Below, piece by piece: positions 1 through 64,000 of a stretch of DNA of 64,000 bases. Numbering within the stretch: the stretch's first letter is position 1; every line of letters starts with the position of its first letter. The stretch comes from Glutamicibacter arilaitensis Re117 (GTDB lineage: Bacteria > Actinomycetota > Actinomycetes > Actinomycetales > Micrococcaceae), in assembly GCF_000197735.1 (NCBI RefSeq), contig NC_014550.1, positions 3,596,001 through 3,660,000 of the forward strand. The letters run 5' to 3'. A program made the position numbers and the translations under genes. The notes below the pieces were generated by a model. That model searched no databases. It was not told where the DNA came from and was given only the letters and a program-made list of their open reading frames with translations.

Positions 1-309
1 GCCCAGGATCTGGGAGAGCTTGCGCATGCGCCGGCCGAGGACCGAGAGGTTCAGGATTCCACCGCCCAGATCGCCCAGCGCGTACCACATGCTGAAATAC
101 CCCTGGGTATAACCCATGGATCCAGCACCCATGAACATGTAGCCGGACATGGATGAGCTTTGCAGGCGAAGTGCGGTGACGCCCGGACCGAGGCTGCGTC
201 CGCCCAGCAGAAAGCCCTCGGCATCCTGCTTGCCGCGCTTCATCGCCCAAACGCCGATGCCTGCCATGGCGACGAAGTAGATGACCAGGAACAGGATCTC
301 GATGCTCAT
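1..309 (-). CDS. Sodium:solute symporter (SSS family), N-terminal part, cut by window edge
   Basis: The 103 visible residues open with a hydrophobic helix (residues 3-17), then the sequence GGRSLGPGVTAL and a Ser-rich stretch (SSSMSG) typical of the start of PutP/PanF-like sodium symporters. It would be an inner-membrane uptake system driven by sodium; the substrate cannot be told. The start ATG at 309 follows GGAGGAGCAGCG, a good ribosome-binding site, and overlaps the stop of the small gene upstream as ATGA, so the two are translationally coupled. Its position next to a divergent PucR regulator suggests a purine- or nitrogen-related substrate, which is inference. The family is usually 480-550 aa, so about 80% of the gene lies outside the window. 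Confidence 0.88.
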   Translation of the reverse strand, partial: MSIEILFLVIYFVAMAGIGVWAMKRGKQDAEGFLLGGRSLGPGVTALRLQSSSMSGYMFMGAGSMGYTQGYFSMWYALGDLGGGILNLSVLGRRMRKLSQILG

Positions 310-434
310 CGCTGCTCCTCCGCATCCTCATGCTTCCAGCCGCGGCTGAGCCACAGGAAAACTCCGGTATAGATCACCCAGAGGGCCGGAACCCCGATGA
401 TGACCATGGTCGTGAACGCCGGAAGTCCAAACAT
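306..434 (-). CDS. Small one-helix membrane protein, likely symporter partner
   Basis: A 42-aa protein with one strong membrane helix (about residues 8-30, ending FLWLSRGW) and a charged tail (KHEDAEEQR). GAGGGGGA lies 8 bases before the ATG. Its stop codon overlaps the ATG of the sodium:solute symporter (ATGA), so both are made from one message. Small membrane proteins are often encoded directly before SSS transporters in actinobacteria; a role as an accessory subunit is likely but is inferred from position only. I do not recognise a named family. Confidence 0.75.
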   Translation of the reverse strand: MFGLPAFTTMVIIGVPALWVIYTGVFLWLSRGWKHEDAEEQR

Positions 435-536
435 CGACGCATTCCCCCTCAAAAACCGAACACTCTGTATTGTGTGAAGCGAATCACTATAGATCCACGT
501 GATTGACAGTTTTGCACAGCTGGAGGCTGATCAACA

Positions 537-2138
537 GTGACACTTGTAGAGAAAACACGCGATGCACGGACAAACTGTCCGGACCAGTCGATCGCCACCA
601 TGGACCAGCTGCTCCAGCTGCCCGCGGTGCTCGCCGGGAACCCGCAGCTCTTTGCCGATCAGGCGTCATTGAACCGTCATGTTGGCTGGGTCCACGTGCT
701 GGAGAATTCGGACCCGAGAACCTACCTGCGCGGCCAGGAGCTGGTGCTGACCACGGGCATCGGGTGGGGCCCGGAGACCTGCTTCGAGCAGTACGTTACC
801 GAATTGGTCGAGCTGGATTCCGCCGGGCTGCTGCTCGAGCTCGGCACCCATTGCCCAGCTGTTCCGGCGGCGCTCATCCAGTCCTGCAAGGAGCACTCCT
901 TCCCGCTGGTGGCATTGCACGAACCAGTGGCTTTTGTGGAGATCACCGTGGCACTGCACCAGCTGCTCTTCACCTCCCAGACCCGGCGCATCGAGGCCGG
1001 CGGCGAGGTCACCGCCCATTTCACCGCGCTGATGCAGCTCGGCGCTCCGGCCGAAACCATACTCCGGGACTGCGCCAGGCTGCTGAATGCCACGGTGGTG
1101 CTGGAGGATTCAGGCTACAACGTGCTGCGCCATGCCAGCGCCGTTCCGATGCCCGCGGACTTCTTCGAGCACTGGCAAGACCGTTCCCGCAGCTTGCACG
1201 TGACAGGCAATGCTGGACGCCAGGTGATCCCGGTGCAGATCCATGGCAGGCATTTCGGTTCTTTGATCGCCCCGGACACTGCCACTCATCCGGCAGGATC
1301 CCTGCATGTGCTGACAATGGCGGGCATCGCGCTGGGCACCGAGCTCCTGCGCAAGCAGGAACCTGCCTCGTTGGCTTTCGATACGGCCTGTGAACTGCTT
1401 GACGACCTGATGCTGCGAAAGGACGCGGACTCGGACCTGCTCGCCGGGAAATTCGAAGCCTCCGGGTTCCCGGTGCACCACCGGCAGCTGCGTGGTTTCG
1501 CGATCCCGCTGGCCTCGTGCGCCGACCTGAGAGCAGCAGCCAGGCAGATCGAGCGCACTATCGGCAAGGATCTGCGTCCGGTGATCGGTGCCCGGAATGC
1601 GCCCGCGTCCAAGCTCTTCGGCTTCTTCTCCGCTATCCCCGGCAAACTGCCGCCAGACTGGCCCCAGACCTTGCACCTGGATGAGGTGGCCGGATATTTT
1701 GACGGACCGCTCTATCTGGGTGCGGCCGTAAATGACTTCGGCCTGCTGGCAGATTCCATCAGGCAAGCCATCGGCGGATGCGAACTGTCCCTGGCTGCAA
1801 ACCAGCCGGTCGTGCTGGCCGAGGAGTATCCACTGGCACTGCTTGCCCATGAACTGCGCCATGAACCGGCAATGCAGCGCCTGCCGCAGCAGGTGCTCGC
1901 CCCGATCCTGGCTTTGGATCCTGCCCGGCGCACCGAGTGCCTGAGGGTCCTCCGGGCCTATTTGGCTTCACCGACCAACCGATCCCAGGCGGCTACCCGC
2001 TGCCAGCTCTCCCGGTCGGTGTTCTACCAGCGGCTCGGACTGCTCGAATCCCTGCTGGACATGGATCTGAATGATGCGCAGTCCCTGACCATCTTGTCGC
2101 TGGGCTTGGCCGTCTACCAGCAGAGCGTGGCAGCATGA
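537..2138 (+). CDS. PucR family transcriptional regulator
   Basis: A 533-aa regulator with the PucR N-terminal domain at about residues 25-150 (marks: VGWVHVLE, YLRGQELVLTTG) and a C-terminal PucR-type helix-turn-helix at about residues 475-525 (TRCQLSRSVFYQRLGLLE). This family activates purine and allantoin catabolism genes in Bacillus and actinobacteria, with a purine breakdown product as likely signal. I chose GTG 537 because GGAGG sits 10 bases upstream; an ATG at 600 is the alternative. It is divergent from the symporter and convergent with purU, with a shared hairpin terminator. The allantoin genes 25 kb away are natural targets (inference). Confidence 0.88.
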   Translation: MTLVEKTRDARTNCPDQSIATMDQLLQLPAVLAGNPQLFADQASLNRHVGWVHVLENSDPRTYLRGQELVLTTGIGWGPETCFEQYVTELVELDSAGLLLELGTHCPAVPAALIQSCKEHSFPLVALHEPVAFVEITVALHQLLFTSQTRRIEAGGEVTAHFTALMQLGAPAETILRDCARLLNATVVLEDSGYNVLRHASAVPMPADFFEHWQDRSRSLHVTGNAGRQVIPVQIHGRHFGSLIAPDTATHPAGSLHVLTMAGIALGTELLRKQEPASLAFDTACELLDDLMLRKDADSDLLAGKFEASGFPVHHRQLRGFAIPLASCADLRAAARQIERTIGKDLRPVIGARNAPASKLFGFFSAIPGKLPPDWPQTLHLDEVAGYFDGPLYLGAAVNDFGLLADSIRQAIGGCELSLAANQPVVLAEEYPLALLAHELRHEPAMQRLPQQVLAPILALDPARRTECLRVLRAYLASPTNRSQAATRCQLSRSVFYQRLGLLESLLDMDLNDAQSLTILSLGLAVYQQSVAA

Positions 2139-2177
2139 GGTCCCGCTCCGCTGGACGTGTGAGCCCCGGGACGCAGA

Positions 2178-2213
2178 AAGCCAGCCACGTCGCGATGCGA
2201 ACGTGGCTGGCTT
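2178..2213. terminator. Bidirectional hairpin terminator between pucR-type gene and purU
   Basis: A perfect 13-bp stem (AAGCCAGCCACGT with its complement) and a 10-base loop lie between two convergent genes, so it can end transcription from both sides. Confidence 0.8.
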
Positions 2214-2229
2214 CCAGAAGTTGCAGCCG

Positions 2230-3102
2230 CTAGCGCAGCACGACGGTGCGCGAGCCGCTGAGGAAGACCCGGTCCTCGCAGTGCCAGCGCACCGCATCGG
2301 ACAGGGCTTTGCACTCGGTGTCGCGGCCGGCGGCCACCAGGTGCTCGGGCTCGTAGCTGTGGTCCACTTCCTGCACCCGCTGGGTGATGATCGGCCCCTC
2401 ATCCAGCTCGCTGTTCACGTAGTGCGCCGTGGCGCCCACGGTCTTCACCCCGCGTTCGAATGCTTGGTGGTACGGCTTGGCCCCCTTGAAGGAGGGCAGG
2501 AAGGAGTGGTGGATGTTAATGGCCCGGCCGGTGAGCTTGCGGGTGAGGTCGTCGGAAAGCACCTGCATGTAGCGGGCCAGCACTACCAAATCAACCTCGA
2601 AGCGGTCCACTAGGTCCATCAGCTTGGCCTCGGCCTCGGGCTTGCTCTGAGCGGTGACCGGAACGTGGAAGAACGGGATGCCGTTCCACTCGACCTGTTG
2701 CCGGTGGTCCGGGTGGTTGGAGACCACTGCCGCGATTTCCACCGGCAGCTCCCCCATCCGGGCCCGGAAGAGCAGATCGTGCAGGCAGTGGCCGAATTTG
2801 GAGACCATCACCACCACGCGCTTCTTCTTCCCGGAGGGGCGCAGGCCCCAGGTGGCCTGGTGCTCGTCGGCGAGCTTGCCGAGGCTCGATTCGAGTTCCG
2901 CGATCTCCGCGGGCGCATCCCTGGCCTCGGCGACATCGAATTCGATGCGCATGAACAGCGTGCCGGAACGCTGGTCATCATGCTGCTTCAGTTCCCGGAT
3001 GTCGCCATGGTGCTTGAGCAGCAGCCCTGTGACCGCATGCACGATGCCCGGTCGCTCGGCGCAGGTGAGGGTCAGGACATATTTGTTGTTCGGTTCGGTC
3101 AT
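2230..3102 (-). CDS. purU: Formyltetrahydrofolate deformylase
   Basis: A 290-aa cytosolic enzyme that hydrolyses 10-formyl-THF to THF and formate, balancing the one-carbon pool and supplying formate for purine synthesis. An ACT domain covers residues 1-80 (YVLTLTCAERPGIVHAVTG) and a formyltransferase fold residues 90-285, with the active-site segment INIHHSFLPSFKGAKPYHQA and a downstream DEGPI. Length fits PurU (about 280-290 aa). ATG 3102 follows AAGGAGCGGCACG; the frame is open further upstream but that part has no family similarity. In related bacteria purU often lies near methylamine or glycine-betaine breakdown genes; the broken BCCT gene nearby fits that loosely. Confidence 0.96.
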   Translation of the reverse strand: MTEPNNKYVLTLTCAERPGIVHAVTGLLLKHHGDIRELKQHDDQRSGTLFMRIEFDVAEARDAPAEIAELESSLGKLADEHQATWGLRPSGKKKRVVVMVSKFGHCLHDLLFRARMGELPVEIAAVVSNHPDHRQQVEWNGIPFFHVPVTAQSKPEAEAKLMDLVDRFEVDLVVLARYMQVLSDDLTRKLTGRAINIHHSFLPSFKGAKPYHQAFERGVKTVGATAHYVNSELDEGPIITQRVQEVDHSYEPEHLVAAGRDTECKALSDAVRWHCEDRVFLSGSRTVVLR

Positions 3103-3542
3103 CGTGCCGCTCCTTGGGTTCGCCGAGGTGGCGAAAGCTTCGCCATGGCTCGTGGTGGTGGTGGGGGAAATGATGATGGCTGCTTCTGGTATCCGCCGCG
3201 AGGACCTGCGCCGCGGCATCCCAGAGACTTGTCAGGGAGCTATCGCCGGAGGAAATCCGTGCCGGCCCCTGCCGTGGCGGCAGCTATCGGCTGACTCAGC
3301 AACCTCTGATCGACTACTGATATATCAATAGCTGATCACAATACTATGTGTGTCGGAGCACAGCGTCAACAACTTTTCCGGCAGATTTTCCATCAGGATT
3401 CCGCTGGCCGCTTCCCGGGTTGCCGCCGGGCGGCATGCCGGGGCCAATTGGGCGCACTGGCCCCGGAAAAACGCCGAAATGGAACCCGGGAAGATACTCT
3501 TTGTGTGTCGGTAAATGTTTTTTGACCAGTGAAGAGAGCGAT
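3103..3542. promoter_or_regulatory. Divergent control region between purU and gntR-type gene (440 nt)
   Basis: No gene seen. The stretch holds the promoters of two divergent genes. A perfect 10-base palindrome TGATATATCA (3318-3327), followed closely by TGATCA (3333-3338), is a candidate operator for the GntR-type regulator encoded next to it. This is inferred from position and symmetry only. Confidence 0.4.
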
Positions 3543-4211
3543 ATGCCAAGGCCCATCGAATTGACCAGCGCTGCAGCGGAGCCAGGATCCATGGCCGCTC
3601 GCGCCTACAACGCGTTGCGCGACCGGCTGGTTCTGCTCGAAATCGCACCTACGCACCCGATCCACGAACCCCAGCTGGCCGAGGAGCTCGGCGTCGGACG
3701 CACCCCGATGCGAGAAGCCCTCAAGCGGCTGGAAACCGACCACTTGGTGGTGTCCTATCCGCGCCGCGGCACCTTCGCTACCGCGGTGGATTTCCACGAG
3801 CTGAACTACATTTCGGAGATGCGCCAGGTGCTCGAGCCGCTGGCCGCCCGCAATGCCGCCGCGAACAAGGACCCGCAGATCCGCCAAGAGCTGGCCGGCT
3901 ACCTGGAGCAGATCGACACCCTGGATCCTGCCCTCGACCAGCGTTCGCTGCTCTTGCTGGATGTGCGCATCCACCGGCTCATCTACAAGGCGGCGGCCAA
4001 CAAGCACCTGGAGGAAACCCTGGTGCGCCTGGACAACCTGGTGACCCGGATCTGGTGCCTGGTCATCGACCAGATGCCGCCGATCGCCGAGCATATTTCC
4101 GAGCATTCGGCCCTGCTGCGCGCCATCCTCGACGGCGACGCGCAGCTGGCGGCGCGGCTGGTCTCCGAGCATGTGGCCCACTTCGAGCAGGCCCTGCGCC
4201 GCGCCCCTTAG
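3543..4211 (+). CDS. GntR family transcriptional regulator (FadR/FCD subfamily)
   Basis: A 222-aa regulator: winged helix at about residues 12-80 (YNALRDRLVLLEIAP, LGVGRTPMREALKRLE, YPRRGTFATAV) followed by an all-helical FCD ligand domain (about residues 90-215) with the metal-site type residues D/H in LLDVRIHRLIY and EHSALLRAIL. The open frame extends to 3348, but that part is low-complexity Gly/Pro-rich and unlike the family; ATG 3543, with GAAGAGAG before it, gives the normal size. It probably represses a neighbouring catabolic or transport gene, perhaps purU or the now broken BCCT transporter. Confidence 0.88.
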   Translation: MPRPIELTSAAAEPGSMAARAYNALRDRLVLLEIAPTHPIHEPQLAEELGVGRTPMREALKRLETDHLVVSYPRRGTFATAVDFHELNYISEMRQVLEPLAARNAAANKDPQIRQELAGYLEQIDTLDPALDQRSLLLLDVRIHRLIYKAAANKHLEETLVRLDNLVTRIWCLVIDQMPPIAEHISEHSALLRAILDGDAQLAARLVSEHVAHFEQALRRAP

Positions 4212-4238
4212 CCGAACTTGTTCCGGGCGCCCCGGACG

Positions 4239-5399
4239 CTAGCGTCCGGCACCCTCGGGTTCCAGGTCCGCATCGAGCTGCGGCTGGGAGCCGCCCGGCC
4301 GGGAATCCAATTCTCCGGACACTGGTTCCGGGCGGCTTGCAGGCGGCGCCGGGGTTGCCGCGACAATGGAATTCTCCCTGGTCATCAGGCTGAACTGCTC
4401 GCCCTCATGGCGGTCGATCCCGTCGTCCACTGCCTGCTCGAGCACCTCCATGGCCACCTTGCCACGCAGCACCAGGGGGTCACGGCTCAGGTCTTTCCAC
4501 AGCGCCACGCACAGCAGCAGCATCACCAGCACGAATGGCAGGGCCGAGACGATGGTGATGTTCTTCAGGCCGTTCAGCGCCTCCGCCGGATGGTCCCCGC
4601 CGGCCAGCAGCATCACGGCCGCTACCGCGCCCACCGAAACGCCCCAGAAGACCACCGACTTCTTCGAGGGTTCCTGCGCGCCGCGCTCGCTGAGCGCTCC
4701 CATCACGATCGAGGCGGAGTCCGCTCCGGTGACGAAGAAGATGGCAATCAGCACTACGGCCAGCCCCATCAACGCGAGGGAGAACCACTCGGGGAACGGC
4801 AGTGCGCCCAGCAGCTCGAAGAGCACCGAGTTGAAGTCGATATCCGGTGCCCCGTCCACCATCCTGGCCAGCGCCTGGCCCATGTCCCCGTTGCGCTCGG
4901 CTCGTTCCTGCAGGCCGATGGCGCCGCCGCCGAAGATGGCGAACCAGATCAGCGTGACCGTGGAGGGAACCAGCAGCACGCCGGTAACGAACTGGCGGAT
5001 GCTGCGCCCGCGCGAGATCCGCGCGATGAACAGGCCCACGAACGGGGTCCAGGAAACCCACCAGGCCCAGTAGAAGATGGTCCACGACGAGAGCCAGGTG
5101 GCCATTTCGCCATCGCCTGAGGACGCGGTGCGCGATGCCATCTCGGGCAGGTCCGCGATGAAGGAGCCCACGGCGTTGGGGATCATGTTCAGGATGAACA
5201 GCGTCGGCCCGCCGATGAAGACGATCAGGGCGAGAATGACGGCCAGCACCATGTTGATATTGGAAAGCCACTGGATGCCGCGCTCAATGCCGGAGACGGC
5301 CGAAGCGACAAACAACGCGGTCAGGATCGCGATGATCAGCACCAGGATCCCTGAGCCCACGGACGGCAGAATGCCGACGGACTGCTCTGGTTGCTGCAC
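4239..5399 (-). pseudogene. BCCT family (betaine/choline/carnitine) transporter, N-terminus deleted
   Basis: The 386 residues carry the second half of a BCCT transporter: the helix with SAVSGIERGIQWLSN, the core WTIFYWAWWVSWTPFVGLFIARISRGR (Trp-rich substrate-site helix), FVTGADSAS, and a long polar C-terminal tail. The family has 12 helices and at least 500 residues, so about 200 or more N-terminal residues are missing. Upstream of GLLPSVGSGI-like sequence the similarity stops near 5370-5395, exactly where a truncated MFS gene on the other strand begins. The gene is therefore a remnant from a deletion or rearrangement and is unlikely to work. It lies 27 bases from, and convergent with, the GntR-type gene. 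Confidence 0.85.
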
Positions 5400-5729
5400 T
5401 CGGCGCTCTGGGAGATCCTGCTGAGCATGCTGGTCTTCGGCATCGGCATGGGCGCCAGCTATGCGGCCATGCCGGCATTGATTGCCCGCAGCGTGGCAGC
5501 CCAGGAACTCGGCAGCTCCGTGAGTTTCAACCAGGTGCTGCGTACCGTGGGTTCATCCTTCGGCACTGCGATTTCCGCCGCCATCATCGCCACCCACCCC
5601 GGGCTCCTGGGCGAAGCCAGCCCCGAAGGCATCAACATGACGTTCCTGCTCGGCGCCCTGCTTTGCATCGTCCTCGGAGCGGCGTTGCTGGCCGATTCGG
5701 CACGACGCCGGTTGAGGAAGAACAGGTAG
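5370..5729 (+). pseudogene. MFS transporter, C-terminal fragment only
   Basis: About 118 residues match the last third of a DHA-type MFS drug exporter: ALWEILLSMLVFGIGMGASYAAMPALI, then VSFNQVLRTVGSS, then a final helix and a basic tail RRRLRKNR. An in-frame stop lies at 5352-5354 and no N-terminal part exists in the window. The break coincides with the break in the BCCT gene on the opposite strand, so both were cut by one event. A terminator follows at 5748. Not expected to be functional. Confidence 0.85.
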
Positions 5730-5747
5730 GAAAGCCCTGGATGCAGC

Positions 5748-5782
5748 AAACGCCTCGGTGCCGTGATGGCAACGAGGCGTTT
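5748..5782. terminator. Hairpin terminator
   Basis: Stem AAACGCCTCG-TGCC pairs with GGCA-CGAGGCGTTT (one mismatch), loop GTGAT, followed by TTT on the plus strand. It lies between the convergent MFS remnant and the ABM-domain gene. Confidence 0.7.
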
Positions 5783-5799
5783 TCCCGATTTCGAAATGC

Positions 5800-6096
5800 C
5801 TAGAGCTCGACGATCTCGAATTCCAAGAGCTCAGCCCCGGACGCGACCGGCTTCTGGCCCGCGGCGCCGGAATGGGCCGCATCGGCGCGCTGCTCACGCC
5901 AGTTCTCGAAGTCCTCGCGCGTTGCCCACTGCGTGTAGACAAAGTACTTGTCTCCGCCGTTGACCGGGCGCAACAGCTTGAACCCTTCGAAGCCTGGCGA
6001 GGAATCCACCACATGCTTGCGGGCAGCGAAACGCTTTTCCAGCTCCGTCCCAGCTTCGCCGGGAACCGACAGGACATTGATGACGACAATCGACAT
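5800..6096 (-). CDS. Antibiotic biosynthesis monooxygenase (ABM) domain protein
   Basis: A 98-aa single-domain protein with the ABM ferredoxin-like fold: a first strand IVVINVLSVP, a helix ELEKRFAARK, the segment PGFEGFKLLRPVNG, and YFVYTQWATREDFENW. The same fold is used by small monooxygenases and by heme-degrading IsdG/MhuD enzymes; the pattern PGF(E)GF...W.....F.W is also found in actinobacterial heme-degrading members, so iron recycling from heme is possible but unproven. ATG 6096 follows AAAGG with 6-base spacing; a TTG two codons upstream is less likely. It stands alone, with a terminator on its 3' side. Confidence 0.75.
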   Translation of the reverse strand: MSIVVINVLSVPGEAGTELEKRFAARKHVVDSSPGFEGFKLLRPVNGGDKYFVYTQWATREDFENWREQRADAAHSGAAGQKPVASGAELLEFEIVEL

Positions 6097-6198
6097 GTTC
6101 AACCTTTCTTGACCGGGCTTCGTTCACGGGAAGCCCCCTGTCCCCACCCTACGCCAGCGCATTCTTGGCAGCAGGCGCACGTGACGAAGTTCGGCCGG

Positions 6199-6729
6199 CT
6201 AGTCGACATGTGCCTCTGGCCAGCAAATTTCAAAACGCTCCAAGATCAGTTCTCCCCCGGCTTTGCCGGTGTCTTCAGGTTTCCAATCAATTCCTATGGA
6301 CTTCTGCGTACGGCGCCAGAATTTTTCATGTTCTGCGCGCCAGTATTCCAGCGAGAGATCCCCTTCGCCCTCGGCCGCGGCAAACTGCGCGTCTACCTCG
6401 AAGAATGAGGAGCGCTCGACGGAGAGCACTCGCAAAATCGCCCGCGGCTGCCCTTGCCCATCGCAAACAATGCAGTGGTCTTCCGGTTGCGGGACACGTT
6501 CGTTGTAATAGACGTAGTCGCTAGCCAGAGACGAAGTCGCTCGCTTGGTTCCGTGCAGCATTTCATTCAAAAGCTCATCGGCAAGCGCGGGATGGTCCCC
6601 GAAGGATTCGGCGATATGGTGCGGTGCATCGGCCCGCGGAATCCCTTTGCTCGCCAGATACTCAAACCACATCTGTTCAGCAGCTTCTGCATCGACGGGA
6701 GGCAGCTCAGGAGCACAATTTTCTGTCAT
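6199..6729 (-). CDS. ASCH domain protein, copy 1
   Basis: A 176-aa protein with the ASCH (PUA-like, RNA-binding) domain in its middle and end: GTKRATSSLASDY, HCIVCDGQGQPRAILRVLSVE, and a C-terminal WRRTQKSIGID block. ASCH proteins are thought to bind RNA or act on modified nucleosides (some hydrolyse N4-acetylcytidine); the GTKxAT motif with Lys and the Glu-rich loop AAAEGEGD are the residues of interest. A close paralogue is encoded at 34309-34839. It stands alone between a surface sigma-factor gene and the ABM gene. Confidence 0.8.
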   Translation of the reverse strand: MTENCAPELPPVDAEAAEQMWFEYLASKGIPRADAPHHIAESFGDHPALADELLNEMLHGTKRATSSLASDYVYYNERVPQPEDHCIVCDGQGQPRAILRVLSVERSSFFEVDAQFAAAEGEGDLSLEYWRAEHEKFWRRTQKSIGIDWKPEDTGKAGGELILERFEICWPEAHVD

Positions 6730-6808
6730 GTGTCGATCCTAGCCGCGGCGCGCATTCCGCCTGGGCATGGAATGGCCGTTGCAGGACAGACGGACTGCCG
6801 GACTGCGC

Positions 6809-9301
6809 CTAGAGTCCTGGAATCTCGAATTCGAACCTCTCCTTCGAGTTCCCTCGGCTCTCAAATGCGATAGTCCGGTCCCCAAGCAGGTAGAACTGCT
6901 TCAACTTTAACGTCGCTGGGCCTTCGCAGGTAAGCCTGAATGAATTGGCTCTTACGTGCGAAGAAACGCAATTCCCCTCGTAGGTCATGTTATCCAGCCA
7001 AAGCCAGTTAAGCCGCACTTCGAAACTTATGGGATCGCTTTCTGAAGCTCCGTTGATATCGAAGATGTAATTCGCAAAGAATCCGCCTTCCTCTTGTGTC
7101 ATGACGACCTGGAATTCAGAACCGTCTTGCCCGTCTTCCGGCTCAGCGCTCGGCTCAGCCGTAGGCTCCTGAGTCGGTTCAACCGTTGGTTCAGGGGTTG
7201 GTTCCGGAGTCGGCTCGACCGTAGGCTCTTGAGTCGGCTCGACCGTAGGCTCTTGAGTCGGCTCGACCGTAGGCTCTTGAGTCGGCTCGACCGTAGGCTC
7301 TTGAGTCGGCTCGACCGTAGGCTCTGGAGTCGGCTCGACCGTAGGCTCCACCGTAGGTTCAGCGGTTGGTTCCGGAGTCGGCTCGACCGCAGGCTCCACC
7401 GTAGGCTCTTGAGTCGGCTCGACCGTAGGCTCTTGAGTCGGCTCGACCGTAGGCTCCACCGTAGGTTCAGCGGTTGGTTCCGGAGTCGGCTCGACCGCAG
7501 GCTCCACCGTAGGCTCCACCGTAGGTTCAGCGGTTGGTTCCGGAGTCGGCTCGACCGTAGGCTCTTGAGTCGGCTCGACCGTAGGCTCTTGAGTCGGCTC
7601 GACCGTAGGCTCCACCGTAGGTTCTGGAGTCGGCTCCACCGTAGGTTCTGGAGTCGGCTCCACCGTAGGTTCAGCGGTTGGTTCCGGAGTCGGCTCGACC
7701 GTAGGCTCCACCGTAGGTTCTGGAGTCGGCTCCACCGTAGGTTCAGCGGTTGGTTCCGGAGTCGGCTCCACCGTAGGCTCCACCGTAGGTTCTGGAGTCG
7801 GCTCCACCGTAGGTTCAGGGGTTGGTTCCGGAGTCGGCTCCACCGTAGGTTCCGAGGTTAGTTCTGGAGTCGGCTCCACCGTTGGTTCCGGAGTCGGCTC
7901 GACCGTAGGCTCCACCGTAGGTTCTGGAGTCGGCTCCACCGTAGGTTCTGGAGTCGGCTCCACCGTAGGTTCAGGGGTTGGTTCCGGAGTCGGCTCCACC
8001 GTAGGTTCCGAGGTTAGTTCTGGAGTCGGCTCAAAAGTTGATTCAGAGGTCGCTTCAGGCGATGGCAAAGTCGCTGGCACACGTGTCAGCGGGGAAAATG
8101 GCTTCGTGGATGGCGACTCCACTTGGTTTGTGAATTCTAGTTTGTCCTTGCCATCAGGAACAGGCTGTCCCGTCATATCCCGCAAGAACACGTCACGGCT
8201 CATTACGGCGGATGGCGTGCCCCCATCCATCGGGGCTTCGACTCCTTGCACTTGCGACTGGGTCTGGGCCGCGCTGTCCGGTATTGCCCATTCCCTTTCA
8301 TCCTGCACGATCAGTTTAGGTATCAGACCGATAGCGGACGCTGTTACGGCGACACTTACCAAGCCAACGCCTAAAGTGACGGCTAGGCTGCTACCTCCTG
8401 CAAGACTCAATCCGGCACCTGATGCAACAGCGGTTGCTGTCCCGGCAGTAGCTCCACCAGCTGCCGTCGCTGTGGCAGCTGAAACTCCCATCCCTGCAAC
8501 ACCTCCCGCGGCAGGAATCCCCAGCGCAGTAATCCCTCCAACAACCAGAGGAAGGACGTAAGCACGCAAAGTTGCACCGATTTCGTCCAGTTCCCCGAAC
8601 ACTACTGCGCAATTCGGGCACGATTTCAAATGGGCTTTGACACTACGCTCATTCCGGTTCCCAAGCGTCCCGCGGATCAAGGCGGGCAGATGTTCGCGAA
8701 TGTCGGCGCAACTCGCGGGCACCCCGGACTGGCCATTCAAATGCGCGGCCAAGTACGCTTCGCGCAATCCCTCTCGCGCGCGTACCGCTAATGCGGAAAC
8801 CGCATTGGGCGTAATTCCTAGAATTGGCGCAACGTCTCTCGGCGGCAGTTCTTCTACTTCGGTGAGCCACAGCACCGTCTTCCAGCGCTCAGTCAAGGCC
8901 TTGAACGCGACGATAGCAAAGGTGGATTCATGGCGTTCCATCGCATCGTCCGCGTGCGCATCGCCTGGCAGGAATTCCTGGACGTCTTCGACAGTAATCT
9001 GCTTTGAGGCCGACTTGTTCCTGGAAAAAGCTTCGCGCGATACAGCAGTCATTAAATAGGCGCGGAAGAACTCATCGGGTCCTGCTCCACGCTCGATGAT
9101 GCGAAAGACCCGCAGGAAAGCTTCGGAGACGACATCCTCGGCATCGGAGGGAGAGTTCGTATGCCTAAACGCTACGTTCAGCGCCACTTGCCTGTGCCGT
9201 CGATACAGGTGGTCTTGGGCTTCGCGGCTTCCGTTCCTAACGCCCCGAATTAAATCTGCATCGCTGACTTCAGCAAAGCGTGCCCCAGAATCTATTGTCA
9301 T
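6809..9301 (-). CDS. ECF-type sigma factor fused to anti-sigma zinc finger, membrane segments and PT-rich stalk
   Basis: An 830-aa multidomain protein. Sigma region 2 lies at about residues 14-75 (ADLIRGVRNGSREAQDHLYRR, SDAEDVVSEAFLRVF), region 4 at about 135-185 (DVAPILGITPNAVSALAVRAREGL), a zf-HC2 anti-sigma finger at about 205-240 with HLKSCPNC (HX3CX2C), then Ala/Gly-rich hydrophobic segments (about 247-333), a stalk of PTPEP/PTVEP repeats (about 418-718) and a roughly 110-aa C-terminal domain with two Cys. Sigma factor, its inhibitor and an outside sensor thus sit in one chain. ATG 9301 is preceded by GGGGACGTA; an ATG-like start at 9403 would add 34 odd residues. It probably controls envelope genes and may need release by proteolysis (inference). 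Confidence 0.85.
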   Translation of the reverse strand: MTIDSGARFAEVSDADLIRGVRNGSREAQDHLYRRHRQVALNVAFRHTNSPSDAEDVVSEAFLRVFRIIERGAGPDEFFRAYLMTAVSREAFSRNKSASKQITVEDVQEFLPGDAHADDAMERHESTFAIVAFKALTERWKTVLWLTEVEELPPRDVAPILGITPNAVSALAVRAREGLREAYLAAHLNGQSGVPASCADIREHLPALIRGTLGNRNERSVKAHLKSCPNCAVVFGELDEIGATLRAYVLPLVVGGITALGIPAAGGVAGMGVSAATATAAGGATAGTATAVASGAGLSLAGGSSLAVTLGVGLVSVAVTASAIGLIPKLIVQDEREWAIPDSAAQTQSQVQGVEAPMDGGTPSAVMSRDVFLRDMTGQPVPDGKDKLEFTNQVESPSTKPFSPLTRVPATLPSPEATSESTFEPTPELTSEPTVEPTPEPTPEPTVEPTPEPTVEPTPEPTVEPTVEPTPEPTVEPTPELTSEPTVEPTPEPTPEPTVEPTPEPTVEPTVEPTPEPTAEPTVEPTPEPTVEPTVEPTPEPTAEPTVEPTPEPTVEPTPEPTVEPTVEPTQEPTVEPTQEPTVEPTPEPTAEPTVEPTVEPAVEPTPEPTAEPTVEPTVEPTQEPTVEPTQEPTVEPAVEPTPEPTAEPTVEPTVEPTPEPTVEPTQEPTVEPTQEPTVEPTQEPTVEPTQEPTVEPTPEPTPEPTVEPTQEPTAEPSAEPEDGQDGSEFQVVMTQEEGGFFANYIFDINGASESDPISFEVRLNWLWLDNMTYEGNCVSSHVRANSFRLTCEGPATLKLKQFYLLGDRTIAFESRGNSKERFEFEIPGL
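7146..8046. repeat. Tandem repeat region coding for PT(P/V)EP stalk
   Basis: About 900 bases of tandem 9-18-base units (reading GTCGGCTCCACCGTAGG and close variants on the plus strand) inside the sigma-factor fusion gene. It codes for about 300 residues of Pro, Thr, Glu, Val. The near identity of units at DNA level makes length change by slippage likely. Confidence 0.9.
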
Positions 9302-9710
9302 TACGTCCCCATAACGTTTCGCGCGACAAGGCCGGCACCCGCCGCCGATCACCCCAAGGATTCCCCAACCCCTGAAGCCGGCAAACGGCAACCAATTCCC
9401 CATCGACGATTCCGCCCGAATTTGGGCGGCATTTTCATCCTTTAGAACCTATCAGGATTTTTCCAATATATCTATAAAATGGACTTGAAAATCCTGAAAG
9501 GTGGGCGAGTTCCATCCCCCAAGCTTGCAAGTCACCCACCCGTCAGCACCTTCCCCATAAGACAACTGGACGACTCGAATCCCCATAATTCCTTGCTGCC
9601 CAGTTCAGCGCGTACACCTCTTAGATACGCGAGAACGGGAATCATGACGCAAGAAACCGGATTAATTTGGAAATTTTTTCTTCGGGCTGGAATTCGCATA
9701 GATTCCGCGG
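9302..9710. promoter_or_regulatory. Control region upstream of the sigma-factor fusion gene (409 nt)
   Basis: No gene seen. It contains a small hairpin CCGCCC-GAATTT-GGGCGG (9412-9429) in the leader of the sigma gene. Further out, the sequence TCAGGATTTTTCC (9452-9464) and an opposed GAAAATCCTGA (9487-9497) form an inverted pair around an AT-rich core. The first of these, read on the minus strand as GGAAAAATCCTGA, is found again upstream of the adhesin gene (22291-22303). Confidence 0.5.
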
Positions 9711-11018
9711 CTACCCCGCATCCTGGCGCGCGTCAGGAAGCTGGCTCCAGGCACCTTCCAAAACGGACCAGATGCTGTCGTCCATCAATGAAGTGGGGGT
9801 AATGGAGACATGCAGCAATGAATGGTCCTCGGCATTCCGCAGTTCCTTGCTCACGGAACTGCTGCCCATGGCGCCTTCGCCTTCCCAAAGCCCGATTTCC
9901 AAGGAATACTTTTCAGGTTCCTGCTTGATGTACCGCTGCACCAATTCGTTTGTCGAAAACCGATTGGACGATGCAATGCCCCGGAAATTCCAGATGTTCA
10001 GGCGGTCGACCACCTGCAGAAGCTGCCCGTAGTCTTGGCCGGAATCAGGGCGCCCCCTTGGATCCTCGTTGGCAGGTGAGCGCACATCCATGGTGAGCAC
10101 CGGACCGGTTTCGTCCAAGCTGTCAGCCACTTTCTTCATGATGGAGGTGACCGTCTTTGACCGCCATAGATAGATTTGCTCTGACGTGGAATCAATCGTT
10201 CCGTCAGCCGACCTTGGCCAATCAGAGCGCTCGCTGAACTTCTCGAAATTCTTCAAGTCATCATCGCCGAACGTGTAGCTGGGGAACATCAGCTCGGTGA
10301 CGTTGATGCCATCGGGTGCATAGCGCCGAACCGCTTCGCTGACCAGCCCGACAAGCCTTGTTTCAAGTCCGCCCTCTTTCCACGCCGAAATACTTGCCCA
10401 GTTCTTGGATGGATGTCCCTCGGTGTTGATTCCTGCTAGCGATGGCTGGCGTTCCAACTCTCTGCCCAGCAGGGTATCGATATTCAAGTAGATTGCTCGA
10501 CGTTTGCCCTGCGCATCGCAGCGGAAGGCACTAATCGCTTCGGCAACGTAGTCCCGACCAGTTTGCGCGACTTCGCTTGATTCGACATCACGTTGGGCTG
10601 GCCAGGGGAAAGCCACCCAGTCGAGACGTCCAATGGAGAGCGATACTCCCGTCGCGTTGACCGAATCCAAACGGCGGGCAATTTCCGGGATGCGGGCAGG
10701 ATCTTCGGCGGTGATATCTTCAAAACCGACGTTCACCACTCTGGAGAATTGGGGATGTTGGGAGCCTGTTTTGGTGAGGTGCATACTGAAGTCGTCTCCA
10801 GGGGAACTGGCGCCGTCTGCGCGAGGGGAATCTTGGCAGGCACGCTGCGGGGGCAACGGCGCGACCACCTTGGGGTCCGGCGTCGGGGCCGGTTGATGCG
10901 CTGTAGAAGTCTGGAATCCGGTCATGTAGTAGGCGGCCAGCGAAAAAATGATCGCCAACCCCGCAATGGCTGCCACTGCCAGTTTCCGGCGTTGATGTTG
11001 GTTCTTTGCCGTGCTCAT
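9711..11018 (-). CDS. Membrane-anchored putative glycoside hydrolase-like (TIM-barrel) protein
   Basis: A 435-aa protein with a short cytoplasmic N-terminus rich in Arg/Lys, one membrane helix (about residues 14-33), a Pro-rich linker, and a large outside domain (about 90-425). The outside part has alternating strand/helix patterns with VVNVGFEDI, YLNIDTLL, DGINVTELMFPSYTFGDDD and VLTMDVRSP, which recall the GHL-type barrels of polysaccharide hydrolases such as the PgaB C-terminal domain; Asp/Glu at the strand ends could be catalytic. I infer a role in trimming or handling the polymer made by the GT2 protein. Its ATG overlaps the GT2 stop (ATGA). It is the last gene of the operon. Confidence 0.6.
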   Translation of the reverse strand: MSTAKNQHQRRKLAVAAIAGLAIIFSLAAYYMTGFQTSTAHQPAPTPDPKVVAPLPPQRACQDSPRADGASSPGDDFSMHLTKTGSQHPQFSRVVNVGFEDITAEDPARIPEIARRLDSVNATGVSLSIGRLDWVAFPWPAQRDVESSEVAQTGRDYVAEAISAFRCDAQGKRRAIYLNIDTLLGRELERQPSLAGINTEGHPSKNWASISAWKEGGLETRLVGLVSEAVRRYAPDGINVTELMFPSYTFGDDDLKNFEKFSERSDWPRSADGTIDSTSEQIYLWRSKTVTSIMKKVADSLDETGPVLTMDVRSPANEDPRGRPDSGQDYGQLLQVVDRLNIWNFRGIASSNRFSTNELVQRYIKQEPEKYSLEIGLWEGEGAMGSSSVSKELRNAEDHSLLHVSITPTSLMDDSIWSVLEGAWSQLPDARQDAG

Positions 11019-12379
11019 GATCTGCTTCCGAGAATGGCAGAGAACTCACCGCTGGAAATGACACCGGTTCTTTGCAGCTTGTTCCATTTGGCTGGCCTCC
11101 CGCGGATTTCAAACGCGACCGCTGCGAGCATGGTGAGCCCCATCCCCGTGGCGTAGAACGGCCATAGCGGAAGGGTCCATAGGTTCGCCAGATCCCTCCA
11201 TGCTGTGTTCAGCGCGATGCCAAGAACCACCGAAGCCAGGGTGACTCCGATGCCAATCCAACCGATGACCATCGCGGTGCGTCCAATTAAGGTTGCTTCT
11301 TCGCCGCCGCCGAAGGTAATTAACCCGGCAGGGATGAAATAGAGCAACCCCGCAAGCACCAGGATCTGGGCCAGGGGCACCACCACCATCGTGAGGAAAT
11401 TGAACAGCAGGAATACGCCGAAGGGCCCGAACCGGAGGTTGCCGTGCATCCGCCAATGTATCTTGATCGATTGCAGCAGGCCCCGTGCCCAGCGGACACG
11501 TTGCTTCCACAACGCCTGCAGCGTAGAAGGCGACTCCGCCAGGACAATCGCGCGTGGTTCAAAAACCACACGATATCCGGCACCGTAGAAGCGCCAGGTC
11601 AATTCCAAGTCCTCTCCAACCGTATCGGTGCGGAACCCGCCAAGCTCCCTGACCAGATCGGCACGGAATGCGCCTATGTTCCCGGAAACTACTGGCAAGC
11701 AATGAATCAAGGACAGCGCCCGCCGCACAACACCCGTTCCCAGATGCGAAAGGACCGAAAGCATCTTGGTCAGCACCCTGTCCAGGTTTACAGGCCGGTC
11801 ATCACCGCAGACCGCGCCGACTTTCCCATCACGGAATCCAGTGAGCAACCACGGAATAGTCACCGGCGAAAAAATTCCGTCGGCATCGACAAAAACCAGG
11901 ATCTCTCCAGTAGCGACGGCTATCCCGCGATTAAGTGCCGCGCCTTTGCCGGCGTTCTCCTGGCTGATGGCCCGCACCAGGCGATGTTCCTGCGCCAGCT
12001 CATGCATCAGCCGTGCGGTGCCATCGGTGGATCCGTCATCGACAATCACCACTTCAGCGAGGTTTCCCTTGTTGCGCACAATTGATTCAACGCAGGCGCG
12101 CAACACCACTTCCTCGTTGTAGGCCGGGATGATTACCGATACCTTGTAGTCCGGGGTCAGCCCGAAATGCCTCGACGCCCGGGTTTGGCGGCGGGGACGA
12201 ATGACCGCGTTTGCCCGGCTGCCAGGCGGTAACGCGGAAAGCTTCCCACTGCGGGTGAAGAGCAGGCCCCTGCGGCATTCAAAAAGCAAGGCCAAGGGGA
12301 TCAGCAGCAGCTTCAACACACCCACGGAAAGGATGACCGTGGTCAGCGTGTAATAGCCAAGAACAAGTGCCGAGCTCAT
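11015..12379 (-). CDS. Processive GT2 glycosyltransferase (PgaC/IcaA/hyaluronan-synthase-like)
   Basis: A 454-aa inner-membrane polysaccharide synthase. One or two N-terminal helices (about 8-34) precede a GT-A domain: SVIIPAYNEE (81-90), DDGS (115-118), DAD (165-167), GED acid base region (255-257) and QRVRW (293-297), the signature of processive beta-glycosyltransferases. Three to four helices follow (about 312-440). By resemblance to PgaC/IcaA the likely donor is UDP-GlcNAc, but the sequence alone does not fix this. It overlaps the genes on both sides by ATGA, so synthesis, ligation, deacetylation and hydrolysis proteins are made together. Confidence 0.88.
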   Translation of the reverse strand: MSSALVLGYYTLTTVILSVGVLKLLLIPLALLFECRRGLLFTRSGKLSALPPGSRANAVIRPRRQTRASRHFGLTPDYKVSVIIPAYNEEVVLRACVESIVRNKGNLAEVVIVDDGSTDGTARLMHELAQEHRLVRAISQENAGKGAALNRGIAVATGEILVFVDADGIFSPVTIPWLLTGFRDGKVGAVCGDDRPVNLDRVLTKMLSVLSHLGTGVVRRALSLIHCLPVVSGNIGAFRADLVRELGGFRTDTVGEDLELTWRFYGAGYRVVFEPRAIVLAESPSTLQALWKQRVRWARGLLQSIKIHWRMHGNLRFGPFGVFLLFNFLTMVVVPLAQILVLAGLLYFIPAGLITFGGGEEATLIGRTAMVIGWIGIGVTLASVVLGIALNTAWRDLANLWTLPLWPFYATGMGLTMLAAVAFEIRGRPAKWNKLQRTGVISSGEFSAILGSRS

Positions 12380-13296
12380 GCACAGCCAGCTTGCGCCGTG
12401 GACGCCACCCCGGCCAAGCGCAATGCAGCATCCAGCAGTTCCGGCGCCGACTGGCTGTTGGCTCCAAAACGGGCATTGACCTCGAGCACCACCGGTTGCC
12501 CATCGCCGCCCAGGCGCACGTCCATGTCTACCGGCCCGACCAGTTCGAGCGACTGCACCGCACTCCTGACGATCCGCGCCACATGCGCGGCGATTGGATC
12601 GTCCAACTCGCAGCGGCGCACCGATACTGCGTTGCCCACAAGCCCTTCGCGCAGTTCGGTCTTCTCCACCACCACGCAGGCCTCGATGTCCCCGGTATCA
12701 GGGTTCCTGAAGATCATCGGCGCGAATTCGCGTCCGGGGGCAAAGCGCTGCACCACATCCCGCGTGCCAGCCGATACGCGGCCCGCCCCGAGATCCCCTG
12801 CCGTAACCAGTCGGACACCTCGCCCTCCGCGCGATACGCGTGGCTTGATGATGATCTGCTCTTCCGGGCTGAACTGTGCCAAGGCTTCGCTGTTGCCGGC
12901 GTTGATCCGGGCAAAGTCTGGGACGGGCACATTGTCCCCTCGCAAAGTCAGCATCGTGTAGTACTTGTCATCGCTGATCAGCACGGATTCTTCTGAGGAA
13001 ATCAGCAATCGGGCTCCGGCCAATTCCAGCAGTTCTCGGATGCGCGCTGCCGAAAGGACCGGGAGTTCTTCGCTGACGGTCGGGATAACCAGTTCAACTG
13101 AATGCTCGAGAACAATCTCTTGAAGCCGAGTGGGGTACTGCTGGTCGCTGGCTGCGGGAACCTGGTGGAAGGCGTCGAGCAGCGGATCAATAGTTGGCAC
13201 CATGTCAGCGCCGATGACGCTGTGTCCTCGCGCATGCAGCTGGCGGGCAAGCGAGCTTCCTGCTGGGCCGCCGACCCCGGTGACTAGGATCTTCAT
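12376..13296 (-). CDS. ATP-grasp ligase
   Basis: A 306-aa protein starting with a Rossmann-like pre-ATP-grasp domain (MKILVTGVGGPAGSSLARQL) and then an ATP-grasp domain: DDKYYT, the ATP-binding strand IIIKPRVSRGGRGVRLV, EFAPMIF, and the metal-binding end VDMDVRLGGDGQPVVLEVNARFG with E-x-N. This family joins a carboxylate to an amine or thiol with ATP. Within a polysaccharide operon that also has a deacetylase, it could add an amino acid or other acid to freed amino groups, or modify a precursor; this is inference. Start and stop overlap neighbours (TAATG and ATGA). Confidence 0.85.
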   Translation of the reverse strand: MKILVTGVGGPAGSSLARQLHARGHSVIGADMVPTIDPLLDAFHQVPAASDQQYPTRLQEIVLEHSVELVIPTVSEELPVLSAARIRELLELAGARLLISSEESVLISDDKYYTMLTLRGDNVPVPDFARINAGNSEALAQFSPEEQIIIKPRVSRGGRGVRLVTAGDLGAGRVSAGTRDVVQRFAPGREFAPMIFRNPDTGDIEACVVVEKTELREGLVGNAVSVRRCELDDPIAAHVARIVRSAVQSLELVGPVDMDVRLGGDGQPVVLEVNARFGANSQSAPELLDAALRLAGVASTAQAGCA

Positions 13297-14210
13297 TAGA
13301 AATCCCCCACTGTAGTTGATACGAGGCGCATTACTTCGAATCCTTCGGCCCGCTGCTGCTTGACCTGATTGCCACGGAAATTAGCCATGGACTCGATCCG
13401 TGCACGGGTCATATAGGGTTTGTTCCGCTGATCTGCATGGAGTTTGATGGCTTCGACTTTGACGTTGGTGTAGTTCTCGACGTCAACGAAGAAGCTTGGA
13501 GAGAAATCGTTGCCCACAGAGGGGCTCTCGAAGCAGAGTATGGAGGGCAGTCGCCTCCCGGCGCGCATTACTGCACGGTGCACCGCCTCGTGGTCTTGGT
13601 GGATATCAGTAGCTGAATGAGTCAGCACGACATCCGGTTCGAAAGCAGCGATTTCCTCCTCGATCGCTGCAACCATCAGGTTGGAATTCTCCGACAGCCG
13701 CGTATCGCAAAAGGACCACACCGTATGGGACTGGGCGCCCAGATAACCAGCTCCGCGTCGGGCTTCTTGAATCCTGCGAGGAGCATGTCCGCCGCTTTCG
13801 CCCTGCGACATGACGACAATACGCACATCATGGCCGGCATCGACCAGTTTCGCGATGGTTGCACCGCAAGCCAGCTCGACATCATCGGGATGCGCTCCGA
13901 CAGCCAGGAAGCGTCGCGGACGGGTGTTGTTCTGAGGCCTTCGTTGCAACGCCAACATCGTCAGACAGAAAATCAACAGCGAGATGGCCATCATTATGGC
14001 CACTACTGCCCCGATTTCCGACTGCTCTTGGGAAAGAAGATGCAAGCAGGCCGCAGCGATGAGTACCAAGTTGCCAGTAATCCAGGCAATAATGATGGTC
14101 TTGTAATGCGTAAAGTCGCGCACCAGCCATCGGCGGCCCCGCCGACTCAATGCGCTGAAGACCGCCGTTATAGAGGCCACAATGCCGAAGATTGCGAGTG
14201 TCATACTCAT
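13296..14210 (-). CDS. Membrane-anchored PIG-L/LmbE family deacetylase
   Basis: A 304-aa protein with three predicted helices in the first 90 residues, then a PIG-L domain: GAHPDDVELACGA (HPDD at 107-110, zinc site and base) and HQDHEAVHRA (204-213). The family removes acetyl groups from GlcNAc-linked substrates (GPI, mycothiol, bacillithiol precursors). A membrane-attached form within a GT2 operon suggests that it acts on a lipid-linked or polymeric GlcNAc, taking the place of the usual PgaB-type deacetylase; this is inference. ATG 14210 follows AAAGGGAACGTC. The stop TAA overlaps the next ATG. Confidence 0.88.
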   Translation of the reverse strand: MSMTLAIFGIVASITAVFSALSRRGRRWLVRDFTHYKTIIIAWITGNLVLIAAACLHLLSQEQSEIGAVVAIMMAISLLIFCLTMLALQRRPQNNTRPRRFLAVGAHPDDVELACGATIAKLVDAGHDVRIVVMSQGESGGHAPRRIQEARRGAGYLGAQSHTVWSFCDTRLSENSNLMVAAIEEEIAAFEPDVVLTHSATDIHQDHEAVHRAVMRAGRRLPSILCFESPSVGNDFSPSFFVDVENYTNVKVEAIKLHADQRNKPYMTRARIESMANFRGNQVKQQRAEGFEVMRLVSTTVGDF

Positions 14211-14222
14211 GACGTTCCCTTT

Positions 14223-14480
14223 CTATGGAGCGTTCAGAAGCGGATCCACTTCGTTTTTGAGGCTCGTCCTGGCGGCAGCGTAGAAAACGAGATTCCCCAT
14301 GCCGTGCCGGAGTGGTTTGGAGATTTCTTGGGCACGTGTTTTCTTGCCAACGATGAACATCCATTCGATGGATCCATAGAGGTAGAGGGCATTGGGGCCT
14401 ACTTCGTGACGGCACTTTCGCAGAAATTCTGACAATACGTATCGGCGAGCAAGCAATCCCCGTGATGGCGAGAGCTGCAC
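14223..14480 (-). CDS. Hypothetical protein, possible first gene of exopolysaccharide operon
   Basis: An 85-aa open frame starting at GTG 14480, with no convincing ribosome-binding site, and ending 12 bases before the PIG-L gene. It contains LYLYGSIEWMFIVGKK and a basic middle part. I do not recognise a family. The close spacing and same strand favour a real gene, or the surviving 3' end of a longer one; the weak start argues against. Confidence 0.35.
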   Translation of the reverse strand: MQLSPSRGLLARRYVLSEFLRKCRHEVGPNALYLYGSIEWMFIVGKKTRAQEISKPLRHGMGNLVFYAAARTSLKNEVDPLLNAP

Positions 14481-14757
14481 GTGTCAGCCCAATACTGGTT
14501 TCAACGGAGGGCCCTAAATCTTGGCGGCTTTTCGCTGATGGCTCGCCGGGCGGAGAAAAACAAGTGCCTGAAATTCAGGATGACCAGTGATTTGATCGAG
14601 ACGTCCTGAGATCCACAAATCCCTTGAAGTCGAGGTTCTGATGAGGGCACTGGACGGACAAGGAATCAGCAACACCCCATACGGGCAGACCTGTTGAGTC
14701 AAGCTCAGGGCGGTTTGGAGCAACTGTCCGTTTTTGCACATCGTCCGGATACGCAAA

Positions 14758-14791
14758 ACGCCCGACTGGAAAATTATTTCCAGTCGGGCGT
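14758..14791 (-). terminator. Strong intrinsic terminator for leftward transcription
   Basis: A perfect 15-bp stem (ACGCCCGACTGGAAA and complement) with a 4-base loop, followed on the minus strand by TTTT. No gene now ends near it: the ISL3 pair begins 17 bases to its right. It was most likely the terminator of the adhesin gene, whose 3' end now lies beyond the IS (see 17522). Confidence 0.85.
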
Positions 14792-14799
14792 ATGCGCGA

Positions 14800-14807
14800 A
14801 CTTTCGT
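14800..14807. repeat. 8-bp target-site duplication, left copy (ISL3 pair)
   Basis: ACTTTCGT directly precedes the IS end GGCTCTTCAGG; the same 8 bases follow the right end at 17432-17439. ISL3 elements make 8-bp duplications. Confidence 0.93.
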
Positions 14808-15982
14808 GGCTCTTCAGGATTGAGGGTGTAAACGCCGTCTAAACCCACCGGTCTCCAACAACGACCGGGCGATATAGTGCGCCAGATTCTTGAACCCCAA
14901 CGCGATACCTCGCAGATGCTCCAACCTGCCATTCAAAGCCTCGGTAGGACCATTCGAACTACCAATATGATCAAAGTACGCGAGAATGTCCGTCTTCCTC
15001 CTGCGCAGGGTGCCGCCGAGCTTTTTCAGCTCCGGCAACCCTTTCGGTACCTTCGTGCCAACTTCGTTGATCAGTTGCTCCAAGGCCCACCGTCCGACCT
15101 CGGGCTTCGGTTGCCGGTAGGCATCCACCATCTTCTGATACACGCTCCAGACCAATTGAACCGGCTCATACTCCGGCTCCTTGAACAGGTCTTCAAGCTT
15201 GGTCTTCTGCTTTTCCGTAGCCAAGGATAGTCCCGTGGTCAGCGTTCGCCTGCACTTGTAAAGCGGGTCATCCTTGCGTCCTCGACGCCCATGTTGCTCA
15301 CGTTGAATCCGTTGCCGGGTCTGGTCCAGCGCCTCGGAACCTAGTTTGACTACATGGAATGGATCCAACACCTCCACCGCGTGGGGTAGCTCCTCGACGG
15401 CAGCTGTTTTGAAGCCGGTGAAACCGTCCATTGCGACGACTTCAATGCCCTGTTTCCATTGTTCTTCTTGATCAGCCAGCCAGGTTTTGAATACAGCTTT
15501 GGATCTTCCAGGGACCATGTCGATCAGTCGTGCGGTACCGGTGCCGTCACGCACCGCGGTGAGGTCCACAATCACGGTGACGTATTTGTCGCCGGTTCGG
15601 GTATGCCGCCAAACATGTTCATCGACTCCCAGCACTTTGACCCCGTCGAAGCGGGTTGGATCATCAATCAGTAAGCGTTGACCTTCAGCCAGCACAGCCT
15701 CATTGGCGGTATTCCAGGTGACGCCGAGGCCTTCGGCAATTCGGGAGACTGACAAGTGGTGGCAGACCAGTCCAACCAGCGCCCAGCGTAGCCCGGTCCT
15801 GCTGATTTTCTGGCGTGGCGCTACTGCTTGGGACAGCTCTTCACGCCAGACTCGTTGGCAATTGGCGCAACGGTAGCGGCGGTGTTTGATGACTAGGACA
15901 GTGGGACGCCAGCCCAATGGTTCGTGGGCGAGGCGGCGAGTGACGGTATCGCGTGGAATGCCTGCTGCTCCGCAGGTTTGGC
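14808..15982 (-). mobile_element. ISL3 family element, truncated outer copy
   Basis: A 1175-base segment with the left IS end and the transposase 3' part; its other end is replaced at 15983 by the terminus of a complete second copy. It differs from the matching part of that copy by one base seen by eye (A15939 against G17114). The transposase frame keeps the C-terminal 370 or so residues (from GWRPTVLVIKHRRYRC onward) but lacks its first 60-70 codons, so it is inactive. The exact join at an IS end points to insertion of one copy into another, followed by loss of the outer copy's right part. Confidence 0.92.
14814..15982 (-). pseudogene. ISL3 transposase, 5'-truncated
   Basis: The same frame as the intact transposase at 15989-17296 but without its N-terminal zinc-finger segment beginning (start codon and about 65 residues lost). 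An internal GTG/ATG at 15917 gives a 367-aa frame that keeps the DDE domain. The two proteins are identical over this part. It could act as a DNA-binding-deficient inhibitor of transposition, but there is no direct sign of this. Confidence 0.88.
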
Positions 15983-17431
15983 GGCTCTTCAGGATTGAGG
16001 GTGTAAACGCCGTCTAAACCCACCGGTCTCCAACAACGACCGGGCGATATAGTGCGCCAGATTCTTGAACCCCAACGCGATACCTCGCAGATGCTCCAAC
16101 CTGCCATTCAAAGCCTCGGTAGGACCATTCGAACTACCAATATGATCAAAGTACGCGAGAATGTCCGTCTTCCTCCTGCGCAGGGTGCCGCCGAGCTTTT
16201 TCAGCTCCGGCAACCCTTTCGGTACCTTCGTGCCAACTTCGTTGATCAGTTGCTCCAAGGCCCACCGTCCGACCTCGGGCTTCGGTTGCCGGTAGGCATC
16301 CACCATCTTCTGATACACGCTCCAGACCAATTGAACCGGCTCATACTCCGGCTCCTTGAACAGGTCTTCAAGCTTGGTCTTCTGCTTTTCCGTAGCCAAG
16401 GATAGTCCCGTGGTCAGCGTTCGCCTGCACTTGTAAAGCGGGTCATCCTTGCGTCCTCGACGCCCATGTTGCTCACGTTGAATCCGTTGCCGGGTCTGGT
16501 CCAGCGCCTCGGAACCTAGTTTGACTACATGGAATGGATCCAACACCTCCACCGCGTGGGGTAGCTCCTCGACGGCAGCTGTTTTGAAGCCGGTGAAACC
16601 GTCCATTGCGACGACTTCAATGCCCTGTTTCCATTGTTCTTCTTGATCAGCCAGCCAGGTTTTGAATACAGCTTTGGATCTTCCAGGGACCATGTCGATC
16701 AGTCGTGCGGTACCGGTGCCGTCACGCACCGCGGTGAGGTCCACAATCACGGTGACGTATTTGTCGCCGGTTCGGGTATGCCGCCAAACATGTTCATCGA
16801 CTCCCAGCACTTTGACCCCGTCGAAGCGGGTTGGATCATCAATCAGTAAGCGTTGACCTTCAGCCAGCACAGCCTCATTGGCGGTATTCCAGGTGACGCC
16901 GAGGCCTTCGGCAATTCGGGAGACTGACAAGTGGTGGCAGACCAGTCCAACCAGCGCCCAGCGTAGCCCGGTCCTGCTGATTTTCTGGCGTGGCGCTACT
17001 GCTTGGGACAGCTCTTCACGCCAGACTCGTTGGCAATTGGCGCAACGGTAGCGGCGGTGTTTGATGACTAGGACAGTGGGACGCCAGCCCAATGGTTCGT
17101 GGGCGAGGCGGCGGGTGACGGTATCGCGTGGAATGCCTGCTGCTCCGCAGGTTTGGCACCAAGGGATCGGGTTGGTGACGTGGCAGAGGATTTCGGCTTT
17201 CGCTGCGCTCAGGTGTTGCCCGATTGCGGTCAGTCCCAAGCCGTCAAGATTGGTGAAAGTGGTGAGGTCTGGTGCGGTGAAGGTAGGATTGAGCAACGTC
17301 GAGGTCTTTCGAAAATGGCTAGTGTAGTAACTTCCATTCTTCTGGAAGACCTCGACTTTTTCGTGCTCGGCGACATGCCCGGGAATCGGGGTGTTGGTTT
17401 CAGGTGGTTACACTCTTATTCCTGAAGAGCC
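15983..17431 (-). mobile_element. ISL3 family insertion sequence, complete copy (1449 bp)
   Basis: Ends are GGCTCTTCAGGATTGAGGG on the left and, as reverse complement, GGCTCTTCAGGAATAAGAG on the right. The right end is followed by ACTTTCGT, matching the bases before the truncated outer copy. A third copy with the same length and end sequence is at 57720-59168. It lies downstream of the adhesin gene and separates it from its probable terminator. Confidence 0.95.
15989..17296 (-). CDS. ISL3 family transposase
   Basis: A 435-aa DDE transposase. The N-terminal zinc-ribbon has CQTCG and YRCANCQRVW; a helix-turn-helix follows (LSVSRIAEGLGVTWNTAN), then the DDE domain with LGVDEHVWRH (first Asp), AMDGFTGF (second Asp) and a C-terminal Glu in SNGPTEALNGRLEHLRG. 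The family cuts and pastes with 8-bp duplications. Length is normal (about 430 aa). The frame is intact, so this copy can supply activity to all ISL3 copies here. Confidence 0.95.
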   Translation of the reverse strand: MLNPTFTAPDLTTFTNLDGLGLTAIGQHLSAAKAEILCHVTNPIPWCQTCGAAGIPRDTVTRRLAHEPLGWRPTVLVIKHRRYRCANCQRVWREELSQAVAPRQKISRTGLRWALVGLVCHHLSVSRIAEGLGVTWNTANEAVLAEGQRLLIDDPTRFDGVKVLGVDEHVWRHTRTGDKYVTVIVDLTAVRDGTGTARLIDMVPGRSKAVFKTWLADQEEQWKQGIEVVAMDGFTGFKTAAVEELPHAVEVLDPFHVVKLGSEALDQTRQRIQREQHGRRGRKDDPLYKCRRTLTTGLSLATEKQKTKLEDLFKEPEYEPVQLVWSVYQKMVDAYRQPKPEVGRWALEQLINEVGTKVPKGLPELKKLGGTLRRRKTDILAYFDHIGSSNGPTEALNGRLEHLRGIALGFKNLAHYIARSLLETGGFRRRLHPQS

Positions 17432-17439
17432 ACTTTCGT
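17432..17439. repeat. 8-bp target-site duplication, right copy
   Basis: ACTTTCGT, identical to 14800-14807. Confidence 0.93.
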
Positions 17440-17521
17440 CAACAGCCTAGATGGTCGATCTTACGACGATCGCTAGAGCCTGCTCGATGAACAGTTCATA
17501 GCCTCATTCGATTCATAGGCT

Positions 17522-20500
17522 TCAGCCATGACGGCGGTTGCTGCGCCGAGACATCAGCACACCGGCAGCTGCCAAGAGGAGTCCAGCAATCAACACGTAC
17601 ATCGCAGTGAACCCGGTGTCTGCAAGCTTGTCATCCTTTTCGGACGACTGCGGAGCTTCGGATGAGTCCTCAGTCGGAGTCGACTTCTGAACGACGTTTT
17701 CCTCGGCTTCATCGGATTCACTAGGTTCCGTAGAACCCACAGTCGAGTCAGTAGGCTCAGCCGGATCAGTCGAGTCAGTAGGCTCAGCCGGATCAGTCGA
17801 GTCAGTAGGCTCAGCCGGATCAGTCGAGTCAGTAGGCTCAACCGGATCAGTAGGCTCGGTCGGCTCAACAGTAGGTTCCGTAGGGTCCACAGTCGGCTCA
17901 GTCGGGTCAACAGTAGGTTCCGTAGGGTCCACAGTCGGCTCAGTCGGGTCAACAGTAGGTTCCGTAGGATCTACAGTCGGCTCGGTCGGCTCAACAGGCT
18001 CAGTCGGGTCAACAGTAGGTTCCGTAGGATCCACAGTCGGCTCAGTCGGGTCAACAGTAGGTTCCGTAGGATCCACAGTCGGCTCAGTCGGGTCAACAGT
18101 AGGTTCCGTAGGATCCACAGTCGGCTCAGTCGGGTCAACAGTAGGTTCCGTAGGATCCACAGTCGGCTCAGTCGGGTCAACAGTAGGTTCCGTAGGATCC
18201 ACAGTCGGCTCAGTCGGGTCAACAGTAGGTTCCGTAGGATCCACAGTCGGCTCGGTCGGATCCACAGTCGGCTCAGTCGGGTCAACAGTAGGTTCCGTAG
18301 GATCCACAGTCGGCTCAGTCGGATCCACAGTCGGTTCCGTAGGATCCACAGTCGGCTCAGTCGGATCCACAGTCGGCTCAGTCGGATCCACAGTCGGCTC
18401 AGTCGGATCCACAGTCGGCTCGGTCGGCTCAACAGGCTCAGTCGGGTCAACAGTAGGTTCCGTCGGATCCACAGTCGGCTCGGTCGGCTCAACAGGCTCG
18501 GTCGGGACTGGCTTGACGACAAATCCGAAGTCCAGGGTTGGATCGCGGTCGCCGTCGTTGGTCAGCCCCTCGGACTTGGCTTCCCAAGTCGAGGAATCGC
18601 CTTCGCGATCGGTGCCGTTCTCAACCGTTGGAACATAAGGAGCCAATGGCTCCTTGGAAGCTTCCTGGTCGATAATCACGGTGTACGACTGTCCGTCTTC
18701 GAGAACCGGAAGATTCTCGAAGGTGTAGAAGCCGTTTTCGTCGGTGGTGGTCGGTCCTACAGGATCACCGTTAACATCGATCACCGGTTCGCCCTCAGGG
18801 CCAACCAGGGTGAGAACGACGTTTTCGATCCCAGGCTCGGCATCGTCCTGGATGCCATCCTTGTTCTCATCAACCCAGACGTAGTCGCCAACAGAAACCT
18901 TCGGTTCCTGCTTCAGGACTACACCGGCATCCCACGTCGGGTCGATACCCTCGGTAGCCTTGACTTCCTGATCAGAGTATTCCTTGGTCAGGGCGGTGTT
19001 CTGCTCGTCCAGGGTGAACTTGATGGTCAGGCCGGTCTGCGGATCAGCATCCGAGTCGGTGGCATCATCCTCGCCAGCATCCTGCGAAGTGAACTCGTAC
19101 TTCGCAGCCTGCTCTTCGGTCAGCTCGAACTTCACCTGGTAATCGCCAGCTGGCAATTCATCGAAGATATAGCGGCCGTTGGCATCGGTGGCCGTCTCGC
19201 TGACGACCTCGCCATTGCCATCAAGTAGAGCGACCTTGACGCCTTCAAGGACCTCGGCATCACCCTGGACGCCGTCCTTGTTGCCATCAACCCAAACGTA
19301 GTCGCCTACGGCAAAGGTCTTGGCCGGCGCCTCTCCCGGGACGTTGTAGAAGACGGCGGCTTCGGACGAGCCGTCCGCGGCAACGGTGACCTCCAGCAGT
19401 TCTTCGGAAAGCTCATACCCTGCTGGGGCAACGACTTCCTTGACCTTGTAGGTGCCTGGGGCGGGAACCGTCACGTTCTTGATTTCCTCGCCGGAAGCCA
19501 CGCGCAGGGCACCGTCCATGACAAAGACATCATCGACGACAACCGTGCCTTCAGCGTCCAGGATCTGGAAGCGGGCGTTCTCATCCGAGATGACGTTGAG
19601 AGTATCTTCTGCATCGACCTTGGAAATAGACAGCGGGTAGCCATCGGTCGGCGTAATCGTTGCCTTCGTGCTGCCGATGATGTTCTCGATTGCCACGTCT
19701 GCTTCGAAATCAACGATCTCGACGAGGACGTTCACCGAGGCAGCACCCTGCGAGGCATCAAGTACCGTACCCTGCTTCTGGTACAGCACCACGGTGCCGG
19801 ACGGAGCATCGGCGCTCGGAGCGTCGTAGCGGGCCTGGACGTTGCCCTTCAGGTCCTGGACATCCATGCTCGCATTGATGTGGGAATCAACGCTGGAATC
19901 CGGGACGAACCCGAGGAATTTCATTCCCGCTGGCAGCACGTCAACGACGTCGAAGATCTTGACACCGGTGTAGTTGCCGTGGGGAATCAGTGCCACGTTG
20001 TATACGTACTTCGGCTGGACCAGTTTCCCGTCCGGATCGACTTCAGCGCGAAGATTCTGGGTCCAGTCCTGGTTCGGGCTGTCGCGCACGCTCTTGCGGA
20101 TCTCCGCTTCGTCGCCGTACGAGGTCGCTTCGCTCACGGCCTCGGACCAGTACAACGCCTTGCCGTCTTCGCCGAAGAGGGTGGCCTTGTTCTTGATCTG
20201 CAAGGTCTGCTTTCCAGCGAATTCCTTGGTGTTCAGCGTCAGGTCAAGGGAGAACTGCTTGTCGATTCCCCACTCGGCGACCTTGCCGGCGCCGGCTTCG
20301 CTCAGCTTGATGACCAGCTGCTGCTGGTCATTGAGCGAGACAGTGAAATCTTCGGGCGCCATGGTGCGCCACCATTCGTAGGTGGCGGTAATCTGCGAGG
20401 CAATCTGCTCGAGGTCGCTGACCTCGAAGACCTTGGTGTCCACGTAGTCGATGATCGTGCTCTTGGTCAGGTCGATGCCCTTGCCTGCCCCAACGGTAAA

Positions 20501-22252
20501 GGTGTACTTCACCGGAGCCGAAGTGCCGGGATCAATCTCGACCATGGCTGCATCGCTCCTCTTCTTGAAGTAGTTCGGTGCGTTGAACCCTTCCTCATTG
20601 GATTCCTGGGCCAGCAGGTTCACAACGTTGTTGTACCCATTCTTGCCCGGCCCGTATTCCGTGTTCAGTTTCCATTCGGCGCGGTTTGCCAGCTGGTACT
20701 TGCTTTGGCCCGGTACATCGGTCCAGCCTTTGGAAAGGCCGCTGACGGTGTGGATCGTGGCCTTCGCGCTGACCGATACATTCAGATCGGTTCCCTTGCC
20801 GATGTTGATGTGCATCTTCTGGCCCTCAACGAAGTACGTTCCCACGTAGTCGTCGCCGGCAAAAGCGGCCAGGGCGACCGGAGCAATCTGCTCCAGCTCG
20901 ATGCCCGTAGCGGTCACGAAGGAAGGGTCCCCGGTATTCCAGGTGGCTTGGGTCGGCAATGCATCGGAGATGATGACGTTATCCGTCAGAGTCTTCTTGA
21001 CGTTGGAACCGTCCCAGGAGCGCAGATCCGAGGCGATGGTATAAGTGATGTCCTGGGCGGGATCCAGGGTGCCGTCCTCGGCAGGATCGACGTTCTGCGA
21101 GCTCCAGTTAGCGCTCTTCTTCAGTCCGCCGCTGTTCGGTCCGGGCAGGCCGGAAACGGTACCGGCGATGTTTCCGCCGATGCTCATGGTCGCTTCGCGG
21201 TCCGCCTCACCCAAGGTTGCGGTGTTCTTCAGGTTGACGCGGTAGCTGCCGCCATTTTCCTTGTTGACCTTGTCCGCTTCGGCCTGCAGCTGTGCTTCCA
21301 GGGCTGCGCGTGCGGACTCATCGGCAACGGCGGCCTTGTAGGTGATCACGGTCTGGGAAGGACCTGGCAGATCCAGCTCGCCAGCAAAGGTACTCCCGTT
21401 GACGACGGGGGCGAATTCCACGGCGGATTGGGCCTTGTTCAAGCCGTTCTCGTCCCAGGTGCTTTGCGCCGCGGTGAACGAGCCCGCTATATAAGACATG
21501 GTTTCCGGCAGGACATCGGAAATTGCATAGCCCGGATTAGCGGCATTGGTGCCAACGGTGAGGGTGTACTCCACTGGCGCACCGATGACCGCCGGGTCAA
21601 CGCTGACCTTCTGGGTATCCGGATCGTATTTCATGAACTTGTTCAGATTGCCGTTTTTGGAAATGTGCTTGCTCGAGCCGTCATTCACGTTGGCGAATTC
21701 GTCGCCGCCGTTCTTGATGATCACCTCAAGCGAGCTCTCTTCGCCGTCAACCGACCAGGAGATCTTATCCAGCGAGCTGTTTTCGACCGGGTTCACTACG
21801 AAATCCAGGGCGAGGACGCCCTGGCCGCTGCCAGCGGGCCATGGGTCGGCGAAGGTCACCAGCACGGTGTTCGGATCATTGGGATCCTGCTGGATGGACT
21901 TCACCGCATCATTGCCGGCCGGAACAGAAGCCACGGACACGTTCGCACCGAGCTTGATGGCCACGGTCGATCCCGGAACCACCTTGGTTCCGTCGTACTG
22001 GAGCATCATGGTCAGCTGCTGGTTCTCGGTGACTACGGATGTGCCATCGAATTTCTCGTTGCCGAGATTGACATCAACGCTGATACCGGGAGTCGCGGCC
22101 GCAGCGATGGTTCCACCCATACCCATCACCGAACCGAAGGACAATAGCACGGCCAGCATGATTGCCAGGACCGAGCGCAGTGCGCCACTGGTTCTAATGG
22201 GTAATTGATCTGGTGTGGATGCATCTCCAGACGCAGAACGCCGTCTATACAT
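17522..22252 (-). CDS. Large wall-anchored adhesin with Cna/SdrD-type domains and LADTG signal
   Basis: A 1576-aa surface protein. Long signal peptide (about 1-53, helix LAIMLAVLLSFGSVMG). Then several isopeptide/DUF11-like modules (VEYTLTVG near 230, VKYTFTVG near 590, YVYNVALIPHG near 770), a SpaA-like domain (about 880-975), two SdrD-B-type domains starting near 979 and 1119 (each with VGDYVWVD.NKDG), a stalk of about 260 residues of EPTVDPT repeats, and a C-terminal sorting signal LADTG, helix and RRSNRRHG tail. LAXTG is the form used by class E sortases of high-GC actinobacteria. ATG 22252 follows GGAGGACACAATAA. It probably mediates attachment or biofilm formation. No sortase gene is in the window. 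Confidence 0.92.
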   Translation of the reverse strand: MYRRRSASGDASTPDQLPIRTSGALRSVLAIMLAVLLSFGSVMGMGGTIAAAATPGISVDVNLGNEKFDGTSVVTENQQLTMMLQYDGTKVVPGSTVAIKLGANVSVASVPAGNDAVKSIQQDPNDPNTVLVTFADPWPAGSGQGVLALDFVVNPVENSSLDKISWSVDGEESSLEVIIKNGGDEFANVNDGSSKHISKNGNLNKFMKYDPDTQKVSVDPAVIGAPVEYTLTVGTNAANPGYAISDVLPETMSYIAGSFTAAQSTWDENGLNKAQSAVEFAPVVNGSTFAGELDLPGPSQTVITYKAAVADESARAALEAQLQAEADKVNKENGGSYRVNLKNTATLGEADREATMSIGGNIAGTVSGLPGPNSGGLKKSANWSSQNVDPAEDGTLDPAQDITYTIASDLRSWDGSNVKKTLTDNVIISDALPTQATWNTGDPSFVTATGIELEQIAPVALAAFAGDDYVGTYFVEGQKMHINIGKGTDLNVSVSAKATIHTVSGLSKGWTDVPGQSKYQLANRAEWKLNTEYGPGKNGYNNVVNLLAQESNEEGFNAPNYFKKRSDAAMVEIDPGTSAPVKYTFTVGAGKGIDLTKSTIIDYVDTKVFEVSDLEQIASQITATYEWWRTMAPEDFTVSLNDQQQLVIKLSEAGAGKVAEWGIDKQFSLDLTLNTKEFAGKQTLQIKNKATLFGEDGKALYWSEAVSEATSYGDEAEIRKSVRDSPNQDWTQNLRAEVDPDGKLVQPKYVYNVALIPHGNYTGVKIFDVVDVLPAGMKFLGFVPDSSVDSHINASMDVQDLKGNVQARYDAPSADAPSGTVVLYQKQGTVLDASQGAASVNVLVEIVDFEADVAIENIIGSTKATITPTDGYPLSISKVDAEDTLNVISDENARFQILDAEGTVVVDDVFVMDGALRVASGEEIKNVTVPAPGTYKVKEVVAPAGYELSEELLEVTVAADGSSEAAVFYNVPGEAPAKTFAVGDYVWVDGNKDGVQGDAEVLEGVKVALLDGNGEVVSETATDANGRYIFDELPAGDYQVKFELTEEQAAKYEFTSQDAGEDDATDSDADPQTGLTIKFTLDEQNTALTKEYSDQEVKATEGIDPTWDAGVVLKQEPKVSVGDYVWVDENKDGIQDDAEPGIENVVLTLVGPEGEPVIDVNGDPVGPTTTDENGFYTFENLPVLEDGQSYTVIIDQEASKEPLAPYVPTVENGTDREGDSSTWEAKSEGLTNDGDRDPTLDFGFVVKPVPTEPVEPTEPTVDPTEPTVDPTEPVEPTEPTVDPTEPTVDPTEPTVDPTEPTVDPTEPTVDPTEPTVDPTEPTVDPTEPTVDPTEPTVDPTEPTVDPTEPTVDPTEPTVDPTEPTVDPTEPTVDPTEPTVDPTEPTVDPTEPTVDPTEPTVDPTEPTVDPTEPTVDPTEPVEPTEPTVDPTEPTVDPTEPTVDPTEPTVDPTEPTVDPTEPTVEPTEPTDPVEPTDSTDPAEPTDSTDPAEPTDSTDPAEPTDSTVGSTEPSESDEAEENVVQKSTPTEDSSEAPQSSEKDDKLADTGFTAMYVLIAGLLLAAAGVLMSRRSNRRHG
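17720..18510. repeat. Tandem repeat coding for EPTVDPT stalk
   Basis: About 790 bases of 21-base units (AACAGTAGGTTCCGTAGGATC-like forms alternating with CAGTCGGCTCAGTCGG) in the adhesin gene. Blocks are nearly identical in DNA, so copy number is likely to vary between strains. Confidence 0.92.
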
Positions 22253-22738
22253 TTATTGTGTCCTCCGGGAATGTACGAGTTCAATCGGATTCAGGATTTT
22301 TCCTTAGGCCAACTAGAACCATAACCGCGCGAGAATCACCCGGGATTTGACGTGCGAACCATAATTTTCAGCTCTTTCACATGTACCGGATCCATTACCG
22401 AGCCCGCGTTCCCGGTATGCGTTCCCCGCCGGATGCAGAGACCTGGGGCTTCCCTTTGCGCCCCTGGCTTCCCAGTCAGAGACCTGGATGGAGGAAAATG
22501 CTCCGAATAAGCAAGCTAACCGGGGTTTCCGCACCATTCGACAGCATTTGCTGGTCCTCGATTCGCGGCTGCGACGGGCAGGCGAGAAACCAGCCAACGA
22601 TCTCGCTTGGGGTAATGCGGGCCACAAATGCCTATCACGCTGCGCCTAGCCACAGAATTGGCCCTCCGGTGCAATTTCAGATCCGCGTTTAATCGTTTCA
22701 CCCTGGAATTCACCCTTCTGGCCAATTCTTCCTAGGAT
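22253..22738. promoter_or_regulatory. Intergenic region upstream of the adhesin (486 nt)
   Basis: No supported gene. It holds the adhesin promoter. TCAGGATTTTTCC at 22291-22303 (minus strand GGAAAAATCCTGA, 39-51 bases before the ATG) is identical to a site upstream of the sigma-factor fusion gene at 9452-9464. No clear terminator is visible for the LuxR-type gene whose 3' end is at 22739. Confidence 0.5.
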
Positions 22739-25045
22739 TCAAAGCCCCAAGGTCCGTGCTTGGAGCAGCATTTGTTCCAGGCTCGTTGCCCCAAGTTTCC
22801 GGTACAGGCTTCGGATTTGGGTCTTGATGGTGTTCTCCGACCGGAAAGTTTCTTCGGCTATTTCCTTCCGGCTCTTTCCCTCGCGCAGGTGCCAGAGCAC
22901 CTCCCGTTCACGGGGTGTGAGTGCGGGCCGGGCAACGGGCCCGGAATGCTGTTCGCCAGCCAACCGGGTGAGTCGATGGTCGAATTCCGGAGCGAGTTCA
23001 AGCAGGCTGCCGATCGCAGTCCAGCCGGGAATCAGTTTGAGCATAGCAATTTCATAAAGGCCGCCTGAATCCTCATGGATCAGCCGGATCATCGCGACAC
23101 TCTCGCCGGTTGGTCCTGCCGCGCTGCGCGCAATGATTTCCGCATACTTGGCCAAGTTGCTGCCAACGCGAAGCCCCATGGATTCCCTGCCGTGGCGCAG
23201 CTGTGCCATGGCCGCGTCCGGATCGCCATCGACAAGGTTCTTCACTGCCAGCAATGCCGGATCGATTGCGCTGCGGTCGAACTCTTCGGAAAAATAGGAA
23301 CGTTCGAGCAGTGCGACGGCGGCCAGAATGTCATCAAGCAGCCCTCGCGCCAGCGGAGCTCGCGACGACGCGGAACGTTGCCTGCGCAGTTGGAGGATGA
23401 GTTTTTCCGCTGCGGATGGCAGGCCCAGGATGATCTTCTCTGCGGCTAGCAAGTAGGCGTGCACCGGCCACAATTCGTTCATGTCAGGGGTTCGGGGAAG
23501 CTTTGACAGCTCGAATCGCACCAGTTCCGCGTCGAGGGTCCTCAGCGCAAGGCACGCGCGAGCCAGGATCGCTTCGCGATCCACACTCGCAATGTCCCGG
23601 CTCACTTGGGAAAGGTGCTGTTCGTGTTCGCTCAAGTAGCCAGCGGCGGCAGCGGCGTTGCCTTTCAGCGCATGCAGCAATGCAAGTTTTCCGGCCGAGC
23701 CTGAGAGCAAGAAAGCATTGCCGGTTCTCCGAGCGGATTCCAGCGCCAGTTCGTAGGATTGCTGCGCTTCAGTTCCCAGCCCGGCCATGAATAAGCTGTT
23801 GCCTGCCTGGGCCTGGGCCAGCGCTGCCAGTGTTGGCCTGACCGCATTGGCCGCATAGGCTTTGTGCAGCGCGTTGCGCATCCGCAGCGCCGCTTCCCCG
23901 GACTGGACATACATGCCGTTCATCCGCAGGTAGAGCATTTCCAGCAGGCCGATGCTTACCGCCCAGGCACCCGGGCTAAGGTAGTGCCGGTCCGCTTCCT
24001 GCCGCAGGGCTTGCGCCAGCTAATCTTTCTGGTATTCGTCAGCCAGATGCGGAGCTTGCAGGCCAGAATCGTTGCCCGTGAACTCGTCGAGAATCCTCAG
24101 GCCCAGCCCGAAGTAGGCGTTCTTCCCGGAGATAAAAGGCGGGATGCGCTGGGCCAGTTCGATGAACTTCGCGAAGTCCAGCAAGAGCAGCTCATTCCAG
24201 TGTCCAGTTACCAGCCGATTAAGCACGCTCCAGCGTTGCTGTTCAATTGCGGCATCCGCAGTGGCCTGTAGCCCGTGCACGCTGGTTACCGCTTCGAGCG
24301 ATGCCTCTTCGAGGAGCTCCATCCGCTGTGCACCGGCAGCTTGGATCCGCTCGCGCAGCAGAGCGCGCACCATCGATGGCATCAGCCACCCTTGTTCCGG
24401 ATGCTCCTGCAAGAGGCCAGCCTGGACCAGGTCGTTTAGGGTGTGAGGGTCGGAGCGGAAATGGCTGTAGAAGATTTCCACCGTTGATTGGTCGAAGACT
24501 GGCAGGATAGCGGCTTCTGACAAGTCCCATTCCGGATCGTGGTGCGCCAGCCAAGTGGAGAGTGCTGCACGCAGCTTCTGGCGTGCTGGATCAGCTAGGC
24601 GAGGATCACGCACCAGAAGCTGGACCGCCCCGAGCCACCCTCCGCAGTTGCTGTAGACCTCGGCGGCGGCTTCCCAGGAGCCGGCACCGTCTCCGAGCAT
24701 TGCGGCGATCTCAGCTTGATCCAAAAGCAGGTCGCGTTGCTGGGCAAAAAGGATCTTGGCCGTCAACGTCAAATGCCACACTGTATGCCCCGGCGCAAGC
24801 ACCACGGCAGCGTGGAGCTGCGGATCCTGGGCTAGCTGCAGGGAAATCTTCTCGAGTTCTTCCAGCGCTTCGTATGGGTGCTCCGAGAAATCATGGACGA
24901 CACCTTTTCGGTCGCCGATCCAGGATCTTGCAAACCAGGTCCGCCCGGTTTCGGGCGCTGCGCTCACCAGCAAGAGGCGTGACTCGGGATCTGCCCAGCG
25001 CAGGAAGCGCGGCAATGCCGGGTGCACCCGGGTTGTCTCAACCAC
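22739..25045 (-). pseudogene. MalT-like LuxR family regulator interrupted by an in-frame TAG
   Basis: One continuous frame of 768 codons broken only by TAG at 24020-24022. The first part (341 aa) has a degenerate nucleotide-binding start (SAAPETGRTW) and helical MalT-like sequence; the second part has TPR-like helices and a C-terminal LuxR helix-turn-helix (LTPREREVLWHLREGKSRKEIAEE, ENTIKTQIRSLYRKLGA). The stop follows EYQKD and precedes LAQALRQEADRHYL in the same frame; CAG to TAG is the simplest change. It could be a true nonsense mutation, a sequencing error or a read-through site. It lies upstream of, and in line with, the adhesin gene and may have controlled it. Confidence 0.88.
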
Positions 25046-25164
25046 CGCTACACCTCCAGGCCATTATCGCGCGGGCCAACCCGAGTGCAGCCCTGTCTAG
25101 ATATTGAGACTACCAATCTCGTCTTTGACTAACCACCGTGTGGCGGCCGCTCTAGCCGCGACCC

Positions 25165-25479
25165 TCATTGGCTGTCTTCGAAACCGCGGTTCAAGGTTCC
25201 TGGCCGGCGCAGATCCCCGAGCGGCGAAAGCACATCGATGCGCGGCGCGCGGCCCTGATTTGCCGGTTCCCCGGGACGAGCGAAATGAGCTGGCGAAGCA
25301 TAGCCGGTGCGCTTCTCGTTCCGGAGTTGGCGGCGCCAATGGACATAGGTCTTGATCCCGAAAGCCAGCAGCACGGCCATGACCACGAGCCCGAGGACTA
25401 CGGAGGCCTGGACGACCTCGCCCAGGGAAAGTTCGTCGACATCCTGGGTCAGCATCGAGGCAGCAGTATTCGCGATCAT
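25165..25479 (-). CDS. Small one-helix membrane protein, copy 1
   Basis: A 104-aa protein with a short outside N-terminus containing LTQDVDELSLGEVVQ, one membrane helix (about 25-48) and a long polar tail beginning GIKTYVHWRRQ. The same layout and the motif GEVVQ...GIKTYVHWRR occur in the protein at 34883-35194, so the two are paralogues. Family and function unknown to me. ATG 25479 follows AGGAATTGGGT; the TTG two codons upstream is less likely. Confidence 0.7.
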   Translation of the reverse strand: MIANTAASMLTQDVDELSLGEVVQASVVLGLVVMAVLLAFGIKTYVHWRRQLRNEKRTGYASPAHFARPGEPANQGRAPRIDVLSPLGDLRRPGTLNRGFEDSQ

Positions 25480-25682
25480 ACCCAATTCCTATTATCTAGA
25501 GTTGCGACTGCTTCATCCCCAAGTGGATGCCAGTCTATGGGCTGCATTGGCACAGTGGCCGGTGACACGGCAATCGATACGCGTTTGCTATCAATTGCTG
25601 GAACGCCCGGGAACCACGTGATGAATACGTTGCAAACCGCAGTGGTTCGCCGCTGCGGATCGGCTAGAGTTTCCAGCGGAAA

Positions 25683-25722
25683 ATGGCTTCGGCATCCTGC
25701 TTGCGCAGGATGCCGAAGCCAT
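25683..25722 (-). terminator. Terminator after allB
   Basis: Perfect 18-bp stem (ATGGCTTCGGCATCCTGC and complement) with a 4-base loop, followed by TTTT on the minus strand. It closes the hyi-glxR-gcl-allB transcript. Confidence 0.9.
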
Positions 25723-25737
25723 AGATCGTTGCGGAGC

Positions 25738-27120
25738 CTAGCTCTCGCGGCGAATCAGCTGCCCCGTTGGCTTCTGGAAGTCCACGTCGGCCCCGGCAAT
25801 GATGGACCGGCGGACCACGCCGCTTAGCGTCTTGCCCTGGTACGGGGAGATCGGGTTCTTGTGGTGCAGCTTCTGAACGTCCACCTCGAAGGTGTCCTCC
25901 GGAGCGAAGACCGCGAAGTCGGCATCCTTGCCTTCCTCGATGCTGCCCTTGGCGCTCAGGCCGGCAAGCTTCGAGGGATTCACGCCCATCCACTGCACAA
26001 CCTGTTCCAGCTTCAGTCCGCGCTTCTTCGCCTCGCTCCAGATCAGGGGCAGGCCCAGCTGCAGCGAAGCCACTCCGCCCCAGGCCACGCCGAAGTCGCC
26101 GTTCTCCACATCCTTCAGATCGATGGTCGATGGGGAATGATCCGAAACGATGCAGTCGATGACGCCTTCTTCCAGGCCCTTCCAGAGCAGCTCGCGGTTG
26201 TCGTTCTCGCGGATCGGCGGGCAGCATTTGAAGGCGGTGGCGCCGTCGGGGATTTCCTCGGCCAGCAAGGTCAGGTAGTGCGGGCAGGTTTCCACGGTGA
26301 GCAACACGCCCTCGGCCTTCGCTTCGCGGATCATCTGAAGCGCATCCGAGCTGGACAGGTGCAGCACGTGGGCGCGCACTCCGGTCTTGCGGGCGCGTTC
26401 GATCACCTGCGCGATAGCGGTGTTCTCGGCATCGCGCGGGCGCGAGTCCAGGAAGCCGGCGTACTTGCCGCCCACCGGCTGCGGGGAGTTGCCGATGATA
26501 TCGGAGTCCTCGGCGTGCACGATCATCAGCGAGTCGAAGGAGGCCAGTTCGGCCATGTCCTCTTCCATCTCGCCAACGCTCAGGGACGGGAACTCGTCGA
26601 CTCCCGAATGCAGCAGGAAGCATTTGAAGCCGAAGACTCCGGCCTCGTGCAGCTCACGCAAATCCTTCTTGTTGCCCGGGATGGCACCGCCCCAGAAGCC
26701 GACGTTGACATAGGCGTTCTTGGAAGCGGCCGCGCGCTTGATATCCAGTGCTTCGAGGTTCACCGTGGGCGGGATGGAGTTCAGCGGCATGTCCACGATG
26801 GTGGTCACGCCGCCGGCCGCGGCGGCCTTGGTAGCCGACTCGAAGCCTTCCCACTCGGTGCGGCCTGGCTCGTTCACATGCACATGGGTATCAACGAGCC
26901 CGGGCAGCAGGACCTCGTCGGAGGCCACCTCGATGACGCGCTCTGCGGCCAGCCCGGCACCCAAATCCTGCACGGTAACGATCTTTCCGTCGCGCACGCC
27001 GATTTCGCGCGGGGCAATGCCTTGGGCGGTCAGTACTTGCTGGCCGCGCAGCACCAGGTCATAGGTGGTCTCGGTGGCGGTCGGGGACGATGTGCGGCCA
27101 ACAGCTTCGTTGATGCTCAT
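25738..27120 (-). CDS. allB: Allantoinase
   Basis: A 460-aa cytosolic metal-dependent amidohydrolase that opens the hydantoin ring of (S)-allantoin to allantoate. The metal-site motif is DTHVHVNEPGR (His79, His81), the carboxylated Lys is K166 in GVFGFKCFLLHSG, and the later ligands lie in IVHAED, HVLHLSS and SDHSPS. Length and motifs fit bacterial AllB (about 450 aa). ATG 27120 is preceded by AGGAACACCTC. It is the last gene after hyi, glxR and gcl; 151 bases separate it from gcl. Confidence 0.95.
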   Translation of the reverse strand: MSINEAVGRTSSPTATETTYDLVLRGQQVLTAQGIAPREIGVRDGKIVTVQDLGAGLAAERVIEVASDEVLLPGLVDTHVHVNEPGRTEWEGFESATKAAAAGGVTTIVDMPLNSIPPTVNLEALDIKRAAASKNAYVNVGFWGGAIPGNKKDLRELHEAGVFGFKCFLLHSGVDEFPSLSVGEMEEDMAELASFDSLMIVHAEDSDIIGNSPQPVGGKYAGFLDSRPRDAENTAIAQVIERARKTGVRAHVLHLSSSDALQMIREAKAEGVLLTVETCPHYLTLLAEEIPDGATAFKCCPPIRENDNRELLWKGLEEGVIDCIVSDHSPSTIDLKDVENGDFGVAWGGVASLQLGLPLIWSEAKKRGLKLEQVVQWMGVNPSKLAGLSAKGSIEEGKDADFAVFAPEDTFEVDVQKLHHKNPISPYQGKTLSGVVRRSIIAGADVDFQKPTGQLIRRES

Positions 27121-27192
27121 GAGGTGTTCCTACTCGTTAATTGCTAGGTGCTCTTGGGGCTCGGCAGCTCTATGCCAAGTCTAGATTGTTGT

Positions 27193-27234
27193 GGCGCGGG
27201 GCACACCCATATTGGTGAACCGGTGCCCCGCGCC
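27193..27234. terminator. GC-rich hairpin after gcl
   Basis: A 12-bp stem GGCGCGGGGCAC and its complement with an 18-base loop, 38 bases past the gcl stop. No T-run follows, so it may be an attenuator or an RNA-stabilising hairpin between gcl and allB rather than a full terminator. Confidence 0.5.
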
Positions 27235-27271
27235 AAACTTTGCGGGTTGGAGGTCAGCGACGACTGCCCTT

Positions 27272-29065
<1,794 letters not shown>

Positions 29066-29334
29066 GGGAATACATCCTTTGGAGCAAGAGTGGGAGAAAG
29101 AAAAGATACCTGCGGCGGGAAGCCAAGGTGCATAAGTCACCACAACACCGCTTCCTTGAGCACCAGCTGCCGGCGATGAACTGGAACAAAGCCCATTGCG
29201 CGTCGGGTGCGGCGCTCCGGACCCTTGCCGTGTACCAAGGGCCAGAGCGCGTCGTGCTGCAACCGATAGTGCGCAGCCGCCAGCTGAAGAAGCGGGTGAC
29301 CTCGTTGTTCCCGCCGTAGGAAGATTTGGTGGTG

Positions 29335-30234
29335 CTAGGCCGGGACCGGGGCGTCAATCTTTCCGGCCAGGCGCTGTACCCCGCGGAAGAGGCCTGAATG
29401 GTCCAATGCCCCGTCGCCGGAAGCCACGGTGGAGGTGACCAGCTGGGCAACCAGTGCGCCCAGGGGCAGCACGACCCCCGCCTCGCGGGCCGCGGAGGTC
29501 ACGATGCCCATGTCCTTGTTGTGCAGGGCCAGGCGGAAGCCGGGGGCGAATTCGCGGTCCAGGATCTTCTGGGCCTTCTGGTCCAGGACCTTGGAGCCGG
29601 CCAGTCCCCCGCCGAGCACCGTGATGGCCGCGTCGGTGTCCACGCCATAGGCTTCGAGGAAGATCACGGCTTCGGACAGGGCCTGGATGTTGGCCGCAAC
29701 GATCAGCTGGTTGGCCGCCTTCACGGTCTGCCCGGAGCCCGAAGGGCCCACCAGCACGATGGTCTTGCCCACCGCTTCGAGCACCGGCTTGGCGGCCTCG
29801 AAGTCAGCCTGCTCGCCGCCGACCATGATGGACAGCATGCCCTCGATGGCTCCGGCTTCGCCGCCGGAGACCGGGGCATCCAGCGGGCGCAGCCCGGCAT
29901 CGAGGGCCGTGGCGGCCAGTTCGACGGCCACGTCGGGGCGGATCGAGGAGTTGTCGATCCATAGCGCGCCGGGCTTCGCGTTCGCGAAAACGCCGTCCGC
30001 GCCGAGAACGACAGCTTGGACATCAGGGGAATCCGGGACCATCGTGATGATTGCATCCGCGTCGGCCACGGCTTCGGCGATGGAAGCGGCCTTGGTTCCG
30101 CCAGCGGCGGCCAGCTCGTTGCCCGCCTTGTCGCTGCGGTTGTAGCCAGTGACGTTGTAGCCGGTGTTGATCAAGTTCTTGGCCATCGGCAGGCCCATAA
30201 TGCCCAGTCCGATGAAGGCGATGTTCTGCGACAT
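29335..30234 (-). CDS. glxR: 2-hydroxy-3-oxopropionate (tartronate semialdehyde) reductase
   Basis: A 299-aa NAD(P)-dependent beta-hydroxyacid dehydrogenase: Rossmann motif [17 protein letters not shown] at the N-terminus, substrate-binding [11 protein letters not shown], the catalytic Lys segment [13 protein letters not shown], and a C-terminal LHNKDMG region. It reduces tartronate semialdehyde to D-glycerate. ATG 30234 follows GGAGAATCAC. It lies 33 bases after hyi and 269 bases before gcl, in the same direction; the 269-base gap shows no supported gene. Confidence 0.94.
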
Positions 30235-30267
30235 GTGATTCTCCAAAATCTGTAGTGGGGTAGGCGG

Positions 30268-31059
30268 TTAGGCGTTGGCGTTGGCCAGCCAGTTGAAGGC
30301 GGTAGCCGCATCCTGCTTGTACTCCAAGGCCACCTTGCCGGTGTAGCCCAGTTCCATCGAGCGGCTGATCCACTGCTGCAGCGGCAAGTTGCCAGTTCCC
30401 GGGGCTCCGCGGCCTGGCGCGTCGGCAATCTGTATATGCCCGAAGTCCTTGGCGTGCGCTTCGATGACCGCAGCGACATCATCGCCGTTGACCGCCAGGT
30501 GGTAGAAGTCGGCCAGCAGTGCGATATTTGCCGCACCCTGCGCCTTGACCGTGTTGACGACTTCCAAGGCCTGGGCCGCGGTTTTCAGCGGATAGGCCTC
30601 GGTGCCCGAAACCGGCTCAATGAGCACCGTGCCGCCGACCTCGGCAACGCCCTGCGCTGCCGCGACCAGGTTTTCCAGGGCCAGTTCGTCTTGGGCGGCC
30701 GGGCTGGCGCCGTCGATGCGATTCCCGTATAGGGCGTTGAAGGCTTTGCATCCGGTGGCCTGGGCGATGGCCACAACCACGTCGATATTTGCCTTGAATT
30801 CCGCTTCGCGCCCAATCCAGGAGACAAGGCCCCTGTCCCCTGCCGGCATGTCGCCGGCGAAGAAGTTCAAGCCGTCGAGCTGGACGCCGGCGTTCTTGAG
30901 GGAGGCAACGAAATCGTCGACCTGCTTGTCGCTTGGTGCCGCTTCGCTAAATGGCCACCAGAATTCAACGCTGTCGAATCCCGCCTGCTTGGCGGCTTGT
31001 GCGCGCTGCAGCAATGGCAGCTCGGTGAGCAGGATCGAGCAGTTCAGAGTGTATGGCAC
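30268..31059 (-). CDS. hyi: Hydroxypyruvate isomerase
   Basis: A 263-aa TIM-barrel sugar-isomerase-like protein starting MPYTLNCSILLTELPLLQR, with FDSVEFWWPF, GTVLIEPVSG (metal Glu), LLADFYHLAVNGDD (Asp/His) and GHIQIADAPGR(G)APGTG, as in Hyi. It interconverts hydroxypyruvate and tartronate semialdehyde. The start is GTG at 31059 with AAGGGAAAGCAA upstream. First gene of the hyi-glxR-gcl-allB run; promoter elements should lie in 31060-31350. Confidence 0.94.
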   Translation of the reverse strand: MPYTLNCSILLTELPLLQRAQAAKQAGFDSVEFWWPFSEAAPSDKQVDDFVASLKNAGVQLDGLNFFAGDMPAGDRGLVSWIGREAEFKANIDVVVAIAQATGCKAFNALYGNRIDGASPAAQDELALENLVAAAQGVAEVGGTVLIEPVSGTEAYPLKTAAQALEVVNTVKAQGAANIALLADFYHLAVNGDDVAAVIEAHAKDFGHIQIADAPGRGAPGTGNLPLQQWISRSMELGYTGKVALEYKQDAATAFNWLANANA

Positions 31060-31691
31060 TTGCTTTCCCTTCGAAAACAGCTTCCAAGTATTCCGCTTTG
31101 TGGAAGTTCATTTTTGCTTTACGAAAACTCTAGGGCGAGACGCCAATCACTGTCAAGGTATTTCAACCCCGCTTCACTCAAGCTTGGATTCCAGCCCTTC
31201 CGCCCATGAATTCCATCGCTTCTTCCATCTCGGCGCCATAGCAAAGTCCGCCATACGAACGCCACATTGCGCAGGTTTTCCGTCATCTGCTTCATAAAAT
31301 CCCTACTCAAGAAATATCGCGGGGTGAAAATCGCATATTCTATTGCGATAATGTGATGCACCGCATACAGCGGTGGCTACTCACCTGGCAGATATCTCGG
31401 AGTGCCCCCTTTAGCTCAGGAGCAGCCATGCTTTCACCACAGTGCCTCATGCGCCCCGCGCGGCACGCAGTTCGACTGCCTCTGCCAGCCATGCCCTTGC
31501 TTGGTTCGCCGGCAGAGTTCTATATCAATTTCGGGCAGCCAATTTACCCTTAAGCGGGCCATGTCCCGGTCCAGCGCCTTCGCGCCCGGGAACAGAACGT
31601 CTCACTAACCCAAATTCCGTCACCCCGAATTCCCACTACGGCATCGCCATGTCCGGAAGCGAATCAGTGACTCTTTGACAAGGACGTCAAC
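31060..31691. promoter_or_regulatory. Divergent control region of the allantoin cluster (632 nt)
   Basis: No supported gene. It separates hyi (leftward) from the permease (rightward). An inverted repeat ATCGCA-N8-TGCGAT (31330-31349), with an outer TATCGC at 31315-31320 pairing with GCGATA at 31345-31350, is a candidate operator for a pathway regulator such as the PucR-type protein. The rest shows nothing I recognise. Confidence 0.4.
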
Positions 31692-33223
31692 ATGCCGCAG
31701 GCAACCCCCGAGATGCTGCCCGCTTCGCAGGCCGCACCTCAAAAGACCCCCCCACAGCCATCGACCAGGCCAACCCCTTCGAGCTGAGCGCTTCGCTCTA
31801 CAACAAGGACTTGGCGCCGACTACCCGCAAGGCACGCACCTGGAACGCCTACAGCATCCTTACGCTGTGGGCCAATGACGTGCATTCACTGGGCAATTAC
31901 GCATTCGCCATCGGCCTCTTCGCCCTGGGCATGACCGGCTGGCAGATCCTCGGTGCTCTGGGCATCGGTGCGGTGCTGCTCTTCGCCCTGCTGAATCTAT
32001 CCGGCTTCATGGGCGAGAAGACCGGGGTGCCCTTCCCCGTAATGAGCCGTATCGCCTTTGGCATTACCGGCGCACAGATCCCGACCTTGCTGCGCGGAGC
32101 GGTGGCCATTGTCTGGTTCGGCATCCAGACTTATCTGGCAGCGCAAGTGCTCTCGGTCAGGGTGATCGCGGTTGCGCCGGAAGCCGCGAGCCTTGAGCTG
32201 ACCAGCTTCCTGGGCCTCAATACCCTCGGCTGGATCTGCTTCGTGGCCCTGTGGGCCATCCAGCTGGTGATTGTCAGCTACGGCATGGAAATGATCCGCA
32301 AGTACGAGGCCTTCGCCGGTCCGGTCATTCTGGTGAACTTCCTGTCCCTGGCCATCTGGATGCTCTTCGAATCCGGCTTCAACGTGTCCATGAGCACCGG
32401 GGTGCCGAAGTCCGGCATCGAAATGTGGACCGCCATGTTCGGCGCCGCTGCCCTCTGGGTCTCCATCTACGGCACCTTCGTGCTGAACTTCTGCGACTTC
32501 ACCCGCGGTGCCGCTACCAAGCAGGCCATCGTCAAGGGCAACTTCTTCGGCATGCCGCTGAATATGCTTTTCTTCGGAGCCATCGTCGTGGTTCTGACCG
32601 GAACGCAGTTCTCCATCAACGGCCAGGTCATCACCTCGCCGTCCGATGTTGTCGGGGCAATCCCGAATACCGTCCTGCTGCTGTTGGCTTCGGCCGCACT
32701 GCTGGTGCTGACCATCGCGGTGAACCTGATGGCCAACTTCGTTGCACCGACCTACGCGTTGACCAACCTGTTCCCGAAGAAGCTGGACTTCCGCGGGGCC
32801 GCTTTGATCTCCGGTACCATCGGCTTGGTCATCTTGCCTTGGAACCTCTACAACTCGCCGGAAATCATCAATTACTTCCTGGGCGGCCTGGGCGCGCTGC
32901 TCGGCCCGCTGTTCGGGATCATCATGGCCGACTACTGGCTGATCCGCAAGGCCCGGATCAACGTCATGGACCTGTACCGCTCGGATGCCAAGGGCATCTA
33001 CTACTTCACCCGCGGCGTGAACTACCGCGCCGTGATTGCTCTGGCCATCAGCTCGGTCATCGCGCTGCTGCTGGCCTTCGTCCCAGCCATGCACGTGGTC
33101 GGTCCCTTCGCCTGGTTCCTCGGATCCGCCGCGGGCGCCTTAGCCTACCTGGCGCTGGCCAAGCGCCAGCACGACCTGGCCGACATCGATGGTGAGCCGA
33201 TCGCCGTGACACCAACCTACTAG
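31692..33223 (+). pseudogene. NCS1 family allantoin permease with frameshift in a C7 tract
   Basis: From 31811 on, 470 residues give an NCS1 transporter with 12 helices: NDVHSLGNYAFAIGLFALGM, GVPFPVMSRIAFG, QTYLAAQVLS, FCDFTRGA, ATYALTNLF-like and a typical end; close to PucI-type allantoin permeases. The N-terminal segment AIDQANPFELSASLYNKDL is also family-like but has no start codon in its own frame. ATG 31692, with AAGGA upstream, leads in another frame into a C7 run (31747-31753); one more C would join both parts into about 510 aa. TTG 31811 as a late start has no proper ribosome-binding site. Error, mutation or phase variation are all possible. Confidence 0.8.
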
Positions 33224-33232
33224 GACGGCATC

Positions 33233-33979
33233 ATGCGAATTCTTATTTTGAATGTCAACACCACCGAATCAATGACCCGCGCCATCGGCGACTCGGCCCG
33301 CCAAGCCGCGTCCCCGGGCACCGAAATCGTGGAACTGACCCCGGATTTCGGGGCCGACTCCTGCGAGGGCAACTTCGAGAGCTACCTGGCGGCCATCGCC
33401 GTGATGGACAAGGTGATGAGCTACCGCGAGCCGTTTGACGCAGTCATCCAAGCCGGATATGGCGAGCACGTGCGCGAAGGGCTGCAGGAACTGCTCGATG
33501 TCCCCGTCGTAGACATCACCGAAGCGGCCGCTTCCACCGCCCAGTTCCTCGGTCACAAGTATTCGGTGGTCACCACGCTGGATCGCACGGTGCCGCTGAT
33601 CGAAGACCGGCTGAAGCTCGCCGGGCTGACCGATCGACTGGCCTCGGTGCGTGCCAGCGGCCTGGGCGTGCTGGAGCTGGAATCCGATCCGCAGCGTGCG
33701 GTCGCCGCCATCGTCGAGCAGTCCAAGCAGGCGGTGGAACAAGACAAGGCCGAAGTCATCTGCTCGGGATGCGGGGGCATGGCCGAGCTCGAAGAACAGG
33801 TCAAGGCGGCCACCGGCGTGCCGATCGTCGACGGGGTGCGCGCCGCGGTGACCATCGCCGAGTCTCTGGTGCGCCTGGGACTGAGCACGTCCAAGGTCCG
33901 CACCTACGCTCCCCCACGTCCCAAGAAGGTCACTGGCTGGCCGATATCTGTTGAGTCGGCGAGTCTGGCTGCCCGCTAG
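33233..33979 (+). CDS. Asp/Glu/hydantoin racemase family protein, probable allantoin racemase
   Basis: A 248-aa cytosolic protein with the two-Cys racemase pattern: LILNVNTTESMT at the start, catalytic-type Cys in ADSCEGNFES... region replaced by VIQAGYGEHV, and ICSGCGGMAELEE with the second Cys. Members such as HpxA interconvert (R)- and (S)-allantoin. It starts 9 bases after the permease stop, preceded by AGGACGGCATC, so both form one operon; with AllB on the other strand this makes the allantoin assignment likely. The first catalytic Cys should be checked, since the usual position holds Gly/Tyr. Confidence 0.82.
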   Translation: MRILILNVNTTESMTRAIGDSARQAASPGTEIVELTPDFGADSCEGNFESYLAAIAVMDKVMSYREPFDAVIQAGYGEHVREGLQELLDVPVVDITEAAASTAQFLGHKYSVVTTLDRTVPLIEDRLKLAGLTDRLASVRASGLGVLELESDPQRAVAAIVEQSKQAVEQDKAEVICSGCGGMAELEEQVKAATGVPIVDGVRAAVTIAESLVRLGLSTSKVRTYAPPRPKKVTGWPISVESASLAAR

Positions 33980-34033
33980 CTGATGCCAAGCTAAACAGCA
34001 GTTACAGCTAAGTGGAACCACAGCCTGCCGACA

Positions 34034-34107
34034 TAGAGTTGTAAGTACCTCATGAAGGTGCGAGTGATGACATGAGAAACCCCGATGCTTCGGCATCGGG
34101 GTTTCTT
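34034..34107 (+). ncRNA. Candidate small RNA, repeat copy A
   Basis: Promoter-like TAGAGT (34034-34039) is followed, after two bases, by TAAGTACCTCATGAAGG, then GCGAGTGATGA, and an intrinsic terminator (stem 34077-34088/34093-34104, AAACCCCGATGC, loop TTCG, then CTTT). Two other copies with the same order and spacing lie at 35746 and 43641, all on the plus strand in intergenic gaps. The stem sequences of copy 3 differ while pairing is kept. I do not recognise the family. Expected transcript about 60-65 nt. Confidence 0.55.
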
Positions 34108-34308
34108 TCGTCTGAAGTTGTTTTCAAAATTTGCTGCACGCACCAGGAAAGGAATTCCACCAGCAAGCTTCGTTGGGCTGCCGGGGTCCAGGTTCCCTTG
34201 TTCAGCTCCGGACGTTGGGTAGACAACCGGTCCGGCCTCCCCGTGAATCAAGAACGCTTCGATCGTTTACCGCTCTAGCAACTCGGCTGAGCAGTGAAGC
34301 GTGTGGCT

Positions 34309-34839
34309 TTAGTCAGCGAAGGATGGTGGCCAGCAAATTTCGAATCGTTCCTTGATCAGTTCCCCACCGGGCTTCGTCGTTTCTTCGGGAGTCCAATCAA
34401 TACCAATTGATTTCTGGGTTCGACGCCAGAACTTGTCGTGTTCACGACGCCAGTGCTCCAGTGACTGATCGCCCTCGCCCTCGGCCACGGCGAAGTCCGC
34501 ATCAACGTCAAAGAAGGAAGATCGTTCCACGGAAAGCACGCGGAAGATCATTCGGGGCTGACCTTTTCCATCGCAGACGATGCAGTGGTCGCCAACCTGC
34601 GGGACACGCTCGTTATAGAAGGCATAGTCACTGGCTAAAGACGAGGTGGCACGCTTGGTTCCGTGGAGCATCTCATGCAACAGTTCATCGGCAAGCGCAG
34701 GGTTATCACCGAAGGACTCTGCAACATGGAACGGCTCCTGGTCCGCTGCAATGCCCGCGCTGGCTATATACTCCGCCCACATCTCTTGCGAGGCTTCAGC
34801 GTTAACCGGCGGCAATTCTGCAACGGAGTTTTCAGTCAT
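34309..34839 (-). CDS. ASCH domain protein, copy 2
   Basis: A 176-aa paralogue of the protein at 6199-6729, same length and collinear throughout, sharing HGTKRATSSLASDY, HCIVCDG, RVLSVERSSFF and FWRRTQKSIGIDW. The copies differ mostly in the N-terminal third (residues 17-45). RNA- or nucleoside-related role as for copy 1, not proven. Its 3' end faces the candidate small RNA and the racemase gene. Confidence 0.8.
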   Translation of the reverse strand: MTENSVAELPPVNAEASQEMWAEYIASAGIAADQEPFHVAESFGDNPALADELLHEMLHGTKRATSSLASDYAFYNERVPQVGDHCIVCDGKGQPRMIFRVLSVERSSFFDVDADFAVAEGEGDQSLEHWRREHDKFWRRTQKSIGIDWTPEETTKPGGELIKERFEICWPPSFAD

Positions 34840-34882
34840 GGCTTGATCCTAGCCGGATATTCTTGTCCGCAACCACCAATTC

Positions 34883-35194
34883 CTAATCCAGGAAGTGCCG
34901 AACTGCTGCAGTTCCTCGCATCTGCCCAAAAGTAGTCCGCGCTTCGGATCGCGAAGAAACCGGTGCCGGGGTTTTCTCATCGCCATCCACGGGTTCTGGA
35001 GCCAGTTCTTCCCTGCGCGCATGAGTATTGGTTGAAACAGTCCGTCGTCGCCAGTGAACATAGGTCTTGATGCCGACTATCAGGACGACGGCCAAAACGA
35101 TCGCCATGATAACGACAGATACCTGCACAACTTCGCCGATCCCGAGCTTGCTGACGTCCTTGGTGAAGATGGATGCTGCAGAAATCAGATTCAT
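34883..35194 (-). CDS. Small one-helix membrane protein, copy 2
   Basis: A 103-aa paralogue of the protein at 25165-25479: FTKDVSKLGIGEVVQVSVV, one membrane helix (about 20-45), then GIKTYVHWRRR and a variable polar tail. ATG 35194 has GGGACCTGAA in front. A (TTC)7 run on the plus strand, (GAA)7 in gene sense, lies at 35229-35249, 35-55 bases upstream, where promoter elements would be. Function unknown. Confidence 0.7.
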   Translation of the reverse strand: MNLISAASIFTKDVSKLGIGEVVQVSVVIMAIVLAVVLIVGIKTYVHWRRRTVSTNTHARREELAPEPVDGDEKTPAPVSSRSEARTTFGQMRGTAAVRHFLD

Positions 35195-35745
35195 TTCAGG
35201 TCCCGCATTCGACTTGTTGCCCGGTCAGTTCTTCTTCTTCTTCTTCTTCCTGCCAGTCTATGAAGCCGATGCGCTGGATAAAGGAAATTGAGCGAATCGA
35301 TACGAGTTTGTTACCCGACTCCCAGAATTCTGCAGGCGAGGATGCAGGAACTTGATCGGACGCCGACCTGCCGTTTATATCTCGCTTTGGCCCGGTTCCA
35401 GTTATCACCTATCCGGCCATCGCAAGACGTACGAAGCTTTGCCCATTCAGGGCCCAGGATACAACCCCGAGCATCTTTGGGAGAGCACTTGTTCTCGAAG
35501 ATCCGCGGGCTTTCGAACATTCCAACAGAAATTTCTGCGGTGACGAATTGCCAGGTCCAACTGTTCTCGAACCACTACCCAGAGCATCGCACCTTGGGGA
35601 AAGTCCACCCGTGTACCCAAAATACGAGCTTCGGTGCGCCACCTGCATCGGAATCAAAACCAGCAAGCGAAGGCGGATTGGCTGGATTATTCACTTACCA
35701 AGCCAAATAGCAGTTCGATCCCAGTGCGCTCACAGTGAAGGGTTC
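35195..35745. other. Intergenic stretch without a supported gene (551 nt)
   Basis: Contains the (TTC)7 microsatellite at 35229-35249. Short open frames exist on both strands but none has a plausible start, ribosome-binding site or recognisable sequence. Nothing else seen up to the small RNA candidate at 35746. Confidence 0.5.
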
Positions 35746-35823
35746 TAGAGTTATAAGTACCTCATGAAGGCGCGAGTGATGACAAAGAAAACCCCGATGC
35801 TTCGGTATCGGGGTTTTCTTATT
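35746..35823 (+). ncRNA. Candidate small RNA, repeat copy B
   Basis: TAGAGT (35746-35751), two bases, TAAGTACCTCATGAAGG, then GCGAGTGATGA, then a terminator with stem AAGAAAACCCCGATGC (35785-35800/35805-35820), loop TTCG and a T-rich end. Nearly identical to copy A from the box to the loop. It is transcribed against the flanking minus-strand genes, so it needs its own promoter. Confidence 0.55.
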
Positions 35824-35897
35824 TCTCCGGCACTACTGACAGGTCTGTGCCTTTAACGCATGCTGGTGTTACGCAGAGCGTGAAGCCTTACTCTGGG

Positions 35898-36584
35898 CTA
35901 AACGATCGCTTCCACGATCGGCATTCCACCGTCGTAGAAGTTCACCGTTGCCCGGCGAGCTGCGTTGTTGGCCAGCACGTGCGTGATGACCTCGGCGACA
36001 TTTTCGCGCGAGGTATTCGGTGCCTCGCCCTGGGCTGGCTCCCCACTGAGGTTGCCTTCCTGATCAGCCAAGACCACCCGCTTGCTGGCCGGCTGCTGGG
36101 TCAGGACGCCTGGGCCGAGAATGGTGTAGTCCAGCTCGGTCTCGCGCAAGAAGGCATCCGCGTCATGCTTGGCCTTGGCATAGGTGTAGAAGGAATCCTG
36201 CGGATCCAGAGTATCCACATCTACCAGCGCGCGGCTGTAGGAAACCATTACATAGCGCTTGACTCCGGCCTGCTGCGCGGCTTTCATCGAGCGCACGGCA
36301 CCCTCGAAGTCCACTGAGCGGGTGCGCTGCTCATTGCCCCCGCCGGCACCGGCTGAGAAGACCACGGCGCTGGCTCCCTTGAAGGCATCTGCCAACTGGT
36401 CAATATCCGAACTTTCAATATCCAGCACTACCGGATTAGCTCCGGCAGCTTCCACTTCTGCGGCGTGCTCGGCATTGCGGATCATTGAGTCCACCGCATA
36501 ACCCCGCTCGACAAGCTTTGGGGCGGCCAGCAAGGCTACCTTGCCGTGACCTCCAATAAGGACTACTCGATTTTCTTCAGCCAC
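35898..36584 (-). CDS. NAD(P)-binding SDR/NmrA-like protein
   Basis: A 228-aa Rossmann-fold protein: VVLIGGHGKVALLAAPKL at the N-terminus (GGxGxxA dinucleotide motif), DIESSDIDQLADAF, a GASAVVFSAGAGG strand, YVMVSYSRA, YAKAKHDADAFLRE (YxxxK-type) and DYTILGPGVL. It resembles atypical SDRs of the YwnB/HIM1 type, which act as oxidoreductases or redox sensors. GTG 36584, preceded by AAGGAGGCCCAA, is the start; the frame runs 22 codons further without support. It stands alone. Confidence 0.85.
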   Translation of the reverse strand: MAEENRVVLIGGHGKVALLAAPKLVERGYAVDSMIRNAEHAAEVEAAGANPVVLDIESSDIDQLADAFKGASAVVFSAGAGGGNEQRTRSVDFEGAVRSMKAAQQAGVKRYVMVSYSRALVDVDTLDPQDSFYTYAKAKHDADAFLRETELDYTILGPGVLTQQPASKRVVLADQEGNLSGEPAQGEAPNTSRENVAEVITHVLANNAARRATVNFYDGGMPIVEAIV

Positions 36585-36760
36585 TTGGGCCTCCTTCTGA
36601 TCGGTACTCGTATCTCTAACAACAGCGCTGCCTACTGCACTATTCCTCATAGCTCGGCAATCAGCACGAGTCTGGGTGCTCCCTCAATGCCGGTTAACTT
36701 TTCCATCGATGAGCGTACGCTCGGGTGCAAAGCAATCGCACCCGATGACAGGACCGGCTC

Positions 36761-36982
36761 ATGACGCAGAAAACCCTGAACTTGGAACTAAGCAACGACC
36801 AGTTCGCTGATCTCACAAACGCCCTGGAAGACCATCGAGAGTACTTCAAGAAACGTGCCAGCGAAGCCCAGCTGGGCTTCGGACTTGACACCGGCTATTG
36901 GCAGTCCCGCGCAGCCGAAGTCCAGGAGCTGCTGCAGCTGGTGCAGGGCACTGCCAAGCAAAAGCAGCAATCCTCAGAATAG
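36761..36982 (+). CDS. Hypothetical small protein before DUF488 gene
   Basis: A 73-aa soluble, mostly helical, charged protein (NLELSNDQFADLTNALEDH, QSRAAEVQELLQLVQG). I do not recognise a family. AGGACCGGCTC precedes the ATG. The DUF488 gene starts 9 bases after its stop, so the two are co-transcribed and probably act together. Confidence 0.65.
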   Translation: MTQKTLNLELSNDQFADLTNALEDHREYFKKRASEAQLGFGLDTGYWQSRAAEVQELLQLVQGTAKQKQQSSE

Positions 36983-36991
36983 GGATCACTG

Positions 36992-37519
36992 ATGGCAGAG
37001 ATCTTCACCGTTGGCCACTCCGATCGCACGATTGGCGAATTCATCAGCTTACTGACGCAGCAGGGCATCGAGCATGTCTTGGATGTACGCAAACTTGCCG
37101 GATCCAGCAAGTATCCGCATTTCAATGCGGACACCCTGGCCCAGTCGCTGGCGCAATCAGGCATCGGATATTCCCACGCCCCTAAGTTGAGCGGCCGGCG
37201 GCCGGTGAGCAAGGAGGTGGATTTCGAGGTCAATGCGTGGTGGACCAACCGCAGCTTCCACAATTACGCAGACTACGCGTTGAGCCCGGAATTCCTCGCC
37301 GCCCTTGACCAGCTCATCGAGCTCTCCGCCCAAGAACGCACGGCCATCATGTGCGCCGAGGCCGTGTGGTGGCGTTGCCACCGGCGGATCATCGCCGATC
37401 ATCTCATTGCTCGCGGCCAGAACGTCCTGCATCTAATAGACGCCCATGAACCGAAACCCGCACAGCTCAGCGATGGCGCACAGCTAGGTGAACAAGTGAC
37501 CTATCCGCGCAAGCCATAG
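36992..37519 (+). CDS. DUF488 family protein
   Basis: A 175-aa cytosolic protein with the full DUF488 pattern: IFTVGHSDRTIGEFI at the start, VLDVRKLAGSSKYPHFNADTL, NYADYALSPEF, and the conserved IMCAEAVWWRCHRRIIAD (Cys-Ala-Glu ... Cys-His-Arg). The Cys pair and Arg suggest a catalytic or nucleotide-related role, but no function is established for the family. It follows the small hypothetical gene in an operon. Confidence 0.88.
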   Translation: MAEIFTVGHSDRTIGEFISLLTQQGIEHVLDVRKLAGSSKYPHFNADTLAQSLAQSGIGYSHAPKLSGRRPVSKEVDFEVNAWWTNRSFHNYADYALSPEFLAALDQLIELSAQERTAIMCAEAVWWRCHRRIIADHLIARGQNVLHLIDAHEPKPAQLSDGAQLGEQVTYPRKP

Positions 37520-37717
37520 CCTTCTTTTAGGTCCGCTCCTTTTATGACGGCCATTTCTGGCACTTTTGCATGCCGCAGCCAAATCAATTAGCGAAGACAT
37601 CTGGGCGTTATTTGCTCCGAAAATCCCCCAGTCAGATGGGGTAACACTCACCAGGAAGAAATTACATAGCGATACTCTCATTCAAAACCGCTAATTTGGT
37701 GACCTAGCTAACACAAC

Positions 37718-37736
37718 TCTGGCTTAGCCTAATTCA
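37718..37736. promoter_or_regulatory. IdeR/DtxR-type iron box 1
   Basis: TCTGGCTTAGCCTAATTCA matches the core of the iron-box consensus TTAGGTTAGSCTAACCTAA (GCTTAGCCTAA), 77 bases before the siderophore-binding protein gene. It predicts repression when iron is plentiful. Confidence 0.65.
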
Positions 37737-37739
37737 CTC

Positions 37740-37758
37740 AGATAAGGCTAAGCTAATA
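37740..37758. promoter_or_regulatory. IdeR/DtxR-type iron box 2
   Basis: AGATAAGGCTAAGCTAATA; on the other strand TATTAGCTTAGCCTTATCT, a good fit to the iron-box pattern. It lies 22 bases from box 1 and 54 bases before the gene, so two repressor dimers pairs could bind side by side. Confidence 0.7.
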
Positions 37759-37812
37759 ATCAGATCACTCAATAGCGCAACCAATAAAGGTTGCAGTTCG
37801 AAGAAGGAACAC

Positions 37813-38799
37813 ATGTCCTCCATGAAGCTTCGCGCCGCAGCTCTGCTGAGCATCGCCGCACTCTCCCTGACCGCTTGCGGTTCCGCAACCGACACCGTCT
37901 CGGAGGCCAAGGCCGGCGACAGCAAGACTGTCACCATCACCGACAACGAAGGCGAGAAGAAGATCGAGGTTCCCGCGAAGTCTGTCGTAGCCACCGACAA
38001 CCGCACCTTCGAAACCCTGGATGCATGGGGAGTAAAGCTGACCGCTGGCGCTGTCACCCTGATGCCGGACACCATCTCCTACACCAAGGATGAAAAGATC
38101 CTGGACCTGGGCAGCCACAAGGAACCAAACCTGGAATCGGTCGTTACCGTTGACCCGGACCTGATCATCAACGGCCAGCGCTACACCCAGCACGCCGCCA
38201 AGTTCAAGGAACTGGCTCCCGAAGCCACCATCGTTTCCCTGGACCCGCGCGAAGGCGAGCCATTCAACACCGAACTCGAACGCCAGGTCACCACCCTGGG
38301 CGAAATCTTCGGCAAGCAGGCCGAAGCCAAGAAGCTCGTTGAGGACTTCGAAGCCGCTGAAAAGCGCGTCACTGATGCCTACGACAAGGACCAGACCGTC
38401 ATGGGCCTGATCGCCTCGGGCGGCGAGCTGGGCTACTCCGCTCCAACCACCGGCCGCACCGTTGGCCCGATGTTCGACTTCCTGGGCCTGACCCCGGCAC
38501 TTGAGCTTGAAGAGTCCTCCACCGACCACGAAGGCGACGATGTTTCGGTCGAGGCCATCGCCAAGTCGAACCCGGACTGGATCATCGTCATGGACCGCGA
38601 CGCAGCAGTTGCAGCCGATGGCGCCGAGTACCAGCCAGCCAAGGAACTTCTGGAGAACTCCGAAGCCCTGCAGAACGTCACTGCCGCCAAGGAATCCCAG
38701 GTCGTAGTGATGCCAGCTGACACCTACACCAACGAGAGCATCCAGACCTACACCGAATTCCTCAACGATTTCGCTGACGCTCTGGAAGCTGCCAAGTAA
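37813..38799 (+). CDS. Siderophore ABC transporter, substrate-binding lipoprotein
   Basis: A 328-aa lipoprotein with signal helix and lipobox LTAC (Cys22). The mature part is a Fe-siderophore (class III) binding protein: TITDNEGEKKIEVPAKSVVATDNRTFETLDAWGV, VDPDLIINGQRY, and SNPDWIIVMDRDAA. It resembles the YclQ/FatB/CeuE group that takes catechol-type siderophores, and the gene order (binding protein, two permeases, ATPase) is that of yclNOPQ-like systems. Two iron boxes precede it and an internal hairpin follows, which should raise its level over the permeases. Confidence 0.92.
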   Translation: MSSMKLRAAALLSIAALSLTACGSATDTVSEAKAGDSKTVTITDNEGEKKIEVPAKSVVATDNRTFETLDAWGVKLTAGAVTLMPDTISYTKDEKILDLGSHKEPNLESVVTVDPDLIINGQRYTQHAAKFKELAPEATIVSLDPREGEPFNTELERQVTTLGEIFGKQAEAKKLVEDFEAAEKRVTDAYDKDQTVMGLIASGGELGYSAPTTGRTVGPMFDFLGLTPALELEESSTDHEGDDVSVEAIAKSNPDWIIVMDRDAAVAADGAEYQPAKELLENSEALQNVTAAKESQVVVMPADTYTNESIQTYTEFLNDFADALEAAK

Positions 38800-38819
38800 G
38801 CGTCTTGGACCCCTGGCCC

Positions 38820-38854
38820 CTAGTGGCGAAGCCGGATTCCGGCTTCGCCACTAG
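38820..38854 (+). terminator. Hairpin between binding-protein and permease genes
   Basis: Perfect 16-bp stem CTAGTGGCGAAGCCGG and complement with a 3-base loop, followed by AGCTATTTT. Likely a partial terminator or 3'-end stabiliser that makes the binding protein more abundant than the membrane parts. Confidence 0.75.
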
Positions 38855-38890
38855 AGCTATTTTCCCACCACATATTTCCACGGCGGCATT

Positions 38891-39871
38891 ATGACAAGCA
38901 TGACCTCCTCGGCCAGAACCAAGAGCAAGGTTCTCACGGGCAAACTCGCATTGGGCATCCTCGGGGTGCTGGTGCTGCTGGCGTTCTCCCTGTTCACCGG
39001 CGTCTACGACATCTTCGGCAAGGACGACGGCGCCATGATGTTCGCCGTCACCCGCATTCCGCGCACCATTGCGCTGGTGCTGGCCGGAGCGGCCATGGCC
39101 ATGAGCGGATTGGTGATGCAGCTGCTGACCCAGAACCGCTTCGTGGAGCCGACCACCACCGGCACCACCGAATGGGCGGGCCTGGGCCTGCTGGCCATGC
39201 TGGTCTTCTTCCCCACCGCCACCCTGCTGGCCAAGATGAGCGTAGCGATTGTCTTTGCCTTCATCGGCACCATGATCTTCTTCCTGTTCTTGCAGCGCAT
39301 TTCGCTCAAGGCCTCGCTGACCGTGCCGATCGTGGGCATCATGCTCGGTTCCGTGGTCGGCGCCTTCTCCACCTTCTTCGCGCTGTCCACCGACAAGCTG
39401 CAGTCCATGGGCATCTGGCTGGCCGGCTCCTTCACCTCGGTGATCCGCGGGCAGTACGAGGTGCTGTGGATCGTGGCCATCGTGGCCGTAGCCATCTACA
39501 TCGTCGCCGACCGCTTCACCGTGGCCGGGCTGGGCGAGGAAATCGCCACCAACGTCGGGTTGAACTACCGCCAGGTGATGCTGCTGGGCACCGCGCTGAT
39601 CGCGGTCGCTACCGGCGTGGTCACCGTGGTCATCGGCAACCTGCCGTTCCTCGGCCTGATCGTGCCGAATATCGTCTCGATGGTCCGCGGCGACGACCTG
39701 CGCAGCAACCTGCCGTGGGTCTGCCTGCTGGGCATCGCGATCACCACGGTCTGCGACCTGATCGGCCGCACCATCATCATGCCGTTCGAAATCCCGGTCT
39801 CGCTGATCCTGGGCGTGCTTGGCGCAATCGTCTTCATCTTCCTGCTACTGAGGCAGCGTAAAATTGGCTAA
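38891..39871 (+). CDS. Siderophore ABC transporter permease 1 (FecCD family)
   Basis: A 326-aa protein with eight to nine helices. Family marks: RIPRTIALVLAGAAMAMSGLVMQLLTQNRFVEPTTTGTTEWAGLG (the FecCD conserved block, here split: RIPRTIALVLAG and MQLLTQN) and, near the end, NLPFLGLIVPNIVSM. It forms one half of the membrane channel with the next gene product. Its end overlaps the next start by 8 bases. YclN-like by order and sequence feel. Confidence 0.92.
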   Translation: MTSMTSSARTKSKVLTGKLALGILGVLVLLAFSLFTGVYDIFGKDDGAMMFAVTRIPRTIALVLAGAAMAMSGLVMQLLTQNRFVEPTTTGTTEWAGLGLLAMLVFFPTATLLAKMSVAIVFAFIGTMIFFLFLQRISLKASLTVPIVGIMLGSVVGAFSTFFALSTDKLQSMGIWLAGSFTSVIRGQYEVLWIVAIVAVAIYIVADRFTVAGLGEEIATNVGLNYRQVMLLGTALIAVATGVVTVVIGNLPFLGLIVPNIVSMVRGDDLRSNLPWVCLLGIAITTVCDLIGRTIIMPFEIPVSLILGVLGAIVFIFLLLRQRKIG

Positions 39872-40910
39872 TCTCATGACTCATCCCGCTTTGGGCACCC
39901 ACCACTCAGGCCGTTCGGCAGGACCGCTTCCCACCAAGCAGGTCCGCAAGCGCTACTGGATCACCCTGTCCATCATGATCGGGCTGGCCCTGTTCTTCGG
40001 CATCGGCCTGCTGGCTTGGGACAATCCCATGCCGTTCGGCTCCGATGGCTTCTGGATCATCGCCAAGCTGCGCGCCAGCAACATCCTGACCATGGTCATC
40101 GTGGCCGCCTGCCAGTCCATCGCCACGGTCGCCTTCCAGACGGTCACCAACAACCGCATCATCACACCCTCGATCATGGGCTTCGAAGCCCTGTACCGCG
40201 TGGTGCAGACCGGTGCGATCTTCGTACTGGGCGTCGCCGGAGTGACCTTCTTTACCGGGGTCAGCCAGTTCGTGCTGCAGGTGCTCATCATGGTCGGCTT
40301 GTCCGTGGCGCTCTACGGCTGGCTGCTCTCGGGCCGCCTGGGTAACATCCAGATCATGCTGCTGGTGGGCATCATCATCGGCACCGGGCTGGGTTCCATC
40401 GCCACGTTCATGCAGCGCCTGCTGACCCCGAGCGAATTCGACGTGCTCACCGCACGCCTGTTCGGCTCCATGTCCAACGCCGACATGAGCTACATGCCGG
40501 TGGCCATCCCGCTGGTGCTGATCGCCGGCGGCTACCTGGTGCTGTCTTCCAAGAAGATGAACATCCTCGCCCTGGGCAAGGAAACCACCATCAACCTGGG
40601 GATCAACCACCGCCGCGAAGTCATGAAGTCCCTGTTCTTCATCTCCATCCTCATGGCTGTCACCACCGCGCTGGTCGGCCCGCTGACCTTCCTCGGCTTC
40701 CTCGTGGCCACCTTGGCCTACCAGCTGGCCGACACCTACGACCACCGCTACATCTACCCGATGTCCTTCCTGGTCGGGTTCGTGGTCCTGGCCGGCGCCT
40801 ACTTCATCATGAAGAACATCTTCTACGCCGATGGCGTGGTGGGCATCATCATCGAAGCCGTCGGCGGCATTACATTCTTGATCTTCATCCTGCGAAAGGG
40901 CCGGCTGTGA
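39864..40910 (+). CDS. Siderophore ABC transporter permease 2 (FecCD family)
   Basis: A 348-aa protein with a 30-residue polar N-terminus and about nine helices; marks include ACQSIATVAFQTVTNNRIITPSIMGFEALY (conserved FecCD segment), GKETTINLGINHR (ATPase contact region) and GPLTFLGFLVATLAYQL. Second half of the membrane channel, YclO-like. It overlaps both neighbours by a few bases, so the four genes form one operon. Confidence 0.92.
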   Translation: MANLMTHPALGTHHSGRSAGPLPTKQVRKRYWITLSIMIGLALFFGIGLLAWDNPMPFGSDGFWIIAKLRASNILTMVIVAACQSIATVAFQTVTNNRIITPSIMGFEALYRVVQTGAIFVLGVAGVTFFTGVSQFVLQVLIMVGLSVALYGWLLSGRLGNIQIMLLVGIIIGTGLGSIATFMQRLLTPSEFDVLTARLFGSMSNADMSYMPVAIPLVLIAGGYLVLSSKKMNILALGKETTINLGINHRREVMKSLFFISILMAVTTALVGPLTFLGFLVATLAYQLADTYDHRYIYPMSFLVGFVVLAGAYFIMKNIFYADGVVGIIIEAVGGITFLIFILRKGRL

Positions 40911-41662
40911 TTACCCTCAAATCCGTCAGCAAGAAGTACAGCGACACGGTCTCCATCGGCCCGGTTACCTTGGAAATCCCCACCGGCGGCATCACCGCGC
41001 TGGTGGGACCCAACGGCGCCGGCAAGTCCACCATGCTCACCATGGTCGGCCGCCTGCTGGGCATCGACCAGGGCTCCATCGAGGTCGCCGGCTACGACGT
41101 GTCCAAGACCAGCTCGAAGGACCTGGCCAAGATCGTCTCGATCCTGCGCCAGGAGAACCACTTCGTCACCCGCCTGACCGTGCGCCAGCTGGTGGGCTTC
41201 GGCCGCTACCCTCACTCCAAGGGCCGGCTGAACCAGGCCGATGAAGAGATCATCTCGCGTTCCATCGACTTCCTAGACCTGGGCGAGCTGGAAGGCCGCT
41301 ACCTCGATGAGCTCTCCGGCGGCCAGCGCCAGCGTGCCTACGTGGCCATGGTCCTGGCCCAGGATACCGATACGGTACTGCTCGACGAGCCGCTGAACAA
41401 TCTGGACATGAAACACTCGGTGGTGATGATGCAGCACCTGCAACGCGCCGCCCGCGAGCTGAACCGCACCATCGTGATCGTGCTGCACGACATCAATTTC
41501 GCCGGACACTACGCCGATTACATCTGCGCCATGAAAAAGGGCAAGGTCGTCGAGTTCGGCACCCCTGAAGAAATCATGTGCGACGAGGTGTTGACCAAGG
41601 TCTTCGAAACCCCGGTAAATGTCATCCCGGGCCCCAATGGCCCGCTGGCGGTGTACTACTAA
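40907..41662 (+). CDS. Siderophore ABC transporter ATPase
   Basis: A 251-aa ABC ATPase: Walker A GPNGAGKST (34-42), Q-loop near RQENHF, signature LSGGQRQRAYVAM, Walker B VLLDEPLNNLD and H-loop VLHDINFA. Length is normal for FepC/YclP-type subunits. GTG at 40907 overlaps the permease stop. It powers uptake of the iron-siderophore. A hairpin terminator follows. Confidence 0.95.
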   Translation: MITLKSVSKKYSDTVSIGPVTLEIPTGGITALVGPNGAGKSTMLTMVGRLLGIDQGSIEVAGYDVSKTSSKDLAKIVSILRQENHFVTRLTVRQLVGFGRYPHSKGRLNQADEEIISRSIDFLDLGELEGRYLDELSGGQRQRAYVAMVLAQDTDTVLLDEPLNNLDMKHSVVMMQHLQRAARELNRTIVIVLHDINFAGHYADYICAMKKGKVVEFGTPEEIMCDEVLTKVFETPVNVIPGPNGPLAVYY

Positions 41663-41682
41663 GCAACGCCATGAACACCAAT

Positions 41683-41724
41683 AGTTGAGCTCCGTGAACG
41701 ACAACTAGTTCATGGGGCTCAACT
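41683..41724. terminator. Terminator of the siderophore operon
   Basis: Imperfect stem AGTTGAGCTCCGTGAAC with GTTCATGGGGCTCAACT (two mismatches), loop of 8 bases, 20 bases after the ATPase stop. Confidence 0.65.
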
Positions 41725-41759
41725 GCATCCATTCACCCGCACTGCGGGCCCGGCTTTTG

Positions 41760-41950
41760 CTATTGCTTGGACTTCCCCAGCGCATTGATCGCGTCAACCA
41801 TCGTCGCGCCCGGATGCTGGCGGCAGTATTTCTTCACATCCCGGGGTGTGATCCCCTGTGCATCGACGGTGATTTCCTAGGGCTTCGGACTCCCAGTCCA
41901 GCCCCAAAGCATCAAGGCCCAGCTGCCTACGAGCAATGCCATGTCAGCAT
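41760..41950 (-). pseudogene. Decayed small gene of unknown type
   Basis: On the minus strand the frame ends with EITVDAQGITPRDVKKYCRQ, then HPGATMVDAINALGKSKQ and TAG at 41760-41762, which reads like a real protein end. A TAG directly precedes it, while the neighbouring frame holds RRQLGLDALGLDWESEAL. One base lost at about 41876 would join them. No start codon is seen. The family is unknown to me. The rest of the gap 41663-42109 shows nothing. Confidence 0.35.
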
Positions 41951-42109
41951 GGCTGGGGATAGCTCAGTTCAGGTCATCGAGCAGCAAGTCCTTAACCATG
42001 TTCGCTGCGCCATCAGCCCGTTGATCAGCTGGAGGGAACTAGTAGTTAATCTGGTCATTGAAGACCTGCACGACGAAGCCATCGATTCCATCACGCTTCG
42101 GGGCGAAAA

Positions 42110-43345
42110 CTAGCTACGGCTTCCTTGCACCCCTGTTCCATCGCTACGCGGGCTTTTTCCACGTAGTACTGGCGAGCAAGCAAGCACCACAAGTCCTGCA
42201 ATGGGGAACACCATCAGGGCCATGCGCAACCCGAAGTTCTCGGCAAGGTATCCGACCAGTGGCGGCGAGAACAAGAAGCCCAATCGCATGAGCCAGGAGA
42301 CGATGCTCAGCCCAGTTCCCGGGGACAGGCCCAGCAGCTTGTCGGCCTGGTCCATCACCGCCGGGACCAGAGTTGCCGAGCCGAATCCAGCCGCGGCAAA
42401 TCCCAGCAGCGTGCCTGGAACCGTGGGGAAGAACAACGCCAGACCCATACCGATTGCTATCAGCGCTCCCCCGAACTGGGCCATGCCGCGCTGGCCAAAG
42501 CGGTTGACCATGCCATCGCCCAGAATTCGGCCAATGAACTGGGCCCCGACCAAAGCGATGAACCCGCTGGCCGCCAGCGCCGCTGGCGCTCCCAGCTCGC
42601 CAAGATACAGCGTGGACCACGAATTCCCGGCGTCTTCAACCATCACGCCGGCCACGGAGATCAAGACCAGGGCGCTCATCATCAGCAGCATCCGTCCGCG
42701 GGATCCTGCTGGGGCCGCGGCCCGTGCGGTTCCGGGTGCAGGTGGCGCAACAGGTTCTATGACCGCCAGTTCGGCGGATCGAGGCAGGCAGAATTTCAGG
42801 GCAGTCAGTGCCACCGCGGCAAAAAGCACCATCGATATGCCCAAATGCACTGGCAATGCCAGGTTCATCTGGATCGCTCCGGCGGCCATCAAACCGCCGA
42901 TTACCGCTCCGACAGACCACAATGCGTGGAAGGAATTCAGTAACGAACGCCCATAGCGTCGTTGCACCACCAGCCCGTGCGCGTTCTGCCCGACATCCGT
43001 AATCGAATCCATGGCGCCGCCCAGGGCAAAAGCCAGCACCACCCAAACCACCCCCGGGGCGCTACCGGCGGCCAGCAATGCCGCACCGGTAGCCATGGTG
43101 CCGAAGACGGCAACCAGGGCGGAACCAAATCGGCGCACCAGCGCACCTGCAGCCAACCCTGCAAGGATTGCCCCAATTGGCCACGCGGTGACCAGCAAGC
43201 CGTAGCCGGCGGTGTCCAATTCCAGTTCCCGCTTCAGCTCGGGAAGGCGCGGCGCCATATTGGCAAATAGTGCTCCGTTAGTGAGGAACAGGGCCGCGAC
43301 TGCAGCGCGGGCGCGGGAGTTGACGCTGGATTCGCTGGCTGCCAT
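42110..43345 (-). CDS. MFS transporter
   Basis: A 411-aa inner-membrane protein with 12 helices. It has FLTNGALFANMAPRLPELKREL (loop before helix 2), the motif-A-like GALVRRFGSALVA, a middle loop rich in Ala/Pro, and SWLMRLGFLFSPPLVGYLAE. It resembles the YbjJ-type MFS group; substrate unknown. ATG 43345 (GAAAGGCCCC before it) is preferred over 43381, which has no ribosome-binding site. It stands alone. Confidence 0.85.
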   Translation of the reverse strand: MAASESSVNSRARAAVAALFLTNGALFANMAPRLPELKRELELDTAGYGLLVTAWPIGAILAGLAAGALVRRFGSALVAVFGTMATGAALLAAGSAPGVVWVVLAFALGGAMDSITDVGQNAHGLVVQRRYGRSLLNSFHALWSVGAVIGGLMAAGAIQMNLALPVHLGISMVLFAAVALTALKFCLPRSAELAVIEPVAPPAPGTARAAAPAGSRGRMLLMMSALVLISVAGVMVEDAGNSWSTLYLGELGAPAALAASGFIALVGAQFIGRILGDGMVNRFGQRGMAQFGGALIAIGMGLALFFPTVPGTLLGFAAAGFGSATLVPAVMDQADKLLGLSPGTGLSIVSWLMRLGFLFSPPLVGYLAENFGLRMALMVFPIAGLVVLACSPVLRGKSPRSDGTGVQGSRS

Positions 43346-43744
43346 GGGGCCTTTCACTGCACGCGCATGCGGATTCTTCATGGGGAATGCTTAACTAGCA
43401 TCCAGCGTCGAGAGTACCAGTGCACCTGCTGGCAAATCTCGAAACCGTGCCGAAAGCCCGGGAATAGGTATTTTGCGTCTGACCAGCTGCATCAGGAAAG
43501 CGGCGAGCTGGCCATCCGCCGGCATACGCGTTTCGGCTGCAACTTTGGAAACCCAGCTGGTCCAGCAGCTGGATCGCCCCGTTCGCCAGATGCCCTGCTG
43601 CCGCGGAGCCTGCGCTCAGCGTAGCCATAGGCGTTTTCAATATCGTAGTAACAACCTCAGTGAGGGTGCGAGTGATGATCGCAGAAGTTCCCGCCGGTTC
43701 CACCGGCGGGAACTTCTGGTTAATTCGCAACCGGAAAATCGGAG
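43346..43744. other. Intergenic stretch holding only the small RNA candidate (399 nt)
   Basis: No protein gene is supported. 43641-43717 holds repeat copy C. The bases 43390-43640 show nothing I recognise. Confidence 0.5.
43641..43720 (+). ncRNA. Candidate small RNA, repeat copy C
   Basis: TATCGT (43641-43646), two bases, TAACAACCTCAGTGAGG, then GTGCGAGTGATGA, then a terminator with stem AGAAGTTCCCGCCGG (43683-43697/43703-43717). Order and spacing equal those of copies A and B, but the terminator stem has a different sequence. This makes the box and core, not the terminator, the conserved parts. Confidence 0.55.
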
Positions 43745-44524
43745 CTAGCCATCGAGCCAGCGCACTTCTCCGCTGTCCAGGTCGTAAACAGCTGCCACCA
43801 CCCGGGTCCGCTTTTCTTGCACTGCTTCGCGAATGATGGCAGATCGCTTCAGTAGCTGCGCAGTTACGGCACGGGCATTGGCTTGCACCACATGGTCCAC
43901 CTCTTCGCTACCCGAACCTTCAACTTTTGCCCTGCGGGCAACAGGAGCAATCTGTTCAGCAAAGTCGACCATCTCGCCGGGCAATTGCGGATTCTTGGCA
44001 TCTTCTTCCATTGCCTTCAAGGTGCCTGCCACCGCACCACAGGCCGCATGGCCGAGGATCACCAGCAACGGGACCGAATAGGGACTGGAAACAGCGAATT
44101 CCATGCTGCCAACCAAGGTGCCATCGAGCACTCCGCCGGCGGTCCGGGTGACGAACAGGTCTCCGATCCCCTGGTCGAATAAGAGCTCGGGGGTCACGCG
44201 GGAATCCACGCAGCCGTGGATCAGTGCGAAGGGGTTCTGGTGCTCGGCCTGCTCGTTGCGCCTTTCGGTTGCTTGATTGGGGTGTTCTGGCATGCCGTCG
44301 GCATAGCGCTGGTTCCCGGCGCGCAGTACCTGCAGCACTTCATCGGGGGTCTGCGGGGGTCCGGCGAGGTTTGCCCTGCCCGTTTCCGGGGCCTGCGGTG
44401 ATGCGCAGGCTGCCAGTCCGGCCAGAGCGATGAGCCCGGAGGAGCCGGCGAGCAGCCCGCGGCGCGACGGTCCGGCTGGAGTTGGATTTTGGCGGTTGAG
44501 GAAACGTGGTTCAGGTTGCGGCAT
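43745..44524 (-). CDS. Exported beta-carbonic anhydrase, predicted Tat lipoprotein
   Basis: About 260 aa. The N-terminus has SRRGLLAG (twin Arg at 21-22), a hydrophobic stretch and a lipobox LAAC (Cys40), so it should be exported folded by Tat and lipid-anchored. The enzyme part has the beta-class zinc site: HGCVDSRV (Cys, Asp-Arg pair) and GHAACGA (His, Cys). It converts CO2 and bicarbonate outside the membrane. The frame runs on to 44623, but only ATG 44524 or 44527 has GGAAGG close by. It stands alone. Confidence 0.88.
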   Translation of the reverse strand: MPQPEPRFLNRQNPTPAGPSRRGLLAGSSGLIALAGLAACASPQAPETGRANLAGPPQTPDEVLQVLRAGNQRYADGMPEHPNQATERRNEQAEHQNPFALIHGCVDSRVTPELLFDQGIGDLFVTRTAGGVLDGTLVGSMEFAVSSPYSVPLLVILGHAACGAVAGTLKAMEEDAKNPQLPGEMVDFAEQIAPVARRAKVEGSGSEEVDHVVQANARAVTAQLLKRSAIIREAVQEKRTRVVAAVYDLDSGEVRWLDG

Positions 44525-44759
44525 CATGCCTTCCAGTGGCGTCTGATCAGCTGCCCAGCAGAAATTAACTAGAGCTTGACAGTAAATAACATCAAGCAGT
44601 CTAGTCTTCTGCATTTGATTCATAAATATCAGACGTCACATTTCGGCCCCTGTTAACATGAGCGTTGCATGAGGTGCAAAGGGCAGCGCCACCCGGTATC
44701 CCCGCCTGCGGAAGATAGTGATTGACACCACACTTTTTCTCCGGTTGGATGGAAACTGT

Positions 44760-44784
44760 CAATCGATTGATTGACTCTTGAGTC
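44760..44784. promoter_or_regulatory. Palindromic operator candidate before tetR-type gene
   Basis: CAATCGATTG (44760-44769) and GACTC-TT-GAGTC (44773-44784) are two adjacent short palindromes directly upstream of the TetR-type gene and its carboxylase operon. Probable autoregulation site. Confidence 0.45.
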
Positions 44785-44798
44785 ACAGGGTGGTGTCC

Positions 44799-45434
44799 AT
44801 GGAACTGGGAAAGGTCCAGCAAGCAGCCGTAGCCTGCTTTGCCCAGCGCGGTTTTGCCGCCACCGGCATCCGCGAGCTCGGCACCGCCGTAGGGCTGAAC
44901 TCAGCCACGCTCTACCACTACGTGGGAGGCAAGGAAGACCTGCTGGTGGGCATCATGAACGACTGCCTGGCCGCCATGATCTCCGGTGCCGAGCAGGCGC
45001 TGTCCTCCAGCTCCGACCCGGTACGCCAGCTCGCGTTGCTCGTGGCCTTCCACGTAGGGTTCACCGCCACCAACCCGAACACCGCACGTGTCACCGAATA
45101 CGAGATGCGCGCGCTATCGGCCAAGGCCCGCGAGCAGATGCAGGAACTGCGCGACGCCTACGAGCAGCTCTTCGCCGACGCGCTTCAGGCCGGCGAGCGC
45201 CAGGGAAGCTTCAACACGGTGGACCTGGGCATCTCCCGCCTGGCATTGATGGAAATGGGCACCGGCGTCTCGCACTGGTACCGGCCAGATGGACGACTGT
45301 CACTAGCCGAAGTGCAACTGAACTTCATTTCCCTGGCCATGCGCCTGCTCGCCGTCCCCGACGAATTCCCGCTAACACCCGAAGAATTGCCCGTACCCCG
45401 GGTAATCGCCAGCGAACCAACCATCAAGGACTGA
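44799..45434 (+). CDS. TetR family regulator of the acyl-CoA carboxylase operon
   Basis: A 211-aa regulator with the TetR helix-turn-helix at about residues 10-55 ([35 protein letters not shown], given here in part: [20 protein letters not shown]) and a helical ligand domain. ATG 44799 follows AGGGTGG; a GTG at 44778 is the alternative. The carboxylase gene starts 4 bases after its stop, so it is in the operon that it presumably represses until an acyl-CoA appears. In Mycobacterium tuberculosis a TetR gene also sits at the accA1-accD1 locus. Confidence 0.88.
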
Positions 45435-45438
45435 CGTC

Positions 45439-47043
45439 GTGAAAACCCTTCCCTCCCAGCTGAATCCGGAAGACTTCCAGCGCAATGCCGCAGCCCACGC
45501 ACCGCTGCTGGCCGAACTGCATGAACGCCTGGAACGCGCCGCACGCGGCGGCTCCGAGAAATCCCGCGCACGCCACGTGGAACGCGGCAAGCTGCTGCCG
45601 CGCGAACGCCTGGACCAACTGCTCGATGACGGCTCCCCCTTTCTGGAAATCGCCCCGCTGGCCGCCGAGGACATGTACGACGGAGCCAGCCCCGGCGCCG
45701 GAATGATTGCCGGCATCGGCTTGGTGCACGGCCGGCACGTGCTGGTCATCGCCAACGACGCCACCGTCAAGGGCGGCACCTACTTCCCGATGACGGTCAA
45801 GAAGCACCTGCGCGCCCAGGAAATCGCGCTGGAGAACAACCTGCCCTGCATCTACCTGGTGGACTCCGGCGGCGCGTTCCTGCCGATGCAGGACGAGGTC
45901 TTCCCGGATCGCGACCATTTCGGGCGCATCTTCTACAGCCAGGCCCAGCTTTCCGCACGCAAGATCCCCCAGCTGGCCGCGGTCATGGGCTCCTGCACCG
46001 CGGGAGGGGCGTATGTCCCGGCGATGAGCGACGAGACGGTGATCGTGCGCAACCAGGGCACCATCTTCTTGGGCGGCCCGCCGCTGGTGAAAGCCGCCAT
46101 CGGCGAGATCGTCACCGCCGAAGAGCTGGGCGGCGGCGACTTGCATGCCAAGACCTCCGGCGTGGTGGACCACCTGGCCGAAAACGACGAGCACGCGCTG
46201 ATGATCATCCGCGACATCGTCTCCACACTTCCGGCCAACCCGGCCCCGGCGTGGAACATCGAGGTCCAGGTGGCCGAGCCGCTCTACCCGGGCAGCGAAC
46301 TGGCCGGAGTGGTCCCGGTGGATGTCAATGCCCCCTACGACGTGCACGAGGTCATCGCCCGCATCGTGGACGGCAGCAAGTTCCACGAGTTCAAGGCCGA
46401 ATACGGCACCACCATGGTCACCGGCTTCGCGCATATCCACGGGCACCAGGTGGGCATCATCGCCAACAACGGGGTGCTCTTCTCCGAGTCAGCCATGAAG
46501 GGCGCGCACTTCATCGAGCTGTGCGACCAGCGCGGCATCCCGCTCATCTTCTTGCAGAACCTGGCCGGGTTCATGGTGGGCCGCGACTACGAAGCCGACG
46601 GCATCGCCAAGCACGGAGCGAAAATGGTTACCGCGGTAGCCACCGCACGGGTGCCCAAGCTGACCGTGATCATCGGCGGCTCCTTCGGGGCTGGCAACTA
46701 TTCGATGTGCGGCCGGGCCTACTCTCCTCGCTTCTTGTGGATGTGGCCGGCTGCGCGCATTTCGGTGATGGGCGGCAATCAGGCCTCCTCGGTGCTCTCC
46801 ACCATCAAGCGCGATGGCATCGAAGCGGCCGGCGGCAGCTGGAGCGCCGAGGAAGAAGAAACGTTCAAGGCGCCAATCCGCGAGCAGTACGAAACCCAGG
46901 GCAACCCGTACTATTCCACCGCCAGGCTCTGGGATGACGGGGTCATCGACCCGGCCGATACCCGCCGGGTGCTCGGCCTGGCCCTGGATGTCTGTGCCCG
47001 CCAACCACTGCCGGAGACCCAATTCGGCCTGTTCCGGATGTAG
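45439..47043 (+). CDS. Acyl-CoA carboxylase carboxyltransferase, methylcrotonyl-CoA type
   Basis: A 534-aa biotin-dependent carboxyltransferase. Marks: [52 protein letters not shown], and the C-terminal domain [20 protein letters not shown]. These blocks and the length match MCC beta/AccD1, which carboxylates 3-methylcrotonyl-CoA in leucine breakdown. GTG 45439 is preceded by AAGGACTGACGTC. It pairs with the biotin carboxylase encoded 12 bases downstream. Confidence 0.93.
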
Positions 47044-47055
47044 CGCGAGGAAATC

Positions 47056-49116
47056 ATGATGAAGACGAAACTTTTTGATACGGTCCTGATCGCCAACCGC
47101 GGTGAAATCGCGGTGCGCATCATCCGCACCCTGCGCGCCCTGGGCATTGAATCGGTCGCGGTCTACTCCGATGCCGATGCCCAAGCACTGCACGTAACCG
47201 AGGCGGACTATGCGGTGCGCCTGGGACCCGCCCCGGCCAATGAAAGCTACCTGGATATCGACGCGGTGATCTCCGCCTGCAGGCAGTCCGGCGCCCAAGC
47301 GGTGCACCCGGGCTATGGTTTCCTTTCCGAGAACGTGGACTTCGCCCGGGCCTTGGAAGCTGCCGGCATTACCTTCATTGGACCGCCGGTGAACTCCATC
47401 AACCTCATGGGCGACAAGATCCGTTCCAAGAACCATGTGGTGGCCCACCAGGTGCCGGTAGTTCCAGGCATCGCCGAGCCCGGGCTGAGCGATGAGCAGC
47501 TGCTGGCCGCAGCCGCGGATATCGGCTATCCGCTGCTGATCAAGCCCTCAGCCGGAGGCGGCGGCAAGGGCATGTTCGCGGTGGAATCCGCCGACCAGCT
47601 GCCCGAGGCCCTGGCCAGTGCCCGGCGTACCGCCGCCAACGCCTTTGGCGATGACACCCTGTTCCTCGAACGCCTGGTACGCAACCCGCGCCATATCGAG
47701 GTGCAGGTCCTGGCCGACGCGCAGGGGAACACCGTGCACCTGGGCGAACGCGAATGCTCGTTGCAGCGCCGCCACCAGAAAGTCATCGAAGAAGCCCCCG
47801 CACCGCTATTCGAGAATCTGGAGCACGGTGCGGCGATCCGCGAGCGCATCGGCGCTGCTGCCGTAGCAGCAGCCCAGTCGGTGGGCTATGTCGGGGCCGG
47901 AACCGTCGAGTTCCTGGTCAGCGATGAGAACCCCGACGAGTTCTTCTTCATGGAAATGAATACCCGCCTGCAGGTGGAGCACCCGGTCACCGAAGAGGTC
48001 ATCCGGGTCAACGGAGCCAAACTGGATCTGGTCGACTGGCAGGTGCGCATCGCCGCCGGGCAGCCACTGGACTTCACCCAGGACCAGATCACGCTCGAAG
48101 GCCACGCCATCGAGGCCCGGCTCTACGCCGAAGACCCGTCCTCCGGCTTCCTGCCTTCGGTGGGCACCGTGCTGCGCGTGAGCGAGCCGGAGAACGTCCG
48201 CGTGGATTCCTCGCTGCGCGACGGCCTGGAGATCAGCGCCCACTACGACCCGATGCTCTCCAAGCTCATCGCCTGGGGCCCGGACCGCACCGAGGCGCTG
48301 GCCCGGCTGGATAAGGCCCTGGCCGGCACCGTGGTGCTGGGCGTGCTGACCAACAGCGAATACCTGCGGCTGCTGCTGGCCGACGAGGATGTGGCCGCCG
48401 GGCGTCTGGACACCAACCTGATCGAGCGGAAGCTGGACCAGTTCGCCTTCCGCCAGATCAGCGAGCGCGAACTGGCACTGGCAGCTCACCTTGAGGACCA
48501 GCGGATTCCTGCGGCGAAAACGCCCTGGGGCCTGCGCGATGGCTGGCGGGCCCAGCAGCGCCGGGCCAGCATCCAGCACTTCGACGCCGCGGCGGCCGAA
48601 GGCAAGACCGCGCTGCTCAGGGATCCGGATGCGAGCCGGGTGCACGTGGGCGCCGAAGAATTCACCGTGGGCCAGGAACCGGATGGAATCCTGTCCGTTA
48701 ACGGCCAGCGCACAGCACTCCAGCACGCCTTCGCCGAAGACGGCACGCTGTGGCTGTGCGAGGACGGGTGGACCGCCGCGGTGCGCAAGCTTTCCCGCGA
48801 AGAAGTCCTCGAACGCCACCTGGCCACCCTCGCCATCGAGTCCGGGACCTTCTCCCCGCACGTCGAATCCCCCATGCCCGGCACCGTGATCAGCGTGCAG
48901 GTTGCCGATGGCGATGAGGTCGCCGCCGGCCAGCTGCTGCTGAGCATCGAGGCGATGAAGATGGAGCACCAGCTCCTCTCCCCTGCCGATGGCATCGTGC
49001 GCATGACCGGCCTGAAGCCCGGGGATCTGGTCAAGGCCAAGCAGGTCGTGGCCACCGTGGAAGCCACCGGGACAACCAAGCCAACCGAAGCACAGCAGCA
49101 GGAGCAGGACGCATGA
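47056..49116 (+). CDS. Acyl-CoA carboxylase biotin carboxylase/biotin carrier subunit
   Basis: A 686-aa protein: biotin carboxylase N-terminus (FDTVLIANRGEIAVRIIRTL), ATP-grasp core (GGGGKGMF, FFMEMNTRLQVEHPVTE), C-terminal BC domain, a variable linker and a biotinyl domain with SIEAMKMEH (Lys about 635 is biotinylated). Length and layout match AccA1/MCC alpha. It carboxylates its biotin with bicarbonate and ATP for the partner encoded upstream. AGGAAATC precedes the ATG; ATGA overlap with the next gene. Confidence 0.95.
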   Translation: MMKTKLFDTVLIANRGEIAVRIIRTLRALGIESVAVYSDADAQALHVTEADYAVRLGPAPANESYLDIDAVISACRQSGAQAVHPGYGFLSENVDFARALEAAGITFIGPPVNSINLMGDKIRSKNHVVAHQVPVVPGIAEPGLSDEQLLAAAADIGYPLLIKPSAGGGGKGMFAVESADQLPEALASARRTAANAFGDDTLFLERLVRNPRHIEVQVLADAQGNTVHLGERECSLQRRHQKVIEEAPAPLFENLEHGAAIRERIGAAAVAAAQSVGYVGAGTVEFLVSDENPDEFFFMEMNTRLQVEHPVTEEVIRVNGAKLDLVDWQVRIAAGQPLDFTQDQITLEGHAIEARLYAEDPSSGFLPSVGTVLRVSEPENVRVDSSLRDGLEISAHYDPMLSKLIAWGPDRTEALARLDKALAGTVVLGVLTNSEYLRLLLADEDVAAGRLDTNLIERKLDQFAFRQISERELALAAHLEDQRIPAAKTPWGLRDGWRAQQRRASIQHFDAAAAEGKTALLRDPDASRVHVGAEEFTVGQEPDGILSVNGQRTALQHAFAEDGTLWLCEDGWTAAVRKLSREEVLERHLATLAIESGTFSPHVESPMPGTVISVQVADGDEVAAGQLLLSIEAMKMEHQLLSPADGIVRMTGLKPGDLVKAKQVVATVEATGTTKPTEAQQQEQDA

Positions 49117-49637
49117 GCGAGAAAACCCCTACCCGCGTCGAGCAGCGCGGCCTCTACTTCGACGAGCTGCAGCTCGGGGCCACCTACGTGCACAAGCCCG
49201 GGCGCACCCTGACCGAGGCGGACAACGTCGCGTTCACGACGATGACCATGAACAACCAGGGCCTGCACCTGGATGCCGCGTGGGCTTCCACCCAGCCCTT
49301 CGGCAAGCCGCTGGTCAATTCGCTGCTGACCCTGAGCACCATGATCGGCCAGTCGGTGGGCCAGCTGACCGAAGGCACCATCGTGGGGCAGCTGGGCATC
49401 AATGACGTGCGCTTCCCGCACCCGATGTTCCACGGCGATACCCTCTACACCGAAACCGAGATCACCGCGCTGCGCGAATCCAAGTCCCGCCCCGGGCAGG
49501 GCCTGGCGTCCATGACCCACACCGGCCGCAACCAGAACGGCGACATCGTGGCCACCGCCACCCGAACCTGCCTGATGTGGACCCAGCAGGCGCACCTGGA
49601 TTCGCTGGAAGCCAAGGGGGAAAGCTCCAATGGCTAG
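49113..49637 (+). CDS. MaoC family hydratase/dehydratase
   Basis: A 174-aa hot-dog-fold protein: FDELQLGATYVHKPGRTLTEADN, the hydratase segment MNNQGLHLDAAWA (Asp/His type catalytic pattern), VNSLLTLSTMIGQSVG, and DVRFPHPMFHGDTLY. It matches the MaoC-like genes found beside accA1/accD1 and citE-like genes in actinobacteria. Likely adds water to an enoyl-CoA of branched or dicarboxylic type. Overlaps both neighbours. Confidence 0.9.
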   Translation: MSEKTPTRVEQRGLYFDELQLGATYVHKPGRTLTEADNVAFTTMTMNNQGLHLDAAWASTQPFGKPLVNSLLTLSTMIGQSVGQLTEGTIVGQLGINDVRFPHPMFHGDTLYTETEITALRESKSRPGQGLASMTHTGRNQNGDIVATATRTCLMWTQQAHLDSLEAKGESSNG

Positions 49638-50430
49638 CTTCCTGATGGGTCCTTCCCTGCTGTTCTGCCCGGCCGACCGGCCCGAGCGCTATGCCAAGGC
49701 GGCGCAGCGTGCCGATGCGGTCATCATCGATCTGGAAGACGCGGTGGCTGCCGGGAGCAAGGAAGCCGCCCGCCGCGCCTTACTGGATACGCCGCTGGAT
49801 CCCGCGCGGGTCATCGTGCGCGTGAACCCGGTCGATAGCGAGCACTTCGCCAAGGACCTGGAAGCGCTGGGGCAGACGGCCTATCGCACCGTGATGCTGC
49901 CCAAGTGCGAGTCGGCGGCGCAGCCGGCTGCGCTGGCAGGCTACGACGTCCTGGCGCTGTGCGAAACCGCCAAGGGCATCACCAATGCCTCGGACATTGC
50001 CGGGGCGCAGAATGTTGTCGCGCTGATGTGGGGCGCCGAGGATTTGATCGCCTCGCTCGGCGGCACATCCTCGCGCGGCCAGGATGGCAGCTACCGCGAG
50101 GTGGCACGGTTCGCGCGGTCGCAGGTGCTGCTGAATGCGGTGGCCAACGGCAAGGCCGCAGTTGATTCCGTGTACCTCGATATCCCTGATCTGGAAGGCC
50201 TGGGCGAAGAGTCCCGCGATGCCAAGGCATCGGGATTCGCCGCGAAGGCGTCAATTCACCCGAACCAGATGCCGGTCATTCGCGAGGCGTTCGCACCGAC
50301 CGAAGCAGAACGGGAACGCGCACGGCGGATCCTTGAAGCCGCAGAGGCAAATCCGGGAGTTTTCGCTTTCGAGGGGCAGATGGTCGATGAGCCGCTGCTG
50401 CGCCAGGCCCGGGCCACCTTGGGCAAATAA
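49630..50430 (+). CDS. CitE-like CoA-ester lyase (HpcH/HpaI aldolase family)
   Basis: A 266-aa TIM-barrel protein: SLLFCPADRPERYAKAAQRADAVIIDLEDAV, IVRVNPVDSEHFAKDL, TVMLPKCESA, LCETAKGI (metal Glu), MWGAEDLIASLGG (Asp) and KASIHPNQMPVI. In M. tuberculosis the gene at this place (Rv2498c) acts on (S)-citramalyl-CoA and links to itaconate and leucine breakdown; the same may hold here. Unlike that locus, no acyl-CoA dehydrogenase gene is present in this operon. Last gene of the operon. Confidence 0.9.
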   Translation: MASFLMGPSLLFCPADRPERYAKAAQRADAVIIDLEDAVAAGSKEAARRALLDTPLDPARVIVRVNPVDSEHFAKDLEALGQTAYRTVMLPKCESAAQPAALAGYDVLALCETAKGITNASDIAGAQNVVALMWGAEDLIASLGGTSSRGQDGSYREVARFARSQVLLNAVANGKAAVDSVYLDIPDLEGLGEESRDAKASGFAAKASIHPNQMPVIREAFAPTEAERERARRILEAAEANPGVFAFEGQMVDEPLLRQARATLGK

Positions 50431-50496
50431 GCTGTTTCCCGCCATGGGCTAAAGTGTGCAGCAATTACAGCCGACAGCTGGCCAACGGAGGTTCAC

Positions 50497-51000
50497 ATGC
50501 CTGTCGTGAAGAAACCCGGAGCCGATACCCTGGTGTATTTCTGGTTTGCGGTTGGACTGGCCGTGCTCGGCATGGTCATCCAGCAGATCGGCGCCATCAT
50601 GATGCTCAAGGGCGCGCTGGAGCTGAACATCCTGGAAGTGACCACGCTTCACCTGGTCGCCTGGGGCTGCTACACCGGAGCCCTCATCTTCACCATCGTG
50701 GTCATGCACAAGGCCATTGCCATGCTGATTTACCTGGTGCATCACCATCGTCCGCTGCCGCCACGAACGGGGGCGGTGATCCGCGATGCCCCGGTAACGG
50801 CCCAGACCCCCGATACGGCCACTGCCGGGCAGACACCCGGTGCGGCAAAGGCCATGGAAGATCCACTGGGCAAGGAAGAGCCGCCCTCCGGGGCCAAGCT
50901 AAAAACCTTTCCGCGGCAGGCGCTGGGTGCAGTGCAACCACAGGATCAGCAACAGGGCGCCAAGCACCAAAACACCCGAAACGGCAAAGACCTCGCGTAG
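50497..51000 (+). CDS. Two-helix membrane protein with variable tail, running into convergent gene
   Basis: 167 aa. Two membrane helices (about 12-34 and 52-82) and a polar, Pro/Thr-rich tail. AACGGAGGTTCAC gives a strong ribosome-binding site. No family recognised. The last 34 codons lie opposite the 3' end of an MFS remnant and look like antisense, so the natural end may have been lost when the neighbouring DNA was rearranged. Confidence 0.6.
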   Translation: MPVVKKPGADTLVYFWFAVGLAVLGMVIQQIGAIMMLKGALELNILEVTTLHLVAWGCYTGALIFTIVVMHKAIAMLIYLVHHHRPLPPRTGAVIRDAPVTAQTPDTATAGQTPGAAKAMEDPLGKEEPPSGAKLKTFPRQALGAVQPQDQQQGAKHQNTRNGKDLA

Positions 51001-51470
51001 CGAGTAAGCGGAGGCAACCAGGCCCAAGACCCATGCGCCCACGGCGGTGCTCACATCCAAAGCGAAGAAGTACGTGGCGCTGGCCCTGCCGCGGGCTTCC
51101 GGTTTAGCGCTGAGTACCGAAATTGAATTCATCGCCGGGCTGACCACGCCAGCGCCGAGGCCAAAGCAGGCCCCGGCGATAATGAGCATGGCCATGGAGG
51201 CCGAAAAGTAGATCAGCGCCATCGAGCCGGCCGAGAACAGCACGCCGAAGCACACGATCGCAGTCAGCGACATACGACGGCGCAACCACCCCATGAGCAA
51301 ACGGGAGATCGCCAACGCAACACCGCTGGCGACGAAGAATATCCCCACGTTGCCCAGCCCTTGCTGTTGCCCATAAGCGGCCAAGAAGGTGTTCACGCAG
51401 GTCGTGCCGAACATGAAGCACAACGTGACGGTGGCAGGACGCCAGGCACAGTTCTTGCGGAACTCACTAG
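50899..51470 (-). pseudogene. MFS transporter, C-terminal half (split gene)
   Basis: About 190 codons match helices 7-12 of an MFS transporter: TVTLCFMFGTTCVNTFLAAYG, ISRLLMGWLRRRMSL (motif between helices 8 and 9), CFGLGAGVVSPAMNSIS, and a final LPRKGF. The frame upstream fades at 51471 and meets unrelated sequence with stops. The N-terminal half of what looks like the same gene is at 53416-53764, same strand, so about 1.9 kb of DNA was inserted. Confidence 0.8.
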
Positions 51471-52055
51471 TCAGCTCTCGAGACTCTCCAGCATAGGGCC
51501 CGAGCAGGACATTTCACCCTGGAACCTCATGCGGCCAATCCGAAGCAAGTATGTGAGCTGCTGGCCAAGATCAGCCAGTGGCTTCCCTGGATGAACGCGA
51601 CCTAAGGGGCCGGGCAGATCACGAACATGATCCCCGTCTTCTAGTTCCAGCACCCAAACGTCGTCGCCTACGTGGTCGGGTTATATACGTCGCGGACGGC
51701 CGCGAACTATCGGAGTGAGAACCCGAATAGCGATCTGGTTTATTGAAACCTGCGCTACCTGCCCGATGTCCTCGATATCGTCAGCGCGCCAGCTGATAAA
51801 GGCGGGATGACCGGCTGCCGGCGCGAGCACTGCGCCCTCGGAACGGACTGATCCAGCCCCCGAGGCTCGCAAGGATGAGTTCACGCAGTGGCCGGCCGCC
51901 TCGTACCCAATCAAAAACAGTCGAAATAAACACCTGCGAACCCACTGGACCCAACGATCAATCTGCGCTCTAAAGCTTGGCCCGCGCATGAAATCGCCAC
52001 ATAAGACAATTATTTTAAATCCGCGACTACTTGCATATATGCAAGTAGTCGGCAA
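51471..52055 (-). pseudogene. Decayed open frame inside the inserted segment
   Basis: One frame with a single internal TAA (51681-51683). The C-terminal part VWVLELEDGDHVRDLPGPLG and PGKPLADLGQQLTYLLRIGR reads like real protein; the N-terminal part includes WRADDIEDIGQVAQVSINQI. No start or family recognised. Likely a gene remnant carried with, or left by, the insertion. Confidence 0.3.
52025..52050. promoter_or_regulatory. Perfect 26-bp palindrome, candidate operator
   Basis: Two perfect half sites GACTACTTGCATA / TATGCAAGTAGTC without spacer, 44 bases before the membrane-protein/regulator pair. Its symmetry and place suggest the binding site of the winged-helix regulator encoded in the same operon. 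No T-run follows, so it is not a terminator. Confidence 0.6.
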
Positions 52056-52093
52056 GAATCTCTACATGCGACTCAAACGAGAGGTTGTCGATC

Positions 52094-52492
52094 ATGGATG
52101 ACAAAAACGGGTCATTCGAAATTCCGCACCCACCACGGAGAGTAATCAACGCCACGGACTGGCTGTTTCTCCTTGCGACACCAGTAATGATGTACTTCGG
52201 TGGAGTAGCGGCTGCGACAGGGAATGCGAGCGGCTTGGTCCTAGTAGGTTTCGCGGGGTTGGCATTAATTACGCTCCGCACAGTTCGAGTTGGCCGGCGG
52301 AACGAACCGCGCGTACCACGATGGTCAGGCCCAGGATCGATCTTTGTCGCCGTGTTTAGTTTCGTCTGGTCATGGAGCCTTTTCCAGTCTCCGCTATCGA
52401 AGGTTCCAGAACAGCTAATATGGCCGATTTTGCCAGTAGCACTCTACGGGATTCTCATACTGGTGATGTTTGCGCCGCGACGGGTGCGGTAA
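52094..52492 (+). CDS. Small multi-helix membrane protein in regulator operon
   Basis: A 132-aa protein with about four helices (residues 20-38, 44-62, 78-96, 102-125) and a basic end RRVR. No named family recognised. GAGAGG precedes ATG 52094 by 9 bases. The winged-helix gene starts 5 bases after its stop. Such membrane protein/regulator pairs often sense or resist a membrane-active agent, which is speculation here. Confidence 0.6.
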   Translation: MDDKNGSFEIPHPPRRVINATDWLFLLATPVMMYFGGVAAATGNASGLVLVGFAGLALITLRTVRVGRRNEPRVPRWSGPGSIFVAVFSFVWSWSLFQSPLSKVPEQLIWPILPVALYGILILVMFAPRRVR

Positions 52493-52497
52493 GCGTC

Positions 52498-52782
52498 ATG
52501 GAGCTGCAACGTGCACTTTTCTCACCCCCTCGATTCAAGACCTTGGGATTCTTGGTGCAGGTAGAGGAGTCAGATTACCCCTCGATTCAAGAATTTACAG
52601 GTCTGTCCATTTCGGATATATCGCGTGCAGTTGGCTTTTTAGATGAGCACGATTTAGTGCATGTGAGCAAGGAGCGGAACGGCCGCTACCCTGTAACCGT
52701 GGTCAGCGCCTCTGAAGCCGGTAGGGCAGAGTTTCGACTACTCCTCAAAGACCTCAAGAAATATGGGCCAGGCTTGGAATAA
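52498..52782 (+). CDS. Winged-helix transcriptional regulator (HTH_34/MarR-like)
   Basis: A 94-aa single-domain DNA-binding protein: LFSPPRFKTLGFLVQV, EFTGLSISDISRAVGFLDEHDLV (recognition helix) and RNGRYPVTVVSASEAGRAEF (wing). This is the compact HTH_34 type that binds palindromes as a dimer. The 26-bp palindrome 450 bases upstream, before the operon, is the likely site. Base composition here is lower in GC than around it, in line with transfer. Confidence 0.75.
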   Translation: MELQRALFSPPRFKTLGFLVQVEESDYPSIQEFTGLSISDISRAVGFLDEHDLVHVSKERNGRYPVTVVSASEAGRAEFRLLLKDLKKYGPGLE

Positions 52783-52820
52783 GCGAGCCTGACCCAACAT
52801 ACTATTTTCTCCCTATTGCG

Positions 52821-53189
52821 CTAAGCGCGCGTGCATAGGATGGCCGTGACTGCGAGTCCGCAAACCACGCCAGCGATACCGCCACCGACGCCTGCTTTGA
52901 TCAGACGTAGCATGATGTTTCGGGCCAGCTCATAGAACTCTTTTTTCCTAACAAGCTCGGCGTATATCCCGCCGTTCATTCCACCAATCAGCCCGAGCAT
53001 GTTCTTGCCAACGATGCAATTGGCAAAGGCCTGTCCGGACGCTGCTGGTTGAGCAATGCCAAGTGCTCCCTTCCCGGCAACACCTTGCTCTATTACTGAT
53101 AGCTGGTTGATCACTTTGGAAGCTTCTGCATCTCCAAGGATGGAGCGTGGTTTGCCACTATCAACCGACACGACTCCAGAGTCGTTCAA
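52821..53189 (-). CDS. Small protein with Gly-rich hydrophobic C-terminus, bacteriocin-like layout
   Basis: 122 aa. The N-terminal half is polar (DSGKPRSILGDAEASKVINQLSVIEQG written in part: SKVINQLSVIEQG), followed by GMNGGIYAELVRKKEF and a Gly/Ala/Val-rich helix KAGVGGGIAGVVCGLAVTAIL. GGAGG lies 8 bases before TTG 53189. The layout recalls hydrophobic bacteriocin precursors or small membrane toxins, but I see no known family. It is convergent with the membrane protein/regulator pair inside the inserted segment. Confidence 0.5.
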   Translation of the reverse strand: MNDSGVVSVDSGKPRSILGDAEASKVINQLSVIEQGVAGKGALGIAQPAASGQAFANCIVGKNMLGLIGGMNGGIYAELVRKKEFYELARNIMLRLIKAGVGGGIAGVVCGLAVTAILCTRA

Positions 53190-53415
53190 AATGACTGCCT
53201 CCGTAAAGACGGACTCAAGGGTGGCGGCAAGTTCGTGGCTCTAACTATTCTCCAGAGGCAGGGGGAAGGTGCCGTCAGCGATGATCCTCGGGGCCAGATC
53301 GGAACCGCGCGAGGAAATTTCCTTAATACGCTTAGGAAAAAGTAATCCTTTGAATTGGTGGATGATGATTAGATACCACTATTTTCCCAGTTCAGATGAC
53401 CTTTTCGTCTTTTCA

Positions 53416-53764
53416 AGCTGAAGCCAGCGCCTTGCAATGCGCGCAGAGCCAAGAAGTGCCGCACCGGCAAGGACAGCAGATGCAGGCCGGTGCCAATCGT
53501 AAAGAAGCTGGCACCGAGCAGCATGGCCATCCAACGCCCCTTGGCATCAACCAGCCAGCCGGCCAGCGGGCGGGACAGCGCCGCGGTTGCAAAGTACAAG
53601 GTGGAGGTCAAGCCAACTTCGGCGGGTGACAGGCCAAGGTCAAAGGCGTACAGCGGGACCAGGGCCACCAGCATCATGGTGGCTACGCGCAGGCTCGCAT
53701 TCGAGAGCATCAGCGCGAAAAAGGTCCGGCTATACAAAGTTCTCCAAGGGTGTGAGGCCAACAA
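53416..53764 (-). pseudogene. MFS transporter, N-terminal part (split gene)
   Basis: About 116 residues match helices 1-4 of an MFS transporter: FFALMLSNASLRVATMMLVALVPLYAF (in part: RVATMMLVALVPLYAFDLG), motif-A-like GWLVDAKGRWMAML and RALQGAGFSL. Similarity stops there; what follows (KRRKGHLNW, then stop) is foreign. The C-terminal half is at 50899-51470. Start TTG 53764 by similarity of position only. Confidence 0.78.
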
Positions 53765-53844
53765 TTATTCTATGCGCGTCACGAACTTCACGTTCCCTTG
53801 ATGCCAGTGCCATGCTCTTAGCATCATCAAGAAGGAGCGTGCGA

Positions 53845-55140
53845 TTGAACTCCCCGAAGCCATTGCGGATCCATCGAGCCTGGCTGGTCGCCATCGTGAC
53901 CACGCTGGCGCTTGTCGCCACGGCGGCGTTCCGCTCGACCACCGGCGCGTTCTTTGAACCACTTGAATCCGAATTCGGCTGGCTCCGCTCCCAGTTATCG
54001 ACCGCAGTGACCATCAACCTGGTGGTCTACGGCCTGGCAGCGCCTTTCGCCGCGACCTTGCTGGAACGCTATTCCATGCGCAAGGTGGCTGCGATCGCCC
54101 TGGTCCTGGTGGCCTCGGGGGCCGGATTATCGGTATTCATCAGCCAAGTCTGGCAGTTGTGGGTACTGTGGGGCGTGCTGGTTGGGCTGGGCACCGGAGC
54201 GATGGCGCTGGTTTTCGGATCGGTAGTGGCCAACCGCTGGTTCTCCGAGCGCCGGGGCCTGGTGATGGGCATCTTTTCCGGCGCGAATGCCACCGGCCAG
54301 CTGGTATTCCTGCCAAGCATCGTGGTGATCATCGAGCAGTACTCCTGGCGGATCGCGGCCCTGGTAGTTGCCGTCTTCGCGGTGCTGATCATCCCGTTGC
54401 TGCGCTGGCCCTTCGCCAATTCCCCTGCCGAAGCCGGTGTGCTGCCCTACGGCGGGGCCGGAGCTGCAGCCCCGCCGGAGGCCGAACCCCGGCAGGGTTC
54501 GATGGCCGCCGCGACGCTCAAAGCCCTGTTCTCGGCCTCGTGCTACCCGGCATTCTGGGTCTTGGCGCTGACCTTCTGGATCTGCGGCTGGTCAACCAAT
54601 GGCCTGGTGCAGACGCACTTCATTCCGGCAGCGCATGATCATGGCATGCCGGCCACGACCGCGTCCGGGCTCCTGGCGCTGGTTGGCATTTTCGATATCC
54701 TCGGCACCGTGTTCTCCGGGTGGCTGACCGACCGTGTACGCCCGTGGCTGCTGCTTGCGGTGTACTACGCGTTGCGCGGACTCTCGCTGATGTTCCTGCA
54801 CTCGCTGATGGGTCCAACCGTCGAGCCGCTGATGTGGATCTTCATTGTCTTCTACGGTTTGGACTGGGTGGCCACCGTGCCTCCCACGGTGGTGCTCTGC
54901 CGCCAGTACTTCGGTCCGGTTAAAGCCACCGTGGTCTTCGGCTGGGTCTTCGCCTTCCACATGATCGGCGCCGGCGCAGGCTCGCTGACCGCAGGGCTGT
55001 CGCGGGAAACCACCGGCAGCTACCTGGCCGCGTGGATTACCGCTGCGGTGCTGTGCCTTGCGGCAGCCGTCAGTCTGCTGTTCTTGCCGCGCATGCGCAA
55101 AGCCTACGAGGATCCGCAGCTCGAACAAGTCGGGGTGTAA
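53845..55140 (+). CDS. MFS transporter (monocarboxylate/OFA-like)
   Basis: A 431-aa inner-membrane transporter with 12 helices: FRSTTGAFFEPLESEFGW, LERYSMRKVAAIAL (motif A region), FGSVVANRWFSERRGLVMGIF, LTDRVRPWLLLAVYY and PPTVVLCRQYFG. This pattern is that of the oxalate/formate and monocarboxylate-like MFS group. AAGGAGCGTGCGA precedes TTG 53845; the longer frame upstream is unlike the family. It is divergent from the broken MFS gene and has a strong terminator. Confidence 0.85.
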   Translation: MNSPKPLRIHRAWLVAIVTTLALVATAAFRSTTGAFFEPLESEFGWLRSQLSTAVTINLVVYGLAAPFAATLLERYSMRKVAAIALVLVASGAGLSVFISQVWQLWVLWGVLVGLGTGAMALVFGSVVANRWFSERRGLVMGIFSGANATGQLVFLPSIVVIIEQYSWRIAALVVAVFAVLIIPLLRWPFANSPAEAGVLPYGGAGAAAPPEAEPRQGSMAAATLKALFSASCYPAFWVLALTFWICGWSTNGLVQTHFIPAAHDHGMPATTASGLLALVGIFDILGTVFSGWLTDRVRPWLLLAVYYALRGLSLMFLHSLMGPTVEPLMWIFIVFYGLDWVATVPPTVVLCRQYFGPVKATVVFGWVFAFHMIGAGAGSLTAGLSRETTGSYLAAWITAAVLCLAAAVSLLFLPRMRKAYEDPQLEQVGV

Positions 55141-55172
55141 CCGCACGGCACCACTGCGGCACAGCCGCTTAA

Positions 55173-55225
55173 CGCAAAAACCTCGCAGAGCTGATCATTG
55201 CTGATCGTTCTGCGAGGTTTTTGCG
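55173..55225. terminator. Bidirectional terminator
   Basis: Stem CGCAAAAACCTCGCAGA pairs perfectly with TCTGCGAGGTTTTTGCG, with an inner GATCA/TGATC pair in the loop. A-run on one side and T-run on the other serve both convergent genes. Confidence 0.9.
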
Positions 55226-55233
55226 CATCAGGC

Positions 55234-55671
55234 TCAGGCGAGCGCAACGTCCTTGGAAGGAACGTGCAGCTTATTGTTGCCGTAGTGCACGGAGAAGAAC
55301 CAGCCGATACCGGTCACGATATGGATCAGGCTCAGGCCCACGGCGGTAGCGGCATCCGCTGCGTTCATGATCGGGAAGGCGATCGACACGACAGCGATGG
55401 CCAGGCCAATCCACTGCGCGATCTTGCAGATGCCCTTGTTTGCCCGTCCGATCAGGAAGACCACCAGGCCGAAGAACAGGATTGGGATCAACGTGAACTG
55501 CAGCAGGTGGTCAAAAGCGACAACATCGGTTGGATTAGGTCCGATCCTGCGGGATGCCCCAGCGGCGCCAGCCAGGAAGAAAATGATGACGTTCAGGTAG
55601 CTGGTGCCCAGCGCCCCGATAATCACCTGGATGAAATTGAATGGGCTGTTGGGCTGTCCCTGAGCCGTCAT
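55234..55671 (-). CDS. DUF6069-like four-helix membrane protein, copy 1
   Basis: A 145-aa protein with four helices (about 17-35, 58-78, 86-106, 112-132) and FNFIQVIIGALG at the start. It is collinear with the protein at 62625-63080 (PFNFxQVxIxAxG, FGLVVFLIGRANKGICKIAQ against LGFLTFLIGRAKPGFCRIAQ), so the two are paralogues. It looks like the DUF6069 family; no function is known to me. ATG 55671 follows AGGAGTGCC. Confidence 0.7.
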   Translation of the reverse strand: MTAQGQPNSPFNFIQVIIGALGTSYLNVIIFFLAGAAGASRRIGPNPTDVVAFDHLLQFTLIPILFFGLVVFLIGRANKGICKIAQWIGLAIAVVSIAFPIMNAADAATAVGLSLIHIVTGIGWFFSVHYGNNKLHVPSKDVALA

Positions 55672-55944
55672 GGCACTCCTAGAATTGTTGAAAGTTCTCA
55701 ACCATTCTATTCCTGACCGCCTGTGCCGCGGCTCTCAATAACCCGTGAGAACCGCGACACTTAGCATAGCTATATGTTTTCAACTCCGGACGGCGGTTCA
55801 GCGGGCAGCTAACCGCACGATCCTGGTTCCGGGTCGACGGCACGTATGGAACGCAACCAAGGCCCAAGGCGCGGGCAAGGAGATCGGCGCAGCGAGTCGA
55901 ATGCTGCTGGCATCTACCAGCAGATCCCGTGCGGCAGTAAAGAT

Positions 55945-56076
55945 TCACCGATCTATGGGATCGAGCCCTTCGGCGTTCTGACCCTTGGATGGCTTCTTCG
56001 AATTTTTGTATGCCTTGACTGCAAATACCGCCAAGGCGACCACGACAAGAGTGGGGAGAATATAGTAGAAGATCAT
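55945..56076 (-). CDS. Small membrane protein (43 aa)
   Basis: MIFYYILPTLVVVALAVFAV forms one membrane helix, followed by the basic, polar tail KAYKNSKKPSKGQ. Codons before the ATG stay open and read YEPLEPNFYE, so the true start may be lost or further out. No strong ribosome-binding site. Too short for family assignment. Confidence 0.4.
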   Translation of the reverse strand: MIFYYILPTLVVVALAVFAVKAYKNSKKPSKGQNAEGLDPIDR

Positions 56077-56148
56077 CTCGTAGAAGTTAGGCTCTAAAGG
56101 TTCATAGTTGCCAAGCCTACTTACATGGACACTTTATGTACATCATAA

Positions 56149-56542
56149 CTATTTGAGGTAGGCGGAAAGCCTGAATGCTGACCGCCTCCTCCCCAACCAG
56201 CATCCCCGACCCTTGGCCATCAAGTTCAGAGCATCCGGAGGAATTTCGCTTGGCTCCGGATAGTTCAGGTAGCCCCCTCCGCCTCTGCTGGCGTTTCTTA
56301 CGCTGTCAGCATTGGATGCATTGATGGACTCTGCGCCGACAAAGACTCCGCAATCGATCTGGGCATTCTGCCGCACCGCCGATGGGTCCAGCTAGATCAT
56401 CTAAGAGATCGCGCCAATAGGTGAGCAACATCCCCAGCAAGTATTCAAAGTCAGCGTATTTAACCAAGTCAGACACGTCATCAAGCAGTGAAGCAGGCAC
56501 GGACAGTATTAAACATATTTCGATCAAGAAAACGTTTGACAC
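56149..56542 (-). pseudogene. Decayed gene of unknown type next to IS5-like remnant
   Basis: Two frames seem to continue each other: one with LLDDVSDLVKYADFEYLLGM and LTYWRDLLDDLAGPIG, the other with QNAQIDCGVFVGAESINASN and a Gly-rich part ending RLSAYLK. One lost base near 56375 would join them into about 130 aa. No family recognised. Confidence 0.3.
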
Positions 56543-56550
56543 AGGAAATC

Positions 56551-57387
56551 ACGTGCCTGCCCTACCATGTCCCATCATCGAGCCCCTCTGGCGTCAATTC
56601 GAAGCACTGATCCCCGACCGGGCGCACACCCACCCGCTGGGGTTGCCACAAGCCAAGGATCAGCGACCGGATCATCTTCGACAAACTCATCCAGGTCCTC
56701 GTCCTGGGCGCGGCCTACGAGAAAATCAGTGACACGACTTGCTCGGCCACTTCCATCCGACGGCGCCGCGACGAATGGATCGCCTCAGGGATATTCCGCG
56801 ACCTGGAGCAGATCTGCCTGTAATCCTACGACCGGATCATCAGACTGGACCTGGAAAACCTCGTCATCGACGGTTGCCTGGTCAAAGCGCCGTGCGGCGG
56901 CGAAGTCGCCGGAAAATCCCCGGCAGACCGCGGCAAACAAGGCACCAAACGCTCGCTGATGACCGATGGGAAAGGCATCCCGATCGGCTGCGTCACCGCG
57001 GGCGCGAACCGGCATGACTCCCTGTTACTGCGTCCCACCCTCGAACGCCTTGCCCGTTTCGGCTACCAATTGCCAGAGCAGATCACCGTGCACCTGGATG
57101 CTGGCTACGGCAGCCGTAAAACACGAGACCTGCTCACCGAGCTAGGTTGTGACTGGAAGATCAGCACCAAGGGCGAACCCCTGCAAGCTGGGATCCGTTG
57201 GGTGGTGGAACGAACAAATTCGTGGCACAACCGCGGGTTCAAGAAATTGGCGATCTGCACCGAGCGCAAGATCCGGGTCATTGACGCGTTGATCAGCCTC
57301 GCCAACAGTGTCATCGTGATCCGCAGGCTGATCGGGGAAGCGTGGGTGACACAACGCTCGGATGCAAGTCCTATTCGAAAGCCTTAA
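56551..57387 (+). pseudogene. IS5 family transposase, frameshifted and with internal stop
   Basis: Translated sequence follows an IS5-type transposase: PIIEPLWRQFEALIPDR, then (after a frame change near 56640) RISDRIIFDKLIQVLVLGAAY, RRRRDEWIASGIFRDLEQICL, a TAA at 56821-56823, then LENLVIDGCLVKAPCGGE, IPIGCVTAGANRHDS, LDAGYGSRKTRDLL and WVVERTNSWHNRGFKKL. The three acidic DDE positions are still present. No start ATG and no clear IS ends. An inactive relic. Confidence 0.85.
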
Positions 57388-57711
57388 AGACGGGTTGTTC
57401 CCTATTGGCGCGGGCTCTTAAACAAACTTTCAGATAGACGCCCGCGAATTTCAGTATTCTTGCAACACGCATAGGCCAGAACCGTCGAAACTACGCCACG
57501 AGCTAGTGATCAGCGAAAGCAAATGACAGAAGCACATAACACCAATTTAAGCCAGACACTGCACAAATTACAGTAAGCTGAACTACTGACGTCTAGCTTA
57601 AATCTCCACCAACCATAATCAGCGGGTATGAATGTCTAACAATCAAAGCGTGATCATACGACTAGTAAGATTCCTTGGAGTCGGCGGGTTTTGTTTCGTC
57701 CTGACGCTAGC

Positions 57712-57719
57712 AGTTAACT
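57712..57719. repeat. 8-bp target duplication, left (ISL3 copy 3)
   Basis: AGTTAACT, repeated at 59169-59176. Confidence 0.93.
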
Positions 57720-59168
57720 GGCTCTTCAGGATTGAGAGTGTAACCAAGGCCTAAACCCGCCAGTCTCCAGCAACGACCGTGCGATATAGTGCGTCAGATT
57801 CTTGAACCCCAACGCGATACCCCGCAAATGCTCTAACCGGCCATTGAGGGCTTCAGTAGGCCCATTTGAACTGCCGACGTGGTCAAAATACGCGAGGATG
57901 TCCGTCTTCCTCCGCCGCAGGGTGCCACCGAGCTTCTTCAGCTCCGGCAACCCCTTCGGGACCTTTGAGCCAACCCCGTTGATCAGTTGCTCCAACGCCC
58001 ACCGCCCGATCTCTGGTTTCGGTTGCCGGTAGGCATCCACCATCTTTTGATACACGCTCCAGACCAGTTGAACCGGCTCATACTCCGGCGCCGTAAAAAG
58101 GTCCTCAAGCTTGGCTTTCTGCTTGTCAGTGGCTAAGGACAGCCCCGTGGTCAAGATCCGACGGCACTTATACAGCGGGTCATCCTTGCGTCCCCGCCGG
58201 CCATGCTGTCCGCGCTGGACCCGCTGCCGGGTTTGATCCAGGGCCTCGGAACCCAATTTGACGACATGGAACGGATCCAAGACCTCCACCGCGTGGGGAA
58301 GCTCTTCGGCAGCTGCGGTTTTGAAGCCGGTGAACCCGTCCATCGCGACCACGTCAATGCCCTGCTTCCACTGGTCGTCTTGTCCGGCCAGCCAGGTCTT
58401 GAATACGGCTTTGGACCTTCCTGGAACCATATCCAGCAGGCGTGCGGTGCCGGTGCCATCGCGCACGGCGGTGAGATCCACGATGACGGTGACGTATTTG
58501 TCGCCGGTGCGGGTATGCCTCCATACGTGTTCGTCTACGCCTAAGACCTTGACGCCGGAAAACCGTGCAGGGTCATCGATCAGCAGGCGTTGGCCTTCAG
58601 CCAGCACTGCGTCGTTGGCGGTATTCCAAGTGACGCCGAGGCCTTCGGCGATCCGTGAGACGGAGAGGTGTTGGCAGACCAAACCGTTCAAGGCCCAGGC
58701 CAGGCCGGTCCTGCTGATTTTCTGGCGTTCCGGTGCAGCTCTGGACAGATCTTCACGCCACACCCGTTGGCAGTGGCCGCAGCGGTAGCGTCGGTGTTTG
58801 ATGACCAGGACGGTCGGACGCCAACCGAAGGGTTGGTGGGCAAGTCTGCGGGTGACGGTATCCCTCGGTGTTCCTTCGCCCCCGCAGGTGCGGCACCACG
58901 GGTTCGGGGTGGTGACGTGGCAGAGGATCTCGGCTTTCGCTGCGCCCAGGTACTGCCCAATTGCGGTGAGTCCTAAGCCATCAAGTCCGGTGAAAGTGGT
59001 GAGGTCTGGTTCGGTGAAGGTAGAATTGAGCAACGTCGAGGTCTTTCAAGAATGTTTGTGTGGAAACTTCCATTCTTCTGGAAGACCTCGACTTTTTCGC
59101 GTTTTGGCGACATGCCCGGGATCCCGGGTGTTGGTTTTAGGTGGCTACACTCTCAATCCTGAAGAGCC
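57720..59168 (-). mobile_element. ISL3 family insertion sequence, copy 3 (1449 bp)
   Basis: Ends GGCTCTTCAGGATTGAGAG and, inverted, GGCTCTTCAGGATTGAGAG; same length as the copy at 15983-17431 but clearly diverged in many third codon positions. Flanked by AGTTAACT on both sides. Inserted in the gtrA-type gene. Confidence 0.95.
57726..59033 (-). CDS. ISL3 family transposase (copy 3)
   Basis: 435 aa, intact, same layout as the transposase at 15989-17296: zinc-ribbon CRTCG and YRCGHCQRVW, LSVSRIAEGLGVTWNTAND, LGVDEHVWRH, AMDGFTGF and GPTEALNGRLEHLRG. About nine in ten residues are shared by eye. Divergence shows that it came in as a separate lineage rather than as a recent copy of the first. Confidence 0.95.
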   Translation of the reverse strand: MLNSTFTEPDLTTFTGLDGLGLTAIGQYLGAAKAEILCHVTTPNPWCRTCGGEGTPRDTVTRRLAHQPFGWRPTVLVIKHRRYRCGHCQRVWREDLSRAAPERQKISRTGLAWALNGLVCQHLSVSRIAEGLGVTWNTANDAVLAEGQRLLIDDPARFSGVKVLGVDEHVWRHTRTGDKYVTVIVDLTAVRDGTGTARLLDMVPGRSKAVFKTWLAGQDDQWKQGIDVVAMDGFTGFKTAAAEELPHAVEVLDPFHVVKLGSEALDQTRQRVQRGQHGRRGRKDDPLYKCRRILTTGLSLATDKQKAKLEDLFTAPEYEPVQLVWSVYQKMVDAYRQPKPEIGRWALEQLINGVGSKVPKGLPELKKLGGTLRRRKTDILAYFDHVGSSNGPTEALNGRLEHLRGIALGFKNLTHYIARSLLETGGFRPWLHSQS

Positions 59169-59176
59169 AGTTAACT
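59169..59176. repeat. 8-bp target duplication, right (ISL3 copy 3)
   Basis: AGTTAACT, equal to 57712-57719. Confidence 0.93.
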
Positions 59177-59561
59177 ATGCTTTGAAATTCACAGTGCTCC
59201 TCGAACACCCAACCACTGCTTTCCTGATAGCAAATTCAGTTGCTACGGTCGTATCGTTTATACTTACGCGGCAATTCACCTTTCAAGATAGGAACACATC
59301 TAAGCGTAAACGATTCCAAGCTCCAGCTTTTTTATGTATTTCGATTGCAGCAATTGCAATAAATACAGCACCCTTGTATATCTCCAGGTGGGTGCTAGGG
59401 TGGCACTACCCTCTGGTCTCATACTTCGAACAGGAAGTCTCAGATTTCATCTCGGGACCGATCGTTGGGACTCTACTCGCGATGCTCTTCCGCTGGTGGG
59501 CGTTGCACAAGTTTGTCTTTCCTGTTCCAAGTGACCAATTGGAAAAAACGAAAGGGCTGGT

Positions 59562-59630
59562 ATGAAAAAGAATATTCGCCACATCATGGTTTATCCGATA
59601 GCAGCAGAACCCCGGAAAGAAACCCGTTAA
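59562..59630 (+). pseudogene. 22-codon remnant overlapping gtrA stop
   Basis: ATGA overlap with the gtrA-type stop, then MKKNIRHIMVYPIAAEPRK and a TAA at 59628. GtrA genes are often followed by a glycosyltransferase; this start looks like the surviving 5' end of such a partner gene whose rest is gone. Confidence 0.35.
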
Positions 59631-59697
59631 AACAGAGAAATCGTAAGTAGCGGGTCAGCTAACAGTCATCGAACGTTTCGCCGATGGATCATTCTAG

Positions 59698-60126
59698 GCA
59701 AGCACACTGAAGTCCGTAGATCCTTCGCTTGCTGCCGCAGCCTCTGTTGGGGGCACCCCGGTTGCAACGCCCGCAGCGGCGATCACAGGCTGCAAATACA
59801 GCTCAAGAAGTGGCTATGTCACTTACAGCACTTGCACCGTTTCCCATACTTGGTCTGGCAGCATCACAGTTTCATTTGTCGCAAGCTACAAGTTCAACTC
59901 AGGAATGTCGTCCATCACCTACCGTGGCAACGCAAGCCAGCAGTGTTTCGTCGCCACTTGCACGCGTCCAGATTTGGTGTTGAACCAGAAAACGTCAAGC
60001 GGTAGCGGCTTCACCAATCCCGCTATGGTGCAAGCAACTTCCACAGTAACCGCTGGGTTGGGCTCATGGGAGGTATGGTTGCAGCTACAGGTCGGAAAAA
60101 CTTCAGCTAGAGCAGTTCATTCATAG
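59698..60126 (+). pseudogene. Secreted Cys-containing protein lacking its start and signal
   Basis: An open frame from the stop at 59695 to 60126 reads AAAASVGGTPVATPAAAITG, CKYSSRSGYVTYSTCTVSHT, SYKFNSGMSSITYRGNASQQ and CFVATCTR. Four Cys in two pairs and Ser/Thr-rich strands fit an exported small beta-type protein, and the Ala-rich start resembles the region after a signal peptide, but no start codon or signal helix is in frame. The first ATG would remove two Cys. Probably cut by the same loss that removed the gene after gtrA. Confidence 0.45.
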
Positions 60127-60138
60127 GAGGTACACCAT

Positions 60139-60399
60139 ATGAACGTCAACCCTGTAGTTCCATGGGAAATGCAAGCTTTGTCTTATGGCGTTTTCGCACT
60201 CTACCTAGCGCTGCTAGCAACTGCTTTCGTTCTCATTGCTCGTAGTCCTCGACTGTCAAGCGGATCAAAATTGATCTATGCCCTGTTGATTGTCCTGGTT
60301 CCATTAGCCGGCGCTGTTGTCTCGATCATCGTGGCTACGTCGAAACATCAACAACGAGCAGTATCAAGAAGCGAGTTCTTGCAAAAAAGAATCGCTTAA
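60139..60399 (+). CDS. Two-helix membrane protein (PLDc_N-like)
   Basis: An 86-aa protein with two helices (about 12-35 and 43-67) and a polar, basic tail. LIYALLIVLVPLAGAVVSII resembles the phospholipase-D N-terminal (PLDc_N) small membrane domain. AGGAGGTACACCAT is an excellent ribosome-binding site. It follows the secreted-protein remnant by 12 bases, so a pair of exported peptide and membrane partner (for example an immunity protein) is possible, as inference. The TAA stop lies in the terminator stem. Confidence 0.65.
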   Translation: MNVNPVVPWEMQALSYGVFALYLALLATAFVLIARSPRLSSGSKLIYALLIVLVPLAGAVVSIIVATSKHQQRAVSRSEFLQKRIA

Positions 60400-60428
60400 T
60401 TCATGTATGAGCTAAGCGATTCTTTTTT
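60383..60428. terminator. Terminator after the PLDc_N-like gene
   Basis: Stem AAAAAAGAATCGCTTA pairs with TAAGCGATTCTTTTTT, 14-base loop, T6 tail. Confidence 0.9.
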
Positions 60429-60459
60429 GCCTACCGGCATTAGCTAGCCGAAATGGCGG

Positions 60460-60529
60460 TACCGAGTGATGAGAGCCCGACTCGCCGGATGACTCGCCGG
60501 CCCGACTCGCCGGATGTAATCACTCGGTA
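60460..60529. repeat. Inverted repeat with CCGACTCGCCGG units left of IS481-type element
   Basis: TACCGAGTGAT (60460-60470) and ATCACTCGGTA (60519-60529) enclose three copies of GACTCGCCGG. AGCCCGACTCGCCGGAT appears again just right of the IS (62236-62252). Function unknown; perhaps the original target region or part of an older element. Confidence 0.5.
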
Positions 60530-60532
60530 GTT

Positions 60533-62236
60533 TGTTTACACACGAACTCACCACATCGCTTACAACCAAACTCAGGACATCGTAGACACGCGGCATCAGC
60601 ACATCGCTGACAACCAAACTCACAACATCGCTGACACCGTGCGCAACGAATCTCCTTAGCTAGGAAACGGCGACGTCAGACGAATAGTAGATGTCCTCAT
60701 ACTCGATCCGCTTCTGAGTCCAGGCCGGCTTCGGATCCCTGATCCGGGCTCCATACACCTGCCACAACGGCACCAAACGCGCACTGGAATGCAGCCTGAC
60801 CGGTAACGGAAATGACAGTGATTGCTCACCATCAACAGTGCTGTAAAGCGTATAAGCATCCTTGCTCAAGACCAGCTGGTATTCACCGATCAGGTGAGCT
60901 GGCACCTTGAAAACACGGCCACGAAAATAGATCTGCGGATTCGTCCGTCGAATCTGGATCACATCATCGCGTTGATCCGTCAGTACGCTGGGGCTACCGG
61001 TGTAGTTTTCAACCTTCGTACGTCCCAACACCTGAAGCCCATCATCCACTACGCCCTCCGGAACCAAATCGGCTTTCACGGCCAGAGCCTTGTCCAAGTA
61101 CGACTGGGCTTTGGCCTGTATCCGGGCAATATCGATGGCCACGCCATCCGAACCACGATGATCACCGGCTTCCCACGCTTGAGCAGGCGTCAGATACGTG
61201 TGCCCCACTTTCAGCGCCTGGTGGCGCCGACGGTGGTTATAGTGATTCCGATACTGCTCCAACAACGTGGAAAGCTCCGCCAGGTTATGTGGTGCATGCG
61301 CGTCGAGGAACCGGGTCAACGTATTATGGCTGCGTTCGTTCTTGCCTTGCGTTTGCGGATGACTGAACCGGCCCGTAATCGCTTCGCAGCCCACGCTAGC
61401 CAAGAATATTTCAGTCTGGTTCACCAGGCCCTGCCGAGAAAGATTGAAAGCACCACCATTGTCGCTGAGAAGTTGTTGCGGCACCCCATACTCCGCGAAC
61501 GCTGCCTTGAGCGTTTCCATCGCATCTTGCGCGTTCTCCATTTGCTCAAAGCACCGCGTACCCACGTCGAATCGGGAGCCGTCATCAATGAGCTGATAGA
61601 TCATCGCCTTGGTCGCGTCCTGGTCGAACAATCGATATTCCAGTCCGTCGATCTGCCACATTTCCATCGGATGCGAACGGGCGAAGCGCAGCCATGATTT
61701 ACGGGGGCGTTTGCGCGGGTTTCGCTTGGTAGCTCCGGCCTCGGCAAGGATCCTGCCGATCGTGGCCACCGAGGGGCGTAGCTCACCGAACTCCTGAGTA
61801 TCAAGGCTTTCGAACCAGATAGATAAGGGCCCGTTGTCCCACCCGTCCTTGGCCAGTCGCTTGCGGATGCGTAGGACCGTGGTTTTGGTTTGGTCGCTGT
61901 AGATGCGCCGGTCTGTTTTCGGGGCTCTGGAGTGCGGGTTGAGTGCTTTGTTCCCTTCGGCAACGAATCGCTCTTTGACTTTGTAGTAGGAGGGTCTGCT
62001 GATTCCCAGTTCCTTGCAGAACTGCGAGATACTCAAGGAGTCTGGCAGGCCCGGATCGAACTCGATGATTTGGCGGCGTATCGACGCCGATAATGAATTT
62101 GACACGTTTAATTATCAAATTGATCGCTGACCAGAAGGGGCCTGCCAGCATGTCTTGCTACCTGTCAGCGATGTGCTGATACATCCTGTAAGCGATGTTG
62201 TGAGTCAGGGTGTAAGCGATGTTCTGAGAGAGGACA
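60533..62236 (-). mobile_element. IS481-type insertion sequence with iterated end repeats
   Basis: The intact transposase is flanked by arrays of a short motif. Left array, as plus strand: ACATCGCTTACA-like units near 60553, 60578, 60601 and 60625. Right array, inverted: TGTMAGCGATGT units near 62163, 62187 and 62210. These are the likely transposase-binding sites. I set the outer ends at TGT (60533) and ACA (62236); no clear target duplication is visible, so the ends are approximate. Confidence 0.8.
60660..62105 (-). CDS. IS481 family transposase
   Basis: A 481-aa transposase: N-terminal helix-turn-helix (SISQFCKELGISRPSYYKVKERF), a second one (RPSVATIGRILAEAG), and an rve integrase core with MEMWQIDGLEYRLF (Asp), LLSDNGGAF (Asp) and QGKNERSHNTLTRFL (Glu). 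A C-terminal beta-rich domain follows (VFKVPAHLIGEYQLVLSKD). Longer than the classic 300-350-aa members because of this extra domain. Intact. Confidence 0.93.
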   Translation of the reverse strand: MSNSLSASIRRQIIEFDPGLPDSLSISQFCKELGISRPSYYKVKERFVAEGNKALNPHSRAPKTDRRIYSDQTKTTVLRIRKRLAKDGWDNGPLSIWFESLDTQEFGELRPSVATIGRILAEAGATKRNPRKRPRKSWLRFARSHPMEMWQIDGLEYRLFDQDATKAMIYQLIDDGSRFDVGTRCFEQMENAQDAMETLKAAFAEYGVPQQLLSDNGGAFNLSRQGLVNQTEIFLASVGCEAITGRFSHPQTQGKNERSHNTLTRFLDAHAPHNLAELSTLLEQYRNHYNHRRRHQALKVGHTYLTPAQAWEAGDHRGSDGVAIDIARIQAKAQSYLDKALAVKADLVPEGVVDDGLQVLGRTKVENYTGSPSVLTDQRDDVIQIRRTNPQIYFRGRVFKVPAHLIGEYQLVLSKDAYTLYSTVDGEQSLSFPLPVRLHSSARLVPLWQVYGARIRDPKPAWTQKRIEYEDIYYSSDVAVS

Positions 62237-62624
62237 GCCCGACTCGCCGGATTAGTAGTACCAAATCGCCCTATTCGGTAGTCGGCATCGACGGCAACTC
62301 ATGGATCGTCTTCACGTGCCATTGAATCGTCTGTAATTGTTGGCAAAGGCTGGCAGGGTGATGCTGGTCCATCCGCCCCCAACATGACTCATGGATCGTC
62401 TGCCCCGTTTATCCCAAGCGTCCTCTCCCCCAACGCTGAAGAGGTCTACCCAGATCATTTGAAATGCAGTAGTCGCCAGGGTCCGTCTCACAAGCGCGAA
62501 AATTCTTCAACGCGGAGACTCGACCGTTGCCACTCACATGCACACCAACTTCTCGGAGGTTCAGAGGGAAGAGTTGGCTTCACTGATCGGTCAAACAACC
62601 GGCTGGTCGCGGGTGACTCCTACT
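62237..62624. other. Intergenic stretch without a supported gene (388 nt)
   Basis: Contains two copies of ACTCATGGATCGTCT (62298-62312 and 62382-62396) and a CGACTCGCCGG unit at its left edge. Short frames have no plausible starts. Nothing else recognised. Confidence 0.45.
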
Positions 62625-63080
62625 TCAGGCGCTCCTTTGCGAGTTTCGCAGCCCGTCCAGTTCCGCGATCTCGTTGAACTTCCTATTCGAGTAGTTCACC
62701 GCGACATACCAGGACGCCGCGACCACCAGGTGCATAAGCGTCACCGTCAATGCGGTCCCCCAGTCCTCGGCGAAGAACCACTGCACCACGGCAGAGGCCA
62801 GAACGGCCGCAACGCCGATCACCTGGGCGATACGGCAGAATCCCGGCTTGGCCCGGCCGATCAAGAAGGTCAGGAACCCGAGAACGAGAATCGGCGGGGC
62901 GGTGAAACGCACGATGTGGATGAAGTCCAGGTTCTGGAACAAGCCGCCGGAGTACTCCATGGATGCGCCAATGACCCTGGCAATGAAATAGGCCAAGACG
63001 CTCAGCGACATGGCTCCGAAAGCCGCAATCACCACCTGGGCGAAATTGAACGGCATCTTGAATCTAACGTCAGCCTGCAT
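62625..63080 (-). CDS. DUF6069-like four-helix membrane protein, copy 2
   Basis: A 151-aa paralogue of the protein at 55234-55671, with MPFNFAQVVIAAFGAMSLS, an LGFLTFLIGRAKPGFCRIAQ helix and four membrane segments. The two genes lie on either side of the IS-rich stretch, same strand. AAAGGGGATGATTCGCG precedes ATG 63080. Function unknown. Confidence 0.7.
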   Translation of the reverse strand: MQADVRFKMPFNFAQVVIAAFGAMSLSVLAYFIARVIGASMEYSGGLFQNLDFIHIVRFTAPPILVLGFLTFLIGRAKPGFCRIAQVIGVAAVLASAVVQWFFAEDWGTALTVTLMHLVVAASWYVAVNYSNRKFNEIAELDGLRNSQRSA

Positions 63081-63201
63081 CGCGAATCATCCCCTTTTAC
63101 GGCGAATTCGAGCTGAACCGGTAGTTCCACTGTACGCCCGCTGGCGGCAAATGGATCCCGGTGATTTTCCACTGCTTTCGCCCCTCACCGGCACGCAGCC
63201 G

Positions 63202-63534
63202 CTAGTTCGGGCCGAGCACCAGGAACAGCGCATATCCGCCCAGCGCACAAAGCGCCAGCGTGGTCATCAGCGCCGCCACCACGTCCGCCTGGACCTTCTC
63301 GTGCTTGACCCCGAGGGCCATGCGCCGATAGCGCGCACGCTGCGAGAGCAGGATCCCCAGAGCCATCGACGAGGACACCGCGATCAGCAGGATCATGCCG
63401 ATGCCGTAGTGCGGCAGCCAACGCAGGAAAACGGCCGAGACCACGAGAAATGAAACCATTGCCCGGTTCCACGCGAAGACGGTGCGCTCTGGCTGCAACC
63501 CCGGGTCGCTGATCTCGATGGGCTCTTTCATCAC
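63202..63534 (-). CDS. DUF202 family membrane protein
   Basis: A 110-aa protein with three helices and the DUF202 start LQPERTVFAWNRAMVSFLVV (Gln-Pro-Glu-Arg-Thr...Ala-Trp). The gene upstream encodes a longer relative, and the two overlap by 4 bases (ATGA), so they are a coupled pair, as commonly found for YidG/YidH-type genes. Function unknown. Confidence 0.85.
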   Translation of the reverse strand: MMKEPIEISDPGLQPERTVFAWNRAMVSFLVVSAVFLRWLPHYGIGMILLIAVSSSMALGILLSQRARYRRMALGVKHEKVQADVVAALMTTLALCALGGYALFLVLGPN

Positions 63535-63914
63535 GAGCTGAGGGACCAGAAAATCATGGCGATCGCTGCCAGTGAGGCCACCACGGCACCGAATGCCAGC
63601 AGCGGGACAATGGCGGGAATCGGCAACGGCCGGCCGGTGCGCATGCTGCGTTCCACGCGGACCCAGCGCACGGCTGCACCGGCGGCAATCAGGATGCCGA
63701 CGCCGATCACCAGCACCGCCAGCCAGGTGCGAACTGGCGACGGGAAGGCCTCTGCGGCGAAGGCCTCCAGCGCTGTGCCGCCCGCGAGGAATGCCAATGA
63801 GGTGCGGATCCAGGCCAAGAATGTGCGCTCGTTGGCAAGGGTGAAGCGCGGGTCAGGTTCACTGCCCTGCGGCAATAGCCAGCGTGAAATCCGGCTGCGT
63901 TCTGGCTCGGCCAT
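63531..63914 (-). CDS. YidH/DUF202 family membrane protein
   Basis: A 127-aa protein with a polar start, then DPRFTLANERTFLAWIRTSLAFLAGG (shown in part: LANERTFLAWIRTSLAFLAG), the hallmark of YidH, and three helices. First gene of the pair. The ATG at 63914 is preceded by AAGGAGGGTC. Function unknown; the family is sometimes linked to respiratory or envelope stress, which the sequence cannot confirm. Confidence 0.88.
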   Translation of the reverse strand: MAEPERSRISRWLLPQGSEPDPRFTLANERTFLAWIRTSLAFLAGGTALEAFAAEAFPSPVRTWLAVLVIGVGILIAAGAAVRWVRVERSMRTGRPLPIPAIVPLLAFGAVVASLAAIAMIFWSLSS

Positions 63915-64000
63915 GACCCTCCTTGGTTTGCATCGTTGCTATGAGCATACCCAACCGATTATCGGCTAAACCTATTTAGTTGGTTGATAAAAACAGTTTT

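Follow-up and report, generated by a model that had tools for sequence, protein, structure and literature searches.

A repeated promoter-seed-hairpin element of the Micrococcaceae: a probable family of trans-acting small RNAs with a predicted target site in a MerR-gene leader

Do the short repeated elements of Glutamicibacter arilaitensis Re117 encode small RNAs, and with which mRNA would such RNAs pair? The question was raised by the first-pass annotation of a 64,000-nucleotide stretch of the chromosome (the window), in which three copies of an element were noted at 34034 (copy A), 35746 (copy B) and 43641 (copy C). All three were verified at these positions, and they share one layout: a -10-like box, two bases, TAAG or TAAC, a CCTC...AGG mini-hairpin, GCGAGTGATGA and a perfect-stem hairpin (Table 1). 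A and B are nearly identical to each other. As the annotation had described, the hairpin stem of C is unrelated in sequence to those of A and B and lies at the same place in the layout; its loop is one base longer. The claim of an intrinsic terminator in all three copies held for A and B, which were called by the terminator scan, but C was not called and has no T-run. Similarly, a position between oppositely directed genes applies only to A, which has convergent neighbours, whereas B and C are each flanked by two minus-strand genes.

Table 1. Positions of the element features in the window.
Feature	Position	Strand	Basis or remark
Copy A, repeats	33986..34023 (33986, 33997, 34008, 34019)	+	putative response-regulator site
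Copy A, -10-like box TAGAGT	34034..34039	+	sequence match
Copy A, 5' mini-hairpin ACCU/AGGU	34047..34059	+	fold prediction
Copy A, seed GCGAGTGATGA	34060..34070	+	near-invariant in 91 elements
Copy A, terminator hairpin, UUCG loop	34075..34106	+	fold and terminator scan
Copy B, repeats	35698..35735 (35698, 35709, 35720, 35731)	+	CNCAG-like
Copy B, -10-like box TAGAGT	35746..35751	+	sequence match
Copy B, seed GCGAGTGATGA	35772..35782	+	sequence match
Copy B, terminator hairpin	35785..35820	+	fold and terminator scan
Copy C, repeats	43593..43630 (43593, 43604, 43615, 43626)	+	CNCAG-like
Copy C, -10-like box TATCGT	43641..43646	+	sequence match
Copy C, seed GCGAGTGATGA	43668..43678	+	sequence match
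Copy C, 17-bp hairpin, unrelated sequence, T-poor tail	43682..43718	+	fold; not called by terminator scan

From the sequence, transcripts are predicted to start near 34046 (A), 35758 (B) and 43653 (C). No consensus -35 was found upstream of the boxes. The predicted folds of A and B leave most of the seed unpaired; in C it is partly paired, because its GCGA pairs with a UCGC just after it. When GCGAGTGATGA alone was searched in the window with two mismatches, 17 matches were found against 23 expected, which is not significant, whereas the whole element is significant.

Besides the three copies of the window, the own genome has three at C3:3703557-3704345 and a seventh, weaker copy at C3:2973249. 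Exact 11-mers of the core occur 12 times in this genome, namely in six strong elements, in one MerR-gene leader and in five places under an open frame. A core model (R1) was built from six own-genome copies, which therefore score high by construction (52-65 bits, the next own-genome match having 24 bits). Chance is better excluded by independent genomes, and R1 matched 18/18 Glutamicibacter genomes. The covariance-model search proposed by the annotation showed that the element is widespread in Micrococcaceae: the model R2 matched 220 of 245 genomes of the family, and every one of the 32 matches among 396 genomes of the order and of the three matches among 296 genomes of the class belongs to Micrococcaceae. 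The element marks this one bacterial family, and no other family among the sampled genomes carried it. These short repeated elements, putative genes, occur in soil and cheese bacteria.

Copies reach nine per genome, with 5-9 in Glutamicibacter; a high number is not peculiar to this genus, since g11, g22 and g30 reach 8 or 9. Throughout the family the core and layout are kept while the 3' stems diverge. For the comparison, 100 elements were scanned and nine excluded: two because their box was shifted, and seven, including L026, the seventh own copy, because they were out of register or did not fit the pattern. A diverse subset of 53 was taken from the remaining 91; a second, less selected set comprised 52 further elements that the same pattern retrieved from the loci collected. 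Box letters T1, A2 and T6 are present in 97-99% of the 91 elements, although this figure and those for the core lean upward because the scan pattern itself required these letters. In the 5' mini-hairpin, 99.6% of cells are paired over 53 sequences. Only one-sided changes were observed there, without double-sided covariation in the 53 sequences; thus, covariation is no proof of the structure. The suggestion of a new family agrees with the database searches: neither the window nor 29 loci of relatives reached the gathering score of any Rfam family, and at permissive thresholds the best match of copy A was a PyrR site (E 0.05; 26 bits, with the threshold at 54). The element is not named in any title or abstract opening of the open-licence literature searched.

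Upstream of the box, four direct CNCAG-like repeats are spaced at 11 bp, a region that played no part in finding the elements. Every repeat of copy A agrees in 3 or 4 of 4 letters. Over the 53 diverse elements, 154/212 repeats agree at the 11-bp register, against at most 25/212 in any other phase. Tandem repeats with an 11-bp period upstream of a -10 box are of the kind bound by OmpR/PhoB-type response regulators, and one of these probably controls the element promoter. PhoP of Mycobacterium tuberculosis recognizes direct TCACAGC repeats with a 4-bp spacer, which give the same 11-bp period, and CNCAG resembles TCACAGC; the affinity of PhoP is higher for tri- and tetra-repeats (PMC4832192). The MtrA motif, described in PMC6265350 as 9-nt repeats with a 2-nt spacer, likewise has this period.

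The core had been suspected to be a pairing seed, and a conserved complementary site was in fact found in an mRNA leader. In 18/18 Glutamicibacter genomes, which represent one genus and are not independent, the 5' leader of a MerR gene contains UCAUCACUCGC, the complement of the core; synteny marks this gene as ResR/McdR-like. The site is exact in ten of these genomes and carries one change in eight. The changes A to G (5/18) and C to T (1/18) retain pairing as G-U, whereas T to C at the end of the site (2/18) does not. When leader windows of 11 nt (n=87) were compared, the two best conserved fell on the site, where mean identity is 0.96 against about 0.65 on the flanks. Contiguous complementarity to the seed extends over 13-14 nt in all 18 leaders. 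Duplexes were evaluated for 27 leaders, the weak matches L177-L179 being left out. Energies were -23.8 to -27.5 kcal/mol in the 18 Glutamicibacter leaders, and in each of them 0/300 shuffles were as good. In the nine outgroup leaders, from which the UCAUCACUCGC site is absent, 25 to 226 of 300 shuffles were equally good. Conserved complementarity to an mRNA, as expected of a trans-acting base-pairing sRNA, is present in Glutamicibacter but is not general in other genera.

Outside Glutamicibacter, 40 leaders from 31 other genera were chosen by hand from 129 genomes, with at least one per genus, and in most of them no leader site was detected. The site of g12 agrees in 10 of 11 letters, and partial sites occur in g11, g18 and g4. 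Three of the 40 leaders (g11, g12 and g30) gave at most 2/200 shuffles as good, but the g30 site has a different sequence; the values for g18, g4 and one g3 genome were 3/200, 4/200 and 5/200. Since the seed is kept in other genera without the leader site, it must have other uses. A further shared target was sought with the 13-mer CATCACTCGCACC in 64 genomes of the family. It occurs at 149 places in 49 genomes, and none of the 20 places inspected was such a target: by manual reading, 11 were further elements and nine were not, the latter lying mostly under open frames.

Could the element be a diverged member of the 6C sRNA family (RF01066)? Like 6C, it is short and intergenic, and outside Glutamicibacter it often carries C-rich loops on one or two hairpins. 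CCCC loops, the hallmark of 6C, occur in 36/40 and 27/38 elements of other genera in the two sets (63/78 in total), some in two hairpins. Copy number is also in line with 6C, of which several copies are known in some mycobacteria (PMC9569102) and which is multicopy in some genomes (PMC9569102, PMC4046766). However, CCCC loops are almost missing from Glutamicibacter (2/51 and 0/14; 2/65 in total) and are absent from A, B and C. This loss is not peculiar to the genus, as 4/40 and 11/38 elements of other genera, including g12 and g15, also lack the loop. RF01066 gave no match at gathering score in the window and the 29 loci, and its search in 38 genomes gave none in any of the 18 Glutamicibacter. 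The outgroup 6C, judged on L093, lies between ssd and a HAD hydrolase gene, whereas nine element loci lie between proC-like and xylose-isomerase-like genes. Unlike the four 6C records compared by sequence, from which the core is missing, the element has an invariant 5' hairpin and GCGAGUGAUGA, and it differs further in its 11-bp repeat promoter. On gathering score, C-loop (in Glutamicibacter) and ssd-HAD neighbourhood alike, the element falls outside 6C, and descent from this family is quite unlikely.

That GCGAGTGATGA and its inverted copy in the leader are one transcription-factor site acting as DNA just downstream of the start is also unlikely, although predicted starts precede both sequences by about 15-50 nt and repeated promoter-proximal sites are common. 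The element retains, in addition, a paired 5' hairpin and a 3' hairpin whose sequence is free to vary; of three kinds of leader change, two preserve RNA pairing; the orientation is opposite in element and leader; and the complementarity reaches 13-14 nt in every leader. A dispersed, transposon-like repeat devoid of RNA function, which the annotation had named as the case against its reading, would fit the several copies per genome, the near-identity of A and B and the IS481-type transposase gene (L013:6571-7530) that follows copy F at a distance of about 2.2 kb. The element does not resemble one: stems vary among copies with only promoter and core retained, a single syntenic place is occupied in several genera with 1-2 copies, conservation spans the whole family, and the surroundings of A and B have no long common repeat except the element. 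We regard this explanation as very improbable. Equally little credence is given to a very short leader peptide or a cis-acting attenuator. Copy A does read ATGAAGGTGCGAGTGATGACATGA, but 14 of the 53 diverse elements have lost the start codon and the frame varies in length between 1 and at least 39 codons, so the peptide was rejected. The gene that follows A, B or C lies in each case on the opposite strand; thus, there is nothing downstream to attenuate.

The preferred explanation, which we consider probable as a whole, is a new family of trans-acting sRNAs with a pairing seed, driven by a response regulator and targeting the ResR/McdR-like leader. Of the traits of an sRNA gene, the box, repeats and hairpins are present and a peptide is unlikely, while a -35 is lacking and C has no T-run. 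Each element would be the gene for an RNA of about 60-75 nt, transcribed from a promoter with a -10 and no -35 under an OmpR/PhoB-type regulator bound to the four 11-bp repeats. The RNA would begin directly after the box with the 5' mini-hairpin, followed by the seed (G)GUGCGAGUGAUGA and the 3' hairpin, which would terminate transcription. In Glutamicibacter the seed may pair over 13-14 bp with UCAUCACUCGC(ACC/AUC), which starts some 30-36 nt from the beginning of the predicted leader, and thereby alter synthesis of the ResR/McdR-like regulator. Since many leaders have a predicted fold in which the site pairs with the start codon, opening of this codon, and hence activation, appears slightly more likely than repression. 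Upon binding, predicted start-codon access rises by more than 0.05 in 12/18 leaders, but other windows do likewise, and the site does not stand out in this respect, its median rank fraction among all windows being 0.31-0.39. Multiple copies could supply one seed in several doses or put it under several controls. Outside Glutamicibacter, many genera have the same 5' domain joined to C-rich loops, which could base-pair with ribosome-binding sites in the manner of 6C RNA.

More tentatively, and with less confidence than in the explanation above, we propose that the invariant seed is often joined to C-rich loops across the family, and that Glutamicibacter and some other genera lost the loops, carry 5-9 copies and tied the seed to the ResR/McdR-like leader. 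The circuit would run from a response regulator through sibling sRNAs to a regulator of growth and translation, whose start codon might be freed. The M. tuberculosis relative of the predicted target controls ribosomal genes and proliferation, as stated in PMC10336103. Nearly the whole bacterial family has a seed-bearing element, in up to nine copies per genome, whose promoter signature suggests the regulator type and whose predicted target, in Glutamicibacter, lies in a MerR leader. Each proposed link is open to bench testing in the harmless cheese bacterium G. arilaitensis. To our knowledge, few sRNAs of Actinobacteria have a defined seed and a conserved target. LhrC of Listeria and alpha-r15 of Rhizobiales are multicopy sibling sRNAs with a shared seed. 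They belong to other phyla and have other seeds, but the layout of the element is like theirs: paralogous sRNA genes, one conserved unpaired segment and terminators of their own.

All three elements of the window (copies A, B and C) were found at the places where the first-pass annotation had put them. Their common order was also borne out: the -10-like box is followed, after two bases, by TAAG or TAAC, then by a small hairpin (ACCU...AGGU), the core segment GCGAGTGATGA and a strong hairpin. Copies A and B show 90% similarity across 71 nt. The 3′ hairpin of copy C, described earlier as having an unrelated stem sequence, indeed differs from the A and B hairpins, and it has no T-run. In the predicted fold of C, GCGA of the core pairs with the following UCGC; in that of A, the 5′ hairpin extends into the core, whose first two letters take part in its last pairs. 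The genome has 12 occurrences of the core, of which six belong to full elements (the strong copies). Of the other six occurrences, one is in a leader and the remaining five are covered by an open frame. A weaker seventh copy was detected by the second covariance model (R2). It retains a loop with ACCUCCUU, complementary to a Shine-Dalgarno sequence. The seventh copy adjoins an alpha/beta hydrolase gene, and the same type of neighbor was seen in other genera (L074 and L088). Copy F, a further copy of the element, has an IS481-type transposase gene about 2.2 kb downstream, a point counted against the sRNA reading. Between B and C, a siderophore-type ABC system (binding protein, two permeases and ATPase) was recognized by reading.

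Positions of the elements and of neighboring or related features
Feature	Position	Remark
Copy A	window, box at 34034	strong copy
Copy B	window, box at 35746	strong copy
Copy C	window, box at 43641	strong copy
Three more strong copies	C3:3703557-3704345	within 0.8 kb; GCGAGTGATGA search
Seventh copy	C3:2973249 (L026 1475-1620)	
IS481-type transposase gene	L013:6571-7530	minus strand
Siderophore-type ABC system	window 37813-41662	
Doubled seeds, genus g4	G050:C1:31886-31913, 2837631-2837658, 2841961-2841988	13-mer twice, 15 bp apart
C-rich-loop RNA, genus g6	L094 (G022), about 1430-1620	
proC-like/xylose-isomerase-like loci	L070, L071, L072, L075, L079, L081, L082, L085, L086	by reading, except profile-confirmed genes

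The covariance-model search of the Micrococcaceae that had been proposed was performed with a model of the core (R1), which matched 181 of 245 family genomes, with 4-8 copies per genome in each of the 18 Glutamicibacter genomes. R2, built from 53 diverse sequences including 26 nt of promoter, matched 220 of the 245 genomes and 31 of 32 genera at E 0.001 or better. Among 20 listed of its 25 misses, 14 belong to genus g6 and four to g3. When 396 genomes of the order were searched, all 32 matches fell in the Micrococcaceae (with three family misses among those listed), as did all 3 matches in 296 genomes of the class. Since these searches match this family alone and 31 of 32 genera match, the element is characteristic of the Micrococcaceae and occurs in nearly every genus. 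Given that family sequences alone served to train the models, and that filtering was stricter in the large searches, distantly related, weakly scoring elements elsewhere may have escaped detection. The exact 25-mer core was found in 31 stretches of named genomes, labelled Glutamicibacter, Paeniglutamicibacter, Arthrobacter and Tersicoccus. Three places in g4 suggest a doubled seed, and L123 (g15) shows a similar doubling.

In 91 elements, conservation of T1, A2 and T6 in the box is 97-99% and the run GGTGCGAGTGATGA hardly varies; these figures lean upward because the collecting scan asked for those letters. The sequence 3′ of the seed segment is free, and the 5′ hairpin shows one-sided changes only. 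Information peaks, each C-N-C-A-G, were detected at -48, -37, -26 and -15 from the box, forming four direct repeats of 11-bp period where the collecting scan did not look. Of the 212 repeat positions in the 53 diverse elements, 154 agree in at least three of four letters (Glutamicibacter, 64/92; other genera, 90/120); no other phase gives more than 25 of 212. In A, B and C, all 12 repeats match to this degree. Response regulators of the OmpR/PhoB type bind sites with tandem 11-bp repeats and no -35, and by analogy these are putative sites of that kind. In M. tuberculosis, PhoP recognizes TCACAGC repeats separated by 4-bp spacers, and does so more tightly when three or four repeats are present (PMC4832192); the repeats bound by MtrA are 9 nt long, with a 2-nt spacer (PMC6265350).

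The leader that carries the core complement belongs to a MerR regulator gene (PF13411) that follows a bifunctional-nuclease gene and a further MerR gene, the same order as in Rv1828-Rv1829-Rv1830. Synteny and domain suggest that the gene is the orthologue of ResR/McdR (Rv1830). ResR/McdR is described as a regulator of ribosomal gene expression (PMC10336103). The site UCAUCACUCGC or a one-letter variant is present in this leader in all 18 Glutamicibacter genomes (10 exact, 5 A to G, 2 T to C at one end and 1 C to T at the other). It starts 30-36 nt from the predicted 5′ end of the leader, and 74-82 nt separate this point from the start codon. Mean identity is 0.96 within the site, against 0.65 for the leader on either side, and the top two of 87 leader windows (11 nt) by conservation fall on it. 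Upstream of the MerR gene (L150-L167), the promoter of the leader itself contains a very conserved block, CTTGAAGGTCTTTGACC...GCCGTACCGT, possibly a regulator site.

The seed GGUGCGAGUGAUGA is predicted to form 13-14 contiguous pairs with the 18 leaders (-23.8 to -27.5 kcal/mol), and in each leader 0 of 300 shuffles gave as good a duplex. The real duplex was equalled by 25 to 226 of 300 shuffles when nine leaders from other families were used. The main rival explanation is that a DNA-binding protein recognizes the same 11-mer in both element and leader. It is disfavored by the A-to-G and C-to-T changes in the site, which retain G-U pairs with the seed, by complementarity that reaches beyond 11 nt and by the RNA-like build of the element. 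In 40 leaders from 31 other Micrococcaceae genera, the site was found with 10 of 11 letters in g12 and partially in g11, g18 and g4, and was not seen in most. Thus, the predicted seed-leader pairing is typical of Glutamicibacter and some relatives, and elsewhere the seed must act on other targets. Such targets were not revealed by a 13-mer search among the 20 places read out of 149. Pairing of the site with the start-codon region is predicted in many leaders, so binding of the candidate sRNA could free the start codon and activate the MerR regulator. In 12 of 18 leaders, blocking the site raised the openness of this region by more than 0.05; other leader windows have the same effect (site median rank fraction, 0.31-0.39). 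Activation is slightly favored, with almost the same likelihood for repression or for duplex cleavage.

In searches of open-licence literature for the motif itself, for Arthrobacter/Glutamicibacter sRNAs and for 6C in Micrococcaceae, no title or abstract start describing the element was found. C-rich loops, the mark of 6C RNA (RF01066), are shared by most elements outside Glutamicibacter. A hairpin loop with CCCC, often UUCCCCC, was observed in 36 of 40 such elements and in 2 of 51 from Glutamicibacter; in 52 further elements the counts were 27/38 and 0/14. This contrast is strong but not clean, because some other genera, including g12 and g15, also have elements without CCCC loops. RF01066 remained below threshold in the window and in 29 scanned loci, and was not found in the 18 Glutamicibacter genomes. 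In genus g6, which does not have the element, an RNA with several C-rich-loop hairpins lies behind a TAGAGT box. It scores 46.3 bits with RF01066, just under the gathering score of 47, and may be a replacement of the element. In the outgroup locus L093, 6C is flanked by ssd and a HAD hydrolase gene; L092 resembles this locus by reading only, its ssd-like frame having no Pfam match. In contrast, the element lies between proC-like and xylose-isomerase-like genes in 9 of 19 annotated loci, several of which also carry ppx-like and topA genes farther out. Profile searches confirmed proC and topA (L071), a P5C-reductase domain (L082) and a TIM-barrel domain (L079, L081 and L086). Thus, with C-rich loops, yet with RF01066 below threshold and another genomic place, the element in the C-rich-loop genera is regarded as 6C-like and not as a member of 6C.
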